DNA of 64,000 nucleotides, taken from positions 310,001-374,000 of the forward strand of contig NZ_AOLN01000018.1 of NCBI RefSeq assembly GCF_000337815.1, given 5' to 3'. Position 1 is the stretch's first letter. Every line of letters begins with the position of its first letter. Below are positions 1 through 64,000 of this stretch, one piece after another. This stretch comes from Haloferax mucosum ATCC BAA-1512 (GTDB lineage: Archaea > Halobacteriota > Halobacteria > Halobacteriales > Haloferacaceae). The translations under genes were made by a program, and so were the position numbers. The notes below the pieces were generated by a model. It searched no databases, had not been told where the DNA came from, and saw nothing but the letters and a program-made list of their open reading frames with translations.

Positions 1-1276
1 AGATAGTGTATCCGCGGATGATTTTGATGCCGCCGACGGTCGAACCGGCCGCACCGCCGAGCGTCATCGCTCCGGAGAGAAGCAGTTTCCCGCCGTCCGA
101 CCACTGACCGAGCGGGGCGGCCTGAAAGCCGGTACACGAAAGCGCGCTGACCCAGTGGAACGCCGAATCGCGGACGACGTCGGCTTCCAGGCCGCCGGCG
201 AGCGTCGAGAGTCCGAAGTAATCGGCCGTTTCGACGAACGCCGTGCCGGCGGTCGCGGGAAGCGAAACGAGATTCTGAAGCGCGAGTACGACACCGCCGA
301 CGGCGAAGATGACGAACAACCACCGCGTCTGGAGGTCTGTCCACAACTTGTCGATGTCGCGGTTTCGGAGGATGGTGTAGTGGATGGGAAAGGCGATTGC
401 GCCGAGCGCCATGATGGGCAACAGAATCGTCTCGATGAGCGGCGAGTTGTACGTCCCGATGGAGTTGTCGGTGACGGCGAATCCGCCGGTCGAAAGCCCC
501 GTCATCGCGTGGTTGAGCGCCTGCCAACCGGCCTCCCACAGGGGAAGCGCCGCGCCGTAGTCGCTCGTTCGGATGGCGACAAAGAGGACAGCGACAGAAA
601 GCAACGTGTAGCCGACGAAAATCTTCCAGACCGTCCGAACCGTCGAGACGACGCTCGGGTGAATCTTCTCCTCGCGGGCCTCACCGCGATAGAGGGCGTA
701 ACTCCCGCTTCCGGGCCGCGAGAGAATCGAGACGGTGAGGACGATGACACCCACGCCGCCGACCCACTGGATGAGAGAACGCCACCACTGAATCGTCCGC
801 GGAAGCGACGGTTCGTGAATCCCCATCGTCAGACCACTGCCGGTCCAGCCGCTCATGCTCTCGAAGAGCGCGTGCAACGGGTCTCGGAAGTAGACGAGAC
901 TCGACTGGCTGTATTCGACGCCCGCCGGGACGAGCGCGGTAAACACCGACTCGGAGGCGAAATGGGCCGTCAGGAAAAACGGGAGCGAGCCGAACGCGGC
1001 CGTAGCGAACCAGCCCGCGGCGGCGATTATCATCCCGTGTTTCATGCGCGGTACGGGCGCTTCGTCGAACGCGCTTCGCGCACCGAGACCGACTCCGGCG
1101 GTCGCACCCGCGGCGGTGAAGAACGCGAGCGCGGCGTACCACTCACCGAATCCGACGGCGACGAGAACCGAGACGGTCATTAGCAACGATTCCATGGCGA
1201 GAAGCGACCCGACGTCGCGGCCGATAACCGCGAGGTCGGCGGGCCACCCGGCGACCAACCGTCCGCGCCGCGTCAT
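1..1276 (-). CDS. trkH: TrkH potassium uptake membrane subunit (partial, 3' end missing)
   Basis: This is the potassium-translocating membrane subunit of a Trk/Ktr system; it pairs with the cytoplasmic TrkA gate encoded just upstream. Translation of the reverse strand is open from an ATG at 1276 to the window edge (about 425 codons), so the C-terminus is missing. Filter-loop motifs of the superfamily are visible: SMSGWTGSGLT, HAMTGLSTGGFAVTDNS and SALSCTGFQAAPLG, followed by GGAAGSTVGGIK. Many hydrophobic segments alternate with short loops. The ATG overlaps the trkA stop in a TGATG junction, so the two are translationally coupled. The family assignment is secure; ion preference (K+ versus Na+/K+) cannot be read from the sequence. 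Confidence 0.93.
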   Translation of the reverse strand, partial: MTRRGRLVAGWPADLAVIGRDVGSLLAMESLLMTVSVLVAVGFGEWYAALAFFTAAGATAGVGLGARSAFDEAPVPRMKHGMIIAAAGWFATAAFGSLPFFLTAHFASESVFTALVPAGVEYSQSSLVYFRDPLHALFESMSGWTGSGLTMGIHEPSLPRTIQWWRSLIQWVGGVGVIVLTVSILSRPGSGSYALYRGEAREEKIHPSVVSTVRTVWKIFVGYTLLSVAVLFVAIRTSDYGAALPLWEAGWQALNHAMTGLSTGGFAVTDNSIGTYNSPLIETILLPIMALGAIAFPIHYTILRNRDIDKLWTDLQTRWLFVIFAVGGVVLALQNLVSLPATAGTAFVETADYFGLSTLAGGLEADVVRDSAFHWVSALSCTGFQAAPLGQWSDGGKLLLSGAMTLGGAAGSTVGGIKIIRGYTI

Positions 1277-1956
1277 CAGTGGTCCTCGTAGTGGCCGAAC
1301 ACGTCAGTCACGTCCGGCGTCGCACCCTTCGCGGAGTAGACAGTCAACAGGTCGTCTGCGCCGATAACCGTGTCTCCGCGTGGCGTAACGGGACCGTCGC
1401 TCTCCTCACGCTCGATGGCGACGATGAGTGTATCGCCGTCGAGGAGACCGTCCTGTGCGGCTTCCTGAATGGTCCGCCCCTCGATTGGTGCCTCCTCTTC
1501 GACGCGGATTTCGAACACCTCGGCGCGGTCGCCGATGCGCATGTAATCGACGATAGAGGGCCGTTTGACCGCTCGGTAGAGATACTCCGCGATGAGTCGC
1601 TGTGGGTTCTCCATCGTGTTGACGCCGATTTGCCGATAGAGACTCATGTGCTCGGGGTTGTGGACGACAGAGACGATATCCGGGATTTCGAGTTCCTTCG
1701 CCAACAGACAGACCATGATGTTGGTGGCGTCCTTGTCGGTCGTCGTGATGATAGCGTCGGCGCGGTCCGCGCCGGCCTCTTCGAGCGTCCGTTTGACCGT
1801 GGCGTCGTCGTTGAGCACGAGACAGTCGAATTCAGACGCCGCGGCCTCGGCTTTCGCCTCGTCGCGCTCGACGACGACGACCTCGTTACCGCCCTCGGTG
1901 GCGATTTCGATGAGCGGCGTCCCGATGTTGCCGGCGCCGACGACGATGATATACAT
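1276..1956 (-). CDS. trkA: TrkA potassium uptake regulatory (RCK) protein
   Basis: This cytoplasmic RCK protein gates the TrkH channel in response to nucleotides. The 226-residue protein has a Rossmann TrkA_N domain (residues 1-117) with GAGNIG at 7-12 and the acidic Glu30 at the end of strand 2, typical of NAD(H) binding. A TrkA_C domain follows at about 140-226, including the NPQRLIAEYL linker region. It has one RCK unit, half the length of E. coli TrkA, as is common in archaea. It is upstream of and overlaps trkH. RCK_C domains are known c-di-AMP targets in other organisms, so ligand control by a dinucleotide is possible but inferred. Confidence 0.95.
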   Translation of the reverse strand: MYIIVVGAGNIGTPLIEIATEGGNEVVVVERDEAKAEAAASEFDCLVLNDDATVKRTLEEAGADRADAIITTTDKDATNIMVCLLAKELEIPDIVSVVHNPEHMSLYRQIGVNTMENPQRLIAEYLYRAVKRPSIVDYMRIGDRAEVFEIRVEEEAPIEGRTIQEAAQDGLLDGDTLIVAIEREESDGPVTPRGDTVIGADDLLTVYSAKGATPDVTDVFGHYEDH

Positions 1957-2495
1957 GACGTTCCGGCGTGCGCGTCGGGTCGTGGAAAAACTATCGGCAT
2001 GTCGGTTCGACTGTCGAATCCAAAATTAGTGAACGATATATTACTGACTCAGTATTCATCCCCCCTATAATTCGGTATTTAGTGCGCCCAGTGGGCATGC
2101 GTTCATTGTGGCTGTCACTGTCGTTTTGGCGGCGAGCGGCTCAAGAGTTAGTACTACAGTGCTCACTAGGCCTTTGTCACCTCATAACACATTTGGAAAA
2201 AAGTCTGCGGCGGACGTCGAATTCGGACGCCGAACGAGGGGTCGGTCGAGGGGATGTTCGTTGGAGCGCTCAACCGCTCCGGACCGTACACTGCATACCG
2301 GCCGGTCGGTCGCGTTTCGCTCGAATCGCGCCCGGTGAGTCGAAAACGTGGACACACGCGTACACGCCAACTCTCGACGACCCGGAGCACGGGGGCGGGA
2401 TGCAGTACCACATCAGATGGCGCGACGGCTCGGAGTCGGTCGAGATATCGGTCGAACCGTCGTCGTAACCTGTCCCGCGAAAATAGTCGCGTCGC
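1957..2495. other. Intergenic region between trkA and gatA, with a possible gene fragment
   Basis: About 540 bases without a convincing gene. The part near 1990-2200 is lower in G+C than its surroundings and probably holds the trkA promoter on the minus strand. On the plus strand, the frame ending at the TAA of 2466-2468 gives a natural-looking C-terminal stretch (GESKTWTHAYTPTLDDPEHG, then MQYHIRWRDGSESVEISVEP). It has no credible start and its upstream reading is low quality, so it may be the tail of a lost gene. No RNA gene was recognised. Confidence 0.4.
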
Positions 2496-3767
2496 TTAAT
2501 TTTCGACCGCGGACGCGGCCCGGACGATAGTCTCTTCACCGAACTTCGGTCCGATGAGTTGAAGACCGACCGGTAGGCCCTCGGTCTCGCCCGCGGGGAC
2601 GGAAATCGCGGGGAGGTTTGCGAGGTTCACCGGCACGGTGTTCGCGTCGGCGAGATACATCTGGAGCGGGTCGTCGAGGCTCTCGCCGAGTTCGAACGGC
2701 GGCACGGGCATCGTCGGCGACGCGAGCACGTCAACGTCCTCGAACGCCGAGTCGAAGTCCTGTTTGACCCACGCGCGGGCGTCTTGAGCCTTCGCGTAGT
2801 ACTTGTCGTGATACCCAGCCGAAAGAGCGTACGTGCCGAGGAGGATGCGACGTTTGACCTCGGAACCGAAGCCTTCCTCGCGGGCGCGAGCGAAGGCGTC
2901 GTTCCAGTTACCCTCGTAGCCGCCGGATTTGCCGTATCGGACGCCGTCGAAGCGCGCGAGGTTCGAAGACGCTTCGGACATGGCGATGACGTAGTAGGCG
3001 GCGACCGCCTTCTCGATAGAGGGCATGCTCACCTCGTGGTACTCCGCGCCCTGTGCTTCGAGTTCGTCCAGTGCGTCCCAGAAGGCTTCTTCGACGCCTT
3101 CGTCGGCACCTTCGACCAGTTCGGTCGGGACGCCGATAGTCAATCCTTCGACGTCGCCGTCGGCGGCCGAGGCGTAGTCGGAGTCCGCACCCTCGTCGTG
3201 GGTCGTGCCGTCTCGGTCGTCGGGACCGGCGATAACGTCGAGGAGTGCGGCGGCGCCCTCTACGGTCGGCGCAATCGGGCCGATCTGTTCGAGGGAGTTC
3301 GCGTAGGCGATGAGACCGTAGCGCGAGACGAGACCGTAGGTGGGCTTGATGCCGACGACGCCGCAGAACGCGGCGGGACAGCGAATGGAGCCACCCGTGT
3401 CGCTTCCGAGCGCGAGGTCGGCCTCGCCGGCGGCGACGGCGGCCGCAGAGCCACCGGAGGACCCGCCGGGGACGCGCGTTTCGTCAACCGGGTTCTTGGT
3501 CGCGCCGAACGCGGAGGTCTCGGTGGTCGTCCCCATCCCGAATTCGTCCATGTTAGCCTTGCCGACGATAGTCGCACCGGCGTCTTTCAGGCGCTCGACG
3601 ACCGTCGCGTCGTACGGCGGGACGTACTCTTCGAGCATCGCAGACCCGCAGGTCGTCCGCAGACCTTCGGTCGAGATGTTGTCCTTCACGGCGATTGATT
3701 TCCCGGCGAGCGGGCCGTCGTCGTCGCTTTCCAGCGTCTCCTTCGTGATGAATGCGTTCAGCGACAT
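2496..3767 (-). CDS. gatA: Glutamyl-tRNA(Gln) amidotransferase subunit A
   Basis: GatA is the glutaminase subunit of GatCAB, which converts Glu-tRNA(Gln) to Gln-tRNA(Gln). The 423-residue protein has the amidase signature: catalytic Lys28 in AVKDN, the cis-Ser region GGSSGGSAAAVA at 101-112 and nucleophile Ser127 in GSDTGGSIRCPA. At 423 residues it is shorter than bacterial GatA (about 485), the difference lying mainly at the N-terminus, as in other haloarchaea. Its ATG directly abuts the gatC stop, so the two form an operon. gatB is not in this window and must be elsewhere. Confidence 0.96.
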   Translation of the reverse strand: MSLNAFITKETLESDDDGPLAGKSIAVKDNISTEGLRTTCGSAMLEEYVPPYDATVVERLKDAGATIVGKANMDEFGMGTTTETSAFGATKNPVDETRVPGGSSGGSAAAVAAGEADLALGSDTGGSIRCPAAFCGVVGIKPTYGLVSRYGLIAYANSLEQIGPIAPTVEGAAALLDVIAGPDDRDGTTHDEGADSDYASAADGDVEGLTIGVPTELVEGADEGVEEAFWDALDELEAQGAEYHEVSMPSIEKAVAAYYVIAMSEASSNLARFDGVRYGKSGGYEGNWNDAFARAREEGFGSEVKRRILLGTYALSAGYHDKYYAKAQDARAWVKQDFDSAFEDVDVLASPTMPVPPFELGESLDDPLQMYLADANTVPVNLANLPAISVPAGETEGLPVGLQLIGPKFGEETIVRAASAVEN

Positions 3768-4046
3768 TTAGGACACCCGCGGACCCTTGAAGAAGCCGTC
3801 TTCGGTCTCTGCGGCGTTCGAAAGCGCCTCTTCCTGTGTCAGTCCGTCGCGGACCTCGTCGGGGCGCATCACGTTCACCAGTTCGTCCTCGCGGTTGACT
3901 TCGGGTACCTCGTCGAGGGCGTCGAAGTATTCGAGGATGTCCGCGAACTGCGTCGTGAACTCCTCGACCTCGTCCTCGTCGAGGTCAACCCGCGCCAACT
4001 CGGCGACGTGTCGTACCTCGTCGGCGTCAACGGGCGTATCGCTCAT
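3768..4046 (-). CDS. gatC: Glutamyl-tRNA(Gln) amidotransferase subunit C
   Basis: GatC is the small clamp subunit of GatCAB that wraps around GatA and stabilises it against GatB. The 92-residue acidic protein shows the family N-terminus (DEVRHVAELARVDLDEDE), a central FADILEYFDALDEV segment and the conserved C-terminal pattern LRPD..., here MRPDEVRDGL. It is the first gene of gatC-gatA, with no gap between the genes. A weak TATA-like CCTTACT lies about 28 bases upstream of the ATG (near 4071-4077 on the reverse strand), suggesting a leaderless message. Confidence 0.93.
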   Translation of the reverse strand: MSDTPVDADEVRHVAELARVDLDEDEVEEFTTQFADILEYFDALDEVPEVNREDELVNVMRPDEVRDGLTQEEALSNAAETEDGFFKGPRVS

Positions 4047-4181
4047 GTATCGGAGGTAACGGAGACCGGGAGTAAGGGTTTCGGTGTGCGACGTTTCGTC
4101 TTTGTTGCGTTCTCCGAATTTCCGGACCTACTTCGGCCGCGCAATCGGAAATCTACCCAATTTCGTCCTCGACTCGCCGTC

Positions 4182-4189
4182 AGATATAA
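4182..4189 (+). promoter_or_regulatory. TATA-like box of tfb
   Basis: AGATATAA centred 27 bases before the ATG at 4213. This spacing fits a leaderless transcript that begins at or next to that ATG, and supports the longer of two possible tfb starts. Confidence 0.6.
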
Positions 4190-4212
4190 GTAATCGCCCT
4201 CAATACGAATAG

Positions 4213-5250
4213 ATGGAGAACGACCGTTCCCAGTTGCTTCTCTCGCACACAATGACAGAAAGTGTCCGACGTTTCACGACCGACAACGCGCGCGTGCGCA
4301 ATCAGAAATCTAGAGATACCAAGCAGAGCGAAAGCGACCGAGAGCAGACGCTTTCGTGTCCCGAATGCGGCTCGGAGGCTCTCGTCTCCGATTCGGAACA
4401 CGGAGAGACAGTCTGTGACGAGTGTGGTCTCGTCGTCGAAGAAAACGAGATAGACCGCGGGCCGGAGTGGCGCGCGTTCAATTCCTCGGAGAAAGACCAG
4501 AAGTCCCGTGTCGGTGCGCCGACCACCAACATGATGCACGACAAGGGGCTTTCGACCAACATCGGCTGGCAGAACAAAGACGCCTACGGCCGGTCGCTGT
4601 CGTCCCGACAGCGCGAAAAGATGCAACGGCTCCGCACGTGGAACGAGCGGTTCCGCACCCGCGACTCCAAGGAACGGAACCTGAAGCAGGCGCTCGGCGA
4701 AATCGACCGCATGGCATCCGCGCTCGGTCTCCCCGAGAACGTCCGCGAGACAACCTCGGTCATCTACCGGCGTGCACTCAACGACGACTTGCTCCCCGGC
4801 CGTTCCATCGAGGGCGTCGCCACGTCCTCGCTGTACGCCGCGGCCCGCATGGCCGACACCCCCCGCTCGCTCGACGAGATTACGAGTGTTTCGCGCGTCG
4901 AAAAAGACGAAATCGCCCGCACCTACCGCTACGTCGTCCGCGAACTCAAACTCGAAATCAAGCCCGCCGACCCCGAACAGTACGTGCCGCGGTTCGCCAG
5001 CGAACTCGGCATCTCGGACGAATCAGAGCGTCGCGCGCGTCAACTCTTGAAAAACGCCAAAGAACAGGGTGTCCATTCAGGGAAGTCGCCGGTCGGTCTC
5101 GCCGCCGCCGCAGTCTACGCGGCCTCACTTCTCACCAACGAGAAGGTGACTCAAAACGAGGTCTCCGATGTTGCGAACATCTCCGAAGTGACGATTCGCA
5201 ACCGCTACCACGAACTCCTCGAAGCCGAAGAACAGACGCAGATTCCCTAA
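4213..5250 (+). CDS. tfb: Transcription initiation factor IIB (TFB)
   Basis: TFB recruits RNA polymerase to TBP-bound promoters. The 345-residue protein has an N-terminal zinc ribbon with CxxC pairs at Cys49/52 and Cys68/71, a B-finger/linker with the GAPTTNMMHDKGLSTNIGW region, and two cyclin-fold repeats (about 135-225 and 230-335). The second ends in the helix-turn-helix VSDVANISEVTIRNRY that reads the BRE. A start at 4252 (MTESVRR) is possible, but the TATA box favours 4213. Haloarchaea carry several TFBs; which paralogue this is cannot be told from the sequence alone. Confidence 0.93.
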   Translation: MENDRSQLLLSHTMTESVRRFTTDNARVRNQKSRDTKQSESDREQTLSCPECGSEALVSDSEHGETVCDECGLVVEENEIDRGPEWRAFNSSEKDQKSRVGAPTTNMMHDKGLSTNIGWQNKDAYGRSLSSRQREKMQRLRTWNERFRTRDSKERNLKQALGEIDRMASALGLPENVRETTSVIYRRALNDDLLPGRSIEGVATSSLYAAARMADTPRSLDEITSVSRVEKDEIARTYRYVVRELKLEIKPADPEQYVPRFASELGISDESERRARQLLKNAKEQGVHSGKSPVGLAAAAVYAASLLTNEKVTQNEVSDVANISEVTIRNRYHELLEAEEQTQIP

Positions 5251-5280
5251 CCGGCCCGGTCTTTTCGTAACACGGATATC

Positions 5281-5775
5281 ATGCCGACCGTAGCCACGGG
5301 TATGGAGACCACCCGACATTTTACCGCCACAGTGTACATCGTCAACGACGGCGCGGTCGCCCTTCACCGACACGAACGCCTCGGCATCCGTATCCCGCCG
5401 GGCGGCCACGTGGACCGCGACGAACTCCCGCACGAGGCCGGCCTGCGCGAAGTCCGCGAGGAGACGGGTCTCGACCCCACGCTCGTCGACGATACCGACT
5501 CGGTTCCGGCACCCGACGGCGAGGTGCTTCCGCACCCGCGATACCAGATGCTCTACGACATCAACGTTCACGGCGACGGGTCGGTCGGCCACCAACACAT
5601 CGACCACGTCTACTACGCCCGCGTCGGCTCCCGCGACATCGACCCTGCACCGGGTGAAGCCGACCCCGACGTGTGGGGCTGGTACGACCCGACCGACCTC
5701 CGCGAGAGCGACCTCGACGAAGACACAGTACAAATCGCGCTGGACGCTATCGAAGTCGTTTCAGACGGTCGCTAA
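5281..5775 (+). CDS. Nudix hydrolase
   Basis: A pyrophosphohydrolase of the Nudix family, acting on a nucleoside diphosphate linked to another group. The 164-residue protein carries a complete Nudix box at residues 42-64, with G-x5-E-x7-REV-x-EE-x-G-L all present, so it should be catalytically competent. Substrate is not predictable. An alternative start at 5302 (METTRHFT) fits the fold equally well. It follows tfb by 30 bases on the same strand and could be read from the same transcript. Confidence 0.88.
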   Translation: MPTVATGMETTRHFTATVYIVNDGAVALHRHERLGIRIPPGGHVDRDELPHEAGLREVREETGLDPTLVDDTDSVPAPDGEVLPHPRYQMLYDINVHGDGSVGHQHIDHVYYARVGSRDIDPAPGEADPDVWGWYDPTDLRESDLDEDTVQIALDAIEVVSDGR

Positions 5776-5787
5776 CTCGCCGCTCTT

Positions 5788-5825
5788 GGCCCGTCTCGGG
5801 TCTGTCGGCCCGTCTCGGGTCGCAT
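5788..5825 (+). repeat. Two-copy 19-base tandem repeat after the Nudix stop
   Basis: Units at 5788-5806 and 5807-5825 share the 15-base core GGCCCGTCTCGGGTC. The array begins 12 bases after the Nudix gene's stop codon. Confidence 0.7.
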
Positions 5826-5833
5826 CAGCCGCC

Positions 5834-6925
5834 TCACTCCAACAGCGACCGCACGTATTTTTCGACGTGATTGTCCATCCGGCGTTTGAACCCCGCCTGC
5901 CGGGCGAGGCGGTCGAGTTCTCTGGACGCGTAGGTGCCGTACTGCACCGCCTTCTTGTCAGCCTCGGCGACCGACGACGGGACGAGACCGCTCGCGGCCG
6001 CTCGGAGGGCGACCTTCCGACGGTCGCCGTCTACGAGTAAGTCGTCTGGAAGCGGGAGTGCGGTTTCGACGACACGGTCGTGGAGAAGCGGGCAAACCGG
6101 CTCGACGCCCGCCGCGCGAAGTGCGAGCACGTCGCGTTCGAGTTGGTCGGGGAGAGTCTGAATCATCTCGCGGGCCGCGCCGCGAACCGTCTCGGCCGCG
6201 ACGCGGGGGTCGTCCGGTGCCTTGGCGACCTTGGCGTAGCCGCCGAACAGTTCGTCTGCACCCTGTCCGACCGCGAGGCGGTCGTAGCCGTCGGCGGCGA
6301 CCCGTTCCGCGAGCAGGTACAGCGGCAGGACGATTTGGATGTCCATCGGGTTCGTCCGCCCGAGCGCATCGACGAGTTCGGGGACGGCGCGTTCGAGGGC
6401 CTCGTGAGAGAGTTCGACGACGCGGAGGTCTCGACCCATCGCATCGGCGGCGTCGCGGGCGGCGGCGACGTCGTGTGAACCTTCGAATCCGGCGACGTAA
6501 CACGGGGCGTCCGGGACGCCCGCGGCGACGACCGCGGAATCGACGCCACCGGAGAACGCGACTGCGAGGCCGTCGTCGTCAACCGACCGAACCGATTCGG
6601 CGACGGCGGTTCGGACGCGTTCGAGGGCATCCTCGCGGTTCGGTTCGACGGGTGGGTCGGGGAGCGTCCAGACGCGTTCGTCGTCGCCCGCGGAATCGCC
6701 TGTCAACCTGCGAGCGTGCCCCGGCGGAAGCGAAACTGGGTCGGTGAGGTTGCGGTGGTCGAACGACCACGTTTCGGGGTCGTCGCGCTCAAAAAAGAGC
6801 GGATAGCGTCCGAGTACGTCACGAACCAGACGGTCGTCGATGCCGCCGGCGAACCCCGCGGTTCCGGGAAGCGGGTCGCGGTCGGCGAGTGCGCGGTGAA
6901 CGACCGACGTGTCTGCGCCGTGCAT
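5834..6925 (-). CDS. Asparagine-synthase-like ATP-pyrophosphatase without an intact glutaminase domain
   Basis: The C-terminal two-thirds is an AsnB-type synthetase domain. It has the PP-loop SGGVDS at residues 125-130, and the downstream GQGADELFGGY motif that contacts ATP and aspartate in true asparagine synthetases. The N-terminal 90 residues resemble only the tail of the class-II glutaminase domain; the usual Cys2 nucleophile is absent, so it would need free ammonia or a partner, or act on another carboxylate. The chosen ATG at 6925 overlaps the PHP-gene stop (TGATG), giving 363 residues. A TTG one codon upstream is less likely. Substrate unknown. Confidence 0.8.
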   Translation of the reverse strand: MHGADTSVVHRALADRDPLPGTAGFAGGIDDRLVRDVLGRYPLFFERDDPETWSFDHRNLTDPVSLPPGHARRLTGDSAGDDERVWTLPDPPVEPNREDALERVRTAVAESVRSVDDDGLAVAFSGGVDSAVVAAGVPDAPCYVAGFEGSHDVAAARDAADAMGRDLRVVELSHEALERAVPELVDALGRTNPMDIQIVLPLYLLAERVAADGYDRLAVGQGADELFGGYAKVAKAPDDPRVAAETVRGAAREMIQTLPDQLERDVLALRAAGVEPVCPLLHDRVVETALPLPDDLLVDGDRRKVALRAAASGLVPSSVAEADKKAVQYGTYASRELDRLARQAGFKRRMDNHVEKYVRSLLE

Positions 6926-7608
6926 CAAAACAGGTCAGAGAGGGCGTGTTTCACGCGGCGCTTCGCTCCACCGGCGGCCTGCTGGAACGAGATGCGCCAC
7001 GGGGTCTTGCTGCCGACGACGCTCGTTTGGCCCTCGGTGATAGCGTCGAGGATGGCGTCGGCGGTTCGCGTGTCGGTGCCGACTTCGGTGACGGCTTGGC
7101 CGACCATCTCGGCGATGTGGGCGTCGCTTCCGGCGGTCATCGGGAGGTTCCGACGCTTTGCGAATCGCTCCGCGCGCTGATTTGCAATACCGGTCAACAG
7201 TCGAGAGTTGTAGATTTCGATGGCGTCGGCCGCGGCGAGTTGGTTCCGAGTGATGTGCGGTGCTACGCCGTGGCGCGACTTCTGGAAGGGATGGGGAATC
7301 ACCGCGATTCCGCCAGCGTCGCGGATGCGGTCGAGCGTCTCATCGTACGAAAGCCCCGCTGGAATCAGCTCTTCGACACCGAGCGCGAGAACGTGCCCTG
7401 CGGCGCACGTAACCTCCATACCCGGGATTCCGACGAGGCCGTACTCCGACGCGAGGTCGGCGGCTTCGAGACTGGCGTCGATTTCGTCGTGGTCGGTCAC
7501 GGCGAGGGCGTCTAAGCCCACCGCGACCGCCTGTTCGAGGAGGTACTCGATTGGGTCTCGTCCGTCGTACGAAAGCGACGAGTGCGAGTGCAACTCGACC
7601 GATAACAC
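6925..7608 (-). CDS. PHP-domain metal-dependent phosphoesterase
   Basis: The 227-residue protein is a single PHP domain, a trinuclear-metal phosphoesterase fold. Metal motifs are in order: ELHSHSS near the N-terminus, VTDHD, GMEVTC, IPHPFQ, and GSDAH towards the C-terminus. Such stand-alone proteins hydrolyse nucleotides, 3',5'-bisphosphates or small phosphate esters; substrate here is unknown. The start is a GTG at 7608, with a TATA-like CTTTTTTAGC 27 bases upstream on the reverse strand, indicating a leaderless message. It is the first gene of a two-gene overlapping operon with the AsnB-like protein. Confidence 0.87.
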   Translation of the reverse strand: MLSVELHSHSSLSYDGRDPIEYLLEQAVAVGLDALAVTDHDEIDASLEAADLASEYGLVGIPGMEVTCAAGHVLALGVEELIPAGLSYDETLDRIRDAGGIAVIPHPFQKSRHGVAPHITRNQLAAADAIEIYNSRLLTGIANQRAERFAKRRNLPMTAGSDAHIAEMVGQAVTEVGTDTRTADAILDAITEGQTSVVGSKTPWRISFQQAAGGAKRRVKHALSDLF

Positions 7609-7836
7609 AACGTCTCCTAACGAGGGTGGCTAAAAAAGCGCCCCGGTCCCGGTGTGATTGGGGATGGTACACCACGCACAGTTCGACTCGCGTGAGCACT
7701 CGGCTTACGAGACGGTCCGCGTGCGGCGACCTACTGTTCGAACGTGAAATCGTGTGCGAATATAGATATAATACAGAGCATGACAATTATTAACATGGTG
7801 GCGAGCCGAATGTGGTGGACCACCGGAGAGAGAACT

Positions 7837-8271
7837 ATGACCGTACGAGACATCGCCCGACCGAAAGACGAGCTAGTGACCGCGACACCAGACACGTCAG
7901 TTCAGGAACTGGCGAAGATGATGGAAGACCGGATGGTCGGCTCCGTCGTCGTCGCCGATGGCGATTCGATCGAGGGTATCGTCACAGACCGCGACATCGC
8001 GCTCAAGTGCGTCGGTTCAGGGGACGATATCTCGGAAACGACGGCGAAAGACGTGATGACTGAAAAACCGTTTACCGTGGACGCCAATACCGGCGTCTAC
8101 GAGCTATTCCGGCTCCTTCACGAACACGGCGTCCGGCGCGCGCCAATCGTGGACGACGGAAAGCTGAGCGGCATCGTCACGACAGACGACCTGCTCGTGC
8201 TTCTCGAAGACGAGATGCACGAACTGACAGAGATTATCCGCGCCGAGTCGCCGCCGTACACGCCCGCGTAA
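7837..8271 (+). CDS. CBS-domain pair protein
   Basis: A 144-residue protein made of two CBS motifs (residues about 10-65 and 75-130), forming one Bateman module that usually senses adenosine nucleotides. Conserved pieces are SVVVADGDSIEGIVTDRDI and RRAPIVDDGKLSGIVTTDD. No effector domain is present, so it probably acts on a partner. The reading frame is open further upstream, but the ATG at 7837 is chosen because GGAGAG lies a few bases before it and two AT-rich boxes (7761-7771 and 7783-7790) give a short leader. Similar stand-alone CBS proteins are abundant in haloarchaea. Confidence 0.85.
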   Translation: MTVRDIARPKDELVTATPDTSVQELAKMMEDRMVGSVVVADGDSIEGIVTDRDIALKCVGSGDDISETTAKDVMTEKPFTVDANTGVYELFRLLHEHGVRRAPIVDDGKLSGIVTTDDLLVLLEDEMHELTEIIRAESPPYTPA

Positions 8272-8376
8272 CCCGTCGGTGACGGTGTTGCCGGGCGATT
8301 CGCGGCGACCGACTTATTTGAGCACATTCATGCATATAGAAAGGGTTTACAATGTGCGTTCTGACCATACCAATGA

Positions 8377-10485
8377 ATGACGCTTCCCGACGCGGACCGC
8401 GACCTCGTCGTCGCCGAACTCGGTAGAGACCCGACGCCGGCCGAGGAGATACTCTTCGAAAACCTCTGGAGTGAACACTGCGCCTACCGGTCGTCCCGAC
8501 CGCTCTTGTCGGCGTTCGACTCGGACGGCGAGCAGGTCGTCATCGGTCCCGGTGACGACGCCGCAGTCGTCGCCGTAGACGACGACACGTACATCACGCT
8601 TGGTATCGAGAGCCACAACCACCCGTCGTACGTGGACCCCTACGACGGCGCGGCCACGGGCGTCGGCGGCATCGTCCGCGACACCCTCTCGATGGGCGCG
8701 TATCCCATCGCCCTCGCCGACTGTCTCTACTTCGGTGATTTCGACCGCGAGCACTCGCGGTATCTCCTCGACGGCGTCGTCGAGGGCATCGCCGACTACG
8801 GTAACGCCATCGGCGTCCCGACGGTCACGGGCGCGACCGCCTTCCACGAGAAGTACGAAGGAAATCCCCTCGTCAACGTCGCCTGCGTCGGCCTGCTCTC
8901 GGCCGACCGCCTCGTCACCGCCGAAGCACAAAAAGCCGGGAACAAACTCGTCCTCGTCGGCAGTTCGACCGGCCGGGACGGTCTCGGCGGCGCGTCCTTC
9001 GCCAGCGAAGACCTCGCCGAAGACGCCGAAACCGAAGACCGCCCGGCCGTACAGGTCGGCGACCCGTACACGGAGAAACTCCTCATCGAGTGCAACGAGG
9101 CGCTCATCGACGAGGGTCTCGTCGAGTCCGCCCGCGACCTCGGTGCCGCCGGTCTCGGTGGTGCATCCTCCGAACTCGTCGCCAAGGGCGGCTTCGGCGC
9201 GCGAATCGACCTGAACGCGGTCCACCAGCGCGAACCCGACATGAACGCCTTCGAGATTCTCCTCTCGGAGTCCCAAGAGCGCATGTGCTACGAGGTCGCG
9301 CCGGAGAACGTCGAGCGCGTGCAGGAAATCGCCGACAAGTTCGACCTCGGAAGCGAAGTCATCGGCGATGTCGCCGAGGGCAATTACGTCTGTACGTTCG
9401 ACGGCGAGACCGTCGTTGACGTGCCACCGGAGTTCCTCGCCGAGGGCGCGCCGATGAACGACCTCACCGCGACCGACCCCGAACCCGCCGAACGCGACCT
9501 CCCCGACGCGGACCTCGCCGAAGCGTTCGAAGCGGTCGTCGCCGACCCCAATACGGCCTCGAAGCGCTGGGTCTACCGCCAGTACGACCACGAAGTCGGC
9601 CTGCGGACCGTCCGCCGCCCCGGCGACGACGCCGCGCTCCTCGACGTCCCCGAAGCGGACACGAAACTCGCGTTTACCGCCGGTTCCGACCCTAACTGGA
9701 CGAATGCGGCCCCCTACGACGGTGCCCGCGCGGTTGCCCTCGAAAACGCGACCAACCTCGCCACGAAGGGCGCGACGCCCCTCGCAACCGTCGATTGCCT
9801 GAACGGCGGCAACCCCGAAAAGCCCGGCGTGTACGGCGGCTTCAAGGGTATCGTAGACGGACTCGCCGACATGTGCCGGGCGCTTTCGGTGCCGGTCGTC
9901 GGCGGCAACGTCTCCCTCTACAACGACTCCGTCTCCGGGCCGATTCCGCCGACGCCAACGCTCGCAATGGTCGGCGAAGCGGCCGGCCGGTCGCCCGGTC
10001 TATCGCTTACGGGCGAGGGCGACCTGTTCGTCGTCGGCACCGCGGGCGACGCGCTCGGCGGCTCGACGTTCCTCGCAAACGCAGGCGGCACGGACGCGTT
10101 CCCGGCGCTTCCCGACGCCGAAGACGCCGCGACGGCGGTCGAAACGATTCGAAGCGTCGCCGCCGCCGACTCGACGCTCGCCGCTCACGACGTGAGCCAC
10201 GGCGGTCTCGCGGTCGCGCTGGCCGAGATGGTCACCGACGAAGTGGGTGCCGACGTCGCGGCCGACGACCTCGTTTCGTTCTTCGACGAAACGCCCGGCC
10301 GTGTCGTCGTCGAAACGACCGACGAAGACGCACTGCGCGACCTCGCGGGCGACGTGCCAGTCATCGAACTCGGGACGACGACCGACGATGCGACGCTCTC
10401 TGTCTCCGTCGGCGACGACGACCTCGCCTACGGTGTGGGCGACATCGCCGACCTCCGCGACGTTCTCACCCGCGAACTGGACTGA
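8377..10485 (+). CDS. purL: Phosphoribosylformylglycinamidine synthase subunit PurL
   Basis: PurL is the synthetase subunit of FGAM synthase, converting FGAR to FGAM in purine biosynthesis with PurQ and PurS. The 702-residue length is that of the small, multi-subunit PurL. Visible features are the N-terminal [13 protein letters not shown] motif, the ATP-site GPGDDAAVV and [20 protein letters not shown], and the second AIRS-like half with [11 protein letters not shown] and [17 protein letters not shown]-like GGTTTACA lies about 28 bases before the ATG, implying a leaderless message. A T6 run 50 bases after the stop may terminate it. purQ and purS are not in the window. Confidence 0.96.
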
Positions 10486-10534
10486 CTCACTCCCGCGACG
10501 GCCGCACCCGCAACGCACCTCGCTCCCCGCTCGC

Positions 10535-10540
10535 TTTTTT
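10535..10540 (+). terminator. Probable T-run terminator after purL
   Basis: A run of six T residues in a GC-rich setting, 50 bases after the purL stop. Oligo-T stretches are the usual termination signal in archaea; no hairpin is needed. Support is by position and composition only. Confidence 0.45.
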
Positions 10541-10637
10541 GGCTCGTTCGCACCGATAGCGGTGACTATCGAAGAGAGAACTGAGACCTAAAAAACGGGC
10601 GTTCGAGTATATCCGGAGAGCGTCGTCGGTTGTAGGC

Positions 10638-10811
10638 CTATGCGAGAAAGAGCGGCAGGCCGAACGTGACGGCGAGGCCGACGGCGAGGACGACGATGCC
10701 GGTCGTGACCTGTCCCATACTGAACTCCTGCATCGGAGACGTGACTCGTCCGCTCTCGTCTGCGTGGTGGTCGTCGTGGCCGTGGTCGCCCGCGTGGTGG
10801 TCGTCGCTCAT
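10638..10811 (-). CDS. Small histidine-rich single-span membrane protein (DUF7550-like)
   Basis: A 57-residue protein. The N-terminal 20 residues are packed with His and Asp (DDHHAGDHGHDDHHADE), followed by a conserved-looking VTSPMQEFSM segment and one hydrophobic span (VTTGIVVLAVGLAVTFGLPL) at the C-terminus. The His-rich head would be cytoplasmic or external depending on orientation and could bind metal ions (inference). The start at 10811 has GTTTTTGTACC 27 bases upstream on the reverse strand. I believe it belongs to the haloarchaeal family DUF7550, but that is from memory. Function unknown. Confidence 0.75.
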   Translation of the reverse strand: MSDDHHAGDHGHDDHHADESGRVTSPMQEFSMGQVTTGIVVLAVGLAVTFGLPLFLA

Positions 10812-10949
10812 ACGCGACGCGACGGGTTCGCGGTACAAAAACGCACCTAACCGTCGTCCTCGTGAATCACACGGCAAGCTGAGGTTCGTCACTGGCGGCG
10901 AGCGAGGATTTCTCACCAGTGGCGAACCGAGTCCCCCACTGCCCGGTCG

Positions 10950-11573
10950 TCACACGCTCGGTTCCGAGCCGAGCGACGACATCTCGAAGTGCGGGTCTTC
11001 GACGCGCCGACCGGTTAGCGTCGCCTCTCGAACCGCGGGGTCTGCATTCGGGCTGGAACGAACGCGAAGGGTAGAAACCTCGCCGACGACGGCCCGAATC
11101 CCGGTTTCGACCGCCTCACGAATGTCGTCAGCGACGACGAGCGAAACCGACTCGAACCGGCAGTCGTCAGCCGGCCCGAGTTCCGAAACGACATCGCTGT
11201 CGGCCGACTGGAGTTCGATTCGGAACTCCCACGGTGTGACGAGAAACGTGCGACGTTCGTTTTCCGTCACGGACCAGCCGCGCTCTGTCGCCCGCGAAAC
11301 GACGGCCGGGAGGTCGGCGACGACGACGCCGAGGTGGTCGAACGCGACGTGCGGCCCGGGCGTCAGCGTCACGTCCACTGCGCCGCCGCGGTTCGTCTGC
11401 AACCGGAGTCGAAAGCCGTCGGGGACCGCGTCGGCCGGCGACAGCGCGCGCGAGTCGCCATCGACCGAGCCGAACCGCGCGACCGGGTCGATTCCGTGGA
11501 GTTCGAGCGCCGTCGCCGCGGTATCCACGTCGGGAACGTGGTAATGGAGGTGGAATATCTCGGGAGCGTGCAC
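10950..11573 (-). CDS. VOC-superfamily (glyoxalase-like) protein
   Basis: A 207-residue protein with two vicinal-oxygen-chelate-like modules. The first begins at FHLHYHVPDVDTAATAL and the second is marked by FDHLGVVVADLPAVV. A beta-strand-rich end carries TPWEFRIELQ. Metal ligands are partly recognisable (His in FDHLGVVV and Glu in the IELQ strand), but substrate is unknown; it could be a dioxygenase, isomerase or binding protein. The start is GTG at 11573, with GTTAATACG 28 bases upstream on the reverse strand. The C-terminal 60 residues are less typical of the family. Confidence 0.7.
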   Translation of the reverse strand: MHAPEIFHLHYHVPDVDTAATALELHGIDPVARFGSVDGDSRALSPADAVPDGFRLRLQTNRGGAVDVTLTPGPHVAFDHLGVVVADLPAVVSRATERGWSVTENERRTFLVTPWEFRIELQSADSDVVSELGPADDCRFESVSLVVADDIREAVETGIRAVVGEVSTLRVRSSPNADPAVREATLTGRRVEDPHFEMSSLGSEPSV

Positions 11574-11732
11574 GGCGTAGTAACGCCCTGCCCGACGTAT
11601 TAACTCTCAGTTCGCGGCGCGTTCGGTTCTCGCGGGACACCGTGTGGTCCAATCGGAGACATCGCGCTTTGTTTCGGCGTCTGCCGTAGTCGAAACGGTG
11701 AAACGGCTCTTGCGCCAACGGTTCAGTAGCGA

Positions 11733-12545
11733 ATGCTCACGAAGCGCATTATCCCCTGTATCGACGTTGACCTCGACGAGGACGGAAATCCGGCCGTCTA
11801 CACCGGGGTCAACTTCGAGGACCTGACGTACACGGGCGACCCGGTCGAGATGGCCAAACTGTACAACGAGGCGGGCGCAGACGAGTTCGTCTTCCTCGAT
11901 ATCACGGCCTCCGCGGACGGCCGCGAGACGATGCTCGACACCGTCTCGAAAGTCGCAGACGAGGTATTCATCCCGCTGACCGTCGGCGGCGGTATCCGCA
12001 CCCGCGACGACATCAAAGAGACGCTCCGCGCCGGGGCCGACAAAGTCTCTATCAACACCGCGGCACTGGAGAATCCCTCGCTCATCGAAGCGGGAGCACG
12101 CTCGTTCGGAAGCCAGTGCATCGTCATCTCGGTTGACGCCCGCCGCCGCTACGACGAGGCAGGCGAGTACTACGCCGAAGTCGATGGCGAGTCCTGCTGG
12201 TTCGAGTGCACCGTCAAAGGCGGCCGCGAGGGAACCGGCGTCGATGTCGTCGAATGGTCCCGCGAGGCCGAGTCCCGCGGTGCCGGCGAACTCTTTATCA
12301 ACTCTATCGACACTGACGGGACGAAAGACGGCTACGATATCCCGCTGACGAAAGCCGTCTGTGACAACGTTTCGACGCCCGTCATCGCCTCTTCGGGGTG
12401 CGGCGGTCCCGAAGACATGTACGAGGTCTTCACCGACGCCGGTGCCGACGCCGGTCTCGCGGCCTCTATTTTCCACTTCGACGAGTACTCGATTCAGGAC
12501 GTCAAACAGTATCTCGACGACCGCGACGTGCCGGTTCGGCTGTAA
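11733..12545 (+). CDS. hisF: Imidazole glycerol phosphate synthase cyclase subunit HisF
   Basis: HisF uses ammonia from HisH to turn PRFAR into imidazole glycerol phosphate and AICAR in histidine biosynthesis. The 270-residue (beta-alpha)8 barrel begins [16 protein letters not shown], with the catalytic Asp in CIDVD. The second catalytic Asp lies in [10 protein letters not shown]. Phosphate-binding loops [10 protein letters not shown] and [11 protein letters not shown] are intact. The C-terminal residues RDVPVRL are typical. The gene stands alone here: hisH and hisA are not adjacent, as expected for haloarchaea, where his genes are scattered. Confidence 0.96.
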
Positions 12546-12547
12546 CC

Positions 12548-12629
12548 GACCGGGTCGCCAATACCGATTAACGACCGGCCCACTCACACGGATCGACGAC
12601 TGAGTCGCAAACACCGATAGACGGCCGGG
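12548..12629 (+). repeat. Two-copy degenerate repeat after hisF
   Basis: A 31-base segment starting at 12548 recurs at 12599-12629 with about 23 matching positions; both contain the core CACCGAT/TACCGAT and a GACCGG/GGCCGG end. It starts within three bases of the hisF stop. Confidence 0.45.
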
Positions 12630-12748
12630 TCGTCCACGCCGGCGGTCGGTTCGCCTACGCAGACACGCCACTCGCCCGCCGCGGTCGTGCGCCTCTCACG
12701 CAGTCGGAACCTACCTTCACCTCGTCAGACGACGAACTTCGGGCCGCT

Positions 12749-13348
12749 ATGAGTGACGACGAGTCTTGGCTCTCGGCCCTCCGACGGCACCGCGAACAGA
12801 AGGACCGCTATTTGGCGACGGACCAACACTCGCCGATTCCAGCCGACCAGCGCGAGGCGTTCGACGGCTTGGCGTACTTCGACCCTGACCCGGACCTCCG
12901 GTTCGAACTCGCCCTCGAAGAGTACGACGACCCTGAGACGATTACCATTGGCACCACGACAGACGGAGAGCGCGACTACCTCGTCTGGGGGCGCTTCGAG
13001 TTCGACCTCGACGGGGAGACGTACTCGCTCGACGCCTACCGCGCGACTCCCGACGAGGACCGTCTGTGGGTTCCCTTCCGCGACGAGACGAACACGACCG
13101 AAACCTACGGTGCCGGTCGGTATCTCGACCTCGACGCCGCCGACAGAGCGGACGACGGCCGATGGATAGTCGATTTCAACTACGCGTACAACCCGTTTTG
13201 TGCGTACTCGCCCCGGTACGAGTGCCCGCTCGTGCCGGTGGAAAACTGGCTCCAGACCCGCATCGAAGCCGGTGAGATGGATTACGACGGACCCGGTGGA
13301 GATGGGGGAAACGGCTCGAACGCCCACGGGCACGGTCACGCCGACTAA
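12749..13348 (+). CDS. DUF1684 family protein
   Basis: A 199-residue protein matching the DUF1684 pattern: N-terminal WLSALRRHREQKD, a central beta-rich part containing GRYLDL and the family hallmark NPFCAYSPRYECPLVPVENW near residue 155-175. The tail (DGPGGDGGNGSNAHGHGHAD) is glycine/histidine-rich and probably disordered. Biochemical function of the family is not established. The protein has no signal peptide and should be cytoplasmic. It lies between hisF and the convergent rpo11 gene and appears monocistronic. Confidence 0.86.
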   Translation: MSDDESWLSALRRHREQKDRYLATDQHSPIPADQREAFDGLAYFDPDPDLRFELALEEYDDPETITIGTTTDGERDYLVWGRFEFDLDGETYSLDAYRATPDEDRLWVPFRDETNTTETYGAGRYLDLDAADRADDGRWIVDFNYAYNPFCAYSPRYECPLVPVENWLQTRIEAGEMDYDGPGGDGGNGSNAHGHGHAD

Positions 13349-13468
13349 GCGACGACGCGGCGCTGTGAGGGTAAAGGGGAGGCAAAACTGCGAGTCGGTG
13401 AGAGTCGCCGAAAAAGGAGAAGTATCACTTGCCGGCCGAGAACGTAACGAGAGGTTCGCAGATGCAGA

Positions 13469-13759
13469 TTACGCGTCGATACCGGCTTCGTAGGCCGACG
13501 TGATGTCGTCGGCGGTGGTCTGTACGCCGCGGGCGGCCTCGGCGAGGGCGTCGAGGGGGTCAACGCCGGATTCGGTCTTGATAGAGAGCACCGGGTCCGT
13601 CTGCCCGCCGGACTGTTCGGGGTTCACGTCGTAGGTTGCCGCCGTGACGCTTTCTGTTTCGAGGAGTTCACCCTTCAGCACGTTCATGAAGGTGTGGTCC
13701 TCGCCGCCGATTTCGATGCGGAGTTCCTCGTCGGTCTTGTCGATGACCCGCAGTTCCAT
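13469..13759 (-). CDS. rpoL: DNA-directed RNA polymerase subunit L (Rpo11)
   Basis: Rpo11 heterodimerises with Rpo3 to form the RNA polymerase assembly platform, the equivalent of the bacterial alpha dimer. The 96-residue protein has the Rpb11/AC19 signature: GEDHTFMNVLKGELLE at about 20-35, then VTAATYDVNPEQSGGQTDPV, and a C-terminal amphipathic helix DALAEAARGVQT. GTTAAAAC lies about 29 bases before the start on the reverse strand, overlapping the end of the upstream MBL gene, so rpoL can have its own promoter. Confidence 0.94.
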   Translation of the reverse strand: MELRVIDKTDEELRIEIGGEDHTFMNVLKGELLETESVTAATYDVNPEQSGGQTDPVLSIKTESGVDPLDALAEAARGVQTTADDITSAYEAGIDA

Positions 13760-13785
13760 GGCTCTCCGTTCCCTCCAGCGGCGTT

Positions 13786-14772
13786 TTAACGTTTCGTCTC
13801 GGGTACAGGGACGAGTTCGTCCACGTCGATGTCATCGACGGTGGTTGCGTACTCGGTTCCGTCGCGTTCGACGACACCCTCGGCGGCGAGGTGGTCGAGG
13901 TGAGCGAACGCCTCTCCCGGCCCGTGGAGGATGTGGATGTTCGAGAGGTCGCCGAAGAGGTGGGCGCTCACGGTCCACGCGTCTGCCGGGCCGTGTTCGT
14001 TGAGCACCGAAAGGACGCGCCGGGTTCTGTCGCGGTGGTGTTCGGCGATCGCGCGCGCCCGTGCCGCCGGGTCGTCGATTGGGTCGCGGTGGCCGGGCCA
14101 CACGCGGTCGAACCCTCGGTCGGCCAGGCGGGCGAGGCTGTCGAGATAGGTTTCGAGCGGGCGGTCAACGCGGAGGTCCGCACCGCCGACGTTCGGGGTG
14201 TACTTCGGGAGAATCACGTCGCCGACGAACGCTTCGCGGCCGTCGGAGGCGTCGAACGAGAAGGCGCTCAAGCCGGCGGCGTGACCGGGGAGGTGGACGA
14301 CTTCGAGTTCGCCGTCACCTGCGGTGATTCGGTCGCCGTCTTCGACCGGCGTGACATCGACGCGCTCGCCTTGGAGTTCGTCGTGGCCGTCGAGAAACGA
14401 GGTCAGTTCGTCGAGCGGGCCGTCGGGAATCCCCCACTCCTCGAAGCGGCGCTCGCGGATATCGCGTTCCGCGGCGACTGCATCCGGGTCTCCGGAGACG
14501 ATACCGGCGTCGGCCGCGTGGACGTAGACCGATGCGTCGCTTTCGGCTTGTAGTTCGCCCGCCAGTCCGGTGTGGTCTGCGTGCCAGTGCGTGAGGACGA
14601 TTGCATCGAGGTCCGCGATTTCGTACCCGACCGCGTCGAGACCGCCTCGAACGTCCCGCCGAACCGACGCCGTTGCGACGCCGACATCGACGAGTGTCGG
14701 GCGGTCGCCGGGGATGAGATAGGCGTTGTTCCGGCCTTCGAAGACGGTGTTTCCGAGCCGAATTCGTTCCAT
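13786..14772 (-). CDS. Metallo-beta-lactamase-fold hydrolase
   Basis: A 328-residue MBL-fold protein with the two-metal motif HWHADH at 62-67, then HLPGHAAG, FVGDVILP and WPGHRDPI supplying the remaining metal ligands. The C-terminal 90 residues (from AIAEHHRDRTRRVLSVL) form a winged-helix-like region, as in LACTB2 and glyoxalase-II-like hydrolases. It could be a thioesterase or an endoribonuclease-like enzyme; substrate is unknown. The reading frame is open for 44 more codons upstream, but the ATG at 14772 starts the recognisable fold. It runs towards rpoL with a 26-base gap. Confidence 0.87.
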   Translation of the reverse strand: MERIRLGNTVFEGRNNAYLIPGDRPTLVDVGVATASVRRDVRGGLDAVGYEIADLDAIVLTHWHADHTGLAGELQAESDASVYVHAADAGIVSGDPDAVAAERDIRERRFEEWGIPDGPLDELTSFLDGHDELQGERVDVTPVEDGDRITAGDGELEVVHLPGHAAGLSAFSFDASDGREAFVGDVILPKYTPNVGGADLRVDRPLETYLDSLARLADRGFDRVWPGHRDPIDDPAARARAIAEHHRDRTRRVLSVLNEHGPADAWTVSAHLFGDLSNIHILHGPGEAFAHLDHLAAEGVVERDGTEYATTVDDIDVDELVPVPETKR

Positions 14773-14909
14773 GCGGCCACCTGGCCGTCGAGGTTCATGA
14801 TTATTCCGAAGCGACCCGACTACCTCTCTCACGTCGGACACCGCACACGGGTGTCGGCCGAGTCGCCCGGTACATTCAAAACCCGCCGTTACATCGAATC
14901 GCACGTCGA

Positions 14910-16034
14910 ATGCCGGTGGACTTCTACGAACTTCTCGGGGTCGAACGCGACGCCGAGACGAGTGAAATCAAGCAAGCCTTTCGTCAGAAGGCACGGGAAT
15001 ATCATCCCGACGTCAACGACGACGAACGAGCACCGGCGCAGTTCACCGCAATCAGGAAGGCCTACGAAATCCTCACCGACGAGACCGAACGCGCCGACTA
15101 CGACCGAATGGGCCACGGAAAGTACGTCGAAACGCGACTCGACGGCCTGACGAAGTTCAAATTCCCTGGACAGGCCGGGACGGGAGACGGTACCGACGAC
15201 GAGTCGAGCGGGCGGTCGTCGGCTCGCTCTTCCGGGTCGGATCGGTCGTCGTCTTCATCGCGGTCGTCTCAGGCCACCGAATCGTCGTCTCGGCGGTCGT
15301 CACGACGACGGTCGTCGAATCGCTCGTCGCGGACGGCTTCGTCCCGAAGTTCGTCGTCTCGTTCGTCCGCGTCTTCGGGGACTTCGTCCTCGCGGTCATC
15401 CTCATCTCGAAGTTCGTCCTCGCGGAGCGCGTCGTCGGCAACGACGTCGTCCCGCGGGACCTCACAGAGCGCCCGCGGCTCGGGAACTGGCGGCACGACC
15501 GGTCGGTTCGAACGCGAATCGAGGGCGTCTCAATCCGCGTCCGCGGCGAAACGAGAGTCGAGAAATCCGCTCTGGTACGGGTGGGCGCTGTCGCTCCTCT
15601 CGCTTCTGGTCTACGCCGGCGGGTTCGGCTGGCATCTCGTCGGTCCCGGTTCGTCGTTCCTGTCGGCGCTCGCGTCGATTGAGATGTCGGCACCGACACA
15701 GACGCTTTTCGCGTCGTCGGCGCTCTCGCTTCCGACCACCGACGCGCTCCAAGTCGCAGTTTCGTCGTCGCCGACGACGCTCGTTTTGCCGGTCGCATCA
15801 GTTCTCCTCGCAACCTCGCTTCTCGCCGTCATCGCCCGGTTCGGTCACACGTGGACGACGTGGCTCTACGCGGTGGCCGCCGTCGTGCCGGCGGCGATTA
15901 TCGCCGCAGGAGCGCTTGGATACGGTCGCCCCGTCGCCGTTGACCTCGTCGGACTCGTGGTCTGTCCACTCGTCGGCGCTGGTGGCTTCGTCATCGACGC
16001 CGGCCGCTATCTGTTTGCGTCGCGGTCCCGGTAG
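14910..16034 (+). CDS. J-domain protein with Ser/Arg-rich linker and C-terminal membrane helices
   Basis: Residues 1-70 are a complete J domain with HPD at 32-34, which would stimulate the ATPase of DnaK/Hsp70. The zinc and substrate-binding domains of true DnaJ are absent. Residues 98-190 form a low-complexity tract of Ser and Arg, strikingly basic in an acidic proteome. The last 150 residues hold about four membrane segments (beginning LWYGWALSLLSLLVYAGGF). It therefore looks like a membrane-anchored co-chaperone with a long flexible linker. CATTCAAAACC, 28-37 bases before the ATG, is the likely promoter box. Its Hsp70 partner is not in the window. Confidence 0.85.
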   Translation: MPVDFYELLGVERDAETSEIKQAFRQKAREYHPDVNDDERAPAQFTAIRKAYEILTDETERADYDRMGHGKYVETRLDGLTKFKFPGQAGTGDGTDDESSGRSSARSSGSDRSSSSSRSSQATESSSRRSSRRRSSNRSSRTASSRSSSSRSSASSGTSSSRSSSSRSSSSRSASSATTSSRGTSQSARGSGTGGTTGRFERESRASQSASAAKRESRNPLWYGWALSLLSLLVYAGGFGWHLVGPGSSFLSALASIEMSAPTQTLFASSALSLPTTDALQVAVSSSPTTLVLPVASVLLATSLLAVIARFGHTWTTWLYAVAAVVPAAIIAAGALGYGRPVAVDLVGLVVCPLVGAGGFVIDAGRYLFASRSR

Positions 16035-16591
16035 CGCCACCACGGCCGACTGCCGACCGAATGCGACGCGGTCTCTACATTGCCGACCACGGTCTCGACA
16101 TACGGGGAGTGGTCTCGGCATGCGAATAGCGGCTCTGGCCTTTCGGACCGCAGTCTCTGCGTGGATACCATCGACCCGTGTTCGTGACTCGACTGTTGCC
16201 CGTGCGACACCGCAACGGTAGTAACGGCGACACCGAGCTGTCGCTCTGGAATGGAGTAAGAGCGGGGACCGCGGCCGAGCGCGAGTCCCCGGACTGACCA
16301 AGCCACTGCGAGGAGCACCAGTCTCACAGTTGCCTGACGCGCCCGGCGGAAATGAATCGAACCACGCGCGTCAACACCACGTTGGATGCTTGTTGTAAAA
16401 AGTCCTTTGTTCTCGCCAATTAGAACCATGGCATCCAGAACCACTGGATAAATATGGTCTTATGTGATGCATTTAGCCCCATTTACTGAACAAACAGTAA
16501 CCCTAATGGTTCTTACTGGACGAACGAACGGCAGAATCGTGAAGAATTCAGAGAATCGAACGGCTACGGTCGAATACGGCCGAAAAAAGCG
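16035..16591. other. 557-base intergenic region with repeats and an AT-rich stretch
   Basis: No gene recognised. The first 140 bases hold a degenerate tandem repeat. From about 16380 to 16570 the sequence is AT-rich, contains a TATA-like ATAAATAT near 16449 and an inverted pair AGAACCAT / ATGGTTCT. Short frames there have no recognisable product. It may be a decayed mobile or intergenic remnant; I see no transposase fragment. Confidence 0.4.
16070..16170 (+). repeat. Degenerate ~21-base tandem repeat after the J-protein gene
   Basis: GTCTC cores recur at about 16071, 16092, 16112 and 16153, with a variant GCTCT between the last two, giving a period of 20-21 bases. Units are diverged outside the core. 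Confidence 0.5.
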
Positions 16592-17218
16592 CTATCTGAC
16601 CAGATACGGGTCAGCTCCGGGCATGAACCGACCAAGGTCGGATTCGCGCCGGAAGTCGGTCGATTGGAGTTCCAACAGACCGGCCACGAGGTCGTCGTGG
16701 TCGTCGTCGTGCCACTCCACCGGAGCCTTGATAGGCATCACGAGGAAGCCACTGCCGCGGAGTTCTGTGCCGTGGAGGTCCTCCATGTCGATGTCCGTCT
16801 TCCAGCCGACTGACGTGTAGTTGTCCAGGACGTGTTTCGTCGCCACCGCACCGACCGGGAGCAATACGTGGGCCGCAATCGCGCGGAGTTCCGCGTCGAA
16901 AAAGCGCTCCATATCGGTGTAGTCGGCGGCCGTCGGGGTCCCGTCCGGCACGCACATGTGGAGATACGAAAAGAACGTTCGGTTCACTGTCGGTTCGTCG
17001 CCCGTCGTCTCCAAGAGACCCGCCGCTTCGAGTGCCGTCTGGAAGCCGAGGTTCGCGTCACCGGTAAAGGGGACGCCGGTTTCGACGCCGCCGTGGACGC
17101 CGGGGTGGTCGCCGATGACGTGAAAATCGGCGTTCGCGTCGCCGTATCCGGGGACGAACCGGTCACACGACGGTCGCATGTCGAACGGGTTTCTCGTGCG
17201 GTCGGTTACGTTCCTCAC
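16592..17218 (-). CDS. Uracil-DNA-glycosylase-family protein
   Basis: A 208-residue member of the UDG superfamily. Visible features are FHVIGDHPGVHGGVETGVPF, corresponding to the motif-A water-activating loop region, and LLPVGAVATKHVL resembling the LLLVGxxA core strand of family 4/5 enzymes. The usual motif-B HPS/HP loop is replaced by MPIKAPVEWHDDDHDD near the C-terminus, so catalytic activity on uracil is uncertain. FeS-cluster cysteines of family 4 are not present in the usual pattern. TTCTTTATCGG 27 bases upstream of the ATG on the reverse strand supports the start. Confidence 0.72.
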   Translation of the reverse strand: MRNVTDRTRNPFDMRPSCDRFVPGYGDANADFHVIGDHPGVHGGVETGVPFTGDANLGFQTALEAAGLLETTGDEPTVNRTFFSYLHMCVPDGTPTAADYTDMERFFDAELRAIAAHVLLPVGAVATKHVLDNYTSVGWKTDIDMEDLHGTELRGSGFLVMPIKAPVEWHDDDHDDLVAGLLELQSTDFRRESDLGRFMPGADPYLVR

Positions 17219-17305
17219 GCTACGCTCTGGGTCGTCTGCCGATAAAGAACACGTGGTTCGGGCCGAAATTATACACGAACAACCATTATCGTCCGGATAT
17301 TCGAC

Positions 17306-17779
17306 TCAGAGTTCGACGCCCGATGGGATGAGACTCTGGCCGCGAAGCAGGGTCCCATCCCCGTCGTAGACGAGGAACGTCGATTTCTCGAAGGTCGCAA
17401 AGTGCTCGCCTTCGATGGACACATCCACGCGGTAGCGCCCGTTGATGTCGTCGGCGGTTCGGCCGTACTCCCGGGCCGCACCGATGAATTCGAGAACGTC
17501 CTCCGCGCGGGCATTGAGTTCCAGCACGTAGTCGCCGGTCAGTCGGTCCGTCACGCTCACGACACCCCGCGCATCGGGTTCGTCGATGGCGCTTTGGAGT
17601 CGGAAGGTGACGTCCAACTCCTCGGCGGCGAGAACCTCGCCACCGGGGGCCGTAAAGCGCGCTCGAAGTTCTTCGGGAGGGCCGTAGAAGTCGATAGAGA
17701 CCGTCGGTTGGCGAGGCTCGTCGTTGTCCTCGTACCAATCGACGTCACGTACGTCGAGTTCGAAGTAGTCACGCCGCAT
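17306..17779 (-). CDS. Conserved haloarchaeal protein (DUF5793-like)
   Basis: A 157-residue soluble protein beginning MRRDYFELDVRDVDWYED, with a beta-rich pattern (TVSIDFYGPPEELRARF, RYRVDVSIEGEHF, STFLVYDGDGTLLRGQSL). I recall this as DUF5793; no biochemical function is known to me. A GGGAGGT sequence lies 6-12 bases before the ATG and GTTAATACG about 30 bases before it, so this message probably has a short leader with a ribosome-binding site. It is divergent from the neighbouring membrane protein gene at 17888. Confidence 0.72.
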   Translation of the reverse strand: MRRDYFELDVRDVDWYEDNDEPRQPTVSIDFYGPPEELRARFTAPGGEVLAAEELDVTFRLQSAIDEPDARGVVSVTDRLTGDYVLELNARAEDVLEFIGAAREYGRTADDINGRYRVDVSIEGEHFATFEKSTFLVYDGDGTLLRGQSLIPSGVEL

Positions 17780-17887
17780 TCCGTACCTCCCGTTGTACTG
17801 CGCTACGTATTAACGTGACGCCCCTTCGACCCCCAGTTTACGAGTTCCGTCGGTAGTTTTTACCCGTCTCCCTGTGCCGATTACGGC

Positions 17888-18385
17888 ATGGTTTGGGTCC
17901 GGTCCGAGCACGCGGGCGCACTGGCAGTCGTCTCGACGTGGCTCTGTGCACTCCTCCCGTGGAACGTCACGTACACGTCGAGCGTCGCCGGCGTGAGCCT
18001 TCTGTACGTCAGATTCCCGTTCGTCGAAATCCAGTACGCGTGGGGGATTTCGCAGGGCGTCACCGTCCGCGACCCGCTTTCGGCGATGGCACTCCAGTCG
18101 GGACAGACCGTCGCTGTCGCCTATCAGGCGTGGGTCGTCGGCGCGGCACTCATGGCGGCCGCGCTATTGTTTTCTATCGTCTACTACCTGCGCGAAGCGC
18201 AGGTTGAGTCTGGTCCTCTCGACCCGGTTCGCCTCGTCGGCGGCCTACTCGGTCTCATCGGTGTCGTCCTCGGAATTTCGACGTACCTGCTCGCAACGCG
18301 GGGTATTCCGGGTATTCCGCTCCCGCTCGGTGTCGTCATCGCGGTCGTCTTCGCCGGCGTGTTGTTGACGGTTGACCGGACGTGA
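17888..18385 (+). CDS. Four-span membrane protein upstream of the pilus operon (DUF7549-like)
   Basis: A 165-residue protein with about four hydrophobic segments: AGALAVVSTWLCALLPW, a middle span near AWVVGAALMAAALLFSIVYY, LVGGLLGLIGVVLGISTYLL and PLGVVIAVVFAGVLL. The first loop carries WNVTYTSSVAGVSLLYVRFP. GTAGTTTTTACC lies about 28 bases before the ATG. It precedes the pilus-type ATPase by about 90 bases on the same strand; a functional link is suggested only by position. The family name DUF7549 is from memory. Confidence 0.7.
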   Translation: MVWVRSEHAGALAVVSTWLCALLPWNVTYTSSVAGVSLLYVRFPFVEIQYAWGISQGVTVRDPLSAMALQSGQTVAVAYQAWVVGAALMAAALLFSIVYYLREAQVESGPLDPVRLVGGLLGLIGVVLGISTYLLATRGIPGIPLPLGVVIAVVFAGVLLTVDRT

Positions 18386-18473
18386 CGCCGCGTCGTGTGG
18401 AGTATTCGTTCTGGATTCGCGGACCATTTAAGTACTGACCAATCTTACCATCCGACCAACTGACCGGGTGACG

Positions 18474-20168
18474 ATGGCACGAGAATCTACGAGAGACGTG
18501 AGACCGCCGGCCGGCTCCCCACCCGACCGAGGGATACTCCGACTGCTTCGGGACGGCGAGTTCGACAGCGCCGCGTCCGAGACCCGTCGAATCCTTCGCC
18601 GGACCGCGGAGATGCTCCGCGGCTCGAATCTCGACGTGCAACCGTTGACCCCGGACGAGACCCCGCTCGGGACGTACGATGTCCCCGACGGCCACAGGGA
18701 AGTCGAATGCTACTGGGTCAACGCTCCGTTCGCGTACGTGGTCGTCACCTACGACACCGACGCGACCGCCCACCGATACCACACCGTCGAACCGGACCTC
18801 GACGAGTTCGAAGCATCGCTACTCGAACGCGTCCGAACCGATATCCGCGACCCGCTTTTGTATCGCCGAGACGCCTCCTCGAACACCGAGACGGTGCTCA
18901 TCGAGGAGTTACAGTCGCTTCTCGAACAGTACGGGTTAGAACTCGGGATGGAGTCGTTTCACACGCTGTTGTACTACCTTCAGCGGGATTTCCACGGGTA
19001 CGGCCCGCTCGACGCCCTGATGAAGGACCCGCACATCGAAGACATATCCTGTGACGGCTACGACCTCCCGATTTTCGTCTATCACGACGAGTACACGGAT
19101 ATCTCCACGAACGTCATCTTCGGCAAGGACGAGCTGGACAACTTCGTCGTTCGTCTCGCACAGCGGTCGGGCCAACACATCAGCGTCGGTGACCCCGTTC
19201 TCGGGACGACGCTTCCGAACGGCGCTCGCGCGGAGTTGGCGCTGGGCGAGGAAGTCACCCCGCGCGGGTCGGCGTTCACCATCCGACTGTACGCCGAAGA
19301 ACCGTTCACACCAATCGACCTCGTGAAATACGGGACGTTCTCAATCGAGCAAATGGCGTATCTCTGGCTCTGTATCGAACACAACAAGAGCCTCATCTTC
19401 GCCGGCGGGACCGCATCGGGGAAAACCACGTCGATGAACGCGGTGTCGATGTTCGTCCCGCCGCGGTCGAAAGTGCTCTCTATCGAGGACACCCGCGAAC
19501 TCGCGTTGTATCACGACAACTGGCTGTCGTCTGTCACCCGCGAGCGCCTCCACGAAGGGACCGATATCACGATGTACGACCTGCTTCGCTCCGCGCTCCG
19601 CCACCGCCCCGAATACATCATCGTCGGGGAGGTCCGCGGCGAAGAGGCCGTGACGCTGTTTCAGGCGATGAACACGGGACACACGACGTTTTCGACCATG
19701 CACGCCGACAGCATCGAGACGGTTATCAACCGCCTCGAAAACGAGCCGATCAACGTCCCGCGCGCGATGGTGCAGTCGCTCGACCTCCTCTGCGTTCAGA
19801 CGCTCACCCGCCACGGCGGCGAACGCGTCCGTCGGTCGCAGGCCATCGGTGAAATCGGCGATATCGACCAACGGACCGGTGAACTCGACTACTCGTCGGC
19901 CTTCTCGTGGGACCCCGAAAACGACACCTTCGACCGAAACGATAGCTCGCTGTTGGACGAGATTCAGCGCGAAAACGGCTGGTCGCGGACGCAACTCCGC
20001 CGCGAACTCCGACGACGCAAGCAGTTCCTTCAGTATCTTCTCGACAAAGGAGTCTCGGACTACCGCCGCTTTACCGCCCTCATCAACGAGTACTACGCCG
20101 ATTCCGACGACGTGATGGCGCGCGTCGAAGCCGACGAAAATATCGTTGACGCGAATTCCGGGGCCTGA
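18474..20168 (+). CDS. pilB: Type IV pilus/archaellum-like secretion ATPase (PilB/TadA family)
   Basis: The hexameric motor that powers assembly of type IV pilus-like filaments. The 564-residue protein has an N-terminal docking domain and a C-terminal RecA-like core with Walker A GGTASGKT at about 311-318, Walker B YIIVGEVRGEEA near 382-393, and the Asp/His boxes, including TGHTTFSTMHADS. It is close to archaeal TadA/FlaI. ATG 18474 is preferred over GTG 18468 because CAATCTTACC lies about 27 bases upstream. Only one base separates its stop from the platform gene. No prepilin or prepilin peptidase gene is nearby, so the pilins must be encoded elsewhere. Confidence 0.92.
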   Translation: MARESTRDVRPPAGSPPDRGILRLLRDGEFDSAASETRRILRRTAEMLRGSNLDVQPLTPDETPLGTYDVPDGHREVECYWVNAPFAYVVVTYDTDATAHRYHTVEPDLDEFEASLLERVRTDIRDPLLYRRDASSNTETVLIEELQSLLEQYGLELGMESFHTLLYYLQRDFHGYGPLDALMKDPHIEDISCDGYDLPIFVYHDEYTDISTNVIFGKDELDNFVVRLAQRSGQHISVGDPVLGTTLPNGARAELALGEEVTPRGSAFTIRLYAEEPFTPIDLVKYGTFSIEQMAYLWLCIEHNKSLIFAGGTASGKTTSMNAVSMFVPPRSKVLSIEDTRELALYHDNWLSSVTRERLHEGTDITMYDLLRSALRHRPEYIIVGEVRGEEAVTLFQAMNTGHTTFSTMHADSIETVINRLENEPINVPRAMVQSLDLLCVQTLTRHGGERVRRSQAIGEIGDIDQRTGELDYSSAFSWDPENDTFDRNDSSLLDEIQRENGWSRTQLRRELRRRKQFLQYLLDKGVSDYRRFTALINEYYADSDDVMARVEADENIVDANSGA

Positions 20169-20169
20169 G

Positions 20170-22272
20170 ATGCGTCTTCTCGTCTCTTTGCTCCCGCTCG
20201 TTGCCGCGTTCTGCCTCGTGTTGCCGATGCTCCTCTCGCCGGTAAGCAGACGGGCGAGTCTCCTCGTGACGCGGGTTGCACTCCCTCTGTTCGGCTTTTA
20301 CGTCGCACACGAGAGTTCTCGACGAAGAGAACAACAAAAACGGCTCAACGCGGCCCACGTGAGTGTGACCCACCGCGTGTACGCCTCGCGGACGCTTCTC
20401 ATGGCGGGCGTGTTCGGCATCTCCGGAAGCATCTTCGGCGTCTATCTCGTCGTGGGGGCGTTTGAATTGCTCGCCATCTCGGCCGAGACGATTCGGCCGA
20501 TGCTCCCCGGCGTGTTGCAGTTTTTGAGCGGTCTCACGAGTATCCAGCAACTCTCAGCGCGCGACCTGTTTCTCACGCTCTTGTTTTCCAGTGCGACCCT
20601 CGGCACGATACTCGCCCGCGGGGTCTACTGGCTCCGGTGGTACTACCTCGTCGAAACGGCGCGCACCCGGTCGTCGGAAATCGAGGCGACGCTCCCGCGG
20701 ACGGTGGCGTTTACCTTCGCCCTGTCGCGGTCGGGAATGCCGTTCCCGAAGGTGCTCGAAACGCTCGCGCGAAACGAGTCCATCTACGGCGAAGCGGCCA
20801 GCGAAGTCAGTGTCGTCGTCCGCGACATGGACGCGTTCGGCACCGACGTCATCACCGCGTTACAGTCGATGTCAGCGTGGACGCCGAGTCCGAGCCTCGA
20901 AGAGTTCGCCGAGAACCTCGCAAGCGTCCTCGGAAGCGGCCGCAACCTCTCGGTGTTTCTCCGCGAACAGTACGAGCGGTTTCAAGAGCAGGCCGAAGCC
21001 CAACAACAGCAGTATCTCGACCTCCTCTCGACGTTCGCGGAAATATACGTCACCGTCCTCGTCGCGGGACCGCTGTTTCTCATCACCGTCCTCGTCGTCA
21101 TCGGACTTGTCCTCACGGACACGCTAACTGCCATCCGAGTCATCGGCTACCTTGGGATTCCGCTGGCGAGTTTCGGCTTCATCGTCTACATCGACAGCAT
21201 CACCGAGTCGCTTCGGGGGACGGTCACCGTGAAAAGGGAGGCGGCGGGGAACGCCGCGGCGCAGGGGGACCTATCCTCCGGGGCGTCACAACCGGCCACC
21301 GACGGTGGCGATATGGCGGGGAACTGGCAGGTAAACCACGAACGACTCGCCGCCTACGACCGCCTTAGCTGGCTCCGCCAGTGGCTCGACCGCCCGCTCG
21401 AAACGCTCGGTCGGCGACCCTCGCTCACGCTCGTCGTTACGGTCCCGCTCGGTCTCCTCTGGGTTGCGCTCCGGACGACGTTTCCCACGGACCCGTCGCT
21501 TCTCGAAGCGGCTAACGCTATCGACCAACACGTCGTGGAGGCGACTATCGTCGTCCTCATCGTCATCTCGCTGTTCCACGAGATTCAAAAGCGCCGTATC
21601 CGCTCGATAGAGCGAAACATGCCGGACTTTCTCGACCGGCTTGCGAGCGTCAACGAGGCGGGTCTTACGGTCGTCGAAAGCCTTCGTCGGGTGTCGCGGT
21701 CTGACCTCGGGCCGTTGAGCGACGAGGTCGAACGCGCCGTCCGCGACATCGACTGGGGAGCGGACGTACAATCCGCCCTCCGCCGGATGGACCGCCGGAC
21801 GACGAGTCCGATGGTCTCGCGGGCGGTCACGCTCATCACGAACGCGATGACCGCCAGCGGCGACCTCGGACCGGTGCTTCGAATCGCCGCCAACGAGGCA
21901 CAGGACAGTCGCCGCCTCGCCCGCGAACGGAGACAGGAGATGCTCACCTACCTCCTCGTCATCTACATCTCGTTTTTCGTCTTTCTCGGCATCGTCGTCG
22001 CCCTGACGGTCTCGTTTATTCCGGCTGTCGAACAGGCGAGCACCGGTGCAGTCGGGTCCAGCGAGGTCGCTGGCGTCTCGACGGGGACCTTCTCCGGACT
22101 TCGTGAGGTGAAGACCCTCGCGTACACGGTCCTGTTCTTCCACGTCACGACGATTCAGGGCCTCTGTTCCGGTCTCATCGCTGGCCAACTAGGTGAAGGC
22201 CAAGTTGCGGACGGCGTCAAACACGCCGCACTGCTCCTGACGCTCACCTACGTCGTCTTCCTCGTCATCTGA
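20170..22272 (+). CDS. pilC: Pilus assembly membrane platform protein with two TadC/GspF domains
   Basis: The inner-membrane platform partner of the secretion ATPase. The 700-residue protein has two T2SSF/TadC domains, around residues 170-320 (TLPRTVAFTFALSRSGMPFP) and 480-640 (NMPDFLDRLASVNEAGLTVV). Each is flanked by hydrophobic helices, including LVAGPLFLITVLVVIGLVL and LTYLLVIYISFFVFLGIVVA. The duplication makes it about twice the length of bacterial TadB or TadC, as is usual in archaeal pilus operons. The ATG at 20170 begins one base after the ATPase stop. A hydrophilic loop (about 355-390) separates the halves. Confidence 0.9.
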   Translation: MRLLVSLLPLVAAFCLVLPMLLSPVSRRASLLVTRVALPLFGFYVAHESSRRREQQKRLNAAHVSVTHRVYASRTLLMAGVFGISGSIFGVYLVVGAFELLAISAETIRPMLPGVLQFLSGLTSIQQLSARDLFLTLLFSSATLGTILARGVYWLRWYYLVETARTRSSEIEATLPRTVAFTFALSRSGMPFPKVLETLARNESIYGEAASEVSVVVRDMDAFGTDVITALQSMSAWTPSPSLEEFAENLASVLGSGRNLSVFLREQYERFQEQAEAQQQQYLDLLSTFAEIYVTVLVAGPLFLITVLVVIGLVLTDTLTAIRVIGYLGIPLASFGFIVYIDSITESLRGTVTVKREAAGNAAAQGDLSSGASQPATDGGDMAGNWQVNHERLAAYDRLSWLRQWLDRPLETLGRRPSLTLVVTVPLGLLWVALRTTFPTDPSLLEAANAIDQHVVEATIVVLIVISLFHEIQKRRIRSIERNMPDFLDRLASVNEAGLTVVESLRRVSRSDLGPLSDEVERAVRDIDWGADVQSALRRMDRRTTSPMVSRAVTLITNAMTASGDLGPVLRIAANEAQDSRRLARERRQEMLTYLLVIYISFFVFLGIVVALTVSFIPAVEQASTGAVGSSEVAGVSTGTFSGLREVKTLAYTVLFFHVTTIQGLCSGLIAGQLGEGQVADGVKHAALLLTLTYVVFLVI

Positions 22273-22273
22273 G

Positions 22274-22404
22274 CATCCGACGACGGTTCACTGAGAATCC
22301 AGGGAGCATTCGATGGTGCCCCAGTGAGTGTTCGAGAGCCTCGATGGCGAGCCAGTGAGTAATCGGGAACACTCGACGACGGCCCAGTGAGTACTCGGTG
22401 AGCG
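22274..22404 (+). repeat. Four-copy degenerate 33-base tandem repeat after pilC
   Basis: Units at 22274-22306, 22307-22339, 22340-22371 and 22372-22404 share a CTCGA(T/C)G-like start and a CAGTGAGT (CACTGAGA in unit 1) core. The array begins two bases after the pilC stop and has no recognisable coding content. Confidence 0.7.
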
Positions 22405-22487
22405 CCCGGTGCCCATTCAGTTCGGAGCGAAGCAGTTCGGGCGGACCGACCCGTGCGGTCTTTGTGCCGCCGCAACGACCGACCGAC

Positions 22488-23141
22488 ATGGACGACCCCG
22501 ACCCGCAGACGGCGGTCCGCGAGACGTACGACCGCATCGCGTCGCACTTCGCGTCCACCCGCGAGTACCCGTGGCCCGAAGTCGAGTCGTTCGTCTCGGA
22601 GACCACGGCAGACGGTCCGGCCGCACGCGCACTCGACCTCGGGTGCGGAAACGGCCGCCACGTCGAACTCCTCTCGGCACACGCCGACGAGGTGGTCGGA
22701 CTCGACGTGAGCCGCGGGCTACTGGACGAAGCGACGGCCCGAGCGAGCGACCGCGGGTTCGACGCCGGACTGGTACAGGGCGACGCTTCTCGACTCCCGT
22801 TTACCGACGACGCCTTCGATATCGCCGTCTACGTCGCCACACTGCATCACCTCACTCCCCGCGAGGCGCGAGTCCGGAGTCTGAACGAACTCGCTCGCGT
22901 TCTCAGCGCCGGCGGCCGCGCGGTCGTCAGCGCGTGGAGCACCGCCCACGACACCTTCGACAGGGATGACGGCTTCGACACGACCGTCGATTGGACGCTT
23001 CCGGGCGGCGAAACCGTCCCACGTTTCTACCACATCTACGGTCCCGACGAGTTCGACGCAGACCTCGACGCGAGCGAGCTTTCCGTGGTCGAATCGGTGG
23101 TTTCGAGCGGGAACTGCTACGCCGTCGTCACCGGCCGGTGA
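22488..23141 (+). CDS. SAM-dependent methyltransferase (type 11-like)
   Basis: A 217-residue class I methyltransferase. Motif I is LDLGCGNGRHVELL (residues about 47-60), followed by the acidic strand end VVGLDVSRGLLDEA, motif II-like VQGDASRLPFTDDAFD and motif III LARVLSAGGRAVVSAW. It resembles Trm9/UbiE-like small methyltransferases, including a family that modifies tRNA wobble uridine, but the substrate cannot be told. The start at 22488 is the first ATG that leaves a normal N-terminal helix (TAVRETYDRIASHFASTR); upstream codons belong to the repeat region. Confidence 0.88.
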   Translation: MDDPDPQTAVRETYDRIASHFASTREYPWPEVESFVSETTADGPAARALDLGCGNGRHVELLSAHADEVVGLDVSRGLLDEATARASDRGFDAGLVQGDASRLPFTDDAFDIAVYVATLHHLTPREARVRSLNELARVLSAGGRAVVSAWSTAHDTFDRDDGFDTTVDWTLPGGETVPRFYHIYGPDEFDADLDASELSVVESVVSSGNCYAVVTGR

Positions 23142-23290
23142 GCCGGGCAAGCCCCTGAATTTCGGAATACCATCAGTGGGTTGTAACGACTTCTCCGGCA
23201 TTTTGAATGTGCCATGATACCGCATGACGGCTGGATACTGCGAGCGCACAGGGGATGTGGTCTTAAGGCCATTCCGACGAATCGACGTGT

Positions 23291-24319
23291 ATGACCGATA
23301 CCGACGGACGGCAGGAGTACGAAGTCGTCGTCGTGGGCGGCGGCCCCGCGGGATTGCAAAGCGCCCTCTACACGACGCGGCTCGGTCACGACACCGCGCT
23401 CGTAGACCGTGGCGGCGGCCGCGCGGCGATGATGCTCGACACCCACAACGTCATTGGTGTCACAGAAGACCAGTCCGGAAACGAGTTCCTCGCAACGGCG
23501 CGTCAGCAACTCGAAGAGTACGGCACTGACATCTACCGCGACTTCGTGGCCGACGCCGAGCAACTCGACGACGGGCGATTCCGTCTCGTCGGCAACGAGG
23601 GTGAGTTCGTCGCCGAACGCATCGTCCTTGGCGTCGGCTTCAACGACAAACGCCCCGACCCACCGCTTCCCCGCACCGGGAAGGGACTGCATTACTGTCT
23701 TCACTGTGACGCCTACATGTTCGTTGACGAGTCGGTGTACGTCATGGGCCACTCCGACTCCGCGGCCTACGTCGCCATGATCATGCTCAATTTCACCGAC
23801 GAGGTCGATATTCTCCTCCGCGGCGAGGAGCCGTCGTGGTCCGACGAGACGGACGAACTCGTCCGCGCGCACCCCGTCGATATCATCGACGAGGAGATTT
23901 CCGGCATGACGAAGCGCGACGACGGGTGGTTAGAGAGCTTCGAGTTCGAAGACGGGACGGTCCGCGAGTACAAAGGCGGCTTCGCCATGTACGGCTCTGA
24001 GTACAACACTGCGCTCTTCGAGCAACTCGGTGTCGAACGCAACGACGACGGCACGGTTCCGGTTGACGACCACGGCCGGACCAGCGTCGATGGGGTCTTC
24101 GCGGTGGGCGACATCACGCCCGGCCACAACCAAATTCCAGTCGCCATGGGCAAGGGTGCGCAGGCGGGCATTGCCATCCACATGGAACTCCGCGAGTTCC
24201 CGAAGAACCGCGACGAGATTCGCGCGGACGGCGAGGTCACTCTTGAGGAGGTACCCGGCATCTCGACCGGTCTCCTCGATAAGGCAAAACAGTTCAATCA
24301 GTCGCACGCCGACGACTGA
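23291..24319 (+). CDS. Thioredoxin-reductase-like FAD/NAD(P) oxidoreductase
   Basis: A 342-residue two-dinucleotide-fold flavoprotein. The FAD motif GGGPAG is at 16-21 and the C-terminal FAD motif is TSVDGVFAVGDITPGHNQ. The redox-active CxxC is present as CLHC (Cys136/Cys139), as in thioredoxin reductases. The second Rossmann motif reads VMGHSDSAAY instead of the usual GGGDSA, so NADPH binding may be altered. It may reduce thioredoxin or act with another electron donor such as ferredoxin. TCTTAAGGC 28 bases before the ATG suggests a leaderless mRNA. Confidence 0.87.
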   Translation: MTDTDGRQEYEVVVVGGGPAGLQSALYTTRLGHDTALVDRGGGRAAMMLDTHNVIGVTEDQSGNEFLATARQQLEEYGTDIYRDFVADAEQLDDGRFRLVGNEGEFVAERIVLGVGFNDKRPDPPLPRTGKGLHYCLHCDAYMFVDESVYVMGHSDSAAYVAMIMLNFTDEVDILLRGEEPSWSDETDELVRAHPVDIIDEEISGMTKRDDGWLESFEFEDGTVREYKGGFAMYGSEYNTALFEQLGVERNDDGTVPVDDHGRTSVDGVFAVGDITPGHNQIPVAMGKGAQAGIAIHMELREFPKNRDEIRADGEVTLEEVPGISTGLLDKAKQFNQSHADD

Positions 24320-24325
24320 CACCGT

Positions 24326-24355
24326 AATTCGGCGAAATTCGGTGAAATCCGGGGT
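24326..24355 (+). repeat. Three-copy decamer repeat after the flavoprotein gene
   Basis: AATTCGGCGA, AATTCGGTGA and AATCCGGGGT run head to tail, starting six bases after the stop codon. The repeat runs straight into the promoter region of the next gene. Confidence 0.65.
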
Positions 24356-24402
24356 CTAAAAGTACCCTTCTCAAGTTCCCCCGAGCGGTATGGTCTTCCA
24401 CG

Positions 24403-25644
24403 ATGAACCGTACCGTATTTGCGACTGTTCTGCTCGCACTCATGGTCGCGCTGGCCGGGTGTGCGGGTGGCACAGGGTCGCTAACCGACGCGTCGCAGTC
24501 GGAGAATTCGACTGGGACGACCGAGACGACGGCAACCGACGGACGTAGCACCGAACAGACGGGGACGATGAAGTTCTACGTGAGCGACGAGCGAAACGCC
24601 ATCGCCGACTTCGAACACCTCAACGTCACTATCGAACGCGTGACGCTCGTGCGTGCAAGCGGCGGTGCCGACCGCGACACCGACGCGGACGGTGACGCCG
24701 GAGTCGACGAAAACGAGTCGGCCGCTCGCACCGCCGAAGACGACGCGACGGTGAACGTGACCGGAAACACGAGCGTCGAGGTCGAAGCGGAGGCGAACGC
24801 ATCGAACGAGTCGATTTCGGTGGACGCGTCCGTCGAAGCCGATGTCGAAGGAGAGACCAGCGGTGACGCGAACGCCAACGAGAGCGACTCGGCAGACGAA
24901 ACGGCCGAGACGGTTACCTACGAGGTAGACAACGTAACCGTAGACCTAACCGAACTGCAAGGCGATAACGCCAGTCTCGTCGGCGAGTACGACGTCCCCG
25001 AGGGCAACTACACCAAGGTCTTCGTCCACGTGGGGACGGTCAACGGGACGTTGACGACCGGCGAGCAGGTGACGGTCAAACTCCCGAGCGAGAAGCTCCA
25101 CCTCAACTCGAACTTCGAGGTCGAACGCGGCTCTTCGGTGGACTTCGTGTTCGACATCACCGCGTTCAAAGCGGGCAAAAGCGGGACGTACATCTTGAAA
25201 CCCGTCGTCAGCGAATCCGGGATAGACGTGCCTATCACTGACGTAGCTGCCGGAGAAGGCCGTCTCGACACCGACGCTTCTGACGAGCGCGACGAAGACG
25301 GAGACGTTCGCGGTGACCAAACGAACGCCCGCGAGAACGGTCGTGACAACGCGACCGCGAACGCAACCGTCGAAAGCGAAAGCGACCTCGTCGTAAACTT
25401 CGGTGGGGAGATTGCACCCGACGAGACCGCGACGCTCGTCGCCACACAGAACGGGACGCCGGTCGAAAACGCGACGGTAACCGTCAACGGTGAGGTCGCG
25501 GCCACGACGAACGCCGATGGCGAAGCCGTCGTCGATATCCCGGACACCGAAGACGTGGCGGTCGTCGTCACGCGCGGCGACACCAAGACCGAACTGGAGT
25601 TCGAATTTGTCGTCAGCGCCACAGAGAGGCTCGATACTGCCTAA
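24403..25644 (+). CDS. DUF4382 lipoprotein with acidic insertion and C-terminal Ig-like region
   Basis: An exported, lipid-anchored surface protein: hydrophobic signal VFATVLLALMVALAGC with lipobox Cys20. A DUF4382 domain begins MKFYVSDERNAIADFEHLNV and resumes at VTYEVDNVTVDLTELQGD, split by an insertion of about 85 Asp/Glu/Ala/Asn-rich residues (about 85-170). The C-terminal 110 residues contain a carboxypeptidase-regulatory-like or Ig-like beta domain (PVENATVTVNGEVAATTNADGEAVVDIP). There are many Asn-X-Ser/Thr sequons, consistent with archaeal surface N-glycosylation. Function unknown. Confidence 0.82.
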   Translation: MNRTVFATVLLALMVALAGCAGGTGSLTDASQSENSTGTTETTATDGRSTEQTGTMKFYVSDERNAIADFEHLNVTIERVTLVRASGGADRDTDADGDAGVDENESAARTAEDDATVNVTGNTSVEVEAEANASNESISVDASVEADVEGETSGDANANESDSADETAETVTYEVDNVTVDLTELQGDNASLVGEYDVPEGNYTKVFVHVGTVNGTLTTGEQVTVKLPSEKLHLNSNFEVERGSSVDFVFDITAFKAGKSGTYILKPVVSESGIDVPITDVAAGEGRLDTDASDERDEDGDVRGDQTNARENGRDNATANATVESESDLVVNFGGEIAPDETATLVATQNGTPVENATVTVNGEVAATTNADGEAVVDIPDTEDVAVVVTRGDTKTELEFEFVVSATERLDTA

Positions 25645-25792
25645 AAACTGGACAACACCGACAGCTAATCGAAAAAGTAACATCCTTATTGGGGCGTCGA
25701 GAATGAACGGATAGACGCTGGTTCGACGCGCCGGTATCTCGGCCGAACAGAGTGAGGCCGAGTCCCGGTGCGCGAGTGAGGGTCGAACGAGC

Positions 25793-25863
25793 GCACCGGT
25801 GGTCTAATGGTAAGACATTGGCCTTCCAAGCCAATTATCTGGGTTCGATTCCCAGCCGGTGCA
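25793..25863 (+). tRNA. tRNA-Gly (anticodon TCC)
   Basis: A 71-base cloverleaf. The acceptor stem GCACCGG pairs with CCGGTGC, followed by discriminator A; CCA is not encoded. The D arm contains GGTCTAATGGTAAGAC. The anticodon stem ATTGG/CCAAT surrounds the loop CTTCCAA, giving TCC. The T arm CTGGG-TTCGATT-CCCAG is perfect. No intron is seen. Confidence 0.95.
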
Positions 25864-25963
25864 TCTTCTTCCGACGGTTCACACACGTAGCAACGGCTTT
25901 TCTCCGTATTACCACCCATTCTTAACTAATTTTACAACAATTATCTACTGAGGTGTTCGAGAT

Positions 25964-26731
25964 ATGAGCTTGCTCGACGGCCACGTTGCGGTCGTCACAG
26001 GTGGGAGTTCCGGCATCGGACGAGGAATTTCACTGGCGTATGCGGAAGCGGGCGCAGACGTGGTGGTCTGCGACATCCGCGAGGAACCGAAAGAAGGCGG
26101 TCGGCCGACGCACGAAACGATCGAGTCGGAGACCGACGCGTCCGCGACGTACGTCGAACTCGATGTGACCAACCCGGCGGCGTTCGAGGACGCGATGGAC
26201 GCCGCGGAAGCGTTCGGCGGCGTCGATGTGATGGTCAACAACGCGGGCATCTGGCGGCCCGAGGAGTTCCTCGAAGTCACGGAAGACGAGTTCCAGCAGA
26301 TGATGGACATCAACCTGAAAGGTGTCTACTTCGGCGCGCAGGCGGCCGCCAAGCGCATGGTCGAAACCAGCGGCGGAAGCATCATCAACGTCTCCAGCGT
26401 CAACGGCATCTTCGGAAACGGCGGCTACCCGTCGTACACCGCCTCGAAGGGAGCCGTGCGGACGCTTTCGTACTCGTTAGCACACGGTCTCGGTGAGCAC
26501 GGTATCCGGGTGAACGCAGTCCACCCCGGCGCGATTAAGACGAAAATCGGGCCCGAAGAGATGGAGACGAGTGACGAACAAACCGCGCAGTTAGAACAGA
26601 TGATTCCGCTCGGTCGGCAGGGCGAACCGGACGATGTCGCGGGCGTCGCCGTCTTCCTCGCAAGCGACCTTTCGAAGTACGTCACCGGCGAATCACTCGT
26701 CGTTGACGGCGGTTGGACCAGTTGGCGGTAA
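25964..26731 (+). CDS. Short-chain dehydrogenase/reductase
   Basis: A 255-residue classical SDR, using NAD(H) or NADP(H). It has the cofactor loop TGGSSGIGRG near the N-terminus, VNNAG after strand 4, catalytic Ser in NVSSVNGIF and Tyr-x3-Lys in YTASK, and a C-terminal VDGGW. An Asp-rich position after strand 2 (VVVCDIRE) suggests NAD preference. It resembles 3-oxoacyl-ACP reductase or glucose dehydrogenase types; substrate is unknown. GAGGTG nine bases before the ATG and an AT-rich promoter region indicate a message with a short leader. Confidence 0.9.
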   Translation: MSLLDGHVAVVTGGSSGIGRGISLAYAEAGADVVVCDIREEPKEGGRPTHETIESETDASATYVELDVTNPAAFEDAMDAAEAFGGVDVMVNNAGIWRPEEFLEVTEDEFQQMMDINLKGVYFGAQAAAKRMVETSGGSIINVSSVNGIFGNGGYPSYTASKGAVRTLSYSLAHGLGEHGIRVNAVHPGAIKTKIGPEEMETSDEQTAQLEQMIPLGRQGEPDDVAGVAVFLASDLSKYVTGESLVVDGGWTSWR

Positions 26732-26795
26732 CCGTCTTCGAACCCGGAAACGGCGACAGGGGCGGTTCGATACCGTCTGCACACCGGACCGTCTC

Positions 26796-26803
26796 CCTTA
26801 TCT
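26796..26803 (+). promoter_or_regulatory. TATA-like box of tatA
   Basis: CCTTATCT centred 28 bases before the ATG at 26828, implying a leaderless tatA mRNA. Confidence 0.55.
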
Positions 26804-26827
26804 TCCCCCCGGCCATATGTAACCGTA

Positions 26828-27082
26828 ATGCTCAACCCTATTCCACTGTTCCCCGGTCTTCCGGGCGGTCCAGAACTACTTATCGTCCTGCTCATCGTCG
26901 TCCTGTTATTCGGCGCGAACAAACTCCCACAGCTCGCTCGGTCGTCCGGCCAAGCGATGGGCGAGTTCCGCCGCGGTCGGCAAGAGCTTGAAGAAGAGCT
27001 GAAACAGGGCGCAGAGGACGAAGAGACCGATTCGGAGGCGGACGAAGAAGAGACCGCCACCGAAACCGAACCCGAACAGTAA
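26828..27082 (+). CDS. tatA: Twin-arginine translocase subunit TatA/E
   Basis: TatA oligomerises to form the conducting part of the Tat pathway, the main export route for folded proteins in haloarchaea. The 84-residue protein has a short N-terminus (MLNPIPLFPGLPGGPE), a membrane helix (LLIVLLIVVLLFG), the characteristic ANKLPQLARSSGQAMGEFRRG hinge and amphipathic helix, and a very acidic tail. The Phe-Gly hinge is present. tatC is not adjacent. Haloarchaea carry more than one TatA; which paralogue this is cannot be decided here. A short T run at about 27110-27114 follows the stop. Confidence 0.94.
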   Translation: MLNPIPLFPGLPGGPELLIVLLIVVLLFGANKLPQLARSSGQAMGEFRRGRQELEEELKQGAEDEETDSEADEEETATETEPEQ

Positions 27083-27390
27083 CGCGCACTGCGAGGCGAC
27101 ACCGCGCGGACGCTTTTTACGGACACAACACGCCGAGTCGAGCCAAGCGTGACGAATCGCCGAGCGACGCACGTCGCTGACACAGACGTTCGATGACCGT
27201 GGTCTGAAACCTGACGTGAGTGTCTAGTGCGTCAGCGGCGGGCGTTGCGGGCTACGAGTTGCAAGCCGAGCGTTTCTCGAACGCGCGGACGTAAACGACG
27301 CGAGTCAGACGGCTCTCAGGTCACGTCCTGTTTTGTGGGAACGGGCCGACGCTAATACCCGTCGCTCGCCGTCTAAATGAAGTATGAATG
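27083..27390. other. Intergenic region between tatA and the SRP RNA gene
   Basis: No protein gene is visible. It contains a T5 run (about 27110-27114) that may end tatA transcription, and lies downstream of the minus-strand SRP RNA. A segment near 27190-27215 has CTGA elements and a GATGAC reminiscent of C/D-box guide RNAs, but the full box arrangement is not met, so I do not call one. Confidence 0.35.
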
Positions 27391-27702
27391 GGTGGACAGC
27401 GAGGTTGCCTGGCGTTCCGACGTGGGGAATCCCGGTTGCCTCCTCCACCCCGCGATCCTCCGAGCGACGCACGTCCGACAGTCCGCTGCTCGCTTCCGCG
27501 CCTGACGGGGTACTACCGATGAACCACGCAAACCCTTCCCTGCGGAAGGGGTACGTGGAACCGCTGTCCCCGAAGGACGAGGTTTCTACGTTGGCTTCCG
27601 GGGCCCGCGCCGGTCTGACCGGACGCGCCCGTGTTCGGTCCCCGCTAAAGACCTATTTCGCGGGTGAAGAGCAGGGCCTAACTGCCCGACCTAGTCCACT
27701 CC
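27391..27702 (-). ncRNA. Signal recognition particle RNA (7S RNA)
   Basis: The reverse strand carries the near-universal SRP helix 8 pattern: GTCAGGCGCGGAAGCGAGCA, with the GGAA tetraloop and AGCAGC asymmetric loop (about 27483-27508). The 5' Alu-domain sequence GGTCGGGCAGTTAGGCC is at about 27673-27690. GUGGAC at the 5' end pairs with GUCCAC at the 3' end to close helix 1, as in archaeal SRP RNA. Length is about 310 nt, the size known for haloarchaea. A CCCTTAACA box lies about 24 bases upstream (27719-27727). Exact ends are inferred from the helix 1 pairing. Confidence 0.9.
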
Positions 27703-27718
27703 CTCATAATCCATCGAC

Positions 27719-27727
27719 TGTTAAGGG
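27719..27727 (-). promoter_or_regulatory. TATA-like box of the SRP RNA gene
   Basis: CCCTTAACA on the reverse strand, 20-28 bases before the inferred 5' end of the SRP RNA. Confidence 0.45.
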
Positions 27728-27907
27728 CCTTTCGACTCGCGGGAGAGAAAACCGGCGGACGCCGTCGGGGTGGTTCGGCTCACGAACGAAGCAGGCGACT
27801 TCAGGGCGAACGGCGTCGCGGCACCGCCGCCGCGACATCGGCGACACAAGACACCGGGGAGACGAGTGAAGACCGAGAAAAGAGCGTCCGAAGCGGGTGA
27901 ATTCTGG

Positions 27908-28321
27908 CTACAGGACGCTCCGGGCGTAGCCAGCACCGCCGACGAACGTGACGCCGGCCGCACCGAGAACCGCCCACCGGTGGTAGGTGAGCCACGTGTA
28001 CTGTTGTTCGAAACTGAACAGCACGGTCGGGTCGATAGAGACCGACCACAGCGTGGCGAGACCGAGCATCGAAAGCGACAGGACGACGCCGAGGCCCGAC
28101 GCCATTGCCGGGTCGGTCCGCGCTTGCTTTCCGGAGAGAAAGACGATGACTTCGAGCAGTGCGAGCATGCCGACGATGGAGATGCCGACCGGGCCGGAAG
28201 CGTAGTACGCGGCCACCTGTCCGTCCGCGGCTTCGACGGTGACGGCGGGCACCGCGACGGCAATCGCAAGGAGCATCGACCCGACGATTCCGACCGTCGG
28301 TGCGAGGCGTTCGGTGTCCAT
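27908..28321 (-). CDS. Four-span haloarchaeal membrane protein (DUF7548-like)
   Basis: A 137-residue integral membrane protein with about four helices: VGIVGSMLLAIAVAVPAVTV, GISIVGMLALLEVIVFL, SGLGVVLSLSMLGLATLW and HRWAVLGAAGVTFVGGAG. Loops are short; the third loop has SFEQQYTWLTYHRW. No catalytic motif is seen. GTTTATCAC 28 bases before the ATG on the reverse strand indicates a leaderless message. The label DUF7548 is from memory; function is unknown. Its 3' end faces the SRP RNA gene on the same strand, with a 205-base gap that shows no gene. Confidence 0.72.
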   Translation of the reverse strand: MDTERLAPTVGIVGSMLLAIAVAVPAVTVEAADGQVAAYYASGPVGISIVGMLALLEVIVFLSGKQARTDPAMASGLGVVLSLSMLGLATLWSVSIDPTVLFSFEQQYTWLTYHRWAVLGAAGVTFVGGAGYARSVL

Positions 28322-28429
28322 GGCCGGTGGTTCGGGTGTGCGTGTGATAAACGGTTTGAGATGTGCTCGCGGGGCGTCATCGCCGGGGAGGGACCGGTTT
28401 TAAATCACGGTGCAACGACGTGTGAGTAT

Positions 28430-29581
28430 ATGGACCGCGTAGCGATCATCGGTGCATCGATGACCCAGTTCGGCCAGCGAGACGCGTGGATTCGTGAGTT
28501 GCTCGCGGAGGCAGGCCAAGCCGCACTCGCGGACGCCGAGGTCTCGCCCGACGAAATCGAGCACCTCTACGTCTCGAACATGGCGAGCGGCGAGTTCGAG
28601 GGACAGACGGGCGTTCCGAACGCGCTCGCGCACGACCTCGCGGCGATGCCCGCCTACACCGCTCGAATCGACCAGACCTCTTCGTCCGGCGGCGCTGGCG
28701 TCTACGCCGCGTGGCAGTCTGTCGCCTCCGGCGCGTCCGACATGACGATGCTCGTCGGCGGCGAGAAGATGACTCACCGCTCGACGGCAGAGGCGACGGA
28801 CGTTATCGCGTCTCTGACCCACCCGGTGGAGTACAAACACGGCGTGACCCTCCCGTCGTTTGCGGGACTCACCGCACGACTCTACCTCGACACCTACGAC
28901 GCCCCCCGCGAGTCGCTCGGGAGAGTCGCCGTCAAGAACCACAAAAACGGTCTCGACAACCCCCACGCGCAGTTCCGCAAGGAGGTCGACCTCGAAACGG
29001 TTCTCGACTCGCCCATCGTCGCCGACCCGCTTCGACTCTACGACTTCTGTCCGATTACCGATGGCTCCGCGGCGCTCGTCTTCTGTCCGGAATCGGTCGC
29101 CCGCGAGTACACGGACGAGTACGTCGTCGTCTCGGGTATCGGCGGTGCGACGGACACCCACGTCGTCCACGAGCGCGCCGACCCGACCACGATGGGCGGC
29201 GTGGTCAACTCCTCCGAAATCGCTTACGAGATGGCCGACCTCGAACCCGACGACATCGACGTGGCCGAACTCCACGACATGTTCACGATCCTCGAATTCC
29301 TCCAGTCCGAAGACCTCGGCTTCTTCGAGAAAGGCGAAGGCTGGAAAGCCGTCGAGGAAGGCGTGACGGACCGCGACGGCGAGCTACCCATCAACACCTC
29401 CGGCGGCCTGAAATCGAAGGGCCACCCGCTCGGCGCGTCCGGCGTCGCACAGGTGTACGAGATTTACAAACAGCTCATCGGTGACGCAGGCGACCGGCAG
29501 GTCGATGCCGACGTCGGGCTTGCATGCAACGTCGGCGGTTTCGGCAACTGCGTGACCACGACCATCATGGAGTCCCGATAA
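28430..29581 (+). CDS. Haloarchaeal-type thiolase, catalytic (alpha) subunit
   Basis: A 383-residue thiolase-fold protein of the SCP-x/archaeal type, for acyl-CoA condensation or cleavage. The usual nucleophilic cysteine is absent: the loop reads IDQTSSSGGAGV with Ser84-86. His282 lies in AELHDMFT and His332 in SKGHPLGASG. This Ser-His-His arrangement is known from the two-subunit beta-ketothiolases of Haloferax mediterranei (BktB/PhaA), so it is a working variant. The next gene overlaps by one base (TAATG) and encodes the OB-fold beta subunit. GGTTTTAAATC about 28 bases before the ATG supports the start. Substrate chain length unknown. Confidence 0.9.
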   Translation: MDRVAIIGASMTQFGQRDAWIRELLAEAGQAALADAEVSPDEIEHLYVSNMASGEFEGQTGVPNALAHDLAAMPAYTARIDQTSSSGGAGVYAAWQSVASGASDMTMLVGGEKMTHRSTAEATDVIASLTHPVEYKHGVTLPSFAGLTARLYLDTYDAPRESLGRVAVKNHKNGLDNPHAQFRKEVDLETVLDSPIVADPLRLYDFCPITDGSAALVFCPESVAREYTDEYVVVSGIGGATDTHVVHERADPTTMGGVVNSSEIAYEMADLEPDDIDVAELHDMFTILEFLQSEDLGFFEKGEGWKAVEEGVTDRDGELPINTSGGLKSKGHPLGASGVAQVYEIYKQLIGDAGDRQVDADVGLACNVGGFGNCVTTTIMESR

Positions 29582-29955
29582 TGTCCGACGAAAACCCCCC
29601 AATGGAAGCGAACCGCTACCCCGACGGGAGCATCACCTACCCCGGCCACCCGGTCGGTCCCGACGGCGAAGAGCCGGTCGGCACTGTCGATTTGAGTGCG
29701 TACACCGCGACGGTGCTGACGTGGACGACTTCGACCGCGACCCCGCCCGGTGTCCGACAGCCCAACACGCTCGCCATCGTCGAGTTCGACGTTGACGGCG
29801 AGCCGGTCCGCGCTATCGGACAGGTCACGACCGAGGAAGTCGAGATTGGCGACGAAGTCGAACCAGTCTACTGCGAGGAACTCCGCGACCCCGACGCGGG
29901 TATCCGCGAGCACGAAAGTCAAGAGTGGGACGGCTACCGGTTCGAACCGGTCTAA
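29581..29955 (+). CDS. OB-fold (DUF35-like) partner subunit of the thiolase
   Basis: A 124-residue OB-fold protein, the beta subunit of haloarchaeal two-subunit thiolases. The OB core is VGTVDLSAYTATVLTWTTST followed by NTLAIVEFDVDGEPVRAIGQ and IGDEVEPVYCEEL. The CxxC zinc ribbon found before the OB fold in many archaeal DUF35 proteins is missing; the N-terminal 30 residues contain no cysteine. Such partners stabilise the thiolase and channel acyl-CoA in the related HMG-CoA synthase complexes (known for the family). Translationally coupled to the alpha subunit. Confidence 0.87.
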   Translation: MSDENPPMEANRYPDGSITYPGHPVGPDGEEPVGTVDLSAYTATVLTWTTSTATPPGVRQPNTLAIVEFDVDGEPVRAIGQVTTEEVEIGDEVEPVYCEELRDPDAGIREHESQEWDGYRFEPV

Positions 29956-30069
29956 CTTCGACACGCGCTCACGTTCTCTCGAACATCCGATTCGTCGTCT
30001 ATCGTCGTCCGGTGACTCGCCAGTGTTCGGAATCGAGCTGTGGAGAGTAACGTCTCTGCCGGAAACCGC

Positions 30070-30915
30070 TCAGGGGTCGCTCGGCTCCGCGCCGTCGGTG
30101 TCGTCGCCTTCCTCGCCGTCGCCGTCGTCCGGCCCGTTGACATCGCGCTTTATCGACTCCAGTTCGGCGTCAACGTCGACCGTCGTGCTGTCGGCGTCTT
30201 GGGTTTCCCCGCTCGCATCGTCCACCGCCGTCCCTGAGGCCTCTTCGACATCGATTCTGACCGGCCCAGACTGTCGAGTGCGACGCATTTGGCCCGACTC
30301 GCGTCGTCCGCCTCGGTCGGCGCGCGTCTCGCTGGTATCGCGGTCGGCGCGTCGTTGCCATCCCGACTCGGATCGACGCTCGTCCTCGCGCCAGCGTCGC
30401 TCGCGGTCGGTCCGTTCGTCCCGTGCGTCGGCGATTCGCGCGTCGAGTTCGTCGGTGAGAGAGCTGGCGCGGTCCATGATGTCTCGCGCTTCTGGATTCG
30501 ACGGCATGTCCGCCTCAGAGAGCGCATTCCGAAGTTCGTCGAGGGCGCGCTCGACGCCCGAGACGGCGCTACGTGGCACGTCGCGCATTCGGGCTTCGGT
30601 CTCGCTTCGTGCGTCTTCCATCGCTCGACCGGGGTCCGAAAGGCGCATGAGACGGCGGAGAAGTTCGAGCGAGGAAATCGTCGCTTCGAGAACGGCGATA
30701 ACGGTCGGGATGGTGTACGACTCGGTGAACCGCATCACCTCGCCGAACGTCGGCGGGCGCGGCGGTTCGAAGCGGTCGCGGCGGCCGCGTCTGTCGTCGC
30801 GTCCGTCCCCGCGTCGCTCGCGCTCGTCGCGGAGCTCGGTTCCGAGTTCGTCGAGCGTCTCCCCGAGATCGTCGAGCAGGTCGAGGATATCGTCGTCCCG
30901 TCGTCGGTCGCTCAT
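30070..30915 (-). CDS. Charged coiled-coil protein (DUF7547-like)
   Basis: A 281-residue protein. The N-terminus is helical (DDILDLLDDLGETLDELGTE), followed by an Arg/Asp tract, a conserved-looking core (PRPPTFGEVMRFTESYTIPT then VIAVLEATISSLELLRRLMR) that could be membrane-associated, and a long mixed-charge coiled coil (about 100-200). The last 60 residues are acidic and disordered. No enzymatic motif is present. It may be a scaffold or membrane-organising protein (inference). GCTTATCCC 27 bases before the ATG on the reverse strand marks the promoter. The DUF7547 label is from memory. Confidence 0.7.
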   Translation of the reverse strand: MSDRRRDDDILDLLDDLGETLDELGTELRDERERRGDGRDDRRGRRDRFEPPRPPTFGEVMRFTESYTIPTVIAVLEATISSLELLRRLMRLSDPGRAMEDARSETEARMRDVPRSAVSGVERALDELRNALSEADMPSNPEARDIMDRASSLTDELDARIADARDERTDRERRWREDERRSESGWQRRADRDTSETRADRGGRRESGQMRRTRQSGPVRIDVEEASGTAVDDASGETQDADSTTVDVDAELESIKRDVNGPDDGDGEEGDDTDGAEPSDP

Positions 30916-30969
30916 AGCCCACGGTTGGGTCGCCTCGGGGATAAGCCTTCGAGGGACGGCCGTCGAACC

Positions 30970-32058
30970 CTACCGACGCGGAACCGCTCTGTTGTACTGC
31001 GGCGGCCACTCGGCGTCCGCATCGAGGTCCTCTGCGGCGTGGAGCGCAAAGTAGGGGTCACGAAGGTGTTCGCGGCCGACGATAGCGAGGTCGGCACGGC
31101 CGTTGCCGACGATTTCGTCGGCGTGGCGGGCCGTTCGAATCCCGCCGACTGCGCCGACACGAACATCGGTTTCGTCGCCGATGACCTCCGCGTACGGTAC
31201 CTGATAGCCGGGACCGGTGTTCGGTATCTGTTGGTCCGGGTGAATGCCGCCGGCGCTCACGTCCACGAGGTCAACCCCGAGACTGTCGAGGTCGTCGGCG
31301 AGGCGGACGGACTGTTCGAGGTCCCACGAGTCGCGGTCGTCCAGCCAGTCGGTCGCCGAGATACGGACGAACACGGGTTTGTCGTCCGGCCACACGTCGC
31401 GGACCGCCGCCGTCACTTCGCGGACGAGTCGCGTCCGGTTCTCGAAAGAGCCACCGTAGTCGTCCTCGCGGCGGTTCGTCACCGGTGAGAGGAACTCGTG
31501 AAGGAGATAGCCGTGTGCGGCGTGGACTTCGGCGATTTCGAATCCGGCGTCGAGTGCGCGCACTGCGGCCGCACGGAACGCCTCGATGATGCCGTCGATG
31601 TCGTCGGTCGTCAGTTCGCGGAGTTCCGGTGGTTCGTCCTCGTAGGGCCACGGAATCGCACTCGGCGCGACGGTCGTCCACCCGCCGTCGGCGGGCGAGA
31701 CCGGGATGCTCCCCTCCCACGGCCGGGACTTGCTCGCCTTGCGGCCCGCGTGGGCGAGTTGAATCGCCGGGACGCTCCCCATGGACTCGACGAACGAGGT
31801 GACTCGTTCGAGCGATTCGACGTGGTCGTCGCGCCAGATGCCGAGGTCGTGAGGCGAGATGCGCCCTTCGGGCGAGACGGCCGTCGCTTCGGTCATCACG
31901 ATACCCGCGCCGCCGACGGCGCGACTGCCGAGGTGGACGAGATGCCAGTCGTTGGCGACGCCGTCGGTCGAAGAGTACTGGCACATCGGCGAGACCATGA
32001 TTCGGTTCGGGACGTCCGTCTCCCGCATGGAGAGCGGACGAAAGAGCGTGTCCGTCAT
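30970..32058 (-). CDS. NADH:flavin oxidoreductase, old yellow enzyme family (YqjM/NamA-like)
   Basis: A 362-residue FMN-dependent ene-reductase-type TIM barrel. Motifs of the YqjM branch are visible: NRIMVSPMCQYSS near the N-terminus (with the Cys that tunes FMN), PAIQLAHAGRKAS, the substrate-binding His pair in EVHAAHGYLLHEFLSP, DDYGGSFENRTR and the phosphate loop GNGRADLAIVGREHLRDP. It would reduce activated C=C bonds with NAD(P)H; the physiological substrate is unknown. GTTTTTCCC 27 bases before the ATG on the reverse strand indicates a leaderless message. Confidence 0.93.
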   Translation of the reverse strand: MTDTLFRPLSMRETDVPNRIMVSPMCQYSSTDGVANDWHLVHLGSRAVGGAGIVMTEATAVSPEGRISPHDLGIWRDDHVESLERVTSFVESMGSVPAIQLAHAGRKASKSRPWEGSIPVSPADGGWTTVAPSAIPWPYEDEPPELRELTTDDIDGIIEAFRAAAVRALDAGFEIAEVHAAHGYLLHEFLSPVTNRREDDYGGSFENRTRLVREVTAAVRDVWPDDKPVFVRISATDWLDDRDSWDLEQSVRLADDLDSLGVDLVDVSAGGIHPDQQIPNTGPGYQVPYAEVIGDETDVRVGAVGGIRTARHADEIVGNGRADLAIVGREHLRDPYFALHAAEDLDADAEWPPQYNRAVPRR

Positions 32059-32122
32059 CGAACGCGATTAGTCACCGCGGGAAAAACCCCCCTCGCTTCC
32101 GGAGATGTGGACCGGTTTCCGA

Positions 32123-32887
32123 CTACTCGACGGAGCCGATGAAGCCACGCTGTTCTGTGACCTGCTCGCGGTCGAGCGTCCACACGAGGTCTCGGTTGCC
32201 GCGGTTGAGCGCGGCGGCGGTCGCGCCGTCGGGCCTGACGACGACCGAGCGACCGGCGTACTCCTTTTCTTGGGACCCGGGAAGCGTTCCGGTTCCGGTT
32301 CGGTTCGCGCCGACGAGCCATCGAACGCCATCGAGCGCGCGGGCGCGACAGAGCAGTCGCCAGTTTTCCGAGTGGGCCGCGGGCCACGCGCCGACGACGA
32401 ACAGCGCGTCCACGCGCTCGTCGGTCATGGCCGCGCTGTCGCCGACGAAGTTCAGGTCGTAGCAGGTGAGGAGACCGGTTTTCCCGGCCGGGGTATCCAC
32501 GATGACCTGCTCCGTCCCGGGTTCGAGGACGGCCGATTCGCCGCCCCAGAGGTTGCGTTTTCGATAGACGGAGGCCGACCCGTCGGGGCGAACGTACGCC
32601 GCGGCGTTGTACAGCGACCCGCCGTCGCGTTCGAGGAACCCCGAGAGGACGTCGAAGTCGTTGTCGGCGGCAACATCGGTGAGAAACGCTGTCGCGTGGG
32701 CACGTGAAACCGCGCCGCTGTAGGCGCGACTGTCGGCGACGAAACCCGTGAGCGCGTACTCGGGAAAGAGCGCGATATCGACGTCGTCGGGGAGTTCGGC
32801 CGCGCGCGCTCGTATCGTCTCTTCGTTCTGTGCCACATCGAGATCGGAGACCGAAAGTTGCGGAACGGCGACGGTGGGACCAGTCAC
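32123..32887 (-). CDS. Carbon-nitrogen hydrolase (nitrilase superfamily)
   Basis: A 254-residue amidase/nitrilase-fold enzyme with the Glu-Lys-Cys triad: Glu43 in FPEYAL, Lys110 in YRKRNLWG and Cys142 in TCYDLNF. It probably hydrolyses an omega-amide or similar compound; substrate is unknown. The reading frame extends 16 codons upstream, but GTG 32887 is chosen because GGTATTTTTC is centred about 28 bases before it, fitting a leaderless start, and the fold begins there (VTGPTVAVPQLSV). It runs away from the HEAT-repeat gene on the opposite strand. Confidence 0.87.
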   Translation of the reverse strand: MTGPTVAVPQLSVSDLDVAQNEETIRARAAELPDDVDIALFPEYALTGFVADSRAYSGAVSRAHATAFLTDVAADNDFDVLSGFLERDGGSLYNAAAYVRPDGSASVYRKRNLWGGESAVLEPGTEQVIVDTPAGKTGLLTCYDLNFVGDSAAMTDERVDALFVVGAWPAAHSENWRLLCRARALDGVRWLVGANRTGTGTLPGSQEKEYAGRSVVVRPDGATAAALNRGNRDLVWTLDREQVTEQRGFIGSVE

Positions 32888-33012
32888 ACCCCGACAGACG
32901 GGGTCGCGGCGAAAAATACCCCCACATAGAGGCAACCGCGTGCGGGCGGTCCCGCGCGACGGCGCGAAGCGAAGGGAAACGCTCTTTTTACAGACGGACG
33001 GACTTCCGGCAT

Positions 33013-34275
33013 ATGAGTGACGGGGACGACGATACGACAGAACTCTCGCCCGAGAGCTTCGACGAGCGCCTGAACGAGGCCGAAGAAGCCCTCGAAGCGG
33101 CCGAAACCGAAGCCGACCTCGACGACGTCGAGGCGACGCTCGACGAGATCGACGCTGACATCGAGTCCGCAGAACTACCCGAACCGGACGACGAAGACGA
33201 AGACGACCCCGCCGAGGAACTCGAATCGCGCCTCTCGGACCTCCGAGACGACCTCGAATCCCAGCGCGGTCCGTACGCCCAAGACGCCGTCGAGACGCTC
33301 GACGGGGCGAAATCGACTATCACCGACACCCGCTGGACCGAGCAGGGCGAAGGCGAAATCGTCGCCGCCGTCGAGACGTTCGCAACCGAGTTCAACGACG
33401 TGCTCGACTCGTCGGTCGCAGTTGACGGCGACGCCGAATCCGACCTCACAGCCGCCATCGACGACGCTATCTCGGCGGTCGAATCGGCCGGTCTCGACGC
33501 CGACGATGACGCGGAGACGATTGCGGACCTCATCGCCGTCGCCGACGGTCTGGCCGACGGACTCGACGACGCCCAAGAGTGGGACGACCTCGAAACCCGA
33601 GAGAAACTGCAGGTTCAGGGCTTCTACGACGTTCTCGGCCACTACAAGGACTACCCGCCGGAACTGTCCGCGCTCAAGGAACACGAACAGCGCGGCAACG
33701 TCGAGATGATTGCCCTCGCGTTCGACAGTTTCCAGTCGGACTTCATGCAGGAGTACTGCATCGAGGCCTTCACGCGCATGAACGACGACCGCGCCTACGA
33801 AACCATCGAAGGCCAAGCCAAGCGCCGCGACAAAGGCGTCATCAAGGCCATCGGCAAGATGGCCGCCGAAGCGGGCGTCGAGATGCTCGTCGATTACGTC
33901 GATAGCGACAACGACCCGGCGCTCCAGAAGGTCGTGTTCAAAGCGCTCGGCGAAATCGGCTCCGAGGAAGCGACCCAGCCGATTGCCAACAAACTCGTCA
34001 CCGAGAACGAAAACGTCCGCTCGGCCGCCGCGCGCGCGCTCGGACTGCTCGGTGACACGCGAACCGTCGAACCGCTCACGGACGTGCTCGCAGACGACGA
34101 CGTGGACTCCGTGCGCGCCAGCGCCGCGTGGGCGCTCCGGCAGATCGGAACCGAAACCGCACTCGAAGCGGCCGCCGAATACGCCGACGACCGTTCGTAC
34201 CTCGTCCAGCGCGAGGCCGAACTCGCCGCCGACTTCCTCGGCGAGGGAACCGCAGAACCCGACGCGACCGTCTAA
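33013..34275 (+). CDS. HEAT-repeat protein with acidic coiled-coil N-terminus
   Basis: A 420-residue very acidic protein. Residues 1-200 are helical and rich in Asp/Glu (FDERLNEAEEALEAAETEAD). Residues about 230-410 form HEAT/PBS-lyase-type helical repeats, clear in ALGEIGSEEATQPIANKL, ALGLLGDTRTVEPLTDVL and ALRQIGTETALEAAAEYA. Such scaffolds bind partner proteins or act in phycobilin-lyase-like roles elsewhere; no enzymatic residue stands out. CTTTTTAC centred about 26 bases before the ATG indicates a leaderless start. It is a single gene, followed by the exported PLD-like protein. Confidence 0.82.
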   Translation: MSDGDDDTTELSPESFDERLNEAEEALEAAETEADLDDVEATLDEIDADIESAELPEPDDEDEDDPAEELESRLSDLRDDLESQRGPYAQDAVETLDGAKSTITDTRWTEQGEGEIVAAVETFATEFNDVLDSSVAVDGDAESDLTAAIDDAISAVESAGLDADDDAETIADLIAVADGLADGLDDAQEWDDLETREKLQVQGFYDVLGHYKDYPPELSALKEHEQRGNVEMIALAFDSFQSDFMQEYCIEAFTRMNDDRAYETIEGQAKRRDKGVIKAIGKMAAEAGVEMLVDYVDSDNDPALQKVVFKALGEIGSEEATQPIANKLVTENENVRSAAARALGLLGDTRTVEPLTDVLADDDVDSVRASAAWALRQIGTETALEAAAEYADDRSYLVQREAELAADFLGEGTAEPDATV

Positions 34276-34356
34276 GACGCTCGACCGTTTCGCAGTTCGT
34301 CCCGCGTGACCGACCCGGACGAACGTTTTTGTAACAGTACGGGACCACCGAGTGAT

Positions 34357-35913
34357 GTGTCTCGTCGCTTCGCCCTCGTCGTTCTCGTGTTCGTCGCCGT
34401 CGGAGCCACGCCGATAGCGACCGCGGACGCGACCGACGCGAGCCTCGTCGCCGCCTTTCCGGACCCGACGACGCCCGGCGACGAAGGCGAGTACGTTACC
34501 ATTCGCGCACCGGCCGGCGCGCACGTCTCGCTCGACGACGGTGAAGAACGCGTCTCGTTCGTCGCGCCCGGTGGTCGCGTCGCCATCGCTTCGGACCCGG
34601 CCGCCGCGTCGAATCTGACGAACGATACCGTCGTCTCGCCCGGTCTCGACCTCGCAAACGGCGGTGAGACCGTCACGCTCCGCGTCGCCGGGCGCGTCAC
34701 CGACCGACTCGCGTACGCCCGAAGCCACGAGGGTGAACTGCTCGAACGGCGCGACGGCGAGTGGTCGTGGTGGCCGCGGACGCTCCCGCGCCGAAACGTC
34801 ACGACGCACGGTGCCGCGAATGCGACGCTCTTCGTCCTCCCAGATTCACCAGCGGTCCCGCTCGAAACCCTCCGCAGTGCCGAAACGCGACTGCTACTCG
34901 CCGGCTACGTCGTCTCGTCGTCCCGAGTCGCGGACGAACTTGTCGCCGCCCACGACCGTGGCGTTCGCGTCGAAGTACTCGTCGATGACGCGCCAGTCGG
35001 TGGCATGCCGCGCCGCTCGGCGCGCGTTCTCGACCGCCTCGCAACCGCGGGCGTATCAGTCCGGGTCGTCGGCGAACCCCACTCGTTTCACCACGCGAAG
35101 TACGCCGTCGCCGACGAGCGTGCGCTCGTCATGACCGAAAACTGGAAACCGGCCGGAACCGGCGGCGCAAAAAGCCGCGGCTGGGGGGTCGTCGTTGACT
35201 CGCCGAGCGCGGCGGCCGACCTCGCCGCGACGTTCGACGACGACTCGTCGCTCCCCAACACGCGTTCGTGGAACTCGTTTCGCGTTGGTCGCTCGTTCGT
35301 CACCGCGGACGCCGCAAACGGGTCGTATCCGTCGCGCGTCGCGCCCGAGCGAGTCCGCGTTCGAAACACCTCGATACTGCTCGCGCCCGACAACGCGGAG
35401 GGAGCCACTATCGACCGACTCGACGCCGCGGAGCGTCGTATCGACGTGGTACAGCCGACGGTCGAAGCAGACGGCCCATTCGTCCGCGCACTCAAGCGCG
35501 CGGCGACGCGGGGCGTTCGCGTCCGCTTGCTCCTCGGCAGTACGTGGTACGTCGATGACGAAAACAGAGCGTTGGCGACGCGGCTGAACGACTGGGCCGA
35601 CAGAACCGGGAACCCATTGTCGGTCCGACGTGCCCGCCCCGCGGGGCGATACGGTGCGATTCACGCGAAAGGCGTCGTTGCCGACGATACCGCCATCGTC
35701 GGGAGCCTCAACTGGAATCGGCACTCGGCCCGTGAGAACCGCGAAGTCGTCCTCACACTCGATAGTCCCGACGCGGCCGCGTACTACCGAAGCGCGTTCG
35801 AAGCGGACTGGCGCGCGAGCAACCGAGGGGCTCGTCCGGGACTCGTCGCCGCGGCGGTCGGCGCCGTGCTGGCCGGGGTGGTGGCGCTCAAGCGACTGGA
35901 GTTCGAAAACTAA
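34357..35913 (+). CDS. Exported phospholipase D-like protein
   Basis: A 518-residue secreted or membrane-anchored protein. The signal sequence is FALVVLVFVAVGATPIATAD; a short lamin-tail-like beta region follows (SLVAAFPDPTTPGDEGEYVT). Two HKD motifs occur: HHAKYAVADERALVM and HAKGVVADDTAIVGSLNWN, each with the downstream Asn, so the active site is complete. A C-terminal hydrophobic helix (PGLVAAAVGAVLAGVVALKRL) would anchor it outside the cell. It may be a nuclease or phospholipase-type phosphodiesterase. GTG 34357 is chosen from a GTTTTTGTAAC box about 28 bases upstream and the position of the signal sequence. Confidence 0.85.
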   Translation: MSRRFALVVLVFVAVGATPIATADATDASLVAAFPDPTTPGDEGEYVTIRAPAGAHVSLDDGEERVSFVAPGGRVAIASDPAAASNLTNDTVVSPGLDLANGGETVTLRVAGRVTDRLAYARSHEGELLERRDGEWSWWPRTLPRRNVTTHGAANATLFVLPDSPAVPLETLRSAETRLLLAGYVVSSSRVADELVAAHDRGVRVEVLVDDAPVGGMPRRSARVLDRLATAGVSVRVVGEPHSFHHAKYAVADERALVMTENWKPAGTGGAKSRGWGVVVDSPSAAADLAATFDDDSSLPNTRSWNSFRVGRSFVTADAANGSYPSRVAPERVRVRNTSILLAPDNAEGATIDRLDAAERRIDVVQPTVEADGPFVRALKRAATRGVRVRLLLGSTWYVDDENRALATRLNDWADRTGNPLSVRRARPAGRYGAIHAKGVVADDTAIVGSLNWNRHSARENREVVLTLDSPDAAAYYRSAFEADWRASNRGARPGLVAAAVGAVLAGVVALKRLEFEN

Positions 35914-35955
35914 ACGTTCGGTTCGACTGCGGCGGGCGCGACGCTGAACGTCGGA

Positions 35956-37857
35956 TTACGCCGTCGTCGAGAGCTCTTCGTCGATGTCGGCTTCGGCCAT
36001 CTTCTCGACGAGGCTGTCGATAACCTCGGCGCGCATGCCGCTGACGAACTTGATGGACCCGACGACGAGGTGGCCGCCGCCGGAGACGCCGCCGCCGACG
36101 ACCTCCTCGTTCAGTTCGGCGACCATCCGTGGAATGTCGAGGCGGACGCCGTCGGAGCGCAGGACGGCGAAGTCGGGTCCGTAGCCGATGGTGATGACCG
36201 GCTCGCCCGTCTCCGTGACCTTCCGGTCGTGAAGCTTGCCCGTCGTCTTCCCCGGTGCGGGGTAGGTAAAGCGGTGTGCCCACTTGTCGAGGTCGATGCG
36301 GTAGAGGTTCGCCCCGCTTTCGAGACGCTCGTGTTCGAGGTGTGGTTCGGCAGATTCGAGCTGTCGTTCGACGTCGCGCTCGGCGCGCGTCGAGAGGAAT
36401 TCGACGAGTTCGCGGTGGCGAGATTCGTCGTCACAGCCGACGTTGAGCACGTCGTTGACGATGGACGCGCCATCGTTGTAGCGAAGCCAGTGAGCCGCAT
36501 AGTCGAGTGCCTCGCCGACGTCGAGCAGTTCCTCGCGGTCGTAGCCCTCGGCTTTGGCGAGTTCGATGTACTCGTCCATGACCTCTGCCTTCGAGCGGTC
36601 CGAGAGACCGGCGACGGCAGGGACGTGACGCAGGTCGTCGCTCACGTCGGGGTGAATCATCCGCGCGAGTTCGACACACATCATGCCCGTCGTGATGCGG
36701 TAGTCCTCGCCGTGGAGGTACGGATTGACGTGCGCGTCCAAAAGCGGGTCAACCGCTTCGGGGTCGGGGTGGTGGTGGTCAACGACCGCGATAGGGACGT
36801 CGTAGTGGGCGAGATTCTCGTAGGCGGGGACGTCCTCTTCGGTCGAGCCGTTGTCGAGCATGAGGAGGAATGGGAGCCGCTGGCCGTGGCGCGCGCGCCC
36901 CTCCAAGGCGAAATTCAGGTCGCGGGTCACGTCCTCCATCTCGTAGAACGGGGCCTTGCTCGGCAGGCGCTTGAACAGGTGTCTCGGCGCGTCAGGGTCG
37001 TCGTGGACCTCGGTGATGAGCCGTTCGAGAGCCAGTTGGACCGGAACGGACGCGCACATGCCGTCACCGTCGGCGTGGTGGCGGACGCGAATCGGGCGGC
37101 CTTCGAGGACCGTCCGGCGAAGCAGGCGCGCGACGTCTTCGAGGTCGTCACGAAGCTTTTCGAAGGCGGGCCACTCGACGAGCGGTTCGACGGATTCGGG
37201 TTCGGCGCGCTCGTCCAGCGCGGCGTCGATTCGATCGTGGGCTTCGGCGGCCGCGTCGTCTTCGAGAACCGTGAGACCGTCAACTTCGAGTTGGCGGGTG
37301 CCTTCGTGGTCTTCGACGGTGCCGGTCATGCGGACGACGTCGTCGAGTTCGACGTGGGGGAACGCGCGGACACCGGCCTCTTCGAAGGCGGCGGCGGCGA
37401 CGATACCCGAATCGTCGGCGATGCGGAAGACGGTCGGGCCGCCGGTCTGTTTGATTTGGGAGACGACGCCTTCGATGGTGACAGACTCACCGACCGTGAG
37501 ACGAGAGATAGGTGTGATGGTCGGTTCGTGGTCGATTGTCAGTGTCCGGTAATCGTCCGGTGTGTCCTCCGCGAATGCGATGTCGCCGTTCTCGCGGATG
37601 GAGTCGAGGCGGACGACCAGTCGGTCGCCGACCTCGTAGTCGGCCGAGAGGTTGGACTCGTGGATGAGACCAGAGACGGAATCAGAGATATCCACGAAGA
37701 TGCCGTACTCGACGACGCCGTTGACCACGGCGTGGTAGTACGCGCCAGTCTCGACGTCATCAACGGTACAGTTCGGTGCCAGATCGTAGACGGTAGGTCG
37801 CGCGTCCGAATTCGGACCCGAGTCGTCGCCGGAATCCCCGGCGTGCTCGTCGCTCAT
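35956..37857 (-). CDS. S1/OB-fold DHH-family phosphoesterase (RecJ-like)
   Basis: A 633-residue protein with an N-terminal S1 RNA-binding domain (GAYYHAVVNGVVEYGIFVDI), an OB-fold nucleic-acid domain (SVTIEGVVSQIKQTGGPTVF), a DHH catalytic domain with RHHADGDG and VVDHHHPD metal motifs, and a DHHA1 C-terminus ending GGGVSGGGHLVVGSI. Archaeal members act as single-strand exonucleases or as the GINS/Cdc45-related RecJ (known for the family); several paralogues are expected in haloarchaea. GCTTAACACC 27-30 bases before the ATG on the reverse strand marks the promoter. Role in DNA or RNA processing cannot be separated here. Confidence 0.88.
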   Translation of the reverse strand: MSDEHAGDSGDDSGPNSDARPTVYDLAPNCTVDDVETGAYYHAVVNGVVEYGIFVDISDSVSGLIHESNLSADYEVGDRLVVRLDSIRENGDIAFAEDTPDDYRTLTIDHEPTITPISRLTVGESVTIEGVVSQIKQTGGPTVFRIADDSGIVAAAAFEEAGVRAFPHVELDDVVRMTGTVEDHEGTRQLEVDGLTVLEDDAAAEAHDRIDAALDERAEPESVEPLVEWPAFEKLRDDLEDVARLLRRTVLEGRPIRVRHHADGDGMCASVPVQLALERLITEVHDDPDAPRHLFKRLPSKAPFYEMEDVTRDLNFALEGRARHGQRLPFLLMLDNGSTEEDVPAYENLAHYDVPIAVVDHHHPDPEAVDPLLDAHVNPYLHGEDYRITTGMMCVELARMIHPDVSDDLRHVPAVAGLSDRSKAEVMDEYIELAKAEGYDREELLDVGEALDYAAHWLRYNDGASIVNDVLNVGCDDESRHRELVEFLSTRAERDVERQLESAEPHLEHERLESGANLYRIDLDKWAHRFTYPAPGKTTGKLHDRKVTETGEPVITIGYGPDFAVLRSDGVRLDIPRMVAELNEEVVGGGVSGGGHLVVGSIKFVSGMRAEVIDSLVEKMAEADIDEELSTTA

Positions 37858-38007
37858 AGTCTGGCTAGGTTAGGGGGTGGTGTTAAGCTTTACAAAAGTA
37901 TCTCGTGAGCGCGACGGGCGAAGACGCCACCGAGAGAGCCGAGACGTGAAAAATGCGTCCCGTCAGCGAACGCCCTCAAAGAAATGTCGGTTACGATAGA
38001 TTCGTGG

Positions 38008-38856
38008 TTAATACCCGACTTCGTCCAACGCGTCGTTGACAGCAGGCACGTACTCCGACCCGAACACGCGAACGTGTTCGAGAAGTGGGAACAACGCGTA
38101 GACGGGCGACCGCTCGTCGAAGAATCCCGAGTCGATGCCCCGGTGTTCGTCGTAGGCATCGAAGAACGCGTCACCGGCCCCGTCGAACCAGTCGATGTAC
38201 GCGAGTTCGACTTCCGGGTGACCGTAGTAACACGCCGGGTCGAGGAAGGCGACGACCCGGTCGTCACGCACTCGAAGGTTCTTCTCCCACACGTCGCCGT
38301 GGACGAGTCGCGGGGCAGACGGCTCGGAGACGAGACTGTCGAGGTCGGCGGCGACGTCGTCGATTCGGTCCGCGACCGCCGCCGGAAGCCCGTTCGACCG
38401 CGCCGCGTCGCACCACGGACGGAGTCGTTGGTCGCGGAAGAACTCGACCCACGAGTCGGTCCACGGATTCGGCTGTCGGTAGGGACCGGAGAGCGTGTCG
38501 AACTGGAAGCCGAACGCCGGAGCGGTAGTCTCGTGAAGCGCCGCGAGGTGTCGGGCGAGGTCGCGTTCGGCGCGGTCGGTGAGTTCGGATTTTCCCTCGA
38601 CGTAATCGAGGACGAGGAGGTCGAAATCGGCGTGATAGACGGACGGAACCGGTAGTCCCGCGGCGTCGAGTGCGTCGAGCATCGCGCCTTCGACATCGAG
38701 CGGCGTGTCACCGACTTTGACGACGACGGGACGCCGACGGGCGAAGTCGAGTCGGTAGACGTGTCCGACGTGGCCGCCGTCGAGTTCCGTCGTCGCCGTG
38801 GGTGCGTCGGCATCGAGCGCGCTCGTCACGCGGTCGGCGAGTTCGGGGGAAAGCAT
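38008..38856 (-). CDS. Fructosamine kinase/aminoglycoside-phosphotransferase-like kinase
   Basis: A 282-residue kinase of the fructosamine-3-kinase branch. It shows VVVKVGD with the ATP-binding Lys, the catalytic loop LVHGDVWEKNLRV, the metal-binding VAFLDPACYYGHPEVEL and the typical IDWFDG segment. Fructosamine kinases phosphorylate ketoamines so that the sugar falls off glycated proteins; homologues can use ribulosamines or free sugars. The gene is divergent from the JAMM gene and has its own TATA-like GGTATACTG upstream. The precise substrate is unknown. Confidence 0.87.
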   Translation of the reverse strand: MLSPELADRVTSALDADAPTATTELDGGHVGHVYRLDFARRRPVVVKVGDTPLDVEGAMLDALDAAGLPVPSVYHADFDLLVLDYVEGKSELTDRAERDLARHLAALHETTAPAFGFQFDTLSGPYRQPNPWTDSWVEFFRDQRLRPWCDAARSNGLPAAVADRIDDVAADLDSLVSEPSAPRLVHGDVWEKNLRVRDDRVVAFLDPACYYGHPEVELAYIDWFDGAGDAFFDAYDEHRGIDSGFFDERSPVYALFPLLEHVRVFGSEYVPAVNDALDEVGY

Positions 38857-38960
38857 ACGTGATATTGACGCGACAGGCCCCCTCAGTATACCGATTCAAT
38901 GTCTCGGTCGGGACTCGCGGTTTCGGAACGCTTAGATGGAGCGCCCGCCGACGACTCGGT

Positions 38961-39446
38961 ATGCGACTCTTCCGGTCGCGGGAGGTCATCGGCATCGCCG
39001 CCGACGCCCTCGATTTCGCGCTCGAAGCATCTGCGGAGACGCATCCGAACGAGTACATGGGTCTGCTCCGCGGCGAGGACGCCGGACGACTCGGTCTCGA
39101 CCGAGATGGACTCGTGGTGACGGACGTGCTCATCATTCCGGGTACCGTCTCGGACCCCTACAGCGCGACCGTCAGAAACGACCTCGTTCCGAACGACTTC
39201 CGCGCCGTCGGGTCGGTTCACTCGCATCCAAACGGCGTCATCCGCCCGAGTGACGCGGACCTCGATACGTTCGGAAGCGGCACCGTCCACATCATTATCG
39301 GCGCGCCGTACGGCATCGACGACTGGGAAGCGTTCGACCAGTCCGGCGAGGGCAGAGACTTGCCAGTCCTCGACGTGGACCTCCCGGACCCCGAATCGTT
39401 CTTCGATTTTACTCAGGAAGACATCGACGCGGAGTTAGACAAATGA
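38961..39446 (+). CDS. JAMM/MPN+ metalloprotease (desampylase type, HvJAMM2-like)
   Basis: A 161-residue MPN+ domain protein. The zinc motif is complete: Glu31 in NEYMG, and HSH (His87, His89) followed after ten residues by Asp100, with Ser97 in place. In Haloferax, JAMM proteins remove ubiquitin-like SAMP proteins from target lysines; this one fits the second haloarchaeal paralogue by its neighbourhood with ribL, but that assignment is by memory of gene order. CGCTTAGA about 28 bases before the ATG supports the start. It lies 10 bases before ribL and both are probably one transcript. Confidence 0.86.
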   Translation: MRLFRSREVIGIAADALDFALEASAETHPNEYMGLLRGEDAGRLGLDRDGLVVTDVLIIPGTVSDPYSATVRNDLVPNDFRAVGSVHSHPNGVIRPSDADLDTFGSGTVHIIIGAPYGIDDWEAFDQSGEGRDLPVLDVDLPDPESFFDFTQEDIDAELDK

Positions 39447-39456
39447 AGGGTGACAT

Positions 39457-39885
39457 ATGAGACGAGTTATCGCACAGGGGACCTTCGATATTCTCCATCC
39501 GGGCCACGTCCACTATCTGTCGGACGCGGCGGCGATGGGCGACGAACTACACGTCATCATCGCGCGGGGCGAGAACGTGACTCACAAGCCGAGTCCGATA
39601 CTCGACGACCGCCAGCGGCGTGACATGGTCGCCGCCCTTGACGTGGTTGACGAGGCCCATCTCGGCCATGCCGACGACATCTTCGTTCCGATCGAGGAAA
39701 TTTCTCCCGACGTAATCGTTCTCGGATACGACCAACACCACGACGAAGACGGCATCAAAGCCGCGCTCGAAGCCAGAGATATCGACTGCGAAGTCGCCCG
39801 TGCGACGCCGCGAGAACCCGATTACGACGACGAACTGCTCTCGTCGGGGCGCATCATCGAACGAATCGTCGAGCGGCGCTGTTGA
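39457..39885 (+). CDS. ribL: FAD synthase, cytidylyltransferase-like (RibL)
   Basis: Archaeal RibL adenylates FMN to FAD. The 142-residue nucleotidyltransferase has the HxGH motif as HPGH at residues 14-17, the [12 protein letters not shown] segment in the position of the RTEGISTS-like part, and ends in [13 protein letters not shown]. The length and the N-terminal [19 protein letters not shown] match archaeal FAD synthases. It follows the JAMM gene by 10 bases, preceded by GGGTGA as a plausible ribosome-binding site. Glycerol-3-phosphate cytidylyltransferase activity is a less likely alternative. Confidence 0.9.
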
Positions 39886-39998
39886 CGCAGGAGCGAATCA
39901 CGGCAAACTGAAACTGACGGTCACTGTTTTCGATATTCACCGCGGACACACCAGCGTCGCCACTCAGAGATTGACGAACCGAAGCGGATGTAGACGCG

Positions 39999-40793
39999 TT
40001 ACTGCGAAGCGTTGGCCGCGGTGGTGTTGCTCGCAGTCGCGTTGGTTGCCGTGGCGCTGTTCGAAGACGACTCCGAGGAGTCGCTGTTTGCCGCTTTCTG
40101 CTCTTGGAGCCACGACTCGTACTCGTCGCCCGAGACGACTTCGACGGTGAAGTACATCTGCGAGTGAGCGACGCCGCAGTACTCAGTACAGTAGCCTTGG
40201 TAGGTGCCTTCCTCGTACGCGACCGTCTTGATAGTGTTCGTAGACTGCGGCATCGCGTCCTGTTTGAGACCGAGCTTCGGGACGTGGAATCCATGTATCA
40301 CGTCCGTTGATGTCACCTGGAAGTAGACCGGTCTGTCGGCGGGGATGACGATTTTGTTACCCGTCGTGAAGTTCCCTTCTTCGGGGTAGTACATGTTCCA
40401 GCCCCACTGATACGCTTCGGCGGTGACGACGACCGGGTCGTTGTCCGCGGCGATGTCGTTGCCCTGGTGCGTGATGTTCTCGTTAGCCAGCACGCCGTAG
40501 GAGGCGACGCCGACGAACAGAAGGATAATCGCGGTTGCGATGGTCCACGTAATTTCGAGTCGGCGGTTCTCTCTGGTCGGCAGTGCGCGCTCGCTGTTGC
40601 GGAACTTGATAACCGTATACAGGAGGATGACCTGCACCAGCACGGTAATCGGGATTGCGACGTACATCAGCTTCCCGTTCAGCTGGTTGATAAGTTCCGA
40701 CGAGGCAGACGCCTGCGCGGCGGCGGGGGTGGCAACGAGCGCCATTACGACCGCCGCGAGCAGGGACGCGAGCGCGAAACGCGTCTTTCTCAT
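39999..40793 (-). CDS. coxB: Cytochrome c oxidase subunit II
   Basis: Subunit II carries the CuA electron-entry centre of a heme-copper oxidase. The 264-residue precursor has an N-terminal signal (ALASLLAAVVMALVATPAAAQ), two membrane helices (about 42-63 and 82-102) and a periplasm-side cupredoxin domain. CuA ligands are complete: His167, Cys202, Glu204, Cys206, His210 and Met213. The aromatic stretch AYQWGWNMYYPEEG is typical. The tail after 235 is Ser/Thr/Asn-rich with possible N-glycosylation sites. Subunit I is not in the window. It is divergent from the heme O synthase gene. In haloarchaea the donor is probably halocyanin (inference). Confidence 0.94.
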   Translation of the reverse strand: MRKTRFALASLLAAVVMALVATPAAAQASASSELINQLNGKLMYVAIPITVLVQVILLYTVIKFRNSERALPTRENRRLEITWTIATAIILLFVGVASYGVLANENITHQGNDIAADNDPVVVTAEAYQWGWNMYYPEEGNFTTGNKIVIPADRPVYFQVTSTDVIHGFHVPKLGLKQDAMPQSTNTIKTVAYEEGTYQGYCTEYCGVAHSQMYFTVEVVSGDEYESWLQEQKAANSDSSESSSNSATATNATASNTTAANASQ

Positions 40794-40946
40794 GCTAATC
40801 GACGGTTAGGAACAGCCGCATAAATGCATACCGACTCTTAGCCCAGCACTCTTGTAGGCACCCCCGCCATACTTCGGGTCGTATCGCTGGTTCAGAGGGG
40901 GCAAAAGCGCGGGTCCTAAATATGGGACGGACTAAACCAGCCGTAG

Positions 40947-42371
40947 GTGAATTCCGTGGCCACGACGCGCGATTCGAACACATTTCACGGCCTGCTCGCC
41001 GCGACGGCGATGGGTGTCTACCTTCTGCTCATCGTCGGCGCGACGACGGCGCTTACTGATGCGACCGCCGCGTGCGCCGCGTGGCCCGCGTGCGGTGACG
41101 GGTTCTCGCTACCAACCACGACGGACGGTTGGGTCGCACTCGGTCACCGTCTCGCGGCAGTAGCCGTCGGACTGCTCACGCTCGCAACGCTCGTGATGGC
41201 GTGGCGAGCAGACACATCCCGTCGAGTCAAAGCAACTGTGACCGCATCGGCCGTGCTCTACCCGGTTCAGGCCGGCATGGGTGCGGTCGTCGCAACGACC
41301 GACACCGGAGCATCGCTCTCAACGGTCCACCTCGTCATCGGGATGGCGATTTTCGGCGGTCTCGTCGCCGCCCTCGCGTGGACGCTCGAAGCGGCAACCG
41401 GCGACCCCGACGACCAACCGGCCGGGATGCCCGAGATGAACGACCGACCGACTTCCGACAGCGAACGCCCGCCCATCCCGACCGACCCAGTCGAGCGGGC
41501 GAAGGCGACTGTCGGCGCGTACTTCCGACTGATGAAGCCCCGCCTGATGTGGCTTCTCTGTCTCGTCGCTTCGGCGGCGATGGCGCTCGCGGGGACGGTC
41601 TCTGGTTCGACGGCGCTGACGCCATCGATTATCCTCGCCACGCTCGGCGGCGGCGTCCTCTCTATCGGTGCGTCCGGCACGTTCAATCACGTCCTCGAAC
41701 GCGACGTTGACCGCCGGATGCAACGAACCAGCGACCGCCCACTGGCGGTTGACCTCGTGCCCGTCCGCAACGCCGTCGCGTTCGGACTCGTTCTCGCCGC
41801 CGGGTCGGTCGCGCTCTTCGCGTCCGTGAACTGGCTGGCGGCCGTCCTCGGCGTCGTCGCAATCGCCTTCTACAGCGTCGTCTACACCCTCATTCTCAAG
41901 CCAAACACGGTGCAGAATACGGTCATCGGCGGCGCGGCAGGCGCGCTTCCCGCTCTCATCGGGTGGGTCGCAGTCACCGGCGAGGTCGGACTCGGCGGCA
42001 TCGTCCTCGCCGTCGTCATCTTCCTGTGGACGCCCGCGCACTTCTACAACCTCGCGCTTGCGTATAAGGACGATTACGCCCGAGGCGGCTTCCCGATGAT
42101 GCCCGTCGTCCGCGGCGAGACCGAGACACGAAAGCACATCCTCTGGTGGCTTGGGGCGACGCTCGTCGCCGCCGCCGGACTCGCGGTGATGGACGCGCTC
42201 GGCGTCGTCTACCTCGTGACGAGCATCGTCTTCGGCGGCGCGTTCCTCTATTTCGTCGTACGCCTGCACTACGAGCAAGACGACACGGCGGCGTTCCGAG
42301 CGTTCCACGCCTCCAACGCGTATCTCGGAATGTTGCTCCTCGCTATCGTCGTGGACACGCTCGCGCTCTGA
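40947..42371 (+). CDS. ctaB: Heme O synthase fused to a CtaA/Cox15-like domain
   Basis: A 474-residue fusion. Residues 1-150 resemble half of heme A synthase CtaA, with candidate heme ligands His67 (ALGHRLAA) and His128 (TVHLVIG) and conserved Cys43/Cys49 in ACAAWPACG. Residues 185-474 are a UbiA prenyltransferase (protoheme farnesyltransferase) with NHVLERDVDRRMQRT and YKDDYARGGFPMMP. The product would farnesylate heme B to heme O and perhaps pass it on to heme A. GTG 40947 is supported by a CTAAATAT box about 28 bases upstream; GTG 40956 is possible. Divergent from coxB. Confidence 0.9.
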   Translation: MNSVATTRDSNTFHGLLAATAMGVYLLLIVGATTALTDATAACAAWPACGDGFSLPTTTDGWVALGHRLAAVAVGLLTLATLVMAWRADTSRRVKATVTASAVLYPVQAGMGAVVATTDTGASLSTVHLVIGMAIFGGLVAALAWTLEAATGDPDDQPAGMPEMNDRPTSDSERPPIPTDPVERAKATVGAYFRLMKPRLMWLLCLVASAAMALAGTVSGSTALTPSIILATLGGGVLSIGASGTFNHVLERDVDRRMQRTSDRPLAVDLVPVRNAVAFGLVLAAGSVALFASVNWLAAVLGVVAIAFYSVVYTLILKPNTVQNTVIGGAAGALPALIGWVAVTGEVGLGGIVLAVVIFLWTPAHFYNLALAYKDDYARGGFPMMPVVRGETETRKHILWWLGATLVAAAGLAVMDALGVVYLVTSIVFGGAFLYFVVRLHYEQDDTAAFRAFHASNAYLGMLLLAIVVDTLAL

Positions 42372-42426
42372 GACCCGCCGTACCGACCGCAATCGACTTC
42401 CAACCCGAACCAACGACTCTCCAATT

Positions 42427-43083
42427 ATGGCAACGACATCCGCACTGTCACGTCCGACGCGAGGAGACCTGCTTAGAGCCGCGCTCGCCGTGAACACGAC
42501 ACTAATTTTGACGTTCCTCTACTTGCTTTTCACCGAGGCGAGCCTCGGCGCACCGCGATACGCGCTCTACGGCGTCGTGTGGGTCGTCGTCGGACTCTGG
42601 ATACTGTTCGACAGCGACGTGACGCCGGCATCGACGGCGACAAAGCGGAAAGCGGCCGCGGTGGCAGTCGGCTACTTTGCGATTTTGGCTGTCGCCGGCG
42701 GGCTTATCACCGCGCCCGTTCCGGGTGGGGGTGACGGCCTTCGCGTCGCGTTTCTCCCGCCGGGGTGGGGACCGGCGCTCATCTACGGCGGCGACCTGTT
42801 CAACCTCATCCTCATGCCGGCGCGCGTTGTCGGCTACGCCGCCCTCGCGTTCCTCGTCTACGAGACGGTCATCGAAGCCGCGGGTGCGGCTGTCTCGGGC
42901 GTCGTCGGTCTGTTTTCGTGTGTCTCGTGTTCGTGGCCTATCCTCGCATCGCTCACGACGAGCGTCTTCGGGTCGGGGACGGCCCTCGCGGCGACGGTGA
43001 CGACGCTCTCGTACGACCTCTCGACGCTCGTGTTTCTCGTGACCGTGGTCTTGCTTCGGTGGCGGCCCGGGTTCGGAAAGTAG
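42427..43083 (+). CDS. Six- or seven-span membrane protein with CxxC motif (DUF7546-like)
   Basis: A 218-residue integral membrane protein beginning 55 bases after the heme O synthase stop. Hydrophobic segments include NTTLILTFLYLLFTEASLG, ALYGVVWVVVGLWIL, VAVGYFAILAVAGGLITAP and LSTLVFLVTVVLL. A striking CVSCSWPILASLTTSVFGSG follows a helix near residue 155-175; the Cys pair could bind copper or heme, or be redox-active (inference). Its place between heme O synthase and a SelW-like thiol protein suggests a role in oxidase biogenesis. The DUF7546 label is from memory. Confidence 0.74.
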   Translation: MATTSALSRPTRGDLLRAALAVNTTLILTFLYLLFTEASLGAPRYALYGVVWVVVGLWILFDSDVTPASTATKRKAAAVAVGYFAILAVAGGLITAPVPGGGDGLRVAFLPPGWGPALIYGGDLFNLILMPARVVGYAALAFLVYETVIEAAGAAVSGVVGLFSCVSCSWPILASLTTSVFGSGTALAATVTTLSYDLSTLVFLVTVVLLRWRPGFGK

Positions 43084-43152
43084 TCCGCGGGCGTCGCTAC
43101 GCCGACCCTATTCGCCGCCTCGTTTTTACTCGTCCGCCGTGTAGGGACGCGT

Positions 43153-43389
43153 ATGACCGACGTCGAAATCGAGTACTGCGTTCCGTGCGGCTATCTCGAC
43201 CGCGCCGAGACGCTCCAGCACGCGCTCCTCGAACAGTTCGGTGACCGACTGGACCGCGTGTCGCTCGTGACTGGCGACCACGGCGTCCTCACCGTTACCG
43301 TCGACGGCGAGCGCGTCTGGGATAAATCGGAAGACGAGTTCGACCCGGACATCGTCCTTCGTCGAGTCCGGCCGCACGTCGGACGGTAA
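43153..43389 (+). CDS. SelT/SelW/SelH (Rdx) family thiol protein
   Basis: A 78-residue thioredoxin-like protein with the redox motif CVPCGY at Cys9-Cys12, the SelW pattern of Rdx proteins with Cys in place of selenocysteine. It also has the typical VSLVTGDHGVLTVTVDGERVWDK segment. Members are proposed thiol-disulfide reductases. CGTTTTTACTC about 27 bases before the ATG gives it its own promoter. It lies directly after the CxxC membrane protein and coxB/ctaB genes, so it may supply reductant for copper insertion; this is inference. Confidence 0.87.
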   Translation: MTDVEIEYCVPCGYLDRAETLQHALLEQFGDRLDRVSLVTGDHGVLTVTVDGERVWDKSEDEFDPDIVLRRVRPHVGR

Positions 43390-43415
43390 CTTCGAATCGT
43401 GGAGTCACGCGAGTC

Positions 43416-43820
43416 GTGAAGTCACTCGAACACGCCGCCGTCGGTGGCGCTGTCGGCGGGGTTGTGGCGGTCACGCCTGACCCGCCGGGGAGCGTGGCGT
43501 TTCTCGTCGTCGCCGCGGCGTTTCTCAGCGTCGTCATCGACCTCGACCACTTCGTCATCGCCCGCATCGAACGTGGCGACTGGGACAACCTCAAACTCGC
43601 CGTGACGAACCCGCGGGTGGGCCTCCTCGACCAAGAACAGGTCTTCGAAGAGTTCGGTGGCGCGTTCAATCGAAAGCGACTCCTGAGCCACCACCTTCTC
43701 GGGGGCGTCGCAGTCGGCGGTCTCGCACTCTCGGGCGCGGAGTCGCTCGCCGCGTTCGTCGCAATCGTCCTCTACGTGCACGTCGTCTGCGATTACCTCA
43801 GAGACCTCGGATTCGCATAG
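43416..43820 (+). CDS. Membrane-bound metal-dependent hydrolase-like protein (YdjM/DUF457 type)
   Basis: A 134-residue protein starting at GTG 43416, with helices AAVGGAVGGVVAVTPDP, GSVAFLVVAAAFLSVVIDL and SLAAFVAIVLYVHVVCDYL. Metal-binding-type residues follow the family pattern: DLDHFVIA after the second helix, LLSHHLLGG, and HVVCDYLRDLGF at the end. DUF457/YdjM proteins are membrane proteins of uncertain activity. It follows the SelW-like gene by 26 bases and may share its transcript. Confidence in the family is moderate because the protein is short. Confidence 0.65.
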   Translation: MKSLEHAAVGGAVGGVVAVTPDPPGSVAFLVVAAAFLSVVIDLDHFVIARIERGDWDNLKLAVTNPRVGLLDQEQVFEEFGGAFNRKRLLSHHLLGGVAVGGLALSGAESLAAFVAIVLYVHVVCDYLRDLGFA

Positions 43821-43937
43821 GCAGAGTGGGAGGTGATGCGGAGTAGTGGGTACGGTGCGAAGTGAAGTGGATAGAGTAGACTGGACTGCCCCGAATGAAA
43901 TGAAGGATACGTGGGTGTCGTGGCCGCTATCGAAGCC

Positions 43938-44960
43938 TCAGTGACCCCAACGACGCCCCTCTTCGTCGTATCGGGCGTTCATGATGCGCTCCCACTGGGC
44001 GGTCGAGAGGTCTACGTCGGCCGCGCCGATGTTCTCGTCGAGTTGGTCGGTCGTCCGCGCACCGACGATGGGGACAACGGTCGCATCCGGATAGTCCATC
44101 AGCCAGCGGAGTGCGACCTGTGCGGGACTGGCGTCCACTTCGTCGGCGACGGCGCGAATCTCGTCGAGGACGTGCCAGCCGCGCTCGGAGACGTAGAACT
44201 GCTCGAAGCGGTCGTCGAACGACCCGCGCGCGCCGTCGGGCGCGACGTACTGTGCGGGGTCGTCCGGGTCGGCGCGTTCGTACTTTCCGGTGAGGAAGCC
44301 GCCGGCGAGCGGCGAGTACGGACAGACCGCGAGGTCTTGGTCACCGCACACGTCGAGGTACTCCTTCACGTCTTCGTAGTAGCCCGCGTGGAACAGCGGT
44401 TGGGTCACGTCGAAACGGGCGTACTCGTTCGCGTCGGACTTCCAGAGCGCCTTGGTGAGTTGCCACGCCGCCATCGTCGATGCGCCGAGATAGTTCACTT
44501 TGCCCTCCTCGACGAGCGCGTTCAGCGTCTGGAGCGTCTCCTCGATGGGTGTCTCGTCGTCCCAGCGGTGGATGTAGTAGAGGTCGAGGTAGTCGGTGTC
44601 GAGGCGGTCGAGTGTCCCCTCGATTTGATTGCGGATGTGCGTCCGCGAGAGCCCGCGGCCGTTCGGGTTGTCCTCGTCGAAGGGAAAATACACCTTCGAG
44701 GCGAGGACGTACTCTTCGCGGTCGCGGTCGGCCAGCCAGTTACCGATGTACGTCTCCGAGGTGCCGTTGGGGTTGCCGTAGACGTTCGCGGTGTCGATGA
44801 AGTTGCCGCCGCGCTCCTCGAACGCGTCGAGGAGTTCGTGGGCGTCCGATTCGTCGGTTTCGAGGACGTCGTTGGTCCGCCGCCCGAACCGCCACGTGCC
44901 GAAACACAACTCCGAGACGCGGGTGCCGGTGGACCCGAGTCGCCGATAGTCGAGGGTCAT
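43938..44960 (-). CDS. Aldo/keto reductase
   Basis: A 340-residue NAD(P)H-dependent TIM-barrel oxidoreductase. Signature features are GNFIDTANVYGN with the catalytic Asp and Tyr, ASKVYFP supplying Lys, YYIHRWDDETPIEE with the His, and a C-terminal VPIVGARTTDQLDENIGA cofactor loop. It resembles YajO/Kv-beta-type reductases. The substrate is unknown. The reading frame extends nine codons upstream, but ATG 44960 (MTLDYRRLGSTG) is supported by TATTTTG at 44985-44991, 28 bases before it on the reverse strand. Confidence 0.92.
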   Translation of the reverse strand: MTLDYRRLGSTGTRVSELCFGTWRFGRRTNDVLETDESDAHELLDAFEERGGNFIDTANVYGNPNGTSETYIGNWLADRDREEYVLASKVYFPFDEDNPNGRGLSRTHIRNQIEGTLDRLDTDYLDLYYIHRWDDETPIEETLQTLNALVEEGKVNYLGASTMAAWQLTKALWKSDANEYARFDVTQPLFHAGYYEDVKEYLDVCGDQDLAVCPYSPLAGGFLTGKYERADPDDPAQYVAPDGARGSFDDRFEQFYVSERGWHVLDEIRAVADEVDASPAQVALRWLMDYPDATVVPIVGARTTDQLDENIGAADVDLSTAQWERIMNARYDEEGRRWGH

Positions 44961-44984
44961 ACGTGACATGACGGCGGCCAACGA

Positions 44985-44991
44985 CAAAATA
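44985..44991 (-). promoter_or_regulatory. TATA-like box of the aldo/keto reductase gene
   Basis: TATTTTG on the reverse strand, centred 28 bases before the ATG at 44960; it decides between three in-frame starts. Confidence 0.55.
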
Positions 44992-45138
44992 CTCCGAGTT
45001 GCGGCGAGGCGTTCAGTGCTGGTCGTCGGTGTCGCGTCGGTGCGGGAGACGTGGTCTACACCTCACCGAGCCGTGTCTATTATATGCAAATTGTGACCTT
45101 CCCGCACGCTTTTCCGCGCTCCGTACGATATATAAATC

Positions 45139-46137
45139 ATGTTTAGAGCCGCAGGTATCGGACTCGGCACGCTCGGATTCATGGAGTGCGGTCTCCTCGA
45201 CGAGTTAGACGGCGTGCGCGTCGTCGCCGGGGCCGACCCCGACGAAGGGAGCCGAGAGCGCTTCGAAGCCGAGTTCGACGTTCCGACGTACGAGTCGGTC
45301 GAGCAGTTGCTCGACGGAGAGTTTCTCGACGCGGTAACGGTTGCGTCGCCGCACACGGCGCACTTCGACCACGTGCTCGCGGCGCTGGAAGCCGGTGTTC
45401 ACGTTCACGTGGAAAAACCGATGGTGACGGACCTCGGCGGCGCGCGGGCGCTCATCGACCGCGCCGACGAGGACGGTCTCACGCTCGCGGTCGGCTACCA
45501 ACGACACTTCGACCCGCGATACCGCGAACTACGCCGCATCGTCGATTCCGGCCGCATCGGTGACCCACACATGGTCGTCTGCCACCTCGAACAGGAGTGG
45601 ATTCGGTGGACGAAAGACGAGTGGCGCGGCGACCCCGCCAAATCGGGCGGCGGCCAGCTGTACGATTCCGGGTCGCACCTCCTCGATGCGATGCTCTGGG
45701 TGACGCGCTCGAAGCCCGTGACGGTCGCCGCCGCGGTTGACCACCGCGGCTACGACGTGGACGTAAACACGGCGCTTTCGGTCGTACTCGATAGAGACGG
45801 CGACCGACTCACAGCCAGCGTTGCGGTCTCCGGCGACGGAGCGAGCGTTCCGGACCCCGGCGAGTCGCTCCGAATTATCGGCACCGAGGGGATGGTCGTG
45901 TTCGACGGCGAGACCATCGCGGTGACGGAGGCAGGAACGACCTATCGAGCGACGCCGCCGGTCCCCGACTTCGAGGAATTGACGCGGAAGAAACTTCGGA
46001 ACTTCGTCGATGCCGCCCGCGACGAGGCCGACCTGTATATTCCGGCGAGAGATGCACTCCACGTCACGGCGCTGACCGAAGCGGCGTACCAGTCCGCGAC
46101 GACGGGCCGCCGCGTCAACGTCGATGGCGACGCCTGA
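45139..46137 (+). CDS. Gfo/Idh/MocA family oxidoreductase
   Basis: A 332-residue NAD(P)-dependent sugar or cyclitol dehydrogenase-type protein. The N-terminal Rossmann domain has GIGLGTLGF, then VVAGADPDEGSRERFEAEF and VEKPMVTDLGGARALID with the catalytic-type EKP. The C-terminal domain carries GGQLYDSGSHLLDAMLW with the GxxxDxGxH signature. The ATG at 45139 is required to keep the glycine loop; TATATAA lies only about 10 bases before it, so the real promoter is probably the TTATATGC near 45077-45085. It is next to, but convergent with, the sugar dehydrogenase gene. Confidence 0.91.
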   Translation: MFRAAGIGLGTLGFMECGLLDELDGVRVVAGADPDEGSRERFEAEFDVPTYESVEQLLDGEFLDAVTVASPHTAHFDHVLAALEAGVHVHVEKPMVTDLGGARALIDRADEDGLTLAVGYQRHFDPRYRELRRIVDSGRIGDPHMVVCHLEQEWIRWTKDEWRGDPAKSGGGQLYDSGSHLLDAMLWVTRSKPVTVAAAVDHRGYDVDVNTALSVVLDRDGDRLTASVAVSGDGASVPDPGESLRIIGTEGMVVFDGETIAVTEAGTTYRATPPVPDFEELTRKKLRNFVDAARDEADLYIPARDALHVTALTEAAYQSATTGRRVNVDGDA

Positions 46138-46151
46138 CCCGACCTGCGAGA

Positions 46152-46195
46152 GCGGCAGGTGAGAACTGCGGCGGTGGCAGGTGAGAACTACGGCG
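46152..46195 (+). repeat. Two-copy 22-base tandem repeat after the Gfo/Idh/MocA gene
   Basis: Units at 46152-46173 and 46174-46195 share GGCAGGTGAGAACT(G/A)CGGCG, with only two differences. A partial third copy (CAGCCTGCACTGCG) may follow. The array begins 15 bases after the stop codon. Confidence 0.75.
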
Positions 46196-46219
46196 ACAGC
46201 CTGCACTGCGTGGATGGCG

Positions 46220-47608
46220 TCAAACCTTCCGTAGACGGTTGAGCGTTCCGGACGTGCCGCCGACGCGGGAGTTGTCGCTGGTGCAAACGTAGAGTTCTCC
46301 GGCTGGGTCGCGGCCGAACGCGAGGACGAACCGACCGCCGTCGTCACGGACGGCAATCGGAATCTCGGTGATGTCCCACGGCCGCGACTCCTGCGGACGA
46401 GCGGCGAACAGTCGACCGCCGGATTGCCAGTCGGCGAAGACATACGCACCCGAGAGCGCGTCGATTTCGGCACCACGGTAGACGTGGCCGCCGATGACGG
46501 CGATACCCGAGGGACCGTCGCCGCCGTGGGGGTATTCGAGAACCGGGTAGAGGAGTGGCTCTCCCTCAGGCGTCGCCGTCGGGCAGTCGTCCCGCCGGAA
46601 GCAGTGTGTGCCCTCGTGGACGTTCCAGCCGTAGTTGCCGCCCCGGCGGAGAAGGTTGACTTCTTCCCACCGGTTTTGTCCCACATCGGCGACGTAGCAG
46701 TCCTCGCCGTCGAACGACAACCGCCACGGATTTCGGAAGCCCCACGCGTATTGCTCGTCGAGACCGTCGCGGCCGACGAGCGGATTGTCCGCTGGGATGC
46801 CGTAGGGCCGGTCGCCGTCCCCTTCGGAATCGACGTCGATTCGGAGGACGCTCCCGAGGAGATTCGAGGTCACGTCTTGTCCGTTTCCACCCGAGACGGC
46901 TTCGTACCAGTCTTCGATGTGACCGCGCCCCTCGTCGTTTGCGCCGCCGCCGTCGCCGACGCCGACGTAGAGGTAACCGTCCGGGGCGAACGCGACGGTG
47001 CCGGCGTTGTGGTTCCCCTGCGGTTGCGGCAGTTCGAGCAGGACCCGCTCCGAATCGGCGGTGACGGTCGTTGCCTCCGGTTCGACCGTCAACTCGCTCA
47101 GGACGAACGTGTGGCTGTCGTTCGAGGGCGTCCCGGACCGATGCGGCGCGCTGTACCGGAGGAAGAGACGACCGTTGTCGCCGAACTCGGGATGGAAGGC
47201 AATCCCGAGAAGCCCGCGTTCGTCGTAGCCGCCGACATCGACGACGCGGTCCGCGATATCGAGGTACGGGTCGCTCCGTAGCCCGGCGTCGTCGTGTAAC
47301 CAGATTCGACCGGGTTGGTCCGCGACGAATCGTTTCGTCCCGTCGAACGCCGCCGGAATGGCGATATCGACCGGCGACGTGAAGCCGCCCGCGAGGGTTT
47401 CGTAGCCGACTTCGACACCGGACAGAGAACCGGATCCGTTGGAGTCGTTACCCCCGTCGGCGTCGGAGTCGGGCGATAGTGTCGCGGCGTCTCCGCCATC
47501 GGTTCCGGTGTTGTCCCCATCTGTACCGGGTTCGCCCGCACAACCGGCGAGTCCGCTGAGAACGGCCGCGCCAGTCGCGGCGAGAAAGTCGCGTCGGGAA
47601 CCATCCAT
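46220..47608 (-). CDS. Exported PQQ-type glucose/sorbosone dehydrogenase-like lipoprotein
   Basis: A 462-residue protein with a Tat-type lipoprotein signal: SRRDFLAATGAAVLSGLAGC, where the twin Arg and the lipobox Cys are both present. A Thr/Asp/Gly-rich linker follows. The mature domain is a six-bladed beta-propeller of the soluble-glucose-dehydrogenase type, with ERGLLGIAFHPEFGDNGRLF, PQPQGNHNAGTVAFAPDGYLY and VGDGGGANDEGRGH. It probably oxidises aldose sugars outside the cell with PQQ as cofactor; PQQ synthesis genes are not visible. The frame is open upstream to 47752, but the ATG at 47608 starts the signal sequence. Confidence 0.88.
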   Translation of the reverse strand: MDGSRRDFLAATGAAVLSGLAGCAGEPGTDGDNTGTDGGDAATLSPDSDADGGNDSNGSGSLSGVEVGYETLAGGFTSPVDIAIPAAFDGTKRFVADQPGRIWLHDDAGLRSDPYLDIADRVVDVGGYDERGLLGIAFHPEFGDNGRLFLRYSAPHRSGTPSNDSHTFVLSELTVEPEATTVTADSERVLLELPQPQGNHNAGTVAFAPDGYLYVGVGDGGGANDEGRGHIEDWYEAVSGGNGQDVTSNLLGSVLRIDVDSEGDGDRPYGIPADNPLVGRDGLDEQYAWGFRNPWRLSFDGEDCYVADVGQNRWEEVNLLRRGGNYGWNVHEGTHCFRRDDCPTATPEGEPLLYPVLEYPHGGDGPSGIAVIGGHVYRGAEIDALSGAYVFADWQSGGRLFAARPQESRPWDITEIPIAVRDDGGRFVLAFGRDPAGELYVCTSDNSRVGGTSGTLNRLRKV

Positions 47609-47750
47609 GCACCCTGTTAGCACTGCATTAGGAGTAAGGCTTACTGCGGTTTCGGCGGCCAGAGAGTGTGTGATGTGGTCGTCTTGGTAGCCTTCGAATC
47701 GGGTGTCGATTCCGAATCCCTTACCACCCGATGGGTCCGTCGAATAGGAC

Positions 47751-48698
47751 ATGGACGAGGTACTCGTCGCCGACGACCTCAGGAAATCCTACGGTGACAC
47801 GGAGGCGCTTTCGGGCGTCTCGCTGTCGGTCGCCGAAGGGGAGGTTTTCGGTCTCATCGGTCCGAACGGCGCGGGGAAGACGACGCTGGTTCGCGCCCTC
47901 ACAGGGACGACAACGGTCGAATCCGGGATGGCAACCATCCTCGGCGGCGACCCGACGGCGGTCAACCGCCAGCGACTCGGGTTGCTCCCGCAGGACTTCA
48001 CGCCCGCAGGGCGACTGACCGCCCGCGAACTCGTCGCCTACTACGCCGGTCTCTACGACGACGCGCGCAGTCCCGACGCCGTGCTCGACGAAGTCGGACT
48101 CGCCGACGCCGCCGACACGTGGTACGAAAACCTCTCCGGCGGCCAACAGCGCCGGGCCTGCATCGCCCTGACGCTCGTCAACGACCCCGACGTGCTCTTT
48201 TTGGACGAACCGACGACCGGCATCGACCCCGCCGGTCGCCGGTCGCTCTGGTCGCTCGTCGAATCCCTCGCCGACAGCGGGACCACGGTGTTTCTCACCA
48301 GCCACTCGATGGCGGAAGTCGAACGACTCGCCGACCGCGTGGGCTTGCTCAACGAAGGACAACTCGTCACGGTCGGTCGCCCGGACGAACTCGTCGCGGA
48401 ATACGGCGGCGAGAGCCGACTCGTCGTCCGGACCGCGGGCGACGCCGACCTCGACCTCGAATCCGTGACGCTCGCGCCCGCGCTCCGAACCGAGACGACC
48501 GAAGACGGCGTCACCGTCTACGGTGTCGGCCCGCGTGAAATCGGCGACGCGGTTGCGGCCTTCGACGAGGCCGGCGTCGTCTACGAATCGCTCGTCTGGA
48601 AGCAACCCGGTCTCGAAGAGGTCTACCTCTCGTTGACGGGCGAGCAGTTCGAAGCGGCGCGTCCCGCGGCGGCCGCGGCCATCGGAGGGCACCAATGA
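47751..48698 (+). CDS. ABC transporter ATP-binding protein (ABC-2/daunorubicin-resistance type)
   Basis: A 315-residue ATPase of an ABC exporter. Walker A GPNGAGKTT, signature LSGGQQRRA, Walker B VLFLDEPTTGIDP and the H-loop FLTSHSM are complete. A C-terminal extension (about 220-315) contains the DrrA-like region ending in LEEVYLSLTG. Its ATG start has CCCTTACC about 28 bases upstream. The stop overlaps the permease start in ATGA, so the two are coupled and form an exporter; substrate (drug, lipid, or copper/NosF-like) is unknown. Confidence 0.93.
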   Translation: MDEVLVADDLRKSYGDTEALSGVSLSVAEGEVFGLIGPNGAGKTTLVRALTGTTTVESGMATILGGDPTAVNRQRLGLLPQDFTPAGRLTARELVAYYAGLYDDARSPDAVLDEVGLADAADTWYENLSGGQQRRACIALTLVNDPDVLFLDEPTTGIDPAGRRSLWSLVESLADSGTTVFLTSHSMAEVERLADRVGLLNEGQLVTVGRPDELVAEYGGESRLVVRTAGDADLDLESVTLAPALRTETTEDGVTVYGVGPREIGDAVAAFDEAGVVYESLVWKQPGLEEVYLSLTGEQFEAARPAAAAAIGGHQ

Positions 48699-49450
48699 GT
48701 TCGCTCGCTCGCGTTCGCTCGGAGTTCGTCGCCTCGTGGCACTCGTTTCTCCGCCGACGGACGGCCGTGTTCTTCACGTTCTTCTTCCCGGCGATTATCG
48801 TCGTCATCTTCGGTGCGCTCGTCCAGACGCAACCGACCGGCGGCGGTCTCTTCGCCGAGCCGAAAGAGTACTATATCGCTGGCTATCTCGCCGTCGTCGT
48901 CCTCTTTACGCCGCTGTCGCGGGTCGGAAGCACCATCGCCCGCCACCGCGACGGCAACCGCTTCGAGAAGTTGGCGACGACGCCGCTTTCTCGCTCGGAG
49001 TGGCTTCTCGCGCACTCGCTCGTCAACGTCGTCGTCATCGGTCTCGCGGCGCTGTTGCTCCTCGGACTTTCGGTCCTCGTGACCGGTGCGTCGATTCCGC
49101 TTTCGGCACCGACGCTGGCTATCGTTCCTTTCGTCGCGCTCGGTGTGACGTTGTTCTGCGGTCTCGGCGCGATTATCGGAAGCGTCGCCGACTCTCAAGA
49201 CGGCGTTATCGCCGCGAGCAACGCCATCGCGCTTCCGCTGTTGTTCCTCTCCGAGACGTTCGTGACGCCCGACTTGCTCCCGTCGTGGTTCGTGCCGGCG
49301 CTGAATCTCTCGCCGCTCACGTTCTTCGCTCGCGGCGTCCGGGCGCTCACCTACACCGGCGGCGACTGGACGACGAACCTCGGTATCCTCGCGGCGCTTT
49401 CGGTCGTGTTCTTTGCGGCGGGGACGCTGGCGATTCCACAGACTGACTGA
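48695..49450 (+). CDS. ABC-2 type transporter permease
   Basis: A 251-residue permease with six predicted membrane helices: FFTFFFPAIIVVIFGALVQT, YLAVVVLFTPLSRVG, LAHSLVNVVVIGLAALLLLG, PTLAIVPFVALGVTLFCGLG, AIALPLLFLSETFVTPDLLP and NLGILAALSVVFFAAGTLAI. The conserved intracellular sequence RHRDGNRFEKLATTPLSRSEWL is typical of ABC-2 permeases. It overlaps the ATPase gene by four bases. Like other haloarchaeal pairs of this type, it likely works as a homodimer with two ATPase subunits. Confidence 0.91.
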   Translation: MSSLARVRSEFVASWHSFLRRRTAVFFTFFFPAIIVVIFGALVQTQPTGGGLFAEPKEYYIAGYLAVVVLFTPLSRVGSTIARHRDGNRFEKLATTPLSRSEWLLAHSLVNVVVIGLAALLLLGLSVLVTGASIPLSAPTLAIVPFVALGVTLFCGLGAIIGSVADSQDGVIAASNAIALPLLFLSETFVTPDLLPSWFVPALNLSPLTFFARGVRALTYTGGDWTTNLGILAALSVVFFAAGTLAIPQTD

Positions 49451-49575
49451 CGAAACACGGTCACCTTTTCGAGCCGTTTCCCGACCGTCGCCGCGCGGTT
49501 TTGGTGCTTTCCGGCAGGGCACTGACGACGCCCGCAAACTCAAGCCTTAACCCGCGGCCGACCCCACGTGGGGGC

Positions 49576-49860
49576 ATGGTCGAAACTGAGACATACACCA
49601 TCGAAGGACCGAACGGTGACACCGAAGACGTCGAACTCCCCGCCGGTCTCGTCGATATCTTCTCGGAGCAGGGCGAGGAACCGACCGACGTCGTCGCCGA
49701 CGTCGTCGTCCAAGCGTTCGCACAGCAGGCTCACGTCGTCGCACACCACAACGAGGGCGGCGCGCCGGCTGACATCGCCGAAATCAACGAGAAGATGGAA
49801 GAACTGTTCGAAGAGCGCTTCGGCGTCGCACTCGCCGACGCACTCGGACACTCGCACTAA
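49576..49860 (+). CDS. Small acidic haloarchaeal protein (DUF7545-like)
   Basis: A 94-residue soluble acidic protein: a beta-like start (ETYTIEGPNGDTEDVELPAG), then two helices (LVDIFSEQGEEPTDVVADVV and EINEKMEELFEERFGVALAD), ending LGHSH. His residues occur in AHVVAHHNEGG. No domain of known activity is recognised; the label DUF7545 is from memory. GCCTTAACCC is centred 28 bases before the ATG, and the plus-strand sequence upstream is open but not coding-like. It is a separate transcription unit from the ABC exporter. Confidence 0.72.
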   Translation: MVETETYTIEGPNGDTEDVELPAGLVDIFSEQGEEPTDVVADVVVQAFAQQAHVVAHHNEGGAPADIAEINEKMEELFEERFGVALADALGHSH

Positions 49861-49977
49861 GTCGCGGCCGCGACCGTCGGTGCAACGCACGTTGCATCCG
49901 CGCCCGACCGATTTTCTGTGTATCGTAGCGGGCTGGAAGCGACGCCGCCGTCTCTCGACTCGTGGCGTCGCCCGTTC

Positions 49978-50775
49978 TCAGATGAATGCGAGCGGGACCA
50001 TGACTGCGAACCCGGCGGCGAGTCCGGCGGCCAGTTCGACTTTCCCACCGCGGGGGAGACGCTCGCCGAGTTCCAACGCTTCCGGAATGAACTCCGTGAG
50101 GACGAGAAACACCATGGCTCCCGCCGCAAAGCCGAAGCCGAACGGCAGGAACTCGCGGGCGACGCGCACGAAGTAGAACGCGACGACCGCGCCGATAGGC
50201 TGTGGCAGACTGGAGAAGATAGCCCACCAGACCAGTTTCCAGTTGGGAACGTCCATCGACCGAAGCGGGATGGAGACGGCGAGACCTTCGGGAATGTTGT
50301 GAATCGAGATTGCGAGCGTCATGAACACCGCCAAGAGTGGGACGACGAAGCCGAAAAGCTCGAAGCCGCCTTCGAGACCGAGGTCGGCAAAAGAGACGCC
50401 GACGGCCACACCTTCGGGGAAACTGTGGACGGTGAGAATGCCGAGAATCAACACGAGTTTTCTGAAATCCGCCTCCTCGTATTTCTGTGGGTGCACCTCT
50501 GCGCCCTCGATGAAGTAATGTGCGACGAGGACGAGAACGACGCCCGCCCCGAGACCGATACCGAGTTCCACCGGCGTCCCGTTAGCGAGACCTTCGAAGA
50601 TGAGACCGAACAGCGACGCAGAGACCATAATCCCCGAGGCGATACCCCAGAGCGCCACGTTCCAGCGGTCGCTCACGTCCGACACGAAAAAGAACGGAAT
50701 CGCGCCGAGACCGGTTGCGATGGCCGTGATAAGCCCCGCGACAAAGACGAACGCGAGGGCGGCGAGTTGCTCCAT
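49978..50775 (-). CDS. ZIP family metal transporter
   Basis: A 265-residue divalent-cation permease (zinc, iron or manganese import). Eight membrane helices are evident, with the two ZIP metal motifs HSFPEGVAVG in helix 4 and HNIPEGLAVS in helix 5. The loop between helices 3 and 4 contains GAEVHPQKYEEAD, short and not His-rich, unlike most eukaryotic ZIPs. ATG 50775 starts the first helix (EQLAALAFVFVAGLITAIAT); the upstream frame is AT-rich and non-coding. AATATTTATC about 28 bases upstream on the reverse strand is a strong TATA-like element. Confidence 0.92.
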   Translation of the reverse strand: MEQLAALAFVFVAGLITAIATGLGAIPFFFVSDVSDRWNVALWGIASGIMVSASLFGLIFEGLANGTPVELGIGLGAGVVLVLVAHYFIEGAEVHPQKYEEADFRKLVLILGILTVHSFPEGVAVGVSFADLGLEGGFELFGFVVPLLAVFMTLAISIHNIPEGLAVSIPLRSMDVPNWKLVWWAIFSSLPQPIGAVVAFYFVRVAREFLPFGFGFAAGAMVFLVLTEFIPEALELGERLPRGGKVELAAGLAAGFAVMVPLAFI

Positions 50776-50933
50776 ACGAACAGTAGCGTTTCGGCTCCGA
50801 TAAATATTATCATATTTCAGATAGTTTTCGGCTACCCTAAATCCAAGTACCGGGCCGAAGCCGCGTCTGTGGTTTCGTCGCGCCAAAAAATGAGAGCGAT
50901 GAGCCAGTGTATTTAAATTGATATATTCTGCGT

Positions 50934-51170
50934 ATGGTGGCACGAATCGTCCGTCAGCGTGACCGAGACACTGTCGTCGGACTCACCGTTTGGGACCCGA
51001 TTCGTTGGTTCCTGACTTTTCGTGAAAAACAGCGACTACGGCGGACTACTCAGTCGTCCGCGGCAGACGCGCTGTCCGGCGAATCGGTGTCGCTTCCCAT
51101 CGGAGAGACCGGTGTCGCCGCGACGGCGCGGGCCGAACCCATCCACCGTTCGACGTTGGCGGCGACGTAG
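50934..51170 (+). CDS. Doubtful small ORF with strong upstream TATA element
   Basis: A 78-codon frame beginning MVARIVRQRDRDTVVGLTVW. It is preceded by the strongest AT-rich promoter-like stretch of the region (TATTTAAATTG at 50910-50920 and ATATATT at 50921-50927). Its last 40 codons overlap the mechanosensitive-type gene on the other strand, and codon choice is not as GC3-rich as in neighbours. It may be a real short protein, a fragment, or an untranslated RNA start. I recognise no family. Confidence 0.22.
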   Translation: MVARIVRQRDRDTVVGLTVWDPIRWFLTFREKQRLRRTTQSSAADALSGESVSLPIGETGVAATARAEPIHRSTLAAT

Positions 51171-51802
51171 TCGCGGGCACCGAAAGCGACCGCGCCGCCA
51201 ACACCGATAGCCAACGCGGCCGCGAGACCCCACGCGAACGCTTGGGCGATGGTAAAGAGAATCTCGACGTCGATGCCCATCGTGCTCAGACCGATGACGA
51301 CCGCCGTGAAGTACAAGAACAGTCGCGCACCGATTGCGAAGATGCTCGTGTAGGACGTTTCGGTCGCCGCGCGAGTCCGCATAATCGCGTCACCGATGAA
51401 GTCGGCGACGACGAAGCCGAGAACGATGACGAGCAGTCCAGCGACGAACGACGGGGCGTACGAGGCCGCCGTCGAGACCCATTCGGAAAACAGGTCAACG
51501 GCCAGTACGTCCGCCGCGGCGAGGACCGCAATCGCGTAGACGAACCATCGACCGAGCGTCCCGAACGCCCGCGAGACCGTCTTTTCGGTGCCGCCGAGAA
51601 TTTTCCCGACCGGCGTTTCGAGCACCGCCCTATCGACTTCGATTCGGTCGGCGACGCGCGCGATGAGACGCGCCGCGATACTGCCGACGAACCAGCCGAC
51701 GAGCAGGATGAGAATCGCGCCTGCAAGTCGCGGTAAGAAGGCCAGTACGGCGTTCGTCAACTCTGCAATCGACTCGGTTAGTGTGACTTGTAACGGGTAC
51801 AT
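51050..51802 (-). CDS. MscS-related small membrane protein (conserved TM helix family)
   Basis: A 250-residue membrane protein. The N-terminal part (AVLAFLPRLAGAILILLVGWFVGSIAARL) matches the conserved TM helix seen in MscS-like and CmpX-like proteins; the same kind of helix recurs near ASYAPSFVAGLLVIVLGFVVADFIGDAIMR and AIAQAFAWGLAAALAIGVGGAVAFG. The beta-domain and C-terminal cage of true MscS are missing, so it is a short conserved-TM-helix family protein rather than a complete channel. It could regulate or form a small channel. The start at 51802 (MYPLQVTLT) is preferred to 51826. Confidence 0.75.
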   Translation of the reverse strand: MYPLQVTLTESIAELTNAVLAFLPRLAGAILILLVGWFVGSIAARLIARVADRIEVDRAVLETPVGKILGGTEKTVSRAFGTLGRWFVYAIAVLAAADVLAVDLFSEWVSTAASYAPSFVAGLLVIVLGFVVADFIGDAIMRTRAATETSYTSIFAIGARLFLYFTAVVIGLSTMGIDVEILFTIAQAFAWGLAAALAIGVGGAVAFGARDYVAANVERWMGSARAVAATPVSPMGSDTDSPDSASAADD

Positions 51803-52267
51803 TGCCGTGCATACATTCGCGCACACGAACGATAGTTAATCGCCAACAAACCACGTACAAAACACTCTCGTAAACGATATCCTCCGATTTCTTCGACAAT
51901 CGGCCAAAACGGACGTACCGACCGACCGAGAGCGGTCTCACCGGCGTTCGTTCTAACGAGACGCCGGACGAGAGAGTCACTCGTTCCGAGCGATTTGTGG
52001 CAATTTAATCTCATTTTCAGTCGTCGTCGCGTGGCGCGTCCGACCGTGTGTCGGCGAGCAGACCCAACCGTGTTGCAATCTGATTGGTTGCGACCCAAAC
52101 TGAGTCTCGGCCACGACTCGTGTACTAATTCCAATATGTTCGGCCCGAATCTAGGTGAATAAATAACGAACCATAGCAATTAATTGCGGCACTGTAGCGT
52201 GCCACCACAGGCCGTGAGACGGCCCACACCACCGAGTTTATCAGGCAATGCCGGAAATCAATTGCTA
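51803..52267. other. 465-base intergenic region before acd
   Basis: No gene recognised on either strand. The middle holds a strong inverted repeat, CCGGCGT-tCGTT-ct-AACG-ag-ACGCCGG (51941-51967). Downstream of it, from about 52110 to 52265, the sequence becomes AT-rich and includes the acd promoter box. The divergent arrangement means both neighbours are expressed from here. Confidence 0.45.
52236..52243 (+). promoter_or_regulatory. TATA-like box of acd
   Basis: GTTTATCA centred about 28 bases before the ATG at 52268, implying a leaderless acd message and supporting that start over an in-frame codon 28 codons upstream. Confidence 0.55.
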
Positions 52268-54361
52268 ATGGGAGAGCTATCCGAATTGTTCGCGCCGAAC
52301 CAGATTGCGGTGGTCGGTGCGACCGAGCGTGAAGGAGCGATCGGCCGGGCAATCATGGACAACCTCATCGAAGACTTCGACGGTGAGGTCGTTCCGGTCA
52401 ACCCCAAGTACGACGAACTGTTCGGCCTGCAGTGTTACGGCGACGTCGGCGAGACCAACGCCGACCTTGCGATTATCGTCGTTCCCCCGAAGGTCGTCCT
52501 CCCGGCGCTGAAGTCCGCGGGCGAGGCCGGCATCAAGAACGTCGTCGTCGTCACGGCTGGCTTCGGCGAAACCGGTAGCGAGGGCGCGGCCCGCGAACAG
52601 GAACTCCGCGACATCGCGGCGGAGTACGACCTGAACGTCGTCGGCCCGAACAGTCTGGGCGTCATGAACACGGACGTCGGAATGAACGCGACGTTCGGTC
52701 CCGAGATGGCCCTCAACGGCAACATGTCCTTTATGAGCCAGTCGGGCGCGTTCATCACGGCCGTCATCGACTGGGCCAACGACGAGGATATTGGCTTCAA
52801 GGACATCGTCTCGCTCGGTAACAAGGCCGTCCTCGACGAAGCCGACTTCATCGAAGCGTGGAACGACGACCCCGACACCGAAGTCATCATCGGCTACCTC
52901 GAAGGCATCTCTGCGGGCCGCGAATTCATCGACTCCGCCCGCGAGGTCACGAAGGACACGCCGATTGTCCTCGTGAAATCCGGGAAGACTGACGCCGGCG
53001 CGCAGGCCGCCTCCTCGCACACCGGCACCATCGCCGGTTCGGACGCGGCGTATCAGGCCGGTCTCGAACAGGCTGGCGTCATCCGCGCCGACTCCGTCCA
53101 GCACCTTTTCGACACCGCACGTGTGCTCGGTGACCAGCCGCTTCCCGAGAACAAGGACGTGGCGGTCATCACGAACGCCGGCGGCCCCGGCGTCATGTCC
53201 ACCGACGCCATCGGGGAATCGAACCTCGAAATGGCCGACTTCACGGACGAGACGCTCGAAGCGTTCTCCGAAGCGCTCCCCGCCGAAGGGAACATCTACA
53301 ACCCCGTAGACATCGTCGGCGATGCCGACAACGCGCGCTTCAAGAAAGCACTCGACGTCGCACTCGCCGACGAGAACGTCGGCAGTGCCATCGTCCTCAC
53401 GGCACCGACGGCCGTCCTCGACTACACCCAACTCGCCGAGGACACCGTCGAACTCCAGGAGAAACACGACAAGCCAATCGCGGCCTGTTTCATGGGCGGC
53501 GAGCGCGTCAACGCCGCCTCCGACGTGATGAAAGACGCGGGTATTCCGAACTACTTCGACCCCTCGCGCGCTGTCGACGGTCTCGAAGCCCTCGCGCAGT
53601 ACGCTGACATCCGCGAGCGCGACTACGACGAACCCACCGAGTTCGACGTGGACCGCGAGCGCGCCCGCGAAATCCTCGAAAGCGTCAAAGAGCGCGACGA
53701 GACGCGTCTCGGCGTCGAGGCCATGGAACTGCTCGACGCCTACGGCATCGAGACGCCCGAAGGCGCTATCATCGACGACCCGGCCGACGCGCTGGAAGTC
53801 GCCGAAGAGATCGACGGCAACGTCGTCATGAAAATCGTCAGCCCCGACATTCTCCACAAGTCCGACATCGGCGGTGTCAAGGTCGGCGTCTCGAACGAGG
53901 ACGTCTACGACGCCTACGAGGACCTCATCACCCGCGCCAAGAACTACCAGCCCGACGCCAACATCCTCGGCGTACAGGTCCAAGAGATGGTCGACCTCGA
54001 CAACGGCGTCGAGACCATCGTCGGCATGAACCGCGACCCACAGTTCGGTCCGCTCATGATGTTCGGTCTCGGCGGCATCTTCGTCGAGATTCTCGAAGAC
54101 ACGACCTTCCGCGTCGCGCCCGTCGCCGAATCGGAAGCCGAAGACATGACGAAAGAGATCGACGCGGCACCGATGCTTCGCGGCGCTCGCGGCAACGAAC
54201 CGGTCGATATCGACGGTATCACGGAGACGATTCAGCGCCTCTCGCAACTCGTCACCGACTTCCCGGCGATTCTCGAACTCGACATCAACCCGCTCGTTGC
54301 GCTTCCCGACGGCGTCAAAGCGGTTGACGTTCGACTCACCGTGGACCCGGACGAACTTTAA
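52268..54361 (+). CDS. acd: Acetate-CoA ligase (ADP-forming), fused alpha-beta form
   Basis: Acd converts acetyl-CoA, ADP and phosphate to acetate, ATP and CoA, the main archaeal route for making ATP from acetyl-CoA. The 697-residue protein has the CoA-binding domain (IAVVGATEREGAIGRAI), the succinyl-CoA-ligase-like domain with the phosphorylated His251 in SSHTGTIAGSD, and a C-terminal ATP-grasp beta region (about 470-697), including GGVKVGVSNEDVYDAY and MFGLGGIFVEILEDTTFRVAP. Haloarchaea use this fused form. It is followed after 26 bases by the DRTGG protein, probably in one operon. Confidence 0.95.
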   Translation: MGELSELFAPNQIAVVGATEREGAIGRAIMDNLIEDFDGEVVPVNPKYDELFGLQCYGDVGETNADLAIIVVPPKVVLPALKSAGEAGIKNVVVVTAGFGETGSEGAAREQELRDIAAEYDLNVVGPNSLGVMNTDVGMNATFGPEMALNGNMSFMSQSGAFITAVIDWANDEDIGFKDIVSLGNKAVLDEADFIEAWNDDPDTEVIIGYLEGISAGREFIDSAREVTKDTPIVLVKSGKTDAGAQAASSHTGTIAGSDAAYQAGLEQAGVIRADSVQHLFDTARVLGDQPLPENKDVAVITNAGGPGVMSTDAIGESNLEMADFTDETLEAFSEALPAEGNIYNPVDIVGDADNARFKKALDVALADENVGSAIVLTAPTAVLDYTQLAEDTVELQEKHDKPIAACFMGGERVNAASDVMKDAGIPNYFDPSRAVDGLEALAQYADIRERDYDEPTEFDVDRERAREILESVKERDETRLGVEAMELLDAYGIETPEGAIIDDPADALEVAEEIDGNVVMKIVSPDILHKSDIGGVKVGVSNEDVYDAYEDLITRAKNYQPDANILGVQVQEMVDLDNGVETIVGMNRDPQFGPLMMFGLGGIFVEILEDTTFRVAPVAESEAEDMTKEIDAAPMLRGARGNEPVDIDGITETIQRLSQLVTDFPAILELDINPLVALPDGVKAVDVRLTVDPDEL

Positions 54362-54387
54362 ACACCCCTGCGACCAACCACTCAATA

Positions 54388-55482
54388 ATGAATACGGTAC
54401 TCGTCACCTCGACCGGAGAAAGCACCGGGAAAACCGCAATCACGCTCGCACTCGGCCTCCTCGCAAGGGAGCGCGGACTGGACGTGGGCTACATGAAGCC
54501 CAAAGGAACGCGCCTGCAGTCCAGCACCGGCAAGACCCTCGACGAGGACCCGATGCTCGCCCGCGAACTCCTCGACATCGACGCGGAGATGCATCAACTC
54601 GAACCCGTGGTCTACTCCCCGACGTTCATTCAGGGAGCCATCCGCGGTAGAGAGAACACGGACGAACTCTCCGAGGTCATCTCGCACCACTTCGAAGATA
54701 TCTCGGCCGGAAAGGACCTGATGCTCGTCGAGGGCGGTGGCAACTACCGAACCGGCGGCATCATCGACCTCACCGACGGTGACGTCGCGGACCTCCTCGG
54801 TGCCGAAGTCATCCTCGTCGCCGACTACCAAGATTCGAGCGACCTCGACGACGTGGTCGCGGCCGTCGAAGACATCGGTTCCGACCGCCTCGCCGGCGTC
54901 GTGTTCAACCGCGTGAGCGACGCCACCTACGACGAAGTCGAATCCGAGGTCGCGCCGTTCCTCGAAGCGCGCGGCGTTCCCGTCCTCGGTGTCGTCCCGA
55001 ACGAAAAGGACCTCGCGGGCGTCACCGTCTCCGACCTCGCTAACGAACTCGGCGCGGAACTCGCAACTGACGCCCCCACCGACGCCTTCGTCGAGCGGTT
55101 CCTCGTCGGTGCGATGGGCGGCGACGCGGCGCTCCGTTACTTCCGCCGCACGAAGGACGCCGCGGTCATCACCGGCGGCGACCGCGCGAACATCCAGCGC
55201 GCCGCGCTCGAAGCCCCCGGAGTCAAGTGTATCATCCTCACCGGTGGTCACCGACCCGTCGGTGCCGTCATCGGCAAGGCCGAGGAGAAGGGCGTCCCCG
55301 TCCTCCTCGTCAACGGCGATACGCTCTCCGTGACCGACCGCGCCGAAGACATCGTCAGCACGGGCCGCACGCGAGATGAGCGCACCGTCCAGCGCATGCG
55401 CGACCTGCTCTACGAACACGCGGATATCGACACGCTCATCGGCGACGCCGTGCCGTCCGGTGACGCGGAAGCAGACGAATAA
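54388..55482 (+). CDS. BioD-like P-loop protein with DRTGG domain (phosphotransacetylase N-terminal type)
   Basis: A 364-residue protein with an N-terminal dethiobiotin-synthetase-like P-loop domain (TSTGESTGKT at residues 7-16, LVEGGGNYRTGGIIDL) and a C-terminal DRTGG domain (GAMGGDAALRYFRRTKDAAVITGGDR, IILTGGHRP). This is the architecture of the regulatory N-terminal half of long bacterial phosphotransacetylases, but the catalytic PTA domain is absent. As the gene sits 26 bases after acd, a role in controlling or supporting ADP-forming acetate production is likely (inference from context). The nucleotide ligand is not known. Confidence 0.82.
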   Translation: MNTVLVTSTGESTGKTAITLALGLLARERGLDVGYMKPKGTRLQSSTGKTLDEDPMLARELLDIDAEMHQLEPVVYSPTFIQGAIRGRENTDELSEVISHHFEDISAGKDLMLVEGGGNYRTGGIIDLTDGDVADLLGAEVILVADYQDSSDLDDVVAAVEDIGSDRLAGVVFNRVSDATYDEVESEVAPFLEARGVPVLGVVPNEKDLAGVTVSDLANELGAELATDAPTDAFVERFLVGAMGGDAALRYFRRTKDAAVITGGDRANIQRAALEAPGVKCIILTGGHRPVGAVIGKAEEKGVPVLLVNGDTLSVTDRAEDIVSTGRTRDERTVQRMRDLLYEHADIDTLIGDAVPSGDAEADE

Positions 55483-55546
55483 CACCCAATACCGCCTACT
55501 AACGCGGTACGTCGGCTCGGTACCGTCCCGAAGCGGTTTTTACTGA

Positions 55547-56377
55547 AGTAGTAATCGAGGTGAGACCCACCGAAGCAGTAATGTCACCATAGCCAAACAT
55601 CCCCGCAATAGCTGGTGTGCCACCAGCACCAATCGTACTCTGGCCGTCAGCGGGGTCGCACTGGTCGTCGCAAAGTCCTTCGTCGAGCGGTGGCGAGACC
55701 GGCCGGGAGCGACCGAACTCGGGATTTGTATCGTCGCGGTTCCGCCGCTTTGGTTCCTGTTCGCGTCCGCGTACACCGGAAATCGAACGCTCTCGCTCGC
55801 GGGATGGCTCGTCGCGGGCGTCATCTCGATTGGATTCTTTCTCGGCACGTTGCTGTGGCCCGAAACGTCGTTCGTCTGGACCGGCGTGAGCACCACCACG
55901 CTGGGACTTGCGTGCGCTCTCGCTCGACAAAAGGCCGTGTTCTACGTCTTCATGGGCTACGCTTACGTGCTGTTGCTTTGGGGCGCGGTGAGAATCGGAC
56001 GACACGCTATCACGAAGCACGAGCCGCTCTGAGACCAAAACCGAATCCTCGCCTTCGCGCTGTTTACCGCCTTGGTTCTGAACGTGGCGTTCAATACCGG
56101 ACTCGCCCCATTCGAGTTCGACCCCACGCCGTTCGTGTCTACCATCTCGATGCTCCTGTTTATCCCCGCCGACGTGCAGTATGGGATGTTCAGAGCGCAC
56201 CCGCTCGCCCGCGACATCGCCCGCGAACACGTCATGCAGACTGATTTTGCGTCGAGTCCGGGCCTGGTTTCGACTCCGACTCCGACTCTGAGTTCGGGTT
56301 CGGGTTCGGGTTCGAGTCTGACTCCGAGTCCGAGTCAGAATCCGTTAGAGTTGCCAGCCGCGGTCGGTGTCGTTTAG
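55547..56377 (+). pseudogene. Remnant of a 7TM-sensor (HisKA_7TM-type) histidine kinase
   Basis: One frame stays open from 55547 to an in-frame TGA at 56030-56032, then continues in the same frame to 56377. No ATG, GTG or TTG precedes the conserved part. Residues resemble the N-terminal 7TM domain of archaeal histidine kinases: LWFLFASAYTGNRTLSLAGW, VFYVFMGYAYVLLLWGAVR, then after the stop NRILAFALFTALVLNVAFN, DPTPFVSTISMLLFIPADVQ and FRAHPLARDIAREHV. The first helices, the start codon, and the PAS/kinase part are missing; the end dissolves into a Ser/Pro-coding repeat. A TGG to TGA change would restore the centre. Confidence 0.6.
56270..56342 (+). repeat. Hexanucleotide-type repeat tract
   Basis: Successive GACTCC, GGTTCG and GAGTCC units, with variants, form a 70-base low-complexity tract at the end of the sensor-kinase remnant. 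Confidence 0.65.
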
Positions 56378-57451
56378 CAATTCCGCACCGTCTTCGGTGA
56401 CGACGACGAGGTCTTCGATTCTGACGCCGAACTCGTCAGGGAGGTAGATTCCGGGTTCGATGCTGAACACGTTGCCAACGTCGAGTTCGCGGTCGTTCCC
56501 GGCGACGATGTACGGTTCTTCGTGGACGTCGAGACCGACACCGTGGCCGGTTCGGTGGATGAACCGGTCGCCGTGTCCAGCCTCCTCGATTACCTCGCGG
56601 GCCGCGCGGTCAACCTCACCAGCGGTGACGCCGGGTTCGACGACCTCGACGGCGGCGGTCCGGGCGGCCTGAACGACCTCGTGAACGTCCGCGAACCCCT
56701 CTGGCGGGTCGCCACCGAAGACGACGGTTCGCGTCTGGTCGCTCGGATAGTGGTCAACGCGCGTCCCGAAGTCGAGGACGACGGGGTCGCCGGACTCGAT
56801 GACGCGGTCGCCGTGGGTGTGGTGCGGCATCGCACCGTTCGGTCCCGATCCGACGAGCGGCCCGAAGGGGATACCCTCGCCGCCTTCGTCTGCGAGGAGG
56901 TGCTCGATTTCGGCGGCGAGTTCGGTCTCCGTCATCCCGATTGCGTCCGGTCCCATCTCGCGGAGGCGGGTGACGACGCGGTCGGCGACCGCGCCAGCGC
57001 GACGTAACGCGTCGAGTTCCGCGTCGTCCTTGCGTACGCGGAGCGGTGCGAGAGCGTTGCTCGCAAGCCCGAAGTCGGCGTTCGGAAGCACCGCTCTGAG
57101 GTCTTGGGTAAAGCGTGCCCACATCGTGTCGTCAACGAGGATGCGACCGTCGTCGAGTCCGAGGTCGGAAACGACGGCTTCGAGCGCGACGACTGGGTCC
57201 TCGTCGTCACTCCACGTCCGCACGTCGGAGACCCACGACTCCGCGCGAACCTGTGTCTCGTAGAGGTCGGGGACGAGAAACGCCGGGTCGCCCTCCTGCG
57301 GGACGAACAAAAGCAGGTGACGCTCCGCAGGTTCGTCCTCGAATCCGGAGAGGTACAGCAGGTTCGGACTGGGGAACAAGACGACTGCGTCGGTGTCGGC
57401 GGCCGATAGTCGCTCCTGACAGGCGCGGGTGCGTCGTTCGAAGGGCGTCAT
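56345..57451 (-). CDS. Xaa-Pro aminopeptidase-like M24 peptidase
   Basis: A 368-residue M24-family metallopeptidase (Xaa-Pro dipeptidase/aminopeptidase P type). The N-terminal creatinase-like domain (1-130) precedes the pita-bread catalytic domain. Metal ligands are visible: VLDFGTRVDHYPSDQTRT with the first Asp pair, FIHRTGHGVGLDVHEEP with His, and FSIEPGIYLPDEFGVRIED with the two Glu. It would cleave peptides with proline in second position. CCCTTTTCTATC about 28 bases before the ATG on the reverse strand supports start 57451. Its 3' end overlaps the kinase remnant on the other strand by about 30 bases. Confidence 0.91.
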   Translation of the reverse strand: MTPFERRTRACQERLSAADTDAVVLFPSPNLLYLSGFEDEPAERHLLLFVPQEGDPAFLVPDLYETQVRAESWVSDVRTWSDDEDPVVALEAVVSDLGLDDGRILVDDTMWARFTQDLRAVLPNADFGLASNALAPLRVRKDDAELDALRRAGAVADRVVTRLREMGPDAIGMTETELAAEIEHLLADEGGEGIPFGPLVGSGPNGAMPHHTHGDRVIESGDPVVLDFGTRVDHYPSDQTRTVVFGGDPPEGFADVHEVVQAARTAAVEVVEPGVTAGEVDRAAREVIEEAGHGDRFIHRTGHGVGLDVHEEPYIVAGNDRELDVGNVFSIEPGIYLPDEFGVRIEDLVVVTEDGAELLNDTDRGWQL

Positions 57452-57580
57452 GTGGGGTGATACGCAGGATGATAGAAAAGGGTACGCGGTCCGGGTCGAG
57501 TTCGCGGATTCGAGCGGACAACCGAACAGAGAGCCACGAGACAGCACCACTTCTGGGATGGCACCTCGTTCGTCGAACAC

Positions 57581-57588
57581 CTTTATCT
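57581..57588 (+). promoter_or_regulatory. TATA-like box of the membrane protein gene at 57612
   Basis: CTTTATCT centred about 27 bases before the ATG at 57612, again giving a leaderless start. Confidence 0.5.
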
Positions 57589-57611
57589 GTTGAGCCGTTG
57601 CAACTTCACGC

Positions 57612-58643
57612 ATGAGTTGGAAGGCAATCGACGCCCTCGACGACGCTCGTGACGCGACAGCGTCGCTTCTCCTCCCGTTCGACGCAGAACGATGGGCGCG
57701 CCTCGCGTTTATCGCGTTTTTCGTCGGCGGGTTCGGAAGCGGTGGCGGCGGCGGTGCCGGTAACACGGGCACGTCGGTACCCAGCGGCACAGGAGACGTT
57801 CCCGTTGACTCGCTTCCCGAGTTCGTGACACCGGAGAACGTATTCATCGCAACGGTCGGACTTCTGGCCGTCATCGTACTCCTCGTACTCGGGTTCTTTT
57901 TCGTCGGCTCCGTGATGCAGTTCGTCCTCGTTGACGGCGTAGTCTCGAAGGACATCCGCATCAGAAAGCCGTTCCGCGAGCGCTTGGGACTTGGACTTCG
58001 GGTGTTCGTCTTCAAGGCCGGTCTCGTACTCGCCGTGGTACTCGTGCTTACCCTCCCGGTTCTCGCACTACTCTTCGGCGGCACCCCAGTCGGAGGGTTA
58101 GTTCTCGTCGTAATCCCGCTTATTTTCCTCGCTATCCCCGTGTTATTACTCCTCAGTGCCGTCCTCCAGTTGACCACCGATTTCGTCGTTCCGACGATGA
58201 TCGCCGAAGACCGGTACGTCCTCTCGTCGGTTCGTCGCGTCCTCTCGGTGTTCCGGTCCGAACTCGCCGAGTTCGGTCTCTACGTCGTCGTCCGACTGTT
58301 TCTCGGCTTCGCCGCCAGTATCGCCGTGGGAATCGCCGCGCTCCTCCTCTTGTTTGTGGCCGCTATCCCGTTCGTCATCGTCGGTGGCGGACTCGCTATC
58401 GCGTTCTCGGCCGCAGGAGTCCCGCTGTTCTCACTCGCTGGCGGCGTCGTCTTCGGCATCATCGGGGTTCTGTTCCTCCTGACGACGTTCGCGGTCAGCG
58501 CGCTCGTACAGATGCCCGTCGTGACCTTCTTCCGGTACTACTCGCTTTTCCTCCTCGGAAGCGTAGACGAGTCGCTCGACCTCGTGTCGAGTTTCCGCAC
58601 CGACGACGACTCGCCAGCCCCGGAGGGACCGACGCCAGCCTGA
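57612..58643 (+). CDS. Multi-span membrane protein (DUF7544-like)
   Basis: A 343-residue membrane protein of about six or seven helices, starting with a soluble segment (SWKAIDALDDARDATASLLL) and a glycine-rich loop (GGFGSGGGGGAGNTG). Later segments include VFIATVGLLAVIVLLVLGFF, ALVLAVVLVL-type helices, LRVFVFKAGLVLAVVLVLTL and YVVVRLFLGFAASIAVGIAA. It resembles the DUF4013-like glycerophosphoryl-diester-type membrane family by architecture only. No catalytic motif was found; DUF7544 is from memory. It is a single transcription unit between the peptidase and the MFS transporter. Confidence 0.72.
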   Translation: MSWKAIDALDDARDATASLLLPFDAERWARLAFIAFFVGGFGSGGGGGAGNTGTSVPSGTGDVPVDSLPEFVTPENVFIATVGLLAVIVLLVLGFFFVGSVMQFVLVDGVVSKDIRIRKPFRERLGLGLRVFVFKAGLVLAVVLVLTLPVLALLFGGTPVGGLVLVVIPLIFLAIPVLLLLSAVLQLTTDFVVPTMIAEDRYVLSSVRRVLSVFRSELAEFGLYVVVRLFLGFAASIAVGIAALLLLFVAAIPFVIVGGGLAIAFSAAGVPLFSLAGGVVFGIIGVLFLLTTFAVSALVQMPVVTFFRYYSLFLLGSVDESLDLVSSFRTDDDSPAPEGPTPA

Positions 58644-58688
58644 CCCGTCCGCGTCAGTGCTGAGTGTCGTTATTCCGACCGAGTAGTT

Positions 58689-60005
58689 TCACGCCGTCGT
58701 CGCGGTGACAGTCTTGCGGTCGAGTCGTCCGAGTAAGACGAGAATCGGAATCATCAGCGCGCCGCCGACGACGAACGGTGCCCAAAACCCGATTGCGGTG
58801 TAGAGTCCGCCGGCCAGCGCGGGACCGAAGGTCCGCGCGAGGCTTCCAGCGCTCTGTGTGAGACCGAACGCGCCGCCTTGTTCTTCGTCCCCCGCGGACC
58901 GCGAGACGAGAGTGTTTAACGAGACGTTTGTGAGAGCGTTTCCGAACGACAGCGGCGTCATGACGGCGAGAAGCGCGAGCACACCCGGGACGAGCGTCGG
59001 ACCGACCGGTAACAGCCGTCCGACCTCGGGGACGAGCCTCCCGAGGACCGGCGAGAACGGAACGACAGCGAGCGTGACGACCTGAATCGCCGCTCCGCCG
59101 ACGACAAGTCGGTACTCCCCGAAGCGGTTCGTCAGCGGGCCGACGAGACCGCCTTGTACGACTGCGAGGACGATACCAACGTACGTGAGAATGAGAGCGT
59201 TTTCGGTCGCACCGTAGCTGTACTGGTCGTTCGTGAGAAAGATGAACTGACTTTCGAGCGCTGAAAAGGCGAACGAGACGAGGAAAAACGAGACGACGAG
59301 CGTTCCGAGACCGCGCGTGCGAAGCGCCGACAAGAGGAGTTCGACGCGAGACTCGCGTGAGTAGCGGGGGTCCGGAGAGCGATCTCGCACTTCGGGTGGT
59401 CGAGACTCCGGAAGAACGAAAAACGCCACGACGAGGTTACACCCGGTGATGAGCGCGGCCGCGAAACTCGGCAGTGAAAACTCCGAGACGGGGACGAACG
59501 CCGGCAGAACGGACCGAGCCGCGGCGATAACTGGCTCGCTGGCGAAAAAACCGCCGAGTGCGGGGCCGAAGACGAACCCGAGACCGAACGCGGCTCCGAG
59601 AAGTCCGAGTCCCTTCGCGCGGTCCTCTGCGGCCGTGATATCGGCGATGTACGCCTGCGCGGTGGCGATGTTACCGCCCATCGCACCGGCGAGCATGCGG
59701 GCGACGAAAAGCACGGTGAGCGACCCGGCGACACCGAACAGTAGCCACGCAATAACGCTCCCCGAAAGCGACAACAAGAGCACGGGTCGCCGCCCGCGGG
59801 CGTCGGAGATTCGACCTAAAAACGGCGCGGCGAGGAACTGCATCGCCGAGTACGACGCGATGAGCAGGCTCCCGACGAACTCCGTCGCGCCGAACGAAAG
59901 CGCGTACAACGGAATGACGGGAATAAGGATACCGAACCCGAGGAGGTCGATGAAGACGATGAAAAAGACCACCCCAAGCGCCCGGCGCGGATTCTCGACT
60001 GTCAT
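58689..60005 (-). CDS. MFS transporter (DHA1/TetA-like)
   Basis: A 438-residue transporter with twelve membrane helices. Motif A between helices 2 and 3 is present as GRISDARGRRPVLL, preceded by the LIASYSAMQFLAAPFL helix. Motif C-like glycine pattern in helix 5 reads LGLLGAAFGLGFVFGPALGGFFA, typical of antiporters. This places it with drug:H+ antiporters such as TetA/YajR-type exporters, but the natural substrate is unknown. GATTATTCTT about 28 bases before the ATG at 60005 on the reverse strand supports the start. Confidence 0.91.
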   Translation of the reverse strand: MTVENPRRALGVVFFIVFIDLLGFGILIPVIPLYALSFGATEFVGSLLIASYSAMQFLAAPFLGRISDARGRRPVLLLSLSGSVIAWLLFGVAGSLTVLFVARMLAGAMGGNIATAQAYIADITAAEDRAKGLGLLGAAFGLGFVFGPALGGFFASEPVIAAARSVLPAFVPVSEFSLPSFAAALITGCNLVVAFFVLPESRPPEVRDRSPDPRYSRESRVELLLSALRTRGLGTLVVSFFLVSFAFSALESQFIFLTNDQYSYGATENALILTYVGIVLAVVQGGLVGPLTNRFGEYRLVVGGAAIQVVTLAVVPFSPVLGRLVPEVGRLLPVGPTLVPGVLALLAVMTPLSFGNALTNVSLNTLVSRSAGDEEQGGAFGLTQSAGSLARTFGPALAGGLYTAIGFWAPFVVGGALMIPILVLLGRLDRKTVTATTA

Positions 60006-60106
60006 TGACTGTCCGTTAGCGTGGGCAAGAATAATCGCACCGGTAGGATACCATTTGGTGAAATAATCAGATACTAATTAATATGCTGACACTCGTGAGT
60101 CAGTGT

Positions 60107-60280
60107 ATGGCCTTCGAATGGGTGTCATACTTCACGTGTGGGAACTGTGGGCTCGAACGGCCGTCTCCGAAGATTCCGTACGACCGACTCGGCTACGCGG
60201 TCTGTCCCGGTTGCGGCGTCGAGACGAGACCCGTGTCGGCGACGGCGGCGACGGACGCTTCGACGCTCGCGGATGGGTAG
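60107..60280 (+). CDS. Small zinc-ribbon-like protein
   Basis: A 57-residue protein with two CxxC knuckles (CGNC and CPGC) separated by about 20 residues, preceded by FEWVSYFT and between them ERPSPKIPYDRLGYAV. It looks like a mini zinc ribbon that may bind nucleic acid or a protein. ATG 60107 is preferred to 60083 because CTAATTAATA (60073-60082) lies about 28 bases upstream. It is followed 30 bases later by another small gene on the same strand. Function unknown. Confidence 0.62.
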   Translation: MAFEWVSYFTCGNCGLERPSPKIPYDRLGYAVCPGCGVETRPVSATAATDASTLADG

Positions 60281-60310
60281 ACACTTCGGCTCGGAACGCC
60301 TTCGTCCCGT

Positions 60311-60541
60311 ATGAGCTGGACGGAAGTCCGTAGCGACGACCGTATCGTCGAGTGGGAACGAAGCGACGGGCACGCAACGATTCGACTCCGCCACGGGCCG
60401 ACCGCGTGGCACGTCCGCTTCGACAGGCTCCACCAGTCACCGGAGGGCGGCGGCTACGACTCCGTGCGGTTCGACGACGAAGACGCCGCCCGCGAGACCG
60501 TTGCCGCGTGGAAACGCGAGTACGGCGTCGCCTCCGAGTAG
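60311..60541 (+). CDS. Small conserved haloarchaeal protein (DUF7543-like)
   Basis: A 76-residue soluble protein: WTEVRSDDRIVEWERSDGHA, then RLRHGPTAWHVRFDRLHQSP, GGGYDSVRFDDEDAARETVA and a helical end AWKREYGVASE. The pattern resembles a small alpha/beta module; no catalytic motif is seen. It follows the zinc-ribbon gene by 30 bases without its own clear TATA box, so the two may be cotranscribed. DUF7543 is from memory and function is unknown. Confidence 0.68.
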   Translation: MSWTEVRSDDRIVEWERSDGHATIRLRHGPTAWHVRFDRLHQSPEGGGYDSVRFDDEDAARETVAAWKREYGVASE

Positions 60542-60572
60542 TCGAACCTGCGGCACGTCTACGACGCACTAC

Positions 60573-60629
60573 GAGACACGGAAACGTGGAGAGCTGAGAC
60601 ACGGAGATGTAGCGATATGGAGACACGGA
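60573..60629 (+). repeat. Three-copy GAGACACGGA repeat after the small gene
   Basis: GAGACACGGA occurs at 60573-60582, 60596-60605 and 60620-60629, with a period of 23-24 bases and degenerate sequence between. It begins 31 bases after the stop codon. Confidence 0.65.
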
Positions 60630-60667
60630 GAACGGAGACCGGGAGCCACAGAAGTGACAGACCGTCG

Positions 60668-61450
60668 TTACTGAAGCCGTCGCGTGGTCTCCACGAGCGG
60701 ATGCCGAGCGTAATCGACGATGTCGATGTCGGAAATCGAAGAGAGTCCTTCCTTTTCCGCGGTCCGTTGCATGCCGAGTTCGATGGGGTCGTCCACGACG
60801 ATGACGTACGCTTCCATCTCCTCGATACCGATGCGGTCGGCCGCGAGGACGCGGTGGTGGCCGTCGGCGAGCAGTAGCGTTCCGTTGTTGTCGATGACGA
60901 CGAGTGGCTCTGCGAGTCCGCGTTCGAGTTCGTAACGACGGCCGTCGAGTTCGTCGGCGTAGACGCGGGCCTGCGTCGGAATGAGGTCGGACAGCGAGAC
61001 GGTGCGGCGCTCTTGGTGGACCGTGATGCCGTGAATCTGTTCGAGCGTCCGCATGAGTTTCCCCACCTTCTCGGGCGTCGCGCGCTCGATTTGGCTCCGG
61101 ATGACGTCCGTGTTCGAGATGATGCCAACGAGGTTGCCCGTGTCGTCCACGACGGGGAGTTTTTGGATGCCGGAGCGGAGGATGACGCGGGCGGCGTCGT
61201 TTACGTCCATTTCGGGGTGTGCGACGACCAAGTCGGTCGCCATTACCGCGTCGATACGCTCGCCGTCGTTCGCAAGGAGGATGTCGCGGGCGGTGACGAA
61301 GCCCTCTGCTTTGCGCCCATCACAGACGGGAAATCCGTTGTGCCCGTCGCTTTCGACGATTCGGCGGGCCACGTCCGCGACCGTGTCGCCCGGAGAGACG
61401 GTCTGAACCTCGCGCGTCATGTACTCCTTGACGGTCGCTTTGGTACTCAT
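60668..61450 (-). CDS. CBS-pair protein fused to a ParB/sulfiredoxin-like domain
   Basis: A 260-residue fusion. Residues 1-120 are two CBS motifs (VCDGRKAEGFVTARDIL and PVVDDTGNLVGIISNTDVIR), a ligand-sensing Bateman module. Residues about 145-215 form a ParB N-terminal/sulfiredoxin-like domain with ADGHHRVLAADRIG, where GHHR (197-200) is the nucleotide-binding signature. ParB-type domains bind CTP or ATP or act as nucleases or kinases (known for the superfamily); the CBS pair would let adenine nucleotides regulate this. It lies 43 bases after the DHH gene on the same strand, but a GTTTTTGCCG box 28 bases before its ATG suggests its own promoter too. Confidence 0.82.
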   Translation of the reverse strand: MSTKATVKEYMTREVQTVSPGDTVADVARRIVESDGHNGFPVCDGRKAEGFVTARDILLANDGERIDAVMATDLVVAHPEMDVNDAARVILRSGIQKLPVVDDTGNLVGIISNTDVIRSQIERATPEKVGKLMRTLEQIHGITVHQERRTVSLSDLIPTQARVYADELDGRRYELERGLAEPLVVIDNNGTLLLADGHHRVLAADRIGIEEMEAYVIVVDDPIELGMQRTAEKEGLSSISDIDIVDYARHPLVETTRRLQ

Positions 61451-61493
61451 CTTCCCCGAGATAAGGCGAGCGTCGGCAAAAACATGTGGGCAC

Positions 61494-62951
61494 TCACTCA
61501 CCGAGTGAGTACTCGAAGGCGACATCGGTGTCGAGTTTCGGCGTCGGCGTCGTGTGTTCTATCGTCTCGAAGACCCGGCCGGCGACGATATCGGTGACAA
61601 TCGTTGCGAGCGACTCCCGAGAGTCGTCACCCACGTCGTCGAGGATACCGAGCGGTATCTGCGCCCCCGCCATGTCGGCGTGACCGCCGGCGCTTCCGAT
61701 GGTCCCGAGTGCGTCTCGGAACGTCTCTCCGAGGTCAACCCGAGCACCGCGAGCGCGTCCAGAGACGTACACCGTCCCGTCCATCAAGCCATAGACGACG
61801 GTGACCTCGATACCCTCCATACCGAGGAGGTAGTCGGCCGCCTGCGCCAGCGCGTCCCGTTCGCGGATGTCGCCCACGTTCGTCGTGAGAATATCCCCGC
61901 GAACGTCGCGGTTCGAAATCGCGCGTGCGAGCGTTTCCATCGTCTCCGAGGTCATACTCGGCGTCTCGACGCGTTCTAAGAGGTCGGAATCGACGTGGGG
62001 GACGAGATACGCCGCGGCCTCGAAGTCGGCGGTCGATACTTCCCGCGTGAAGTCGTTCGTATCCACGCGAATCCCGAACAAGAGAGCAGTCGCAACTGTC
62101 GTGTTGGGGACCATCCCGAAGCGTTCGAGATATTCGGAGAGGAGCGTGCTCGTCGAACCGACGTCCTGACGGAGGTCAACGTAGGCCGCTTGGACCGGCC
62201 CGCGGGGCGGGTGGTGGTCGATGACGATATCGATGTCCGTGTCTTCGTGTAAGCGGTCGTTGACGCCGGGACGCGAGTGATCGACGAGCGCGTAGCCGGC
62301 GTATTCGTCCTCGTCCGGCACGTCGTCGAGGACGTTCAGGTCCAAATCGAGGAGGTTCACCAGCGCGCGGTTTTCTTGGTGAGAGATGTCGCCAAAGTAG
62401 CACACGTCGGCTTCGACGTTCGCTCGCTCGGCGATCGACTGCAACGCGAGGGCGGCGGCAATCGCGTCCGGGTCGGGGTTGTCGTGCATGATAACCGCGA
62501 GCGGGCCGTCGAGGTCTCGCAGGACTTGCATGAGACGCTTGAGGCGCTCTGTGTGCGACGTGCCAACGGCATCGAGAATCCGGTCCGAAACGATGCGACG
62601 CGAGTCGATGACTTCGTCTGCGATGCGTTCGATTGCCGTTCGGACCGACCTCTCGGCGTCGTCGGCGAGATACACGAGAAGCGACGCTTTTGCAAACCGG
62701 TCGTGTGCGGCAACTGCCGCGTCGAGGTTCGCCGCCGCCGACTCGCCGGCAACGATGACGGTGTCGATGTCGTCGGGGTAGTTTGTCGGGTCAGACGGGT
62801 CGCCAACCGATGCAGTAATTCCGTCCGCCCGGAGGTCTTCGACCCGCCGTTCCCGTTCACAGATAACAGTGACCGACCCGGGACTCGCGGCGAGCGTTCC
62901 GACAAGGTCCCCCCCAACGGAGTCACACCCGAGGACCAGTCGATGTACCAT
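61494..62951 (-). CDS. Rossmann (TrkA_N-like) - DHH/DHHA1 phosphoesterase
   Basis: A 485-residue protein. Residues 1-110 form a Rossmann/RCK-like domain with a degenerate dinucleotide loop (GCDSVGGDLV) instead of GxGxxG. The DHH domain follows with HDNPDPDA at 156-163, VDHSRPG near 223 and DHH at 245-247, and a DHHA1 domain contains SAGGHADMAGAQIP. This matches DHH-type phosphodiesterases that cleave nanoRNA, pAp or cyclic di-AMP; the RCK-like N-terminus recalls the potassium-linked dinucleotide sensors. GGGTTTTGCGG about 28 bases before the ATG at 62951 fixes the start. The substrate is inferred, not shown. Confidence 0.86.
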   Translation of the reverse strand: MVHRLVLGCDSVGGDLVGTLAASPGSVTVICERERRVEDLRADGITASVGDPSDPTNYPDDIDTVIVAGESAAANLDAAVAAHDRFAKASLLVYLADDAERSVRTAIERIADEVIDSRRIVSDRILDAVGTSHTERLKRLMQVLRDLDGPLAVIMHDNPDPDAIAAALALQSIAERANVEADVCYFGDISHQENRALVNLLDLDLNVLDDVPDEDEYAGYALVDHSRPGVNDRLHEDTDIDIVIDHHPPRGPVQAAYVDLRQDVGSTSTLLSEYLERFGMVPNTTVATALLFGIRVDTNDFTREVSTADFEAAAYLVPHVDSDLLERVETPSMTSETMETLARAISNRDVRGDILTTNVGDIRERDALAQAADYLLGMEGIEVTVVYGLMDGTVYVSGRARGARVDLGETFRDALGTIGSAGGHADMAGAQIPLGILDDVGDDSRESLATIVTDIVAGRVFETIEHTTPTPKLDTDVAFEYSLGE

Positions 62952-63041
62952 ACGCTCACGGTGGGTCTCCGGCCGCAAAACCCTACCGTCATCCCATCCA
63001 GCGATGATATTATGTCGTGTCAATACATGACACATAACAAG

Positions 63042-63425
63042 ATGGAACTCAAATCTCACTTGCTTCCCGAGTCACGCACCGAGTCGTTCGTCCGTGCGTG
63101 CCGAACCGTCGCCGGCGACGACGTCCGAAGTGTGACGTACTTCACGCACGACCGCTTCGAGCAGTTGTACCTCCGGACCGACCTCGAAGCGGACGCCGAC
63201 CTCGCCGGGTTCGTCGAACACGAAACTGACGGCTTCCAGGCGCGGACCGCCTACCGAGGGTCGGAACTCGGCGACTACCAGTACACGGTCCGAGCGTTCG
63301 AACACGGCTACTTGACGCGCGTCACGAACGCCGAGGCAGGAGTGTTTGTCACCACCGACGGGCTAACGCTCCGACGGTCGGAAGAACTCGCGTCGGCGCT
63401 CGGAGAACTACTGCGTTCGAAATAA
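63042..63425 (+). CDS. Conserved haloarchaeal protein (DUF7522-like)
   Basis: A 127-residue soluble protein beginning MELKSHLLPESRTESFVRAC. It has a beta-rich core (VRSVTYFTHDRFEQLYLRTD) and the segment GSELGDYQYTVRAFEHGYLT, ending in a helix (SEELASALGELLRSK). The frame also has ATGs at 63012 and 63027; the start at 63042 is chosen because GATATTAT is centred about 34 bases before it and the fold begins there. The DUF7522 label is from memory and no function is known. It is divergent from the DHH gene. Confidence 0.66.
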   Translation: MELKSHLLPESRTESFVRACRTVAGDDVRSVTYFTHDRFEQLYLRTDLEADADLAGFVEHETDGFQARTAYRGSELGDYQYTVRAFEHGYLTRVTNAEAGVFVTTDGLTLRRSEELASALGELLRSK

Positions 63426-63473
63426 GAAAGAACGAAAGCGGTTGTGTCGGTTACAGACCGACCAGCAGTGCGC

Positions 63474-64000
63474 TCAGAAGAGCGCCGCGGCGACGGTCTG
63501 TGCGGTTTCGATGACCGGGCGGAATCCGGGCAGAAGCAGGACCGTCCCGACCGCGGCGAAGATGACCGCCACGTACAGGCCGACCGGCTGACTGCCGATT
63601 TCGAGTGGTTCCGACGGCTCTTCGATCCACATCGCCTTCACGACGCGGCTGTAGTAGAACAGCGACAGTGCGCTGTTGACCGCGCCGACGGCGGCGAGCC
63701 ACCAAAAGCCGGATTCGATGGCCGAGAGGAACAGGAAGTACTTCGAGAGGAAGCCACCGAACGGCGGGAGCCCTGCCAGCGAGAACATGAAGACAGTCAT
63801 CGCCGTGGCGGCGATGGGTGCCTTCGATGCAATGCCGTTGTAATCCGCGAAGGTTCGGCCGAGACCCCACTTTTCGACCATGGCGATGAACAGGAACGCA
63901 CCCGTGTTCATGAAGCCGTAGACGAGCAGGTGGGCCATACTCGCGCCGAGGACGTGACCGTTTGCGGCACCACCGTCGGTGGTGATTGCCGCGAGACCGA
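63474..64000 (-). CDS. nuoN: NADH dehydrogenase-like complex I subunit N (partial, 5' end missing)
   Basis: The C-terminal 175 residues of the NuoN antiporter-like membrane subunit, which pumps protons in complex I. The reverse strand is open from the window edge into HLLVYGFMNTGAFLFIAM, then MTVFMFSLAGLPPFGGFLSK, the signature helix of NuoL/M/N proteins, and LSLFYYSRVVKAMWIEEP near the end. The usual helix order and the terminal helix (LLLPGFRPVIETAQTVAAAL) agree. An internal Met at 63938 is not the start, because coding continues to 64000. In archaea the electron donor may be F420H2 or ferredoxin rather than NADH. Confidence 0.9.
   Translation of the reverse strand, partial: GLAAITTDGGAANGHVLGASMAHLLVYGFMNTGAFLFIAMVEKWGLGRTFADYNGIASKAPIAATAMTVFMFSLAGLPPFGGFLSKYFLFLSAIESGFWWLAAVGAVNSALSLFYYSRVVKAMWIEEPSEPLEIGSQPVGLYVAVIFAAVGTVLLLPGFRPVIETAQTVAAALF

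Follow-up and report, generated by a model that had tools for sequence, protein, structure and literature searches.

A probable pseudogene of an orphan 7TM sensor histidine kinase in Haloferax mucosum

The window analysed here is a stretch of 64,000 nucleotides of Haloferax mucosum ATCC BAA-1512 (genome G000, contig C18, 310001-374000), and positions given without further label are counted from its first letter. The slot of interest lies between an AAA_26/DRTGG gene on the + strand (54388-55482, identified via Pfam), present in all 14 other genomes of the genus, and, on the - strand, a gene for an M24 peptidase (56345-57451, identified via Pfam and tblastn), which converges on the sequence in the slot. 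Further out, Pfam domains place a CoA-ligase-like gene (CoA_binding, Succ_CoA_lig and ATP-grasp) on the 5' side and a DUF7544 gene on the 3' side. Within the slot, a + strand frame runs from 55547 to 56377 (closing stop at 56375-56377), with one TGA at 56030-56032 as its single interruption. No ATG opens this frame, and its in-frame ATGs are found only well inside.

A Pfam profile search of the window matched HisKA_7TM (PF16927) twice, upstream of the TGA with E 1.2e-7 (profile positions 65-161) and downstream of it with E 2.1e-5 (168-224; 24.9 bits, which taken alone is under the Pfam cut-off of 28.6). Since the two matches are colinear and lie in one frame, chance is ruled out. Searches via tblastn against H. 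elongans and H. larsenii also gave similarity covering both sides of the TGA. The identity as a decayed 7TM sensor of a histidine kinase, which a sequence-only reading of this DNA had proposed together with an alignment to HisKA_7TM kinases as a check, is confirmed as real and beyond chance by these matches and by the intact orthologues in the same slot described below. Of 28 stretches of viral contigs that fitted a pattern, none encoded a relative of the query. No literature on this locus was found by title or abstract start, which does not prove that the locus is unprinted.

Protein and DNA alignments corrected the limits of the remnant to 55608-56235, in place of the 55547-56377 originally assigned to it. 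The stretch 55547-55640, as read in the original frame, falls outside the gene, which starts at 55608 in another frame. Its 5' end (55608-55640, + strand) was recognized by aligning the DNA to that of H. elongans and H. larsenii and carries an altered start codon at 55608-55610; the translation opens with IAGVPPAPIVL, where H. elongans has MAGVPPAPIVL. The frame is then shifted by a short gap behind 55640, which leaves these first eleven codons in a frame other than that of the rest. The remainder of the helix-1 region and the first loop follow in the original frame (55641-55726, a placement that depends on the alignment), and this helix-1 region is too weakly hydrophobic to be called as a helix by hydropathy scan. 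At 55726/55727, both protein and DNA alignments show a gap of 99 nt (33 codons) at which helix 2, covering approximately residues 39-59 of the intact H. elongans protein in a simple hydropathy scan, is gone. The first helices had been taken as lost; this holds for helix 2, but helix 1 is still encoded, split over two frames. Upstream of the remnant, visible similarity to H. elongans and H. larsenii persists over 55565-55607, within approximately 45 nt 5' of the lost start, and seems to be what is left of an old promoter or leader.

From 55727 to 56029 the + strand encodes the sensor from approximately helix 3 to helix 5, with three hydrophobic segments and the stronger of the two PF16927 matches. 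The TGA at 56030-56032 follows. A Trp codon had been thought to fit at this site, and Trp is indeed found in one of the four intact relatives, H. elongans, but the other three have Arg. Downstream, 56033-56235 encodes the region of helices 6-7, of which only helix 6 exceeds the hydropathy cut-off, and ends at the residues REHV, where the blastn similarity to H. elongans and H. larsenii also stops. From 56344 on, where the M24 gene has its 3' end, the sequence is again similar to H. elongans. No HisKA/HATPase_c transmitter could be identified by Pfam or DNA alignment downstream of the sensor, and only a repeat stretch is found after 56235. Alignment with the intact orthologues thus bears out the proposed loss of both start and kinase domain. 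The damage amounts to five separate lesions and not to one: the altered start, the frame-shifting gap, the 99-nt gap, the TGA and the loss of everything 3' of the sensor.

The 108-nt stretch at 56236-56343, to which no strand was assigned, stands in place of approximately 978 nt of H. elongans that encode the PAS, HisKA and HATPase_c domains. It consists mostly of a hexamer repeat, identified by TRF at 56271-56344, and this is the Ser/Pro-coding simple repeat that had already been noticed behind the sensor. Its GTTCGG and CGAGTC units directly follow the M24 stop. The idea that the filler came from a mobile element was considered and rejected, no second full copy being present in its own genome. 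Among the matches listed, 22 in number, the best elsewhere in the genome covered query bases 55-108 at 78% identity; they appear to be short simple repeats of the same type. A 20-base pattern of the repeat, searched with at most two mismatches, occurred at 14 places, four of them in this stretch, while the reversed control gave none. A role of the filler as terminator of the M24 gene was likewise set aside, because the fold of -39.6 kcal/mol (z -2.0, with 9 of 200 shuffles as good) is too weak a basis for it; the hairpin on the M24-sense strand is perhaps a product of chance.

Comparison of the same locus in relatives, also proposed beforehand, was performed with 14 other genomes of the genus. 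An intact kinase gene of 564 or 565 codons separates the AAA_26/DRTGG gene from the M24 gene in four of them (G003, G005, G007 and G008), giving slots of 1.82-1.88 kb, against 870 nt in the window. In the ten others the slot measures 154-347 nt, and the stretch examined gave no match to the kinase fragments of the window at E 1e-4. A split form of the kinase is present in none of the 14, the gene being either whole or absent from the slot. All four intact proteins exceed the Pfam cut-offs for HisKA_7TM, PAS and HATPase_c, with HisKA just under. Over 195 compared residues, the remnant is 70.8% identical to the slot kinase of H. larsenii and 68.7% to that of H. elongans. Within its own genome, the other kinases share at most approximately 33% full-length identity with the slot kinase, among the matches listed. 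Two further observations were made on these genomes: in G001 the M24 match (L046, 3347-4451, minus strand) is spread over two frames, as if frame-shifted, and the window genome, with 3.37 Mb, is smaller than the 14 others (3.5-4.1 Mb, rounded).

HisKA_7TM has been reported as a domain of many haloarchaeal kinases (PMC5847659). The remnant matches this profile over 65-161 and 168-224, and the intact slot kinases share the domain order HisKA_7TM, PAS, HisKA, HATPase_c, whereas the window copy lacks the start, helix 2, PAS, HisKA and HATPase_c and contains a stop. The slot kinases of H. elongans (L045:5959-7653) and H. larsenii (L044:5926-7623) lie at the same place and in the same orientation as the remnant, at 69-71% identity over the 195 residues, and unlike the window copy they are intact. 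Unbroken kinases also occupy this slot in two other genera of the same family (G038 and G062); they share 40-43% identity with the H. elongans kinase and 60% with one another, and G038 carries a small open reading frame on the opposite strand alongside.

For the analysis of selection, a codon model was written for the purpose and applied to 195 codons of five sequences, the window copy and the four intact ones. The window branch had an omega of 0.217 and the other branches one of 0.147, a difference that is not significant (p 0.24), while omega = 1 on the window branch was rejected (p 1.4e-4). When the intact terminal branches were freed singly, values of 0.341 (G003, p 0.09), 0.157 (G005), 0.095 (G007) and 0.154 (G008) were obtained, so that the window branch falls within the range of intact branches (0.095-0.341). 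As its omega is well below 1 and does not stand out, most of the window branch resembles that of a working gene. Recent decay, as proposed by the sequence-only reading, fits this model without being proven by it, since a low omega would fit a constrained fragment equally well; the model cannot separate recent death from constrained fragments, and it is the lesions that argue for death.

With a probability of approximately 0.93, the remnant is a pseudogene. The gene from which it would derive encodes an orphan membrane sensor histidine kinase (HisKA_7TM, PAS, HisKA, HATPase_c), and four sister species still carry it intact in this slot. The combination of several disabling lesions, five in number, with an intact orthologue at the same place in four of the 14 relatives points to this reading, and those orthologues also uphold the gene loss suggested from the outset. 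A functional kinase requires a start codon and one unbroken frame, neither of which is found here, given the altered start, the frame shift and the TGA; as far as its sequence allows a prediction, the window copy can make no kinase. In the course of decay, the start codon would have been altered in this lineage, two internal gaps would have shifted the frame and deleted helix 2, and a nonsense TGA would have arisen in the sensor. A 3' deletion would then have removed the PAS, dimerisation and ATPase domains, leaving the hexamer repeat next to the convergent M24 gene. The order of these events is one that we infer; the repeat was probably born by slippage or end-joining, the kinase gene was probably ancestral and not imported, and its loss appears to be recent relative to the split from the sister species. 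This would be a case of ordinary, fairly recent gene loss.

The lesions also weigh against other explanations of the interrupted frame. Two short membrane proteins with a function of their own could still be made from the open stretches, e.g. 55850-56032 and 56072-56377, both of which possess possible TTG starts, and the omega of the branch, well under 1 and not clearly raised, would agree with this. However, neither stretch begins with ATG, the first lies behind the altered start, the frame shift and the missing helix, the second ends in the simple repeat, and the split form is absent from the 14 other genomes of the genus, which makes this explanation very improbable. Read-through or recoding of the TGA, which would yield a protein consisting of the sensor only, agrees with the continuation of frame and homology past the TGA; it would leave the four other lesions in place, and the sense codon found at this site in all four intact relatives shows that the TGA is not conserved, so that hardly any credence can be given to it.

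An assembly or sequencing error within an intact gene deserves equally little weight. The genome is a draft of 20 contigs known from a single assembly, but a 99-nt in-frame gap, the exchange of approximately 978 nt for 108 nt and distinct small lesions over approximately 630 nt are implausible as errors, and the contig measures 789 kb with the neighbouring genes whole. An intact copy in a close relative had been suggested as a sign of such an error; this test is inapplicable, because none of the relatives belongs to the same species and because errors of single bases do not produce large gaps.

Outside the genus, the kinase was searched for in 170 genomes of the family, with at most eight candidates scored per genome. 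The two nearest kinases among these were those of G038 (43%) and G062 (41%), both in the same slot, while the next-nearest (G036 and G029) lie on contigs other than that of the AAA_26/DRTGG gene. For other genera, 22 genomes were sampled (20 plus G038 and G062); the stretch examined contained an M24 match in 15 of them, and a clear slot kinase was found in G038 and G062. G164 gave a slot match of 35%, no higher than kinases elsewhere in the family listing, and G166 a partial match; the rest had no slot kinase at E 1e-3, some of them with at least 1.8 kb of other sequence there. For many g21 genomes, stops were flagged inside the AAA_26 gene; in all four cases inspected (G118, G130 and G155 of g21, and G104) this proved to be the terminal stop. 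A kinase in this slot may, judging from the kinase positions outside the genus, be older than Haloferax, with independent arrival as the alternative.

In nine of the ten Haloferax genomes without the kinase, the slot contains a small hydrophobic open reading frame of approximately 62 codons on the other strand, with no Pfam match (e.g. L055, G010:C2:1129542-1129727, minus strand, between the AAA_26/DRTGG and M24 genes). Whole-genome searches at E 1e-3 gave no match to it in the four kinase genomes, the window genome and G009, and within the 15 Haloferax genomes kinase and small ORF never occur together in the slot. The same type of search placed the small ORF next to the AAA_26/DRTGG gene in five g9 genomes (G037-G041), of which G038 has the kinase too. 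A match of some kind, in many cases weak, was present in 41 of 167 genomes; the E 1e-3 search of the stretches examined in other genera recovered the small ORF of G037 only.

In trees, G006 and G012, which carry the small ORF, group with the kinase carriers G007 and G008 (support 98-100). Trees of the flanking genes gave a group of G003, G005, G006, G007, G008 and G012 that excludes the window, with a support of 91 for three genes, 69 with outgroups and 72 for five genes. In the kinase tree with outgroups, the nodes next to the window remnant had supports of 59 and 65, and the outgroup branch measured 1.6; being weakly supported, this tree neither proves nor excludes transfer of the slot. The remnant is more similar to the H. 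larsenii kinase (70.8%) than the latter is to that of G007 (65.8%), whereas the flank trees join the lineages of H. larsenii and G007, which hints at slot exchange, although plain identity is no test of it. Either both genes were lost repeatedly and in alternation, or recombination exchanged the content of the slot, a process described as frequent among haloarchaea (PMC4500145). It is conceivable, if unlikely, that the slot holds one of two alternative Haloferax cassettes, kinase or small ORF, exchanged between species when the conserved flanks recombine homologously, and that the window represents the kinase cassette in the middle of its decay.

Taken alone, the pseudogene is of small significance, as a clear case of a haloarchaeon losing an orphan sensor kinase, and it calls for caution, because its two fragments are open to annotation as separate membrane proteins. 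Both genes co-occur in G038, a member of another genus; if the idea of two cassettes is true, the fact that they exclude each other in Haloferax could therefore point to a conflict of function or regulation. The slot itself, which within one genus holds a kinase, a small ORF or neither, lends itself well, as a natural series, to the study of gene turnover.
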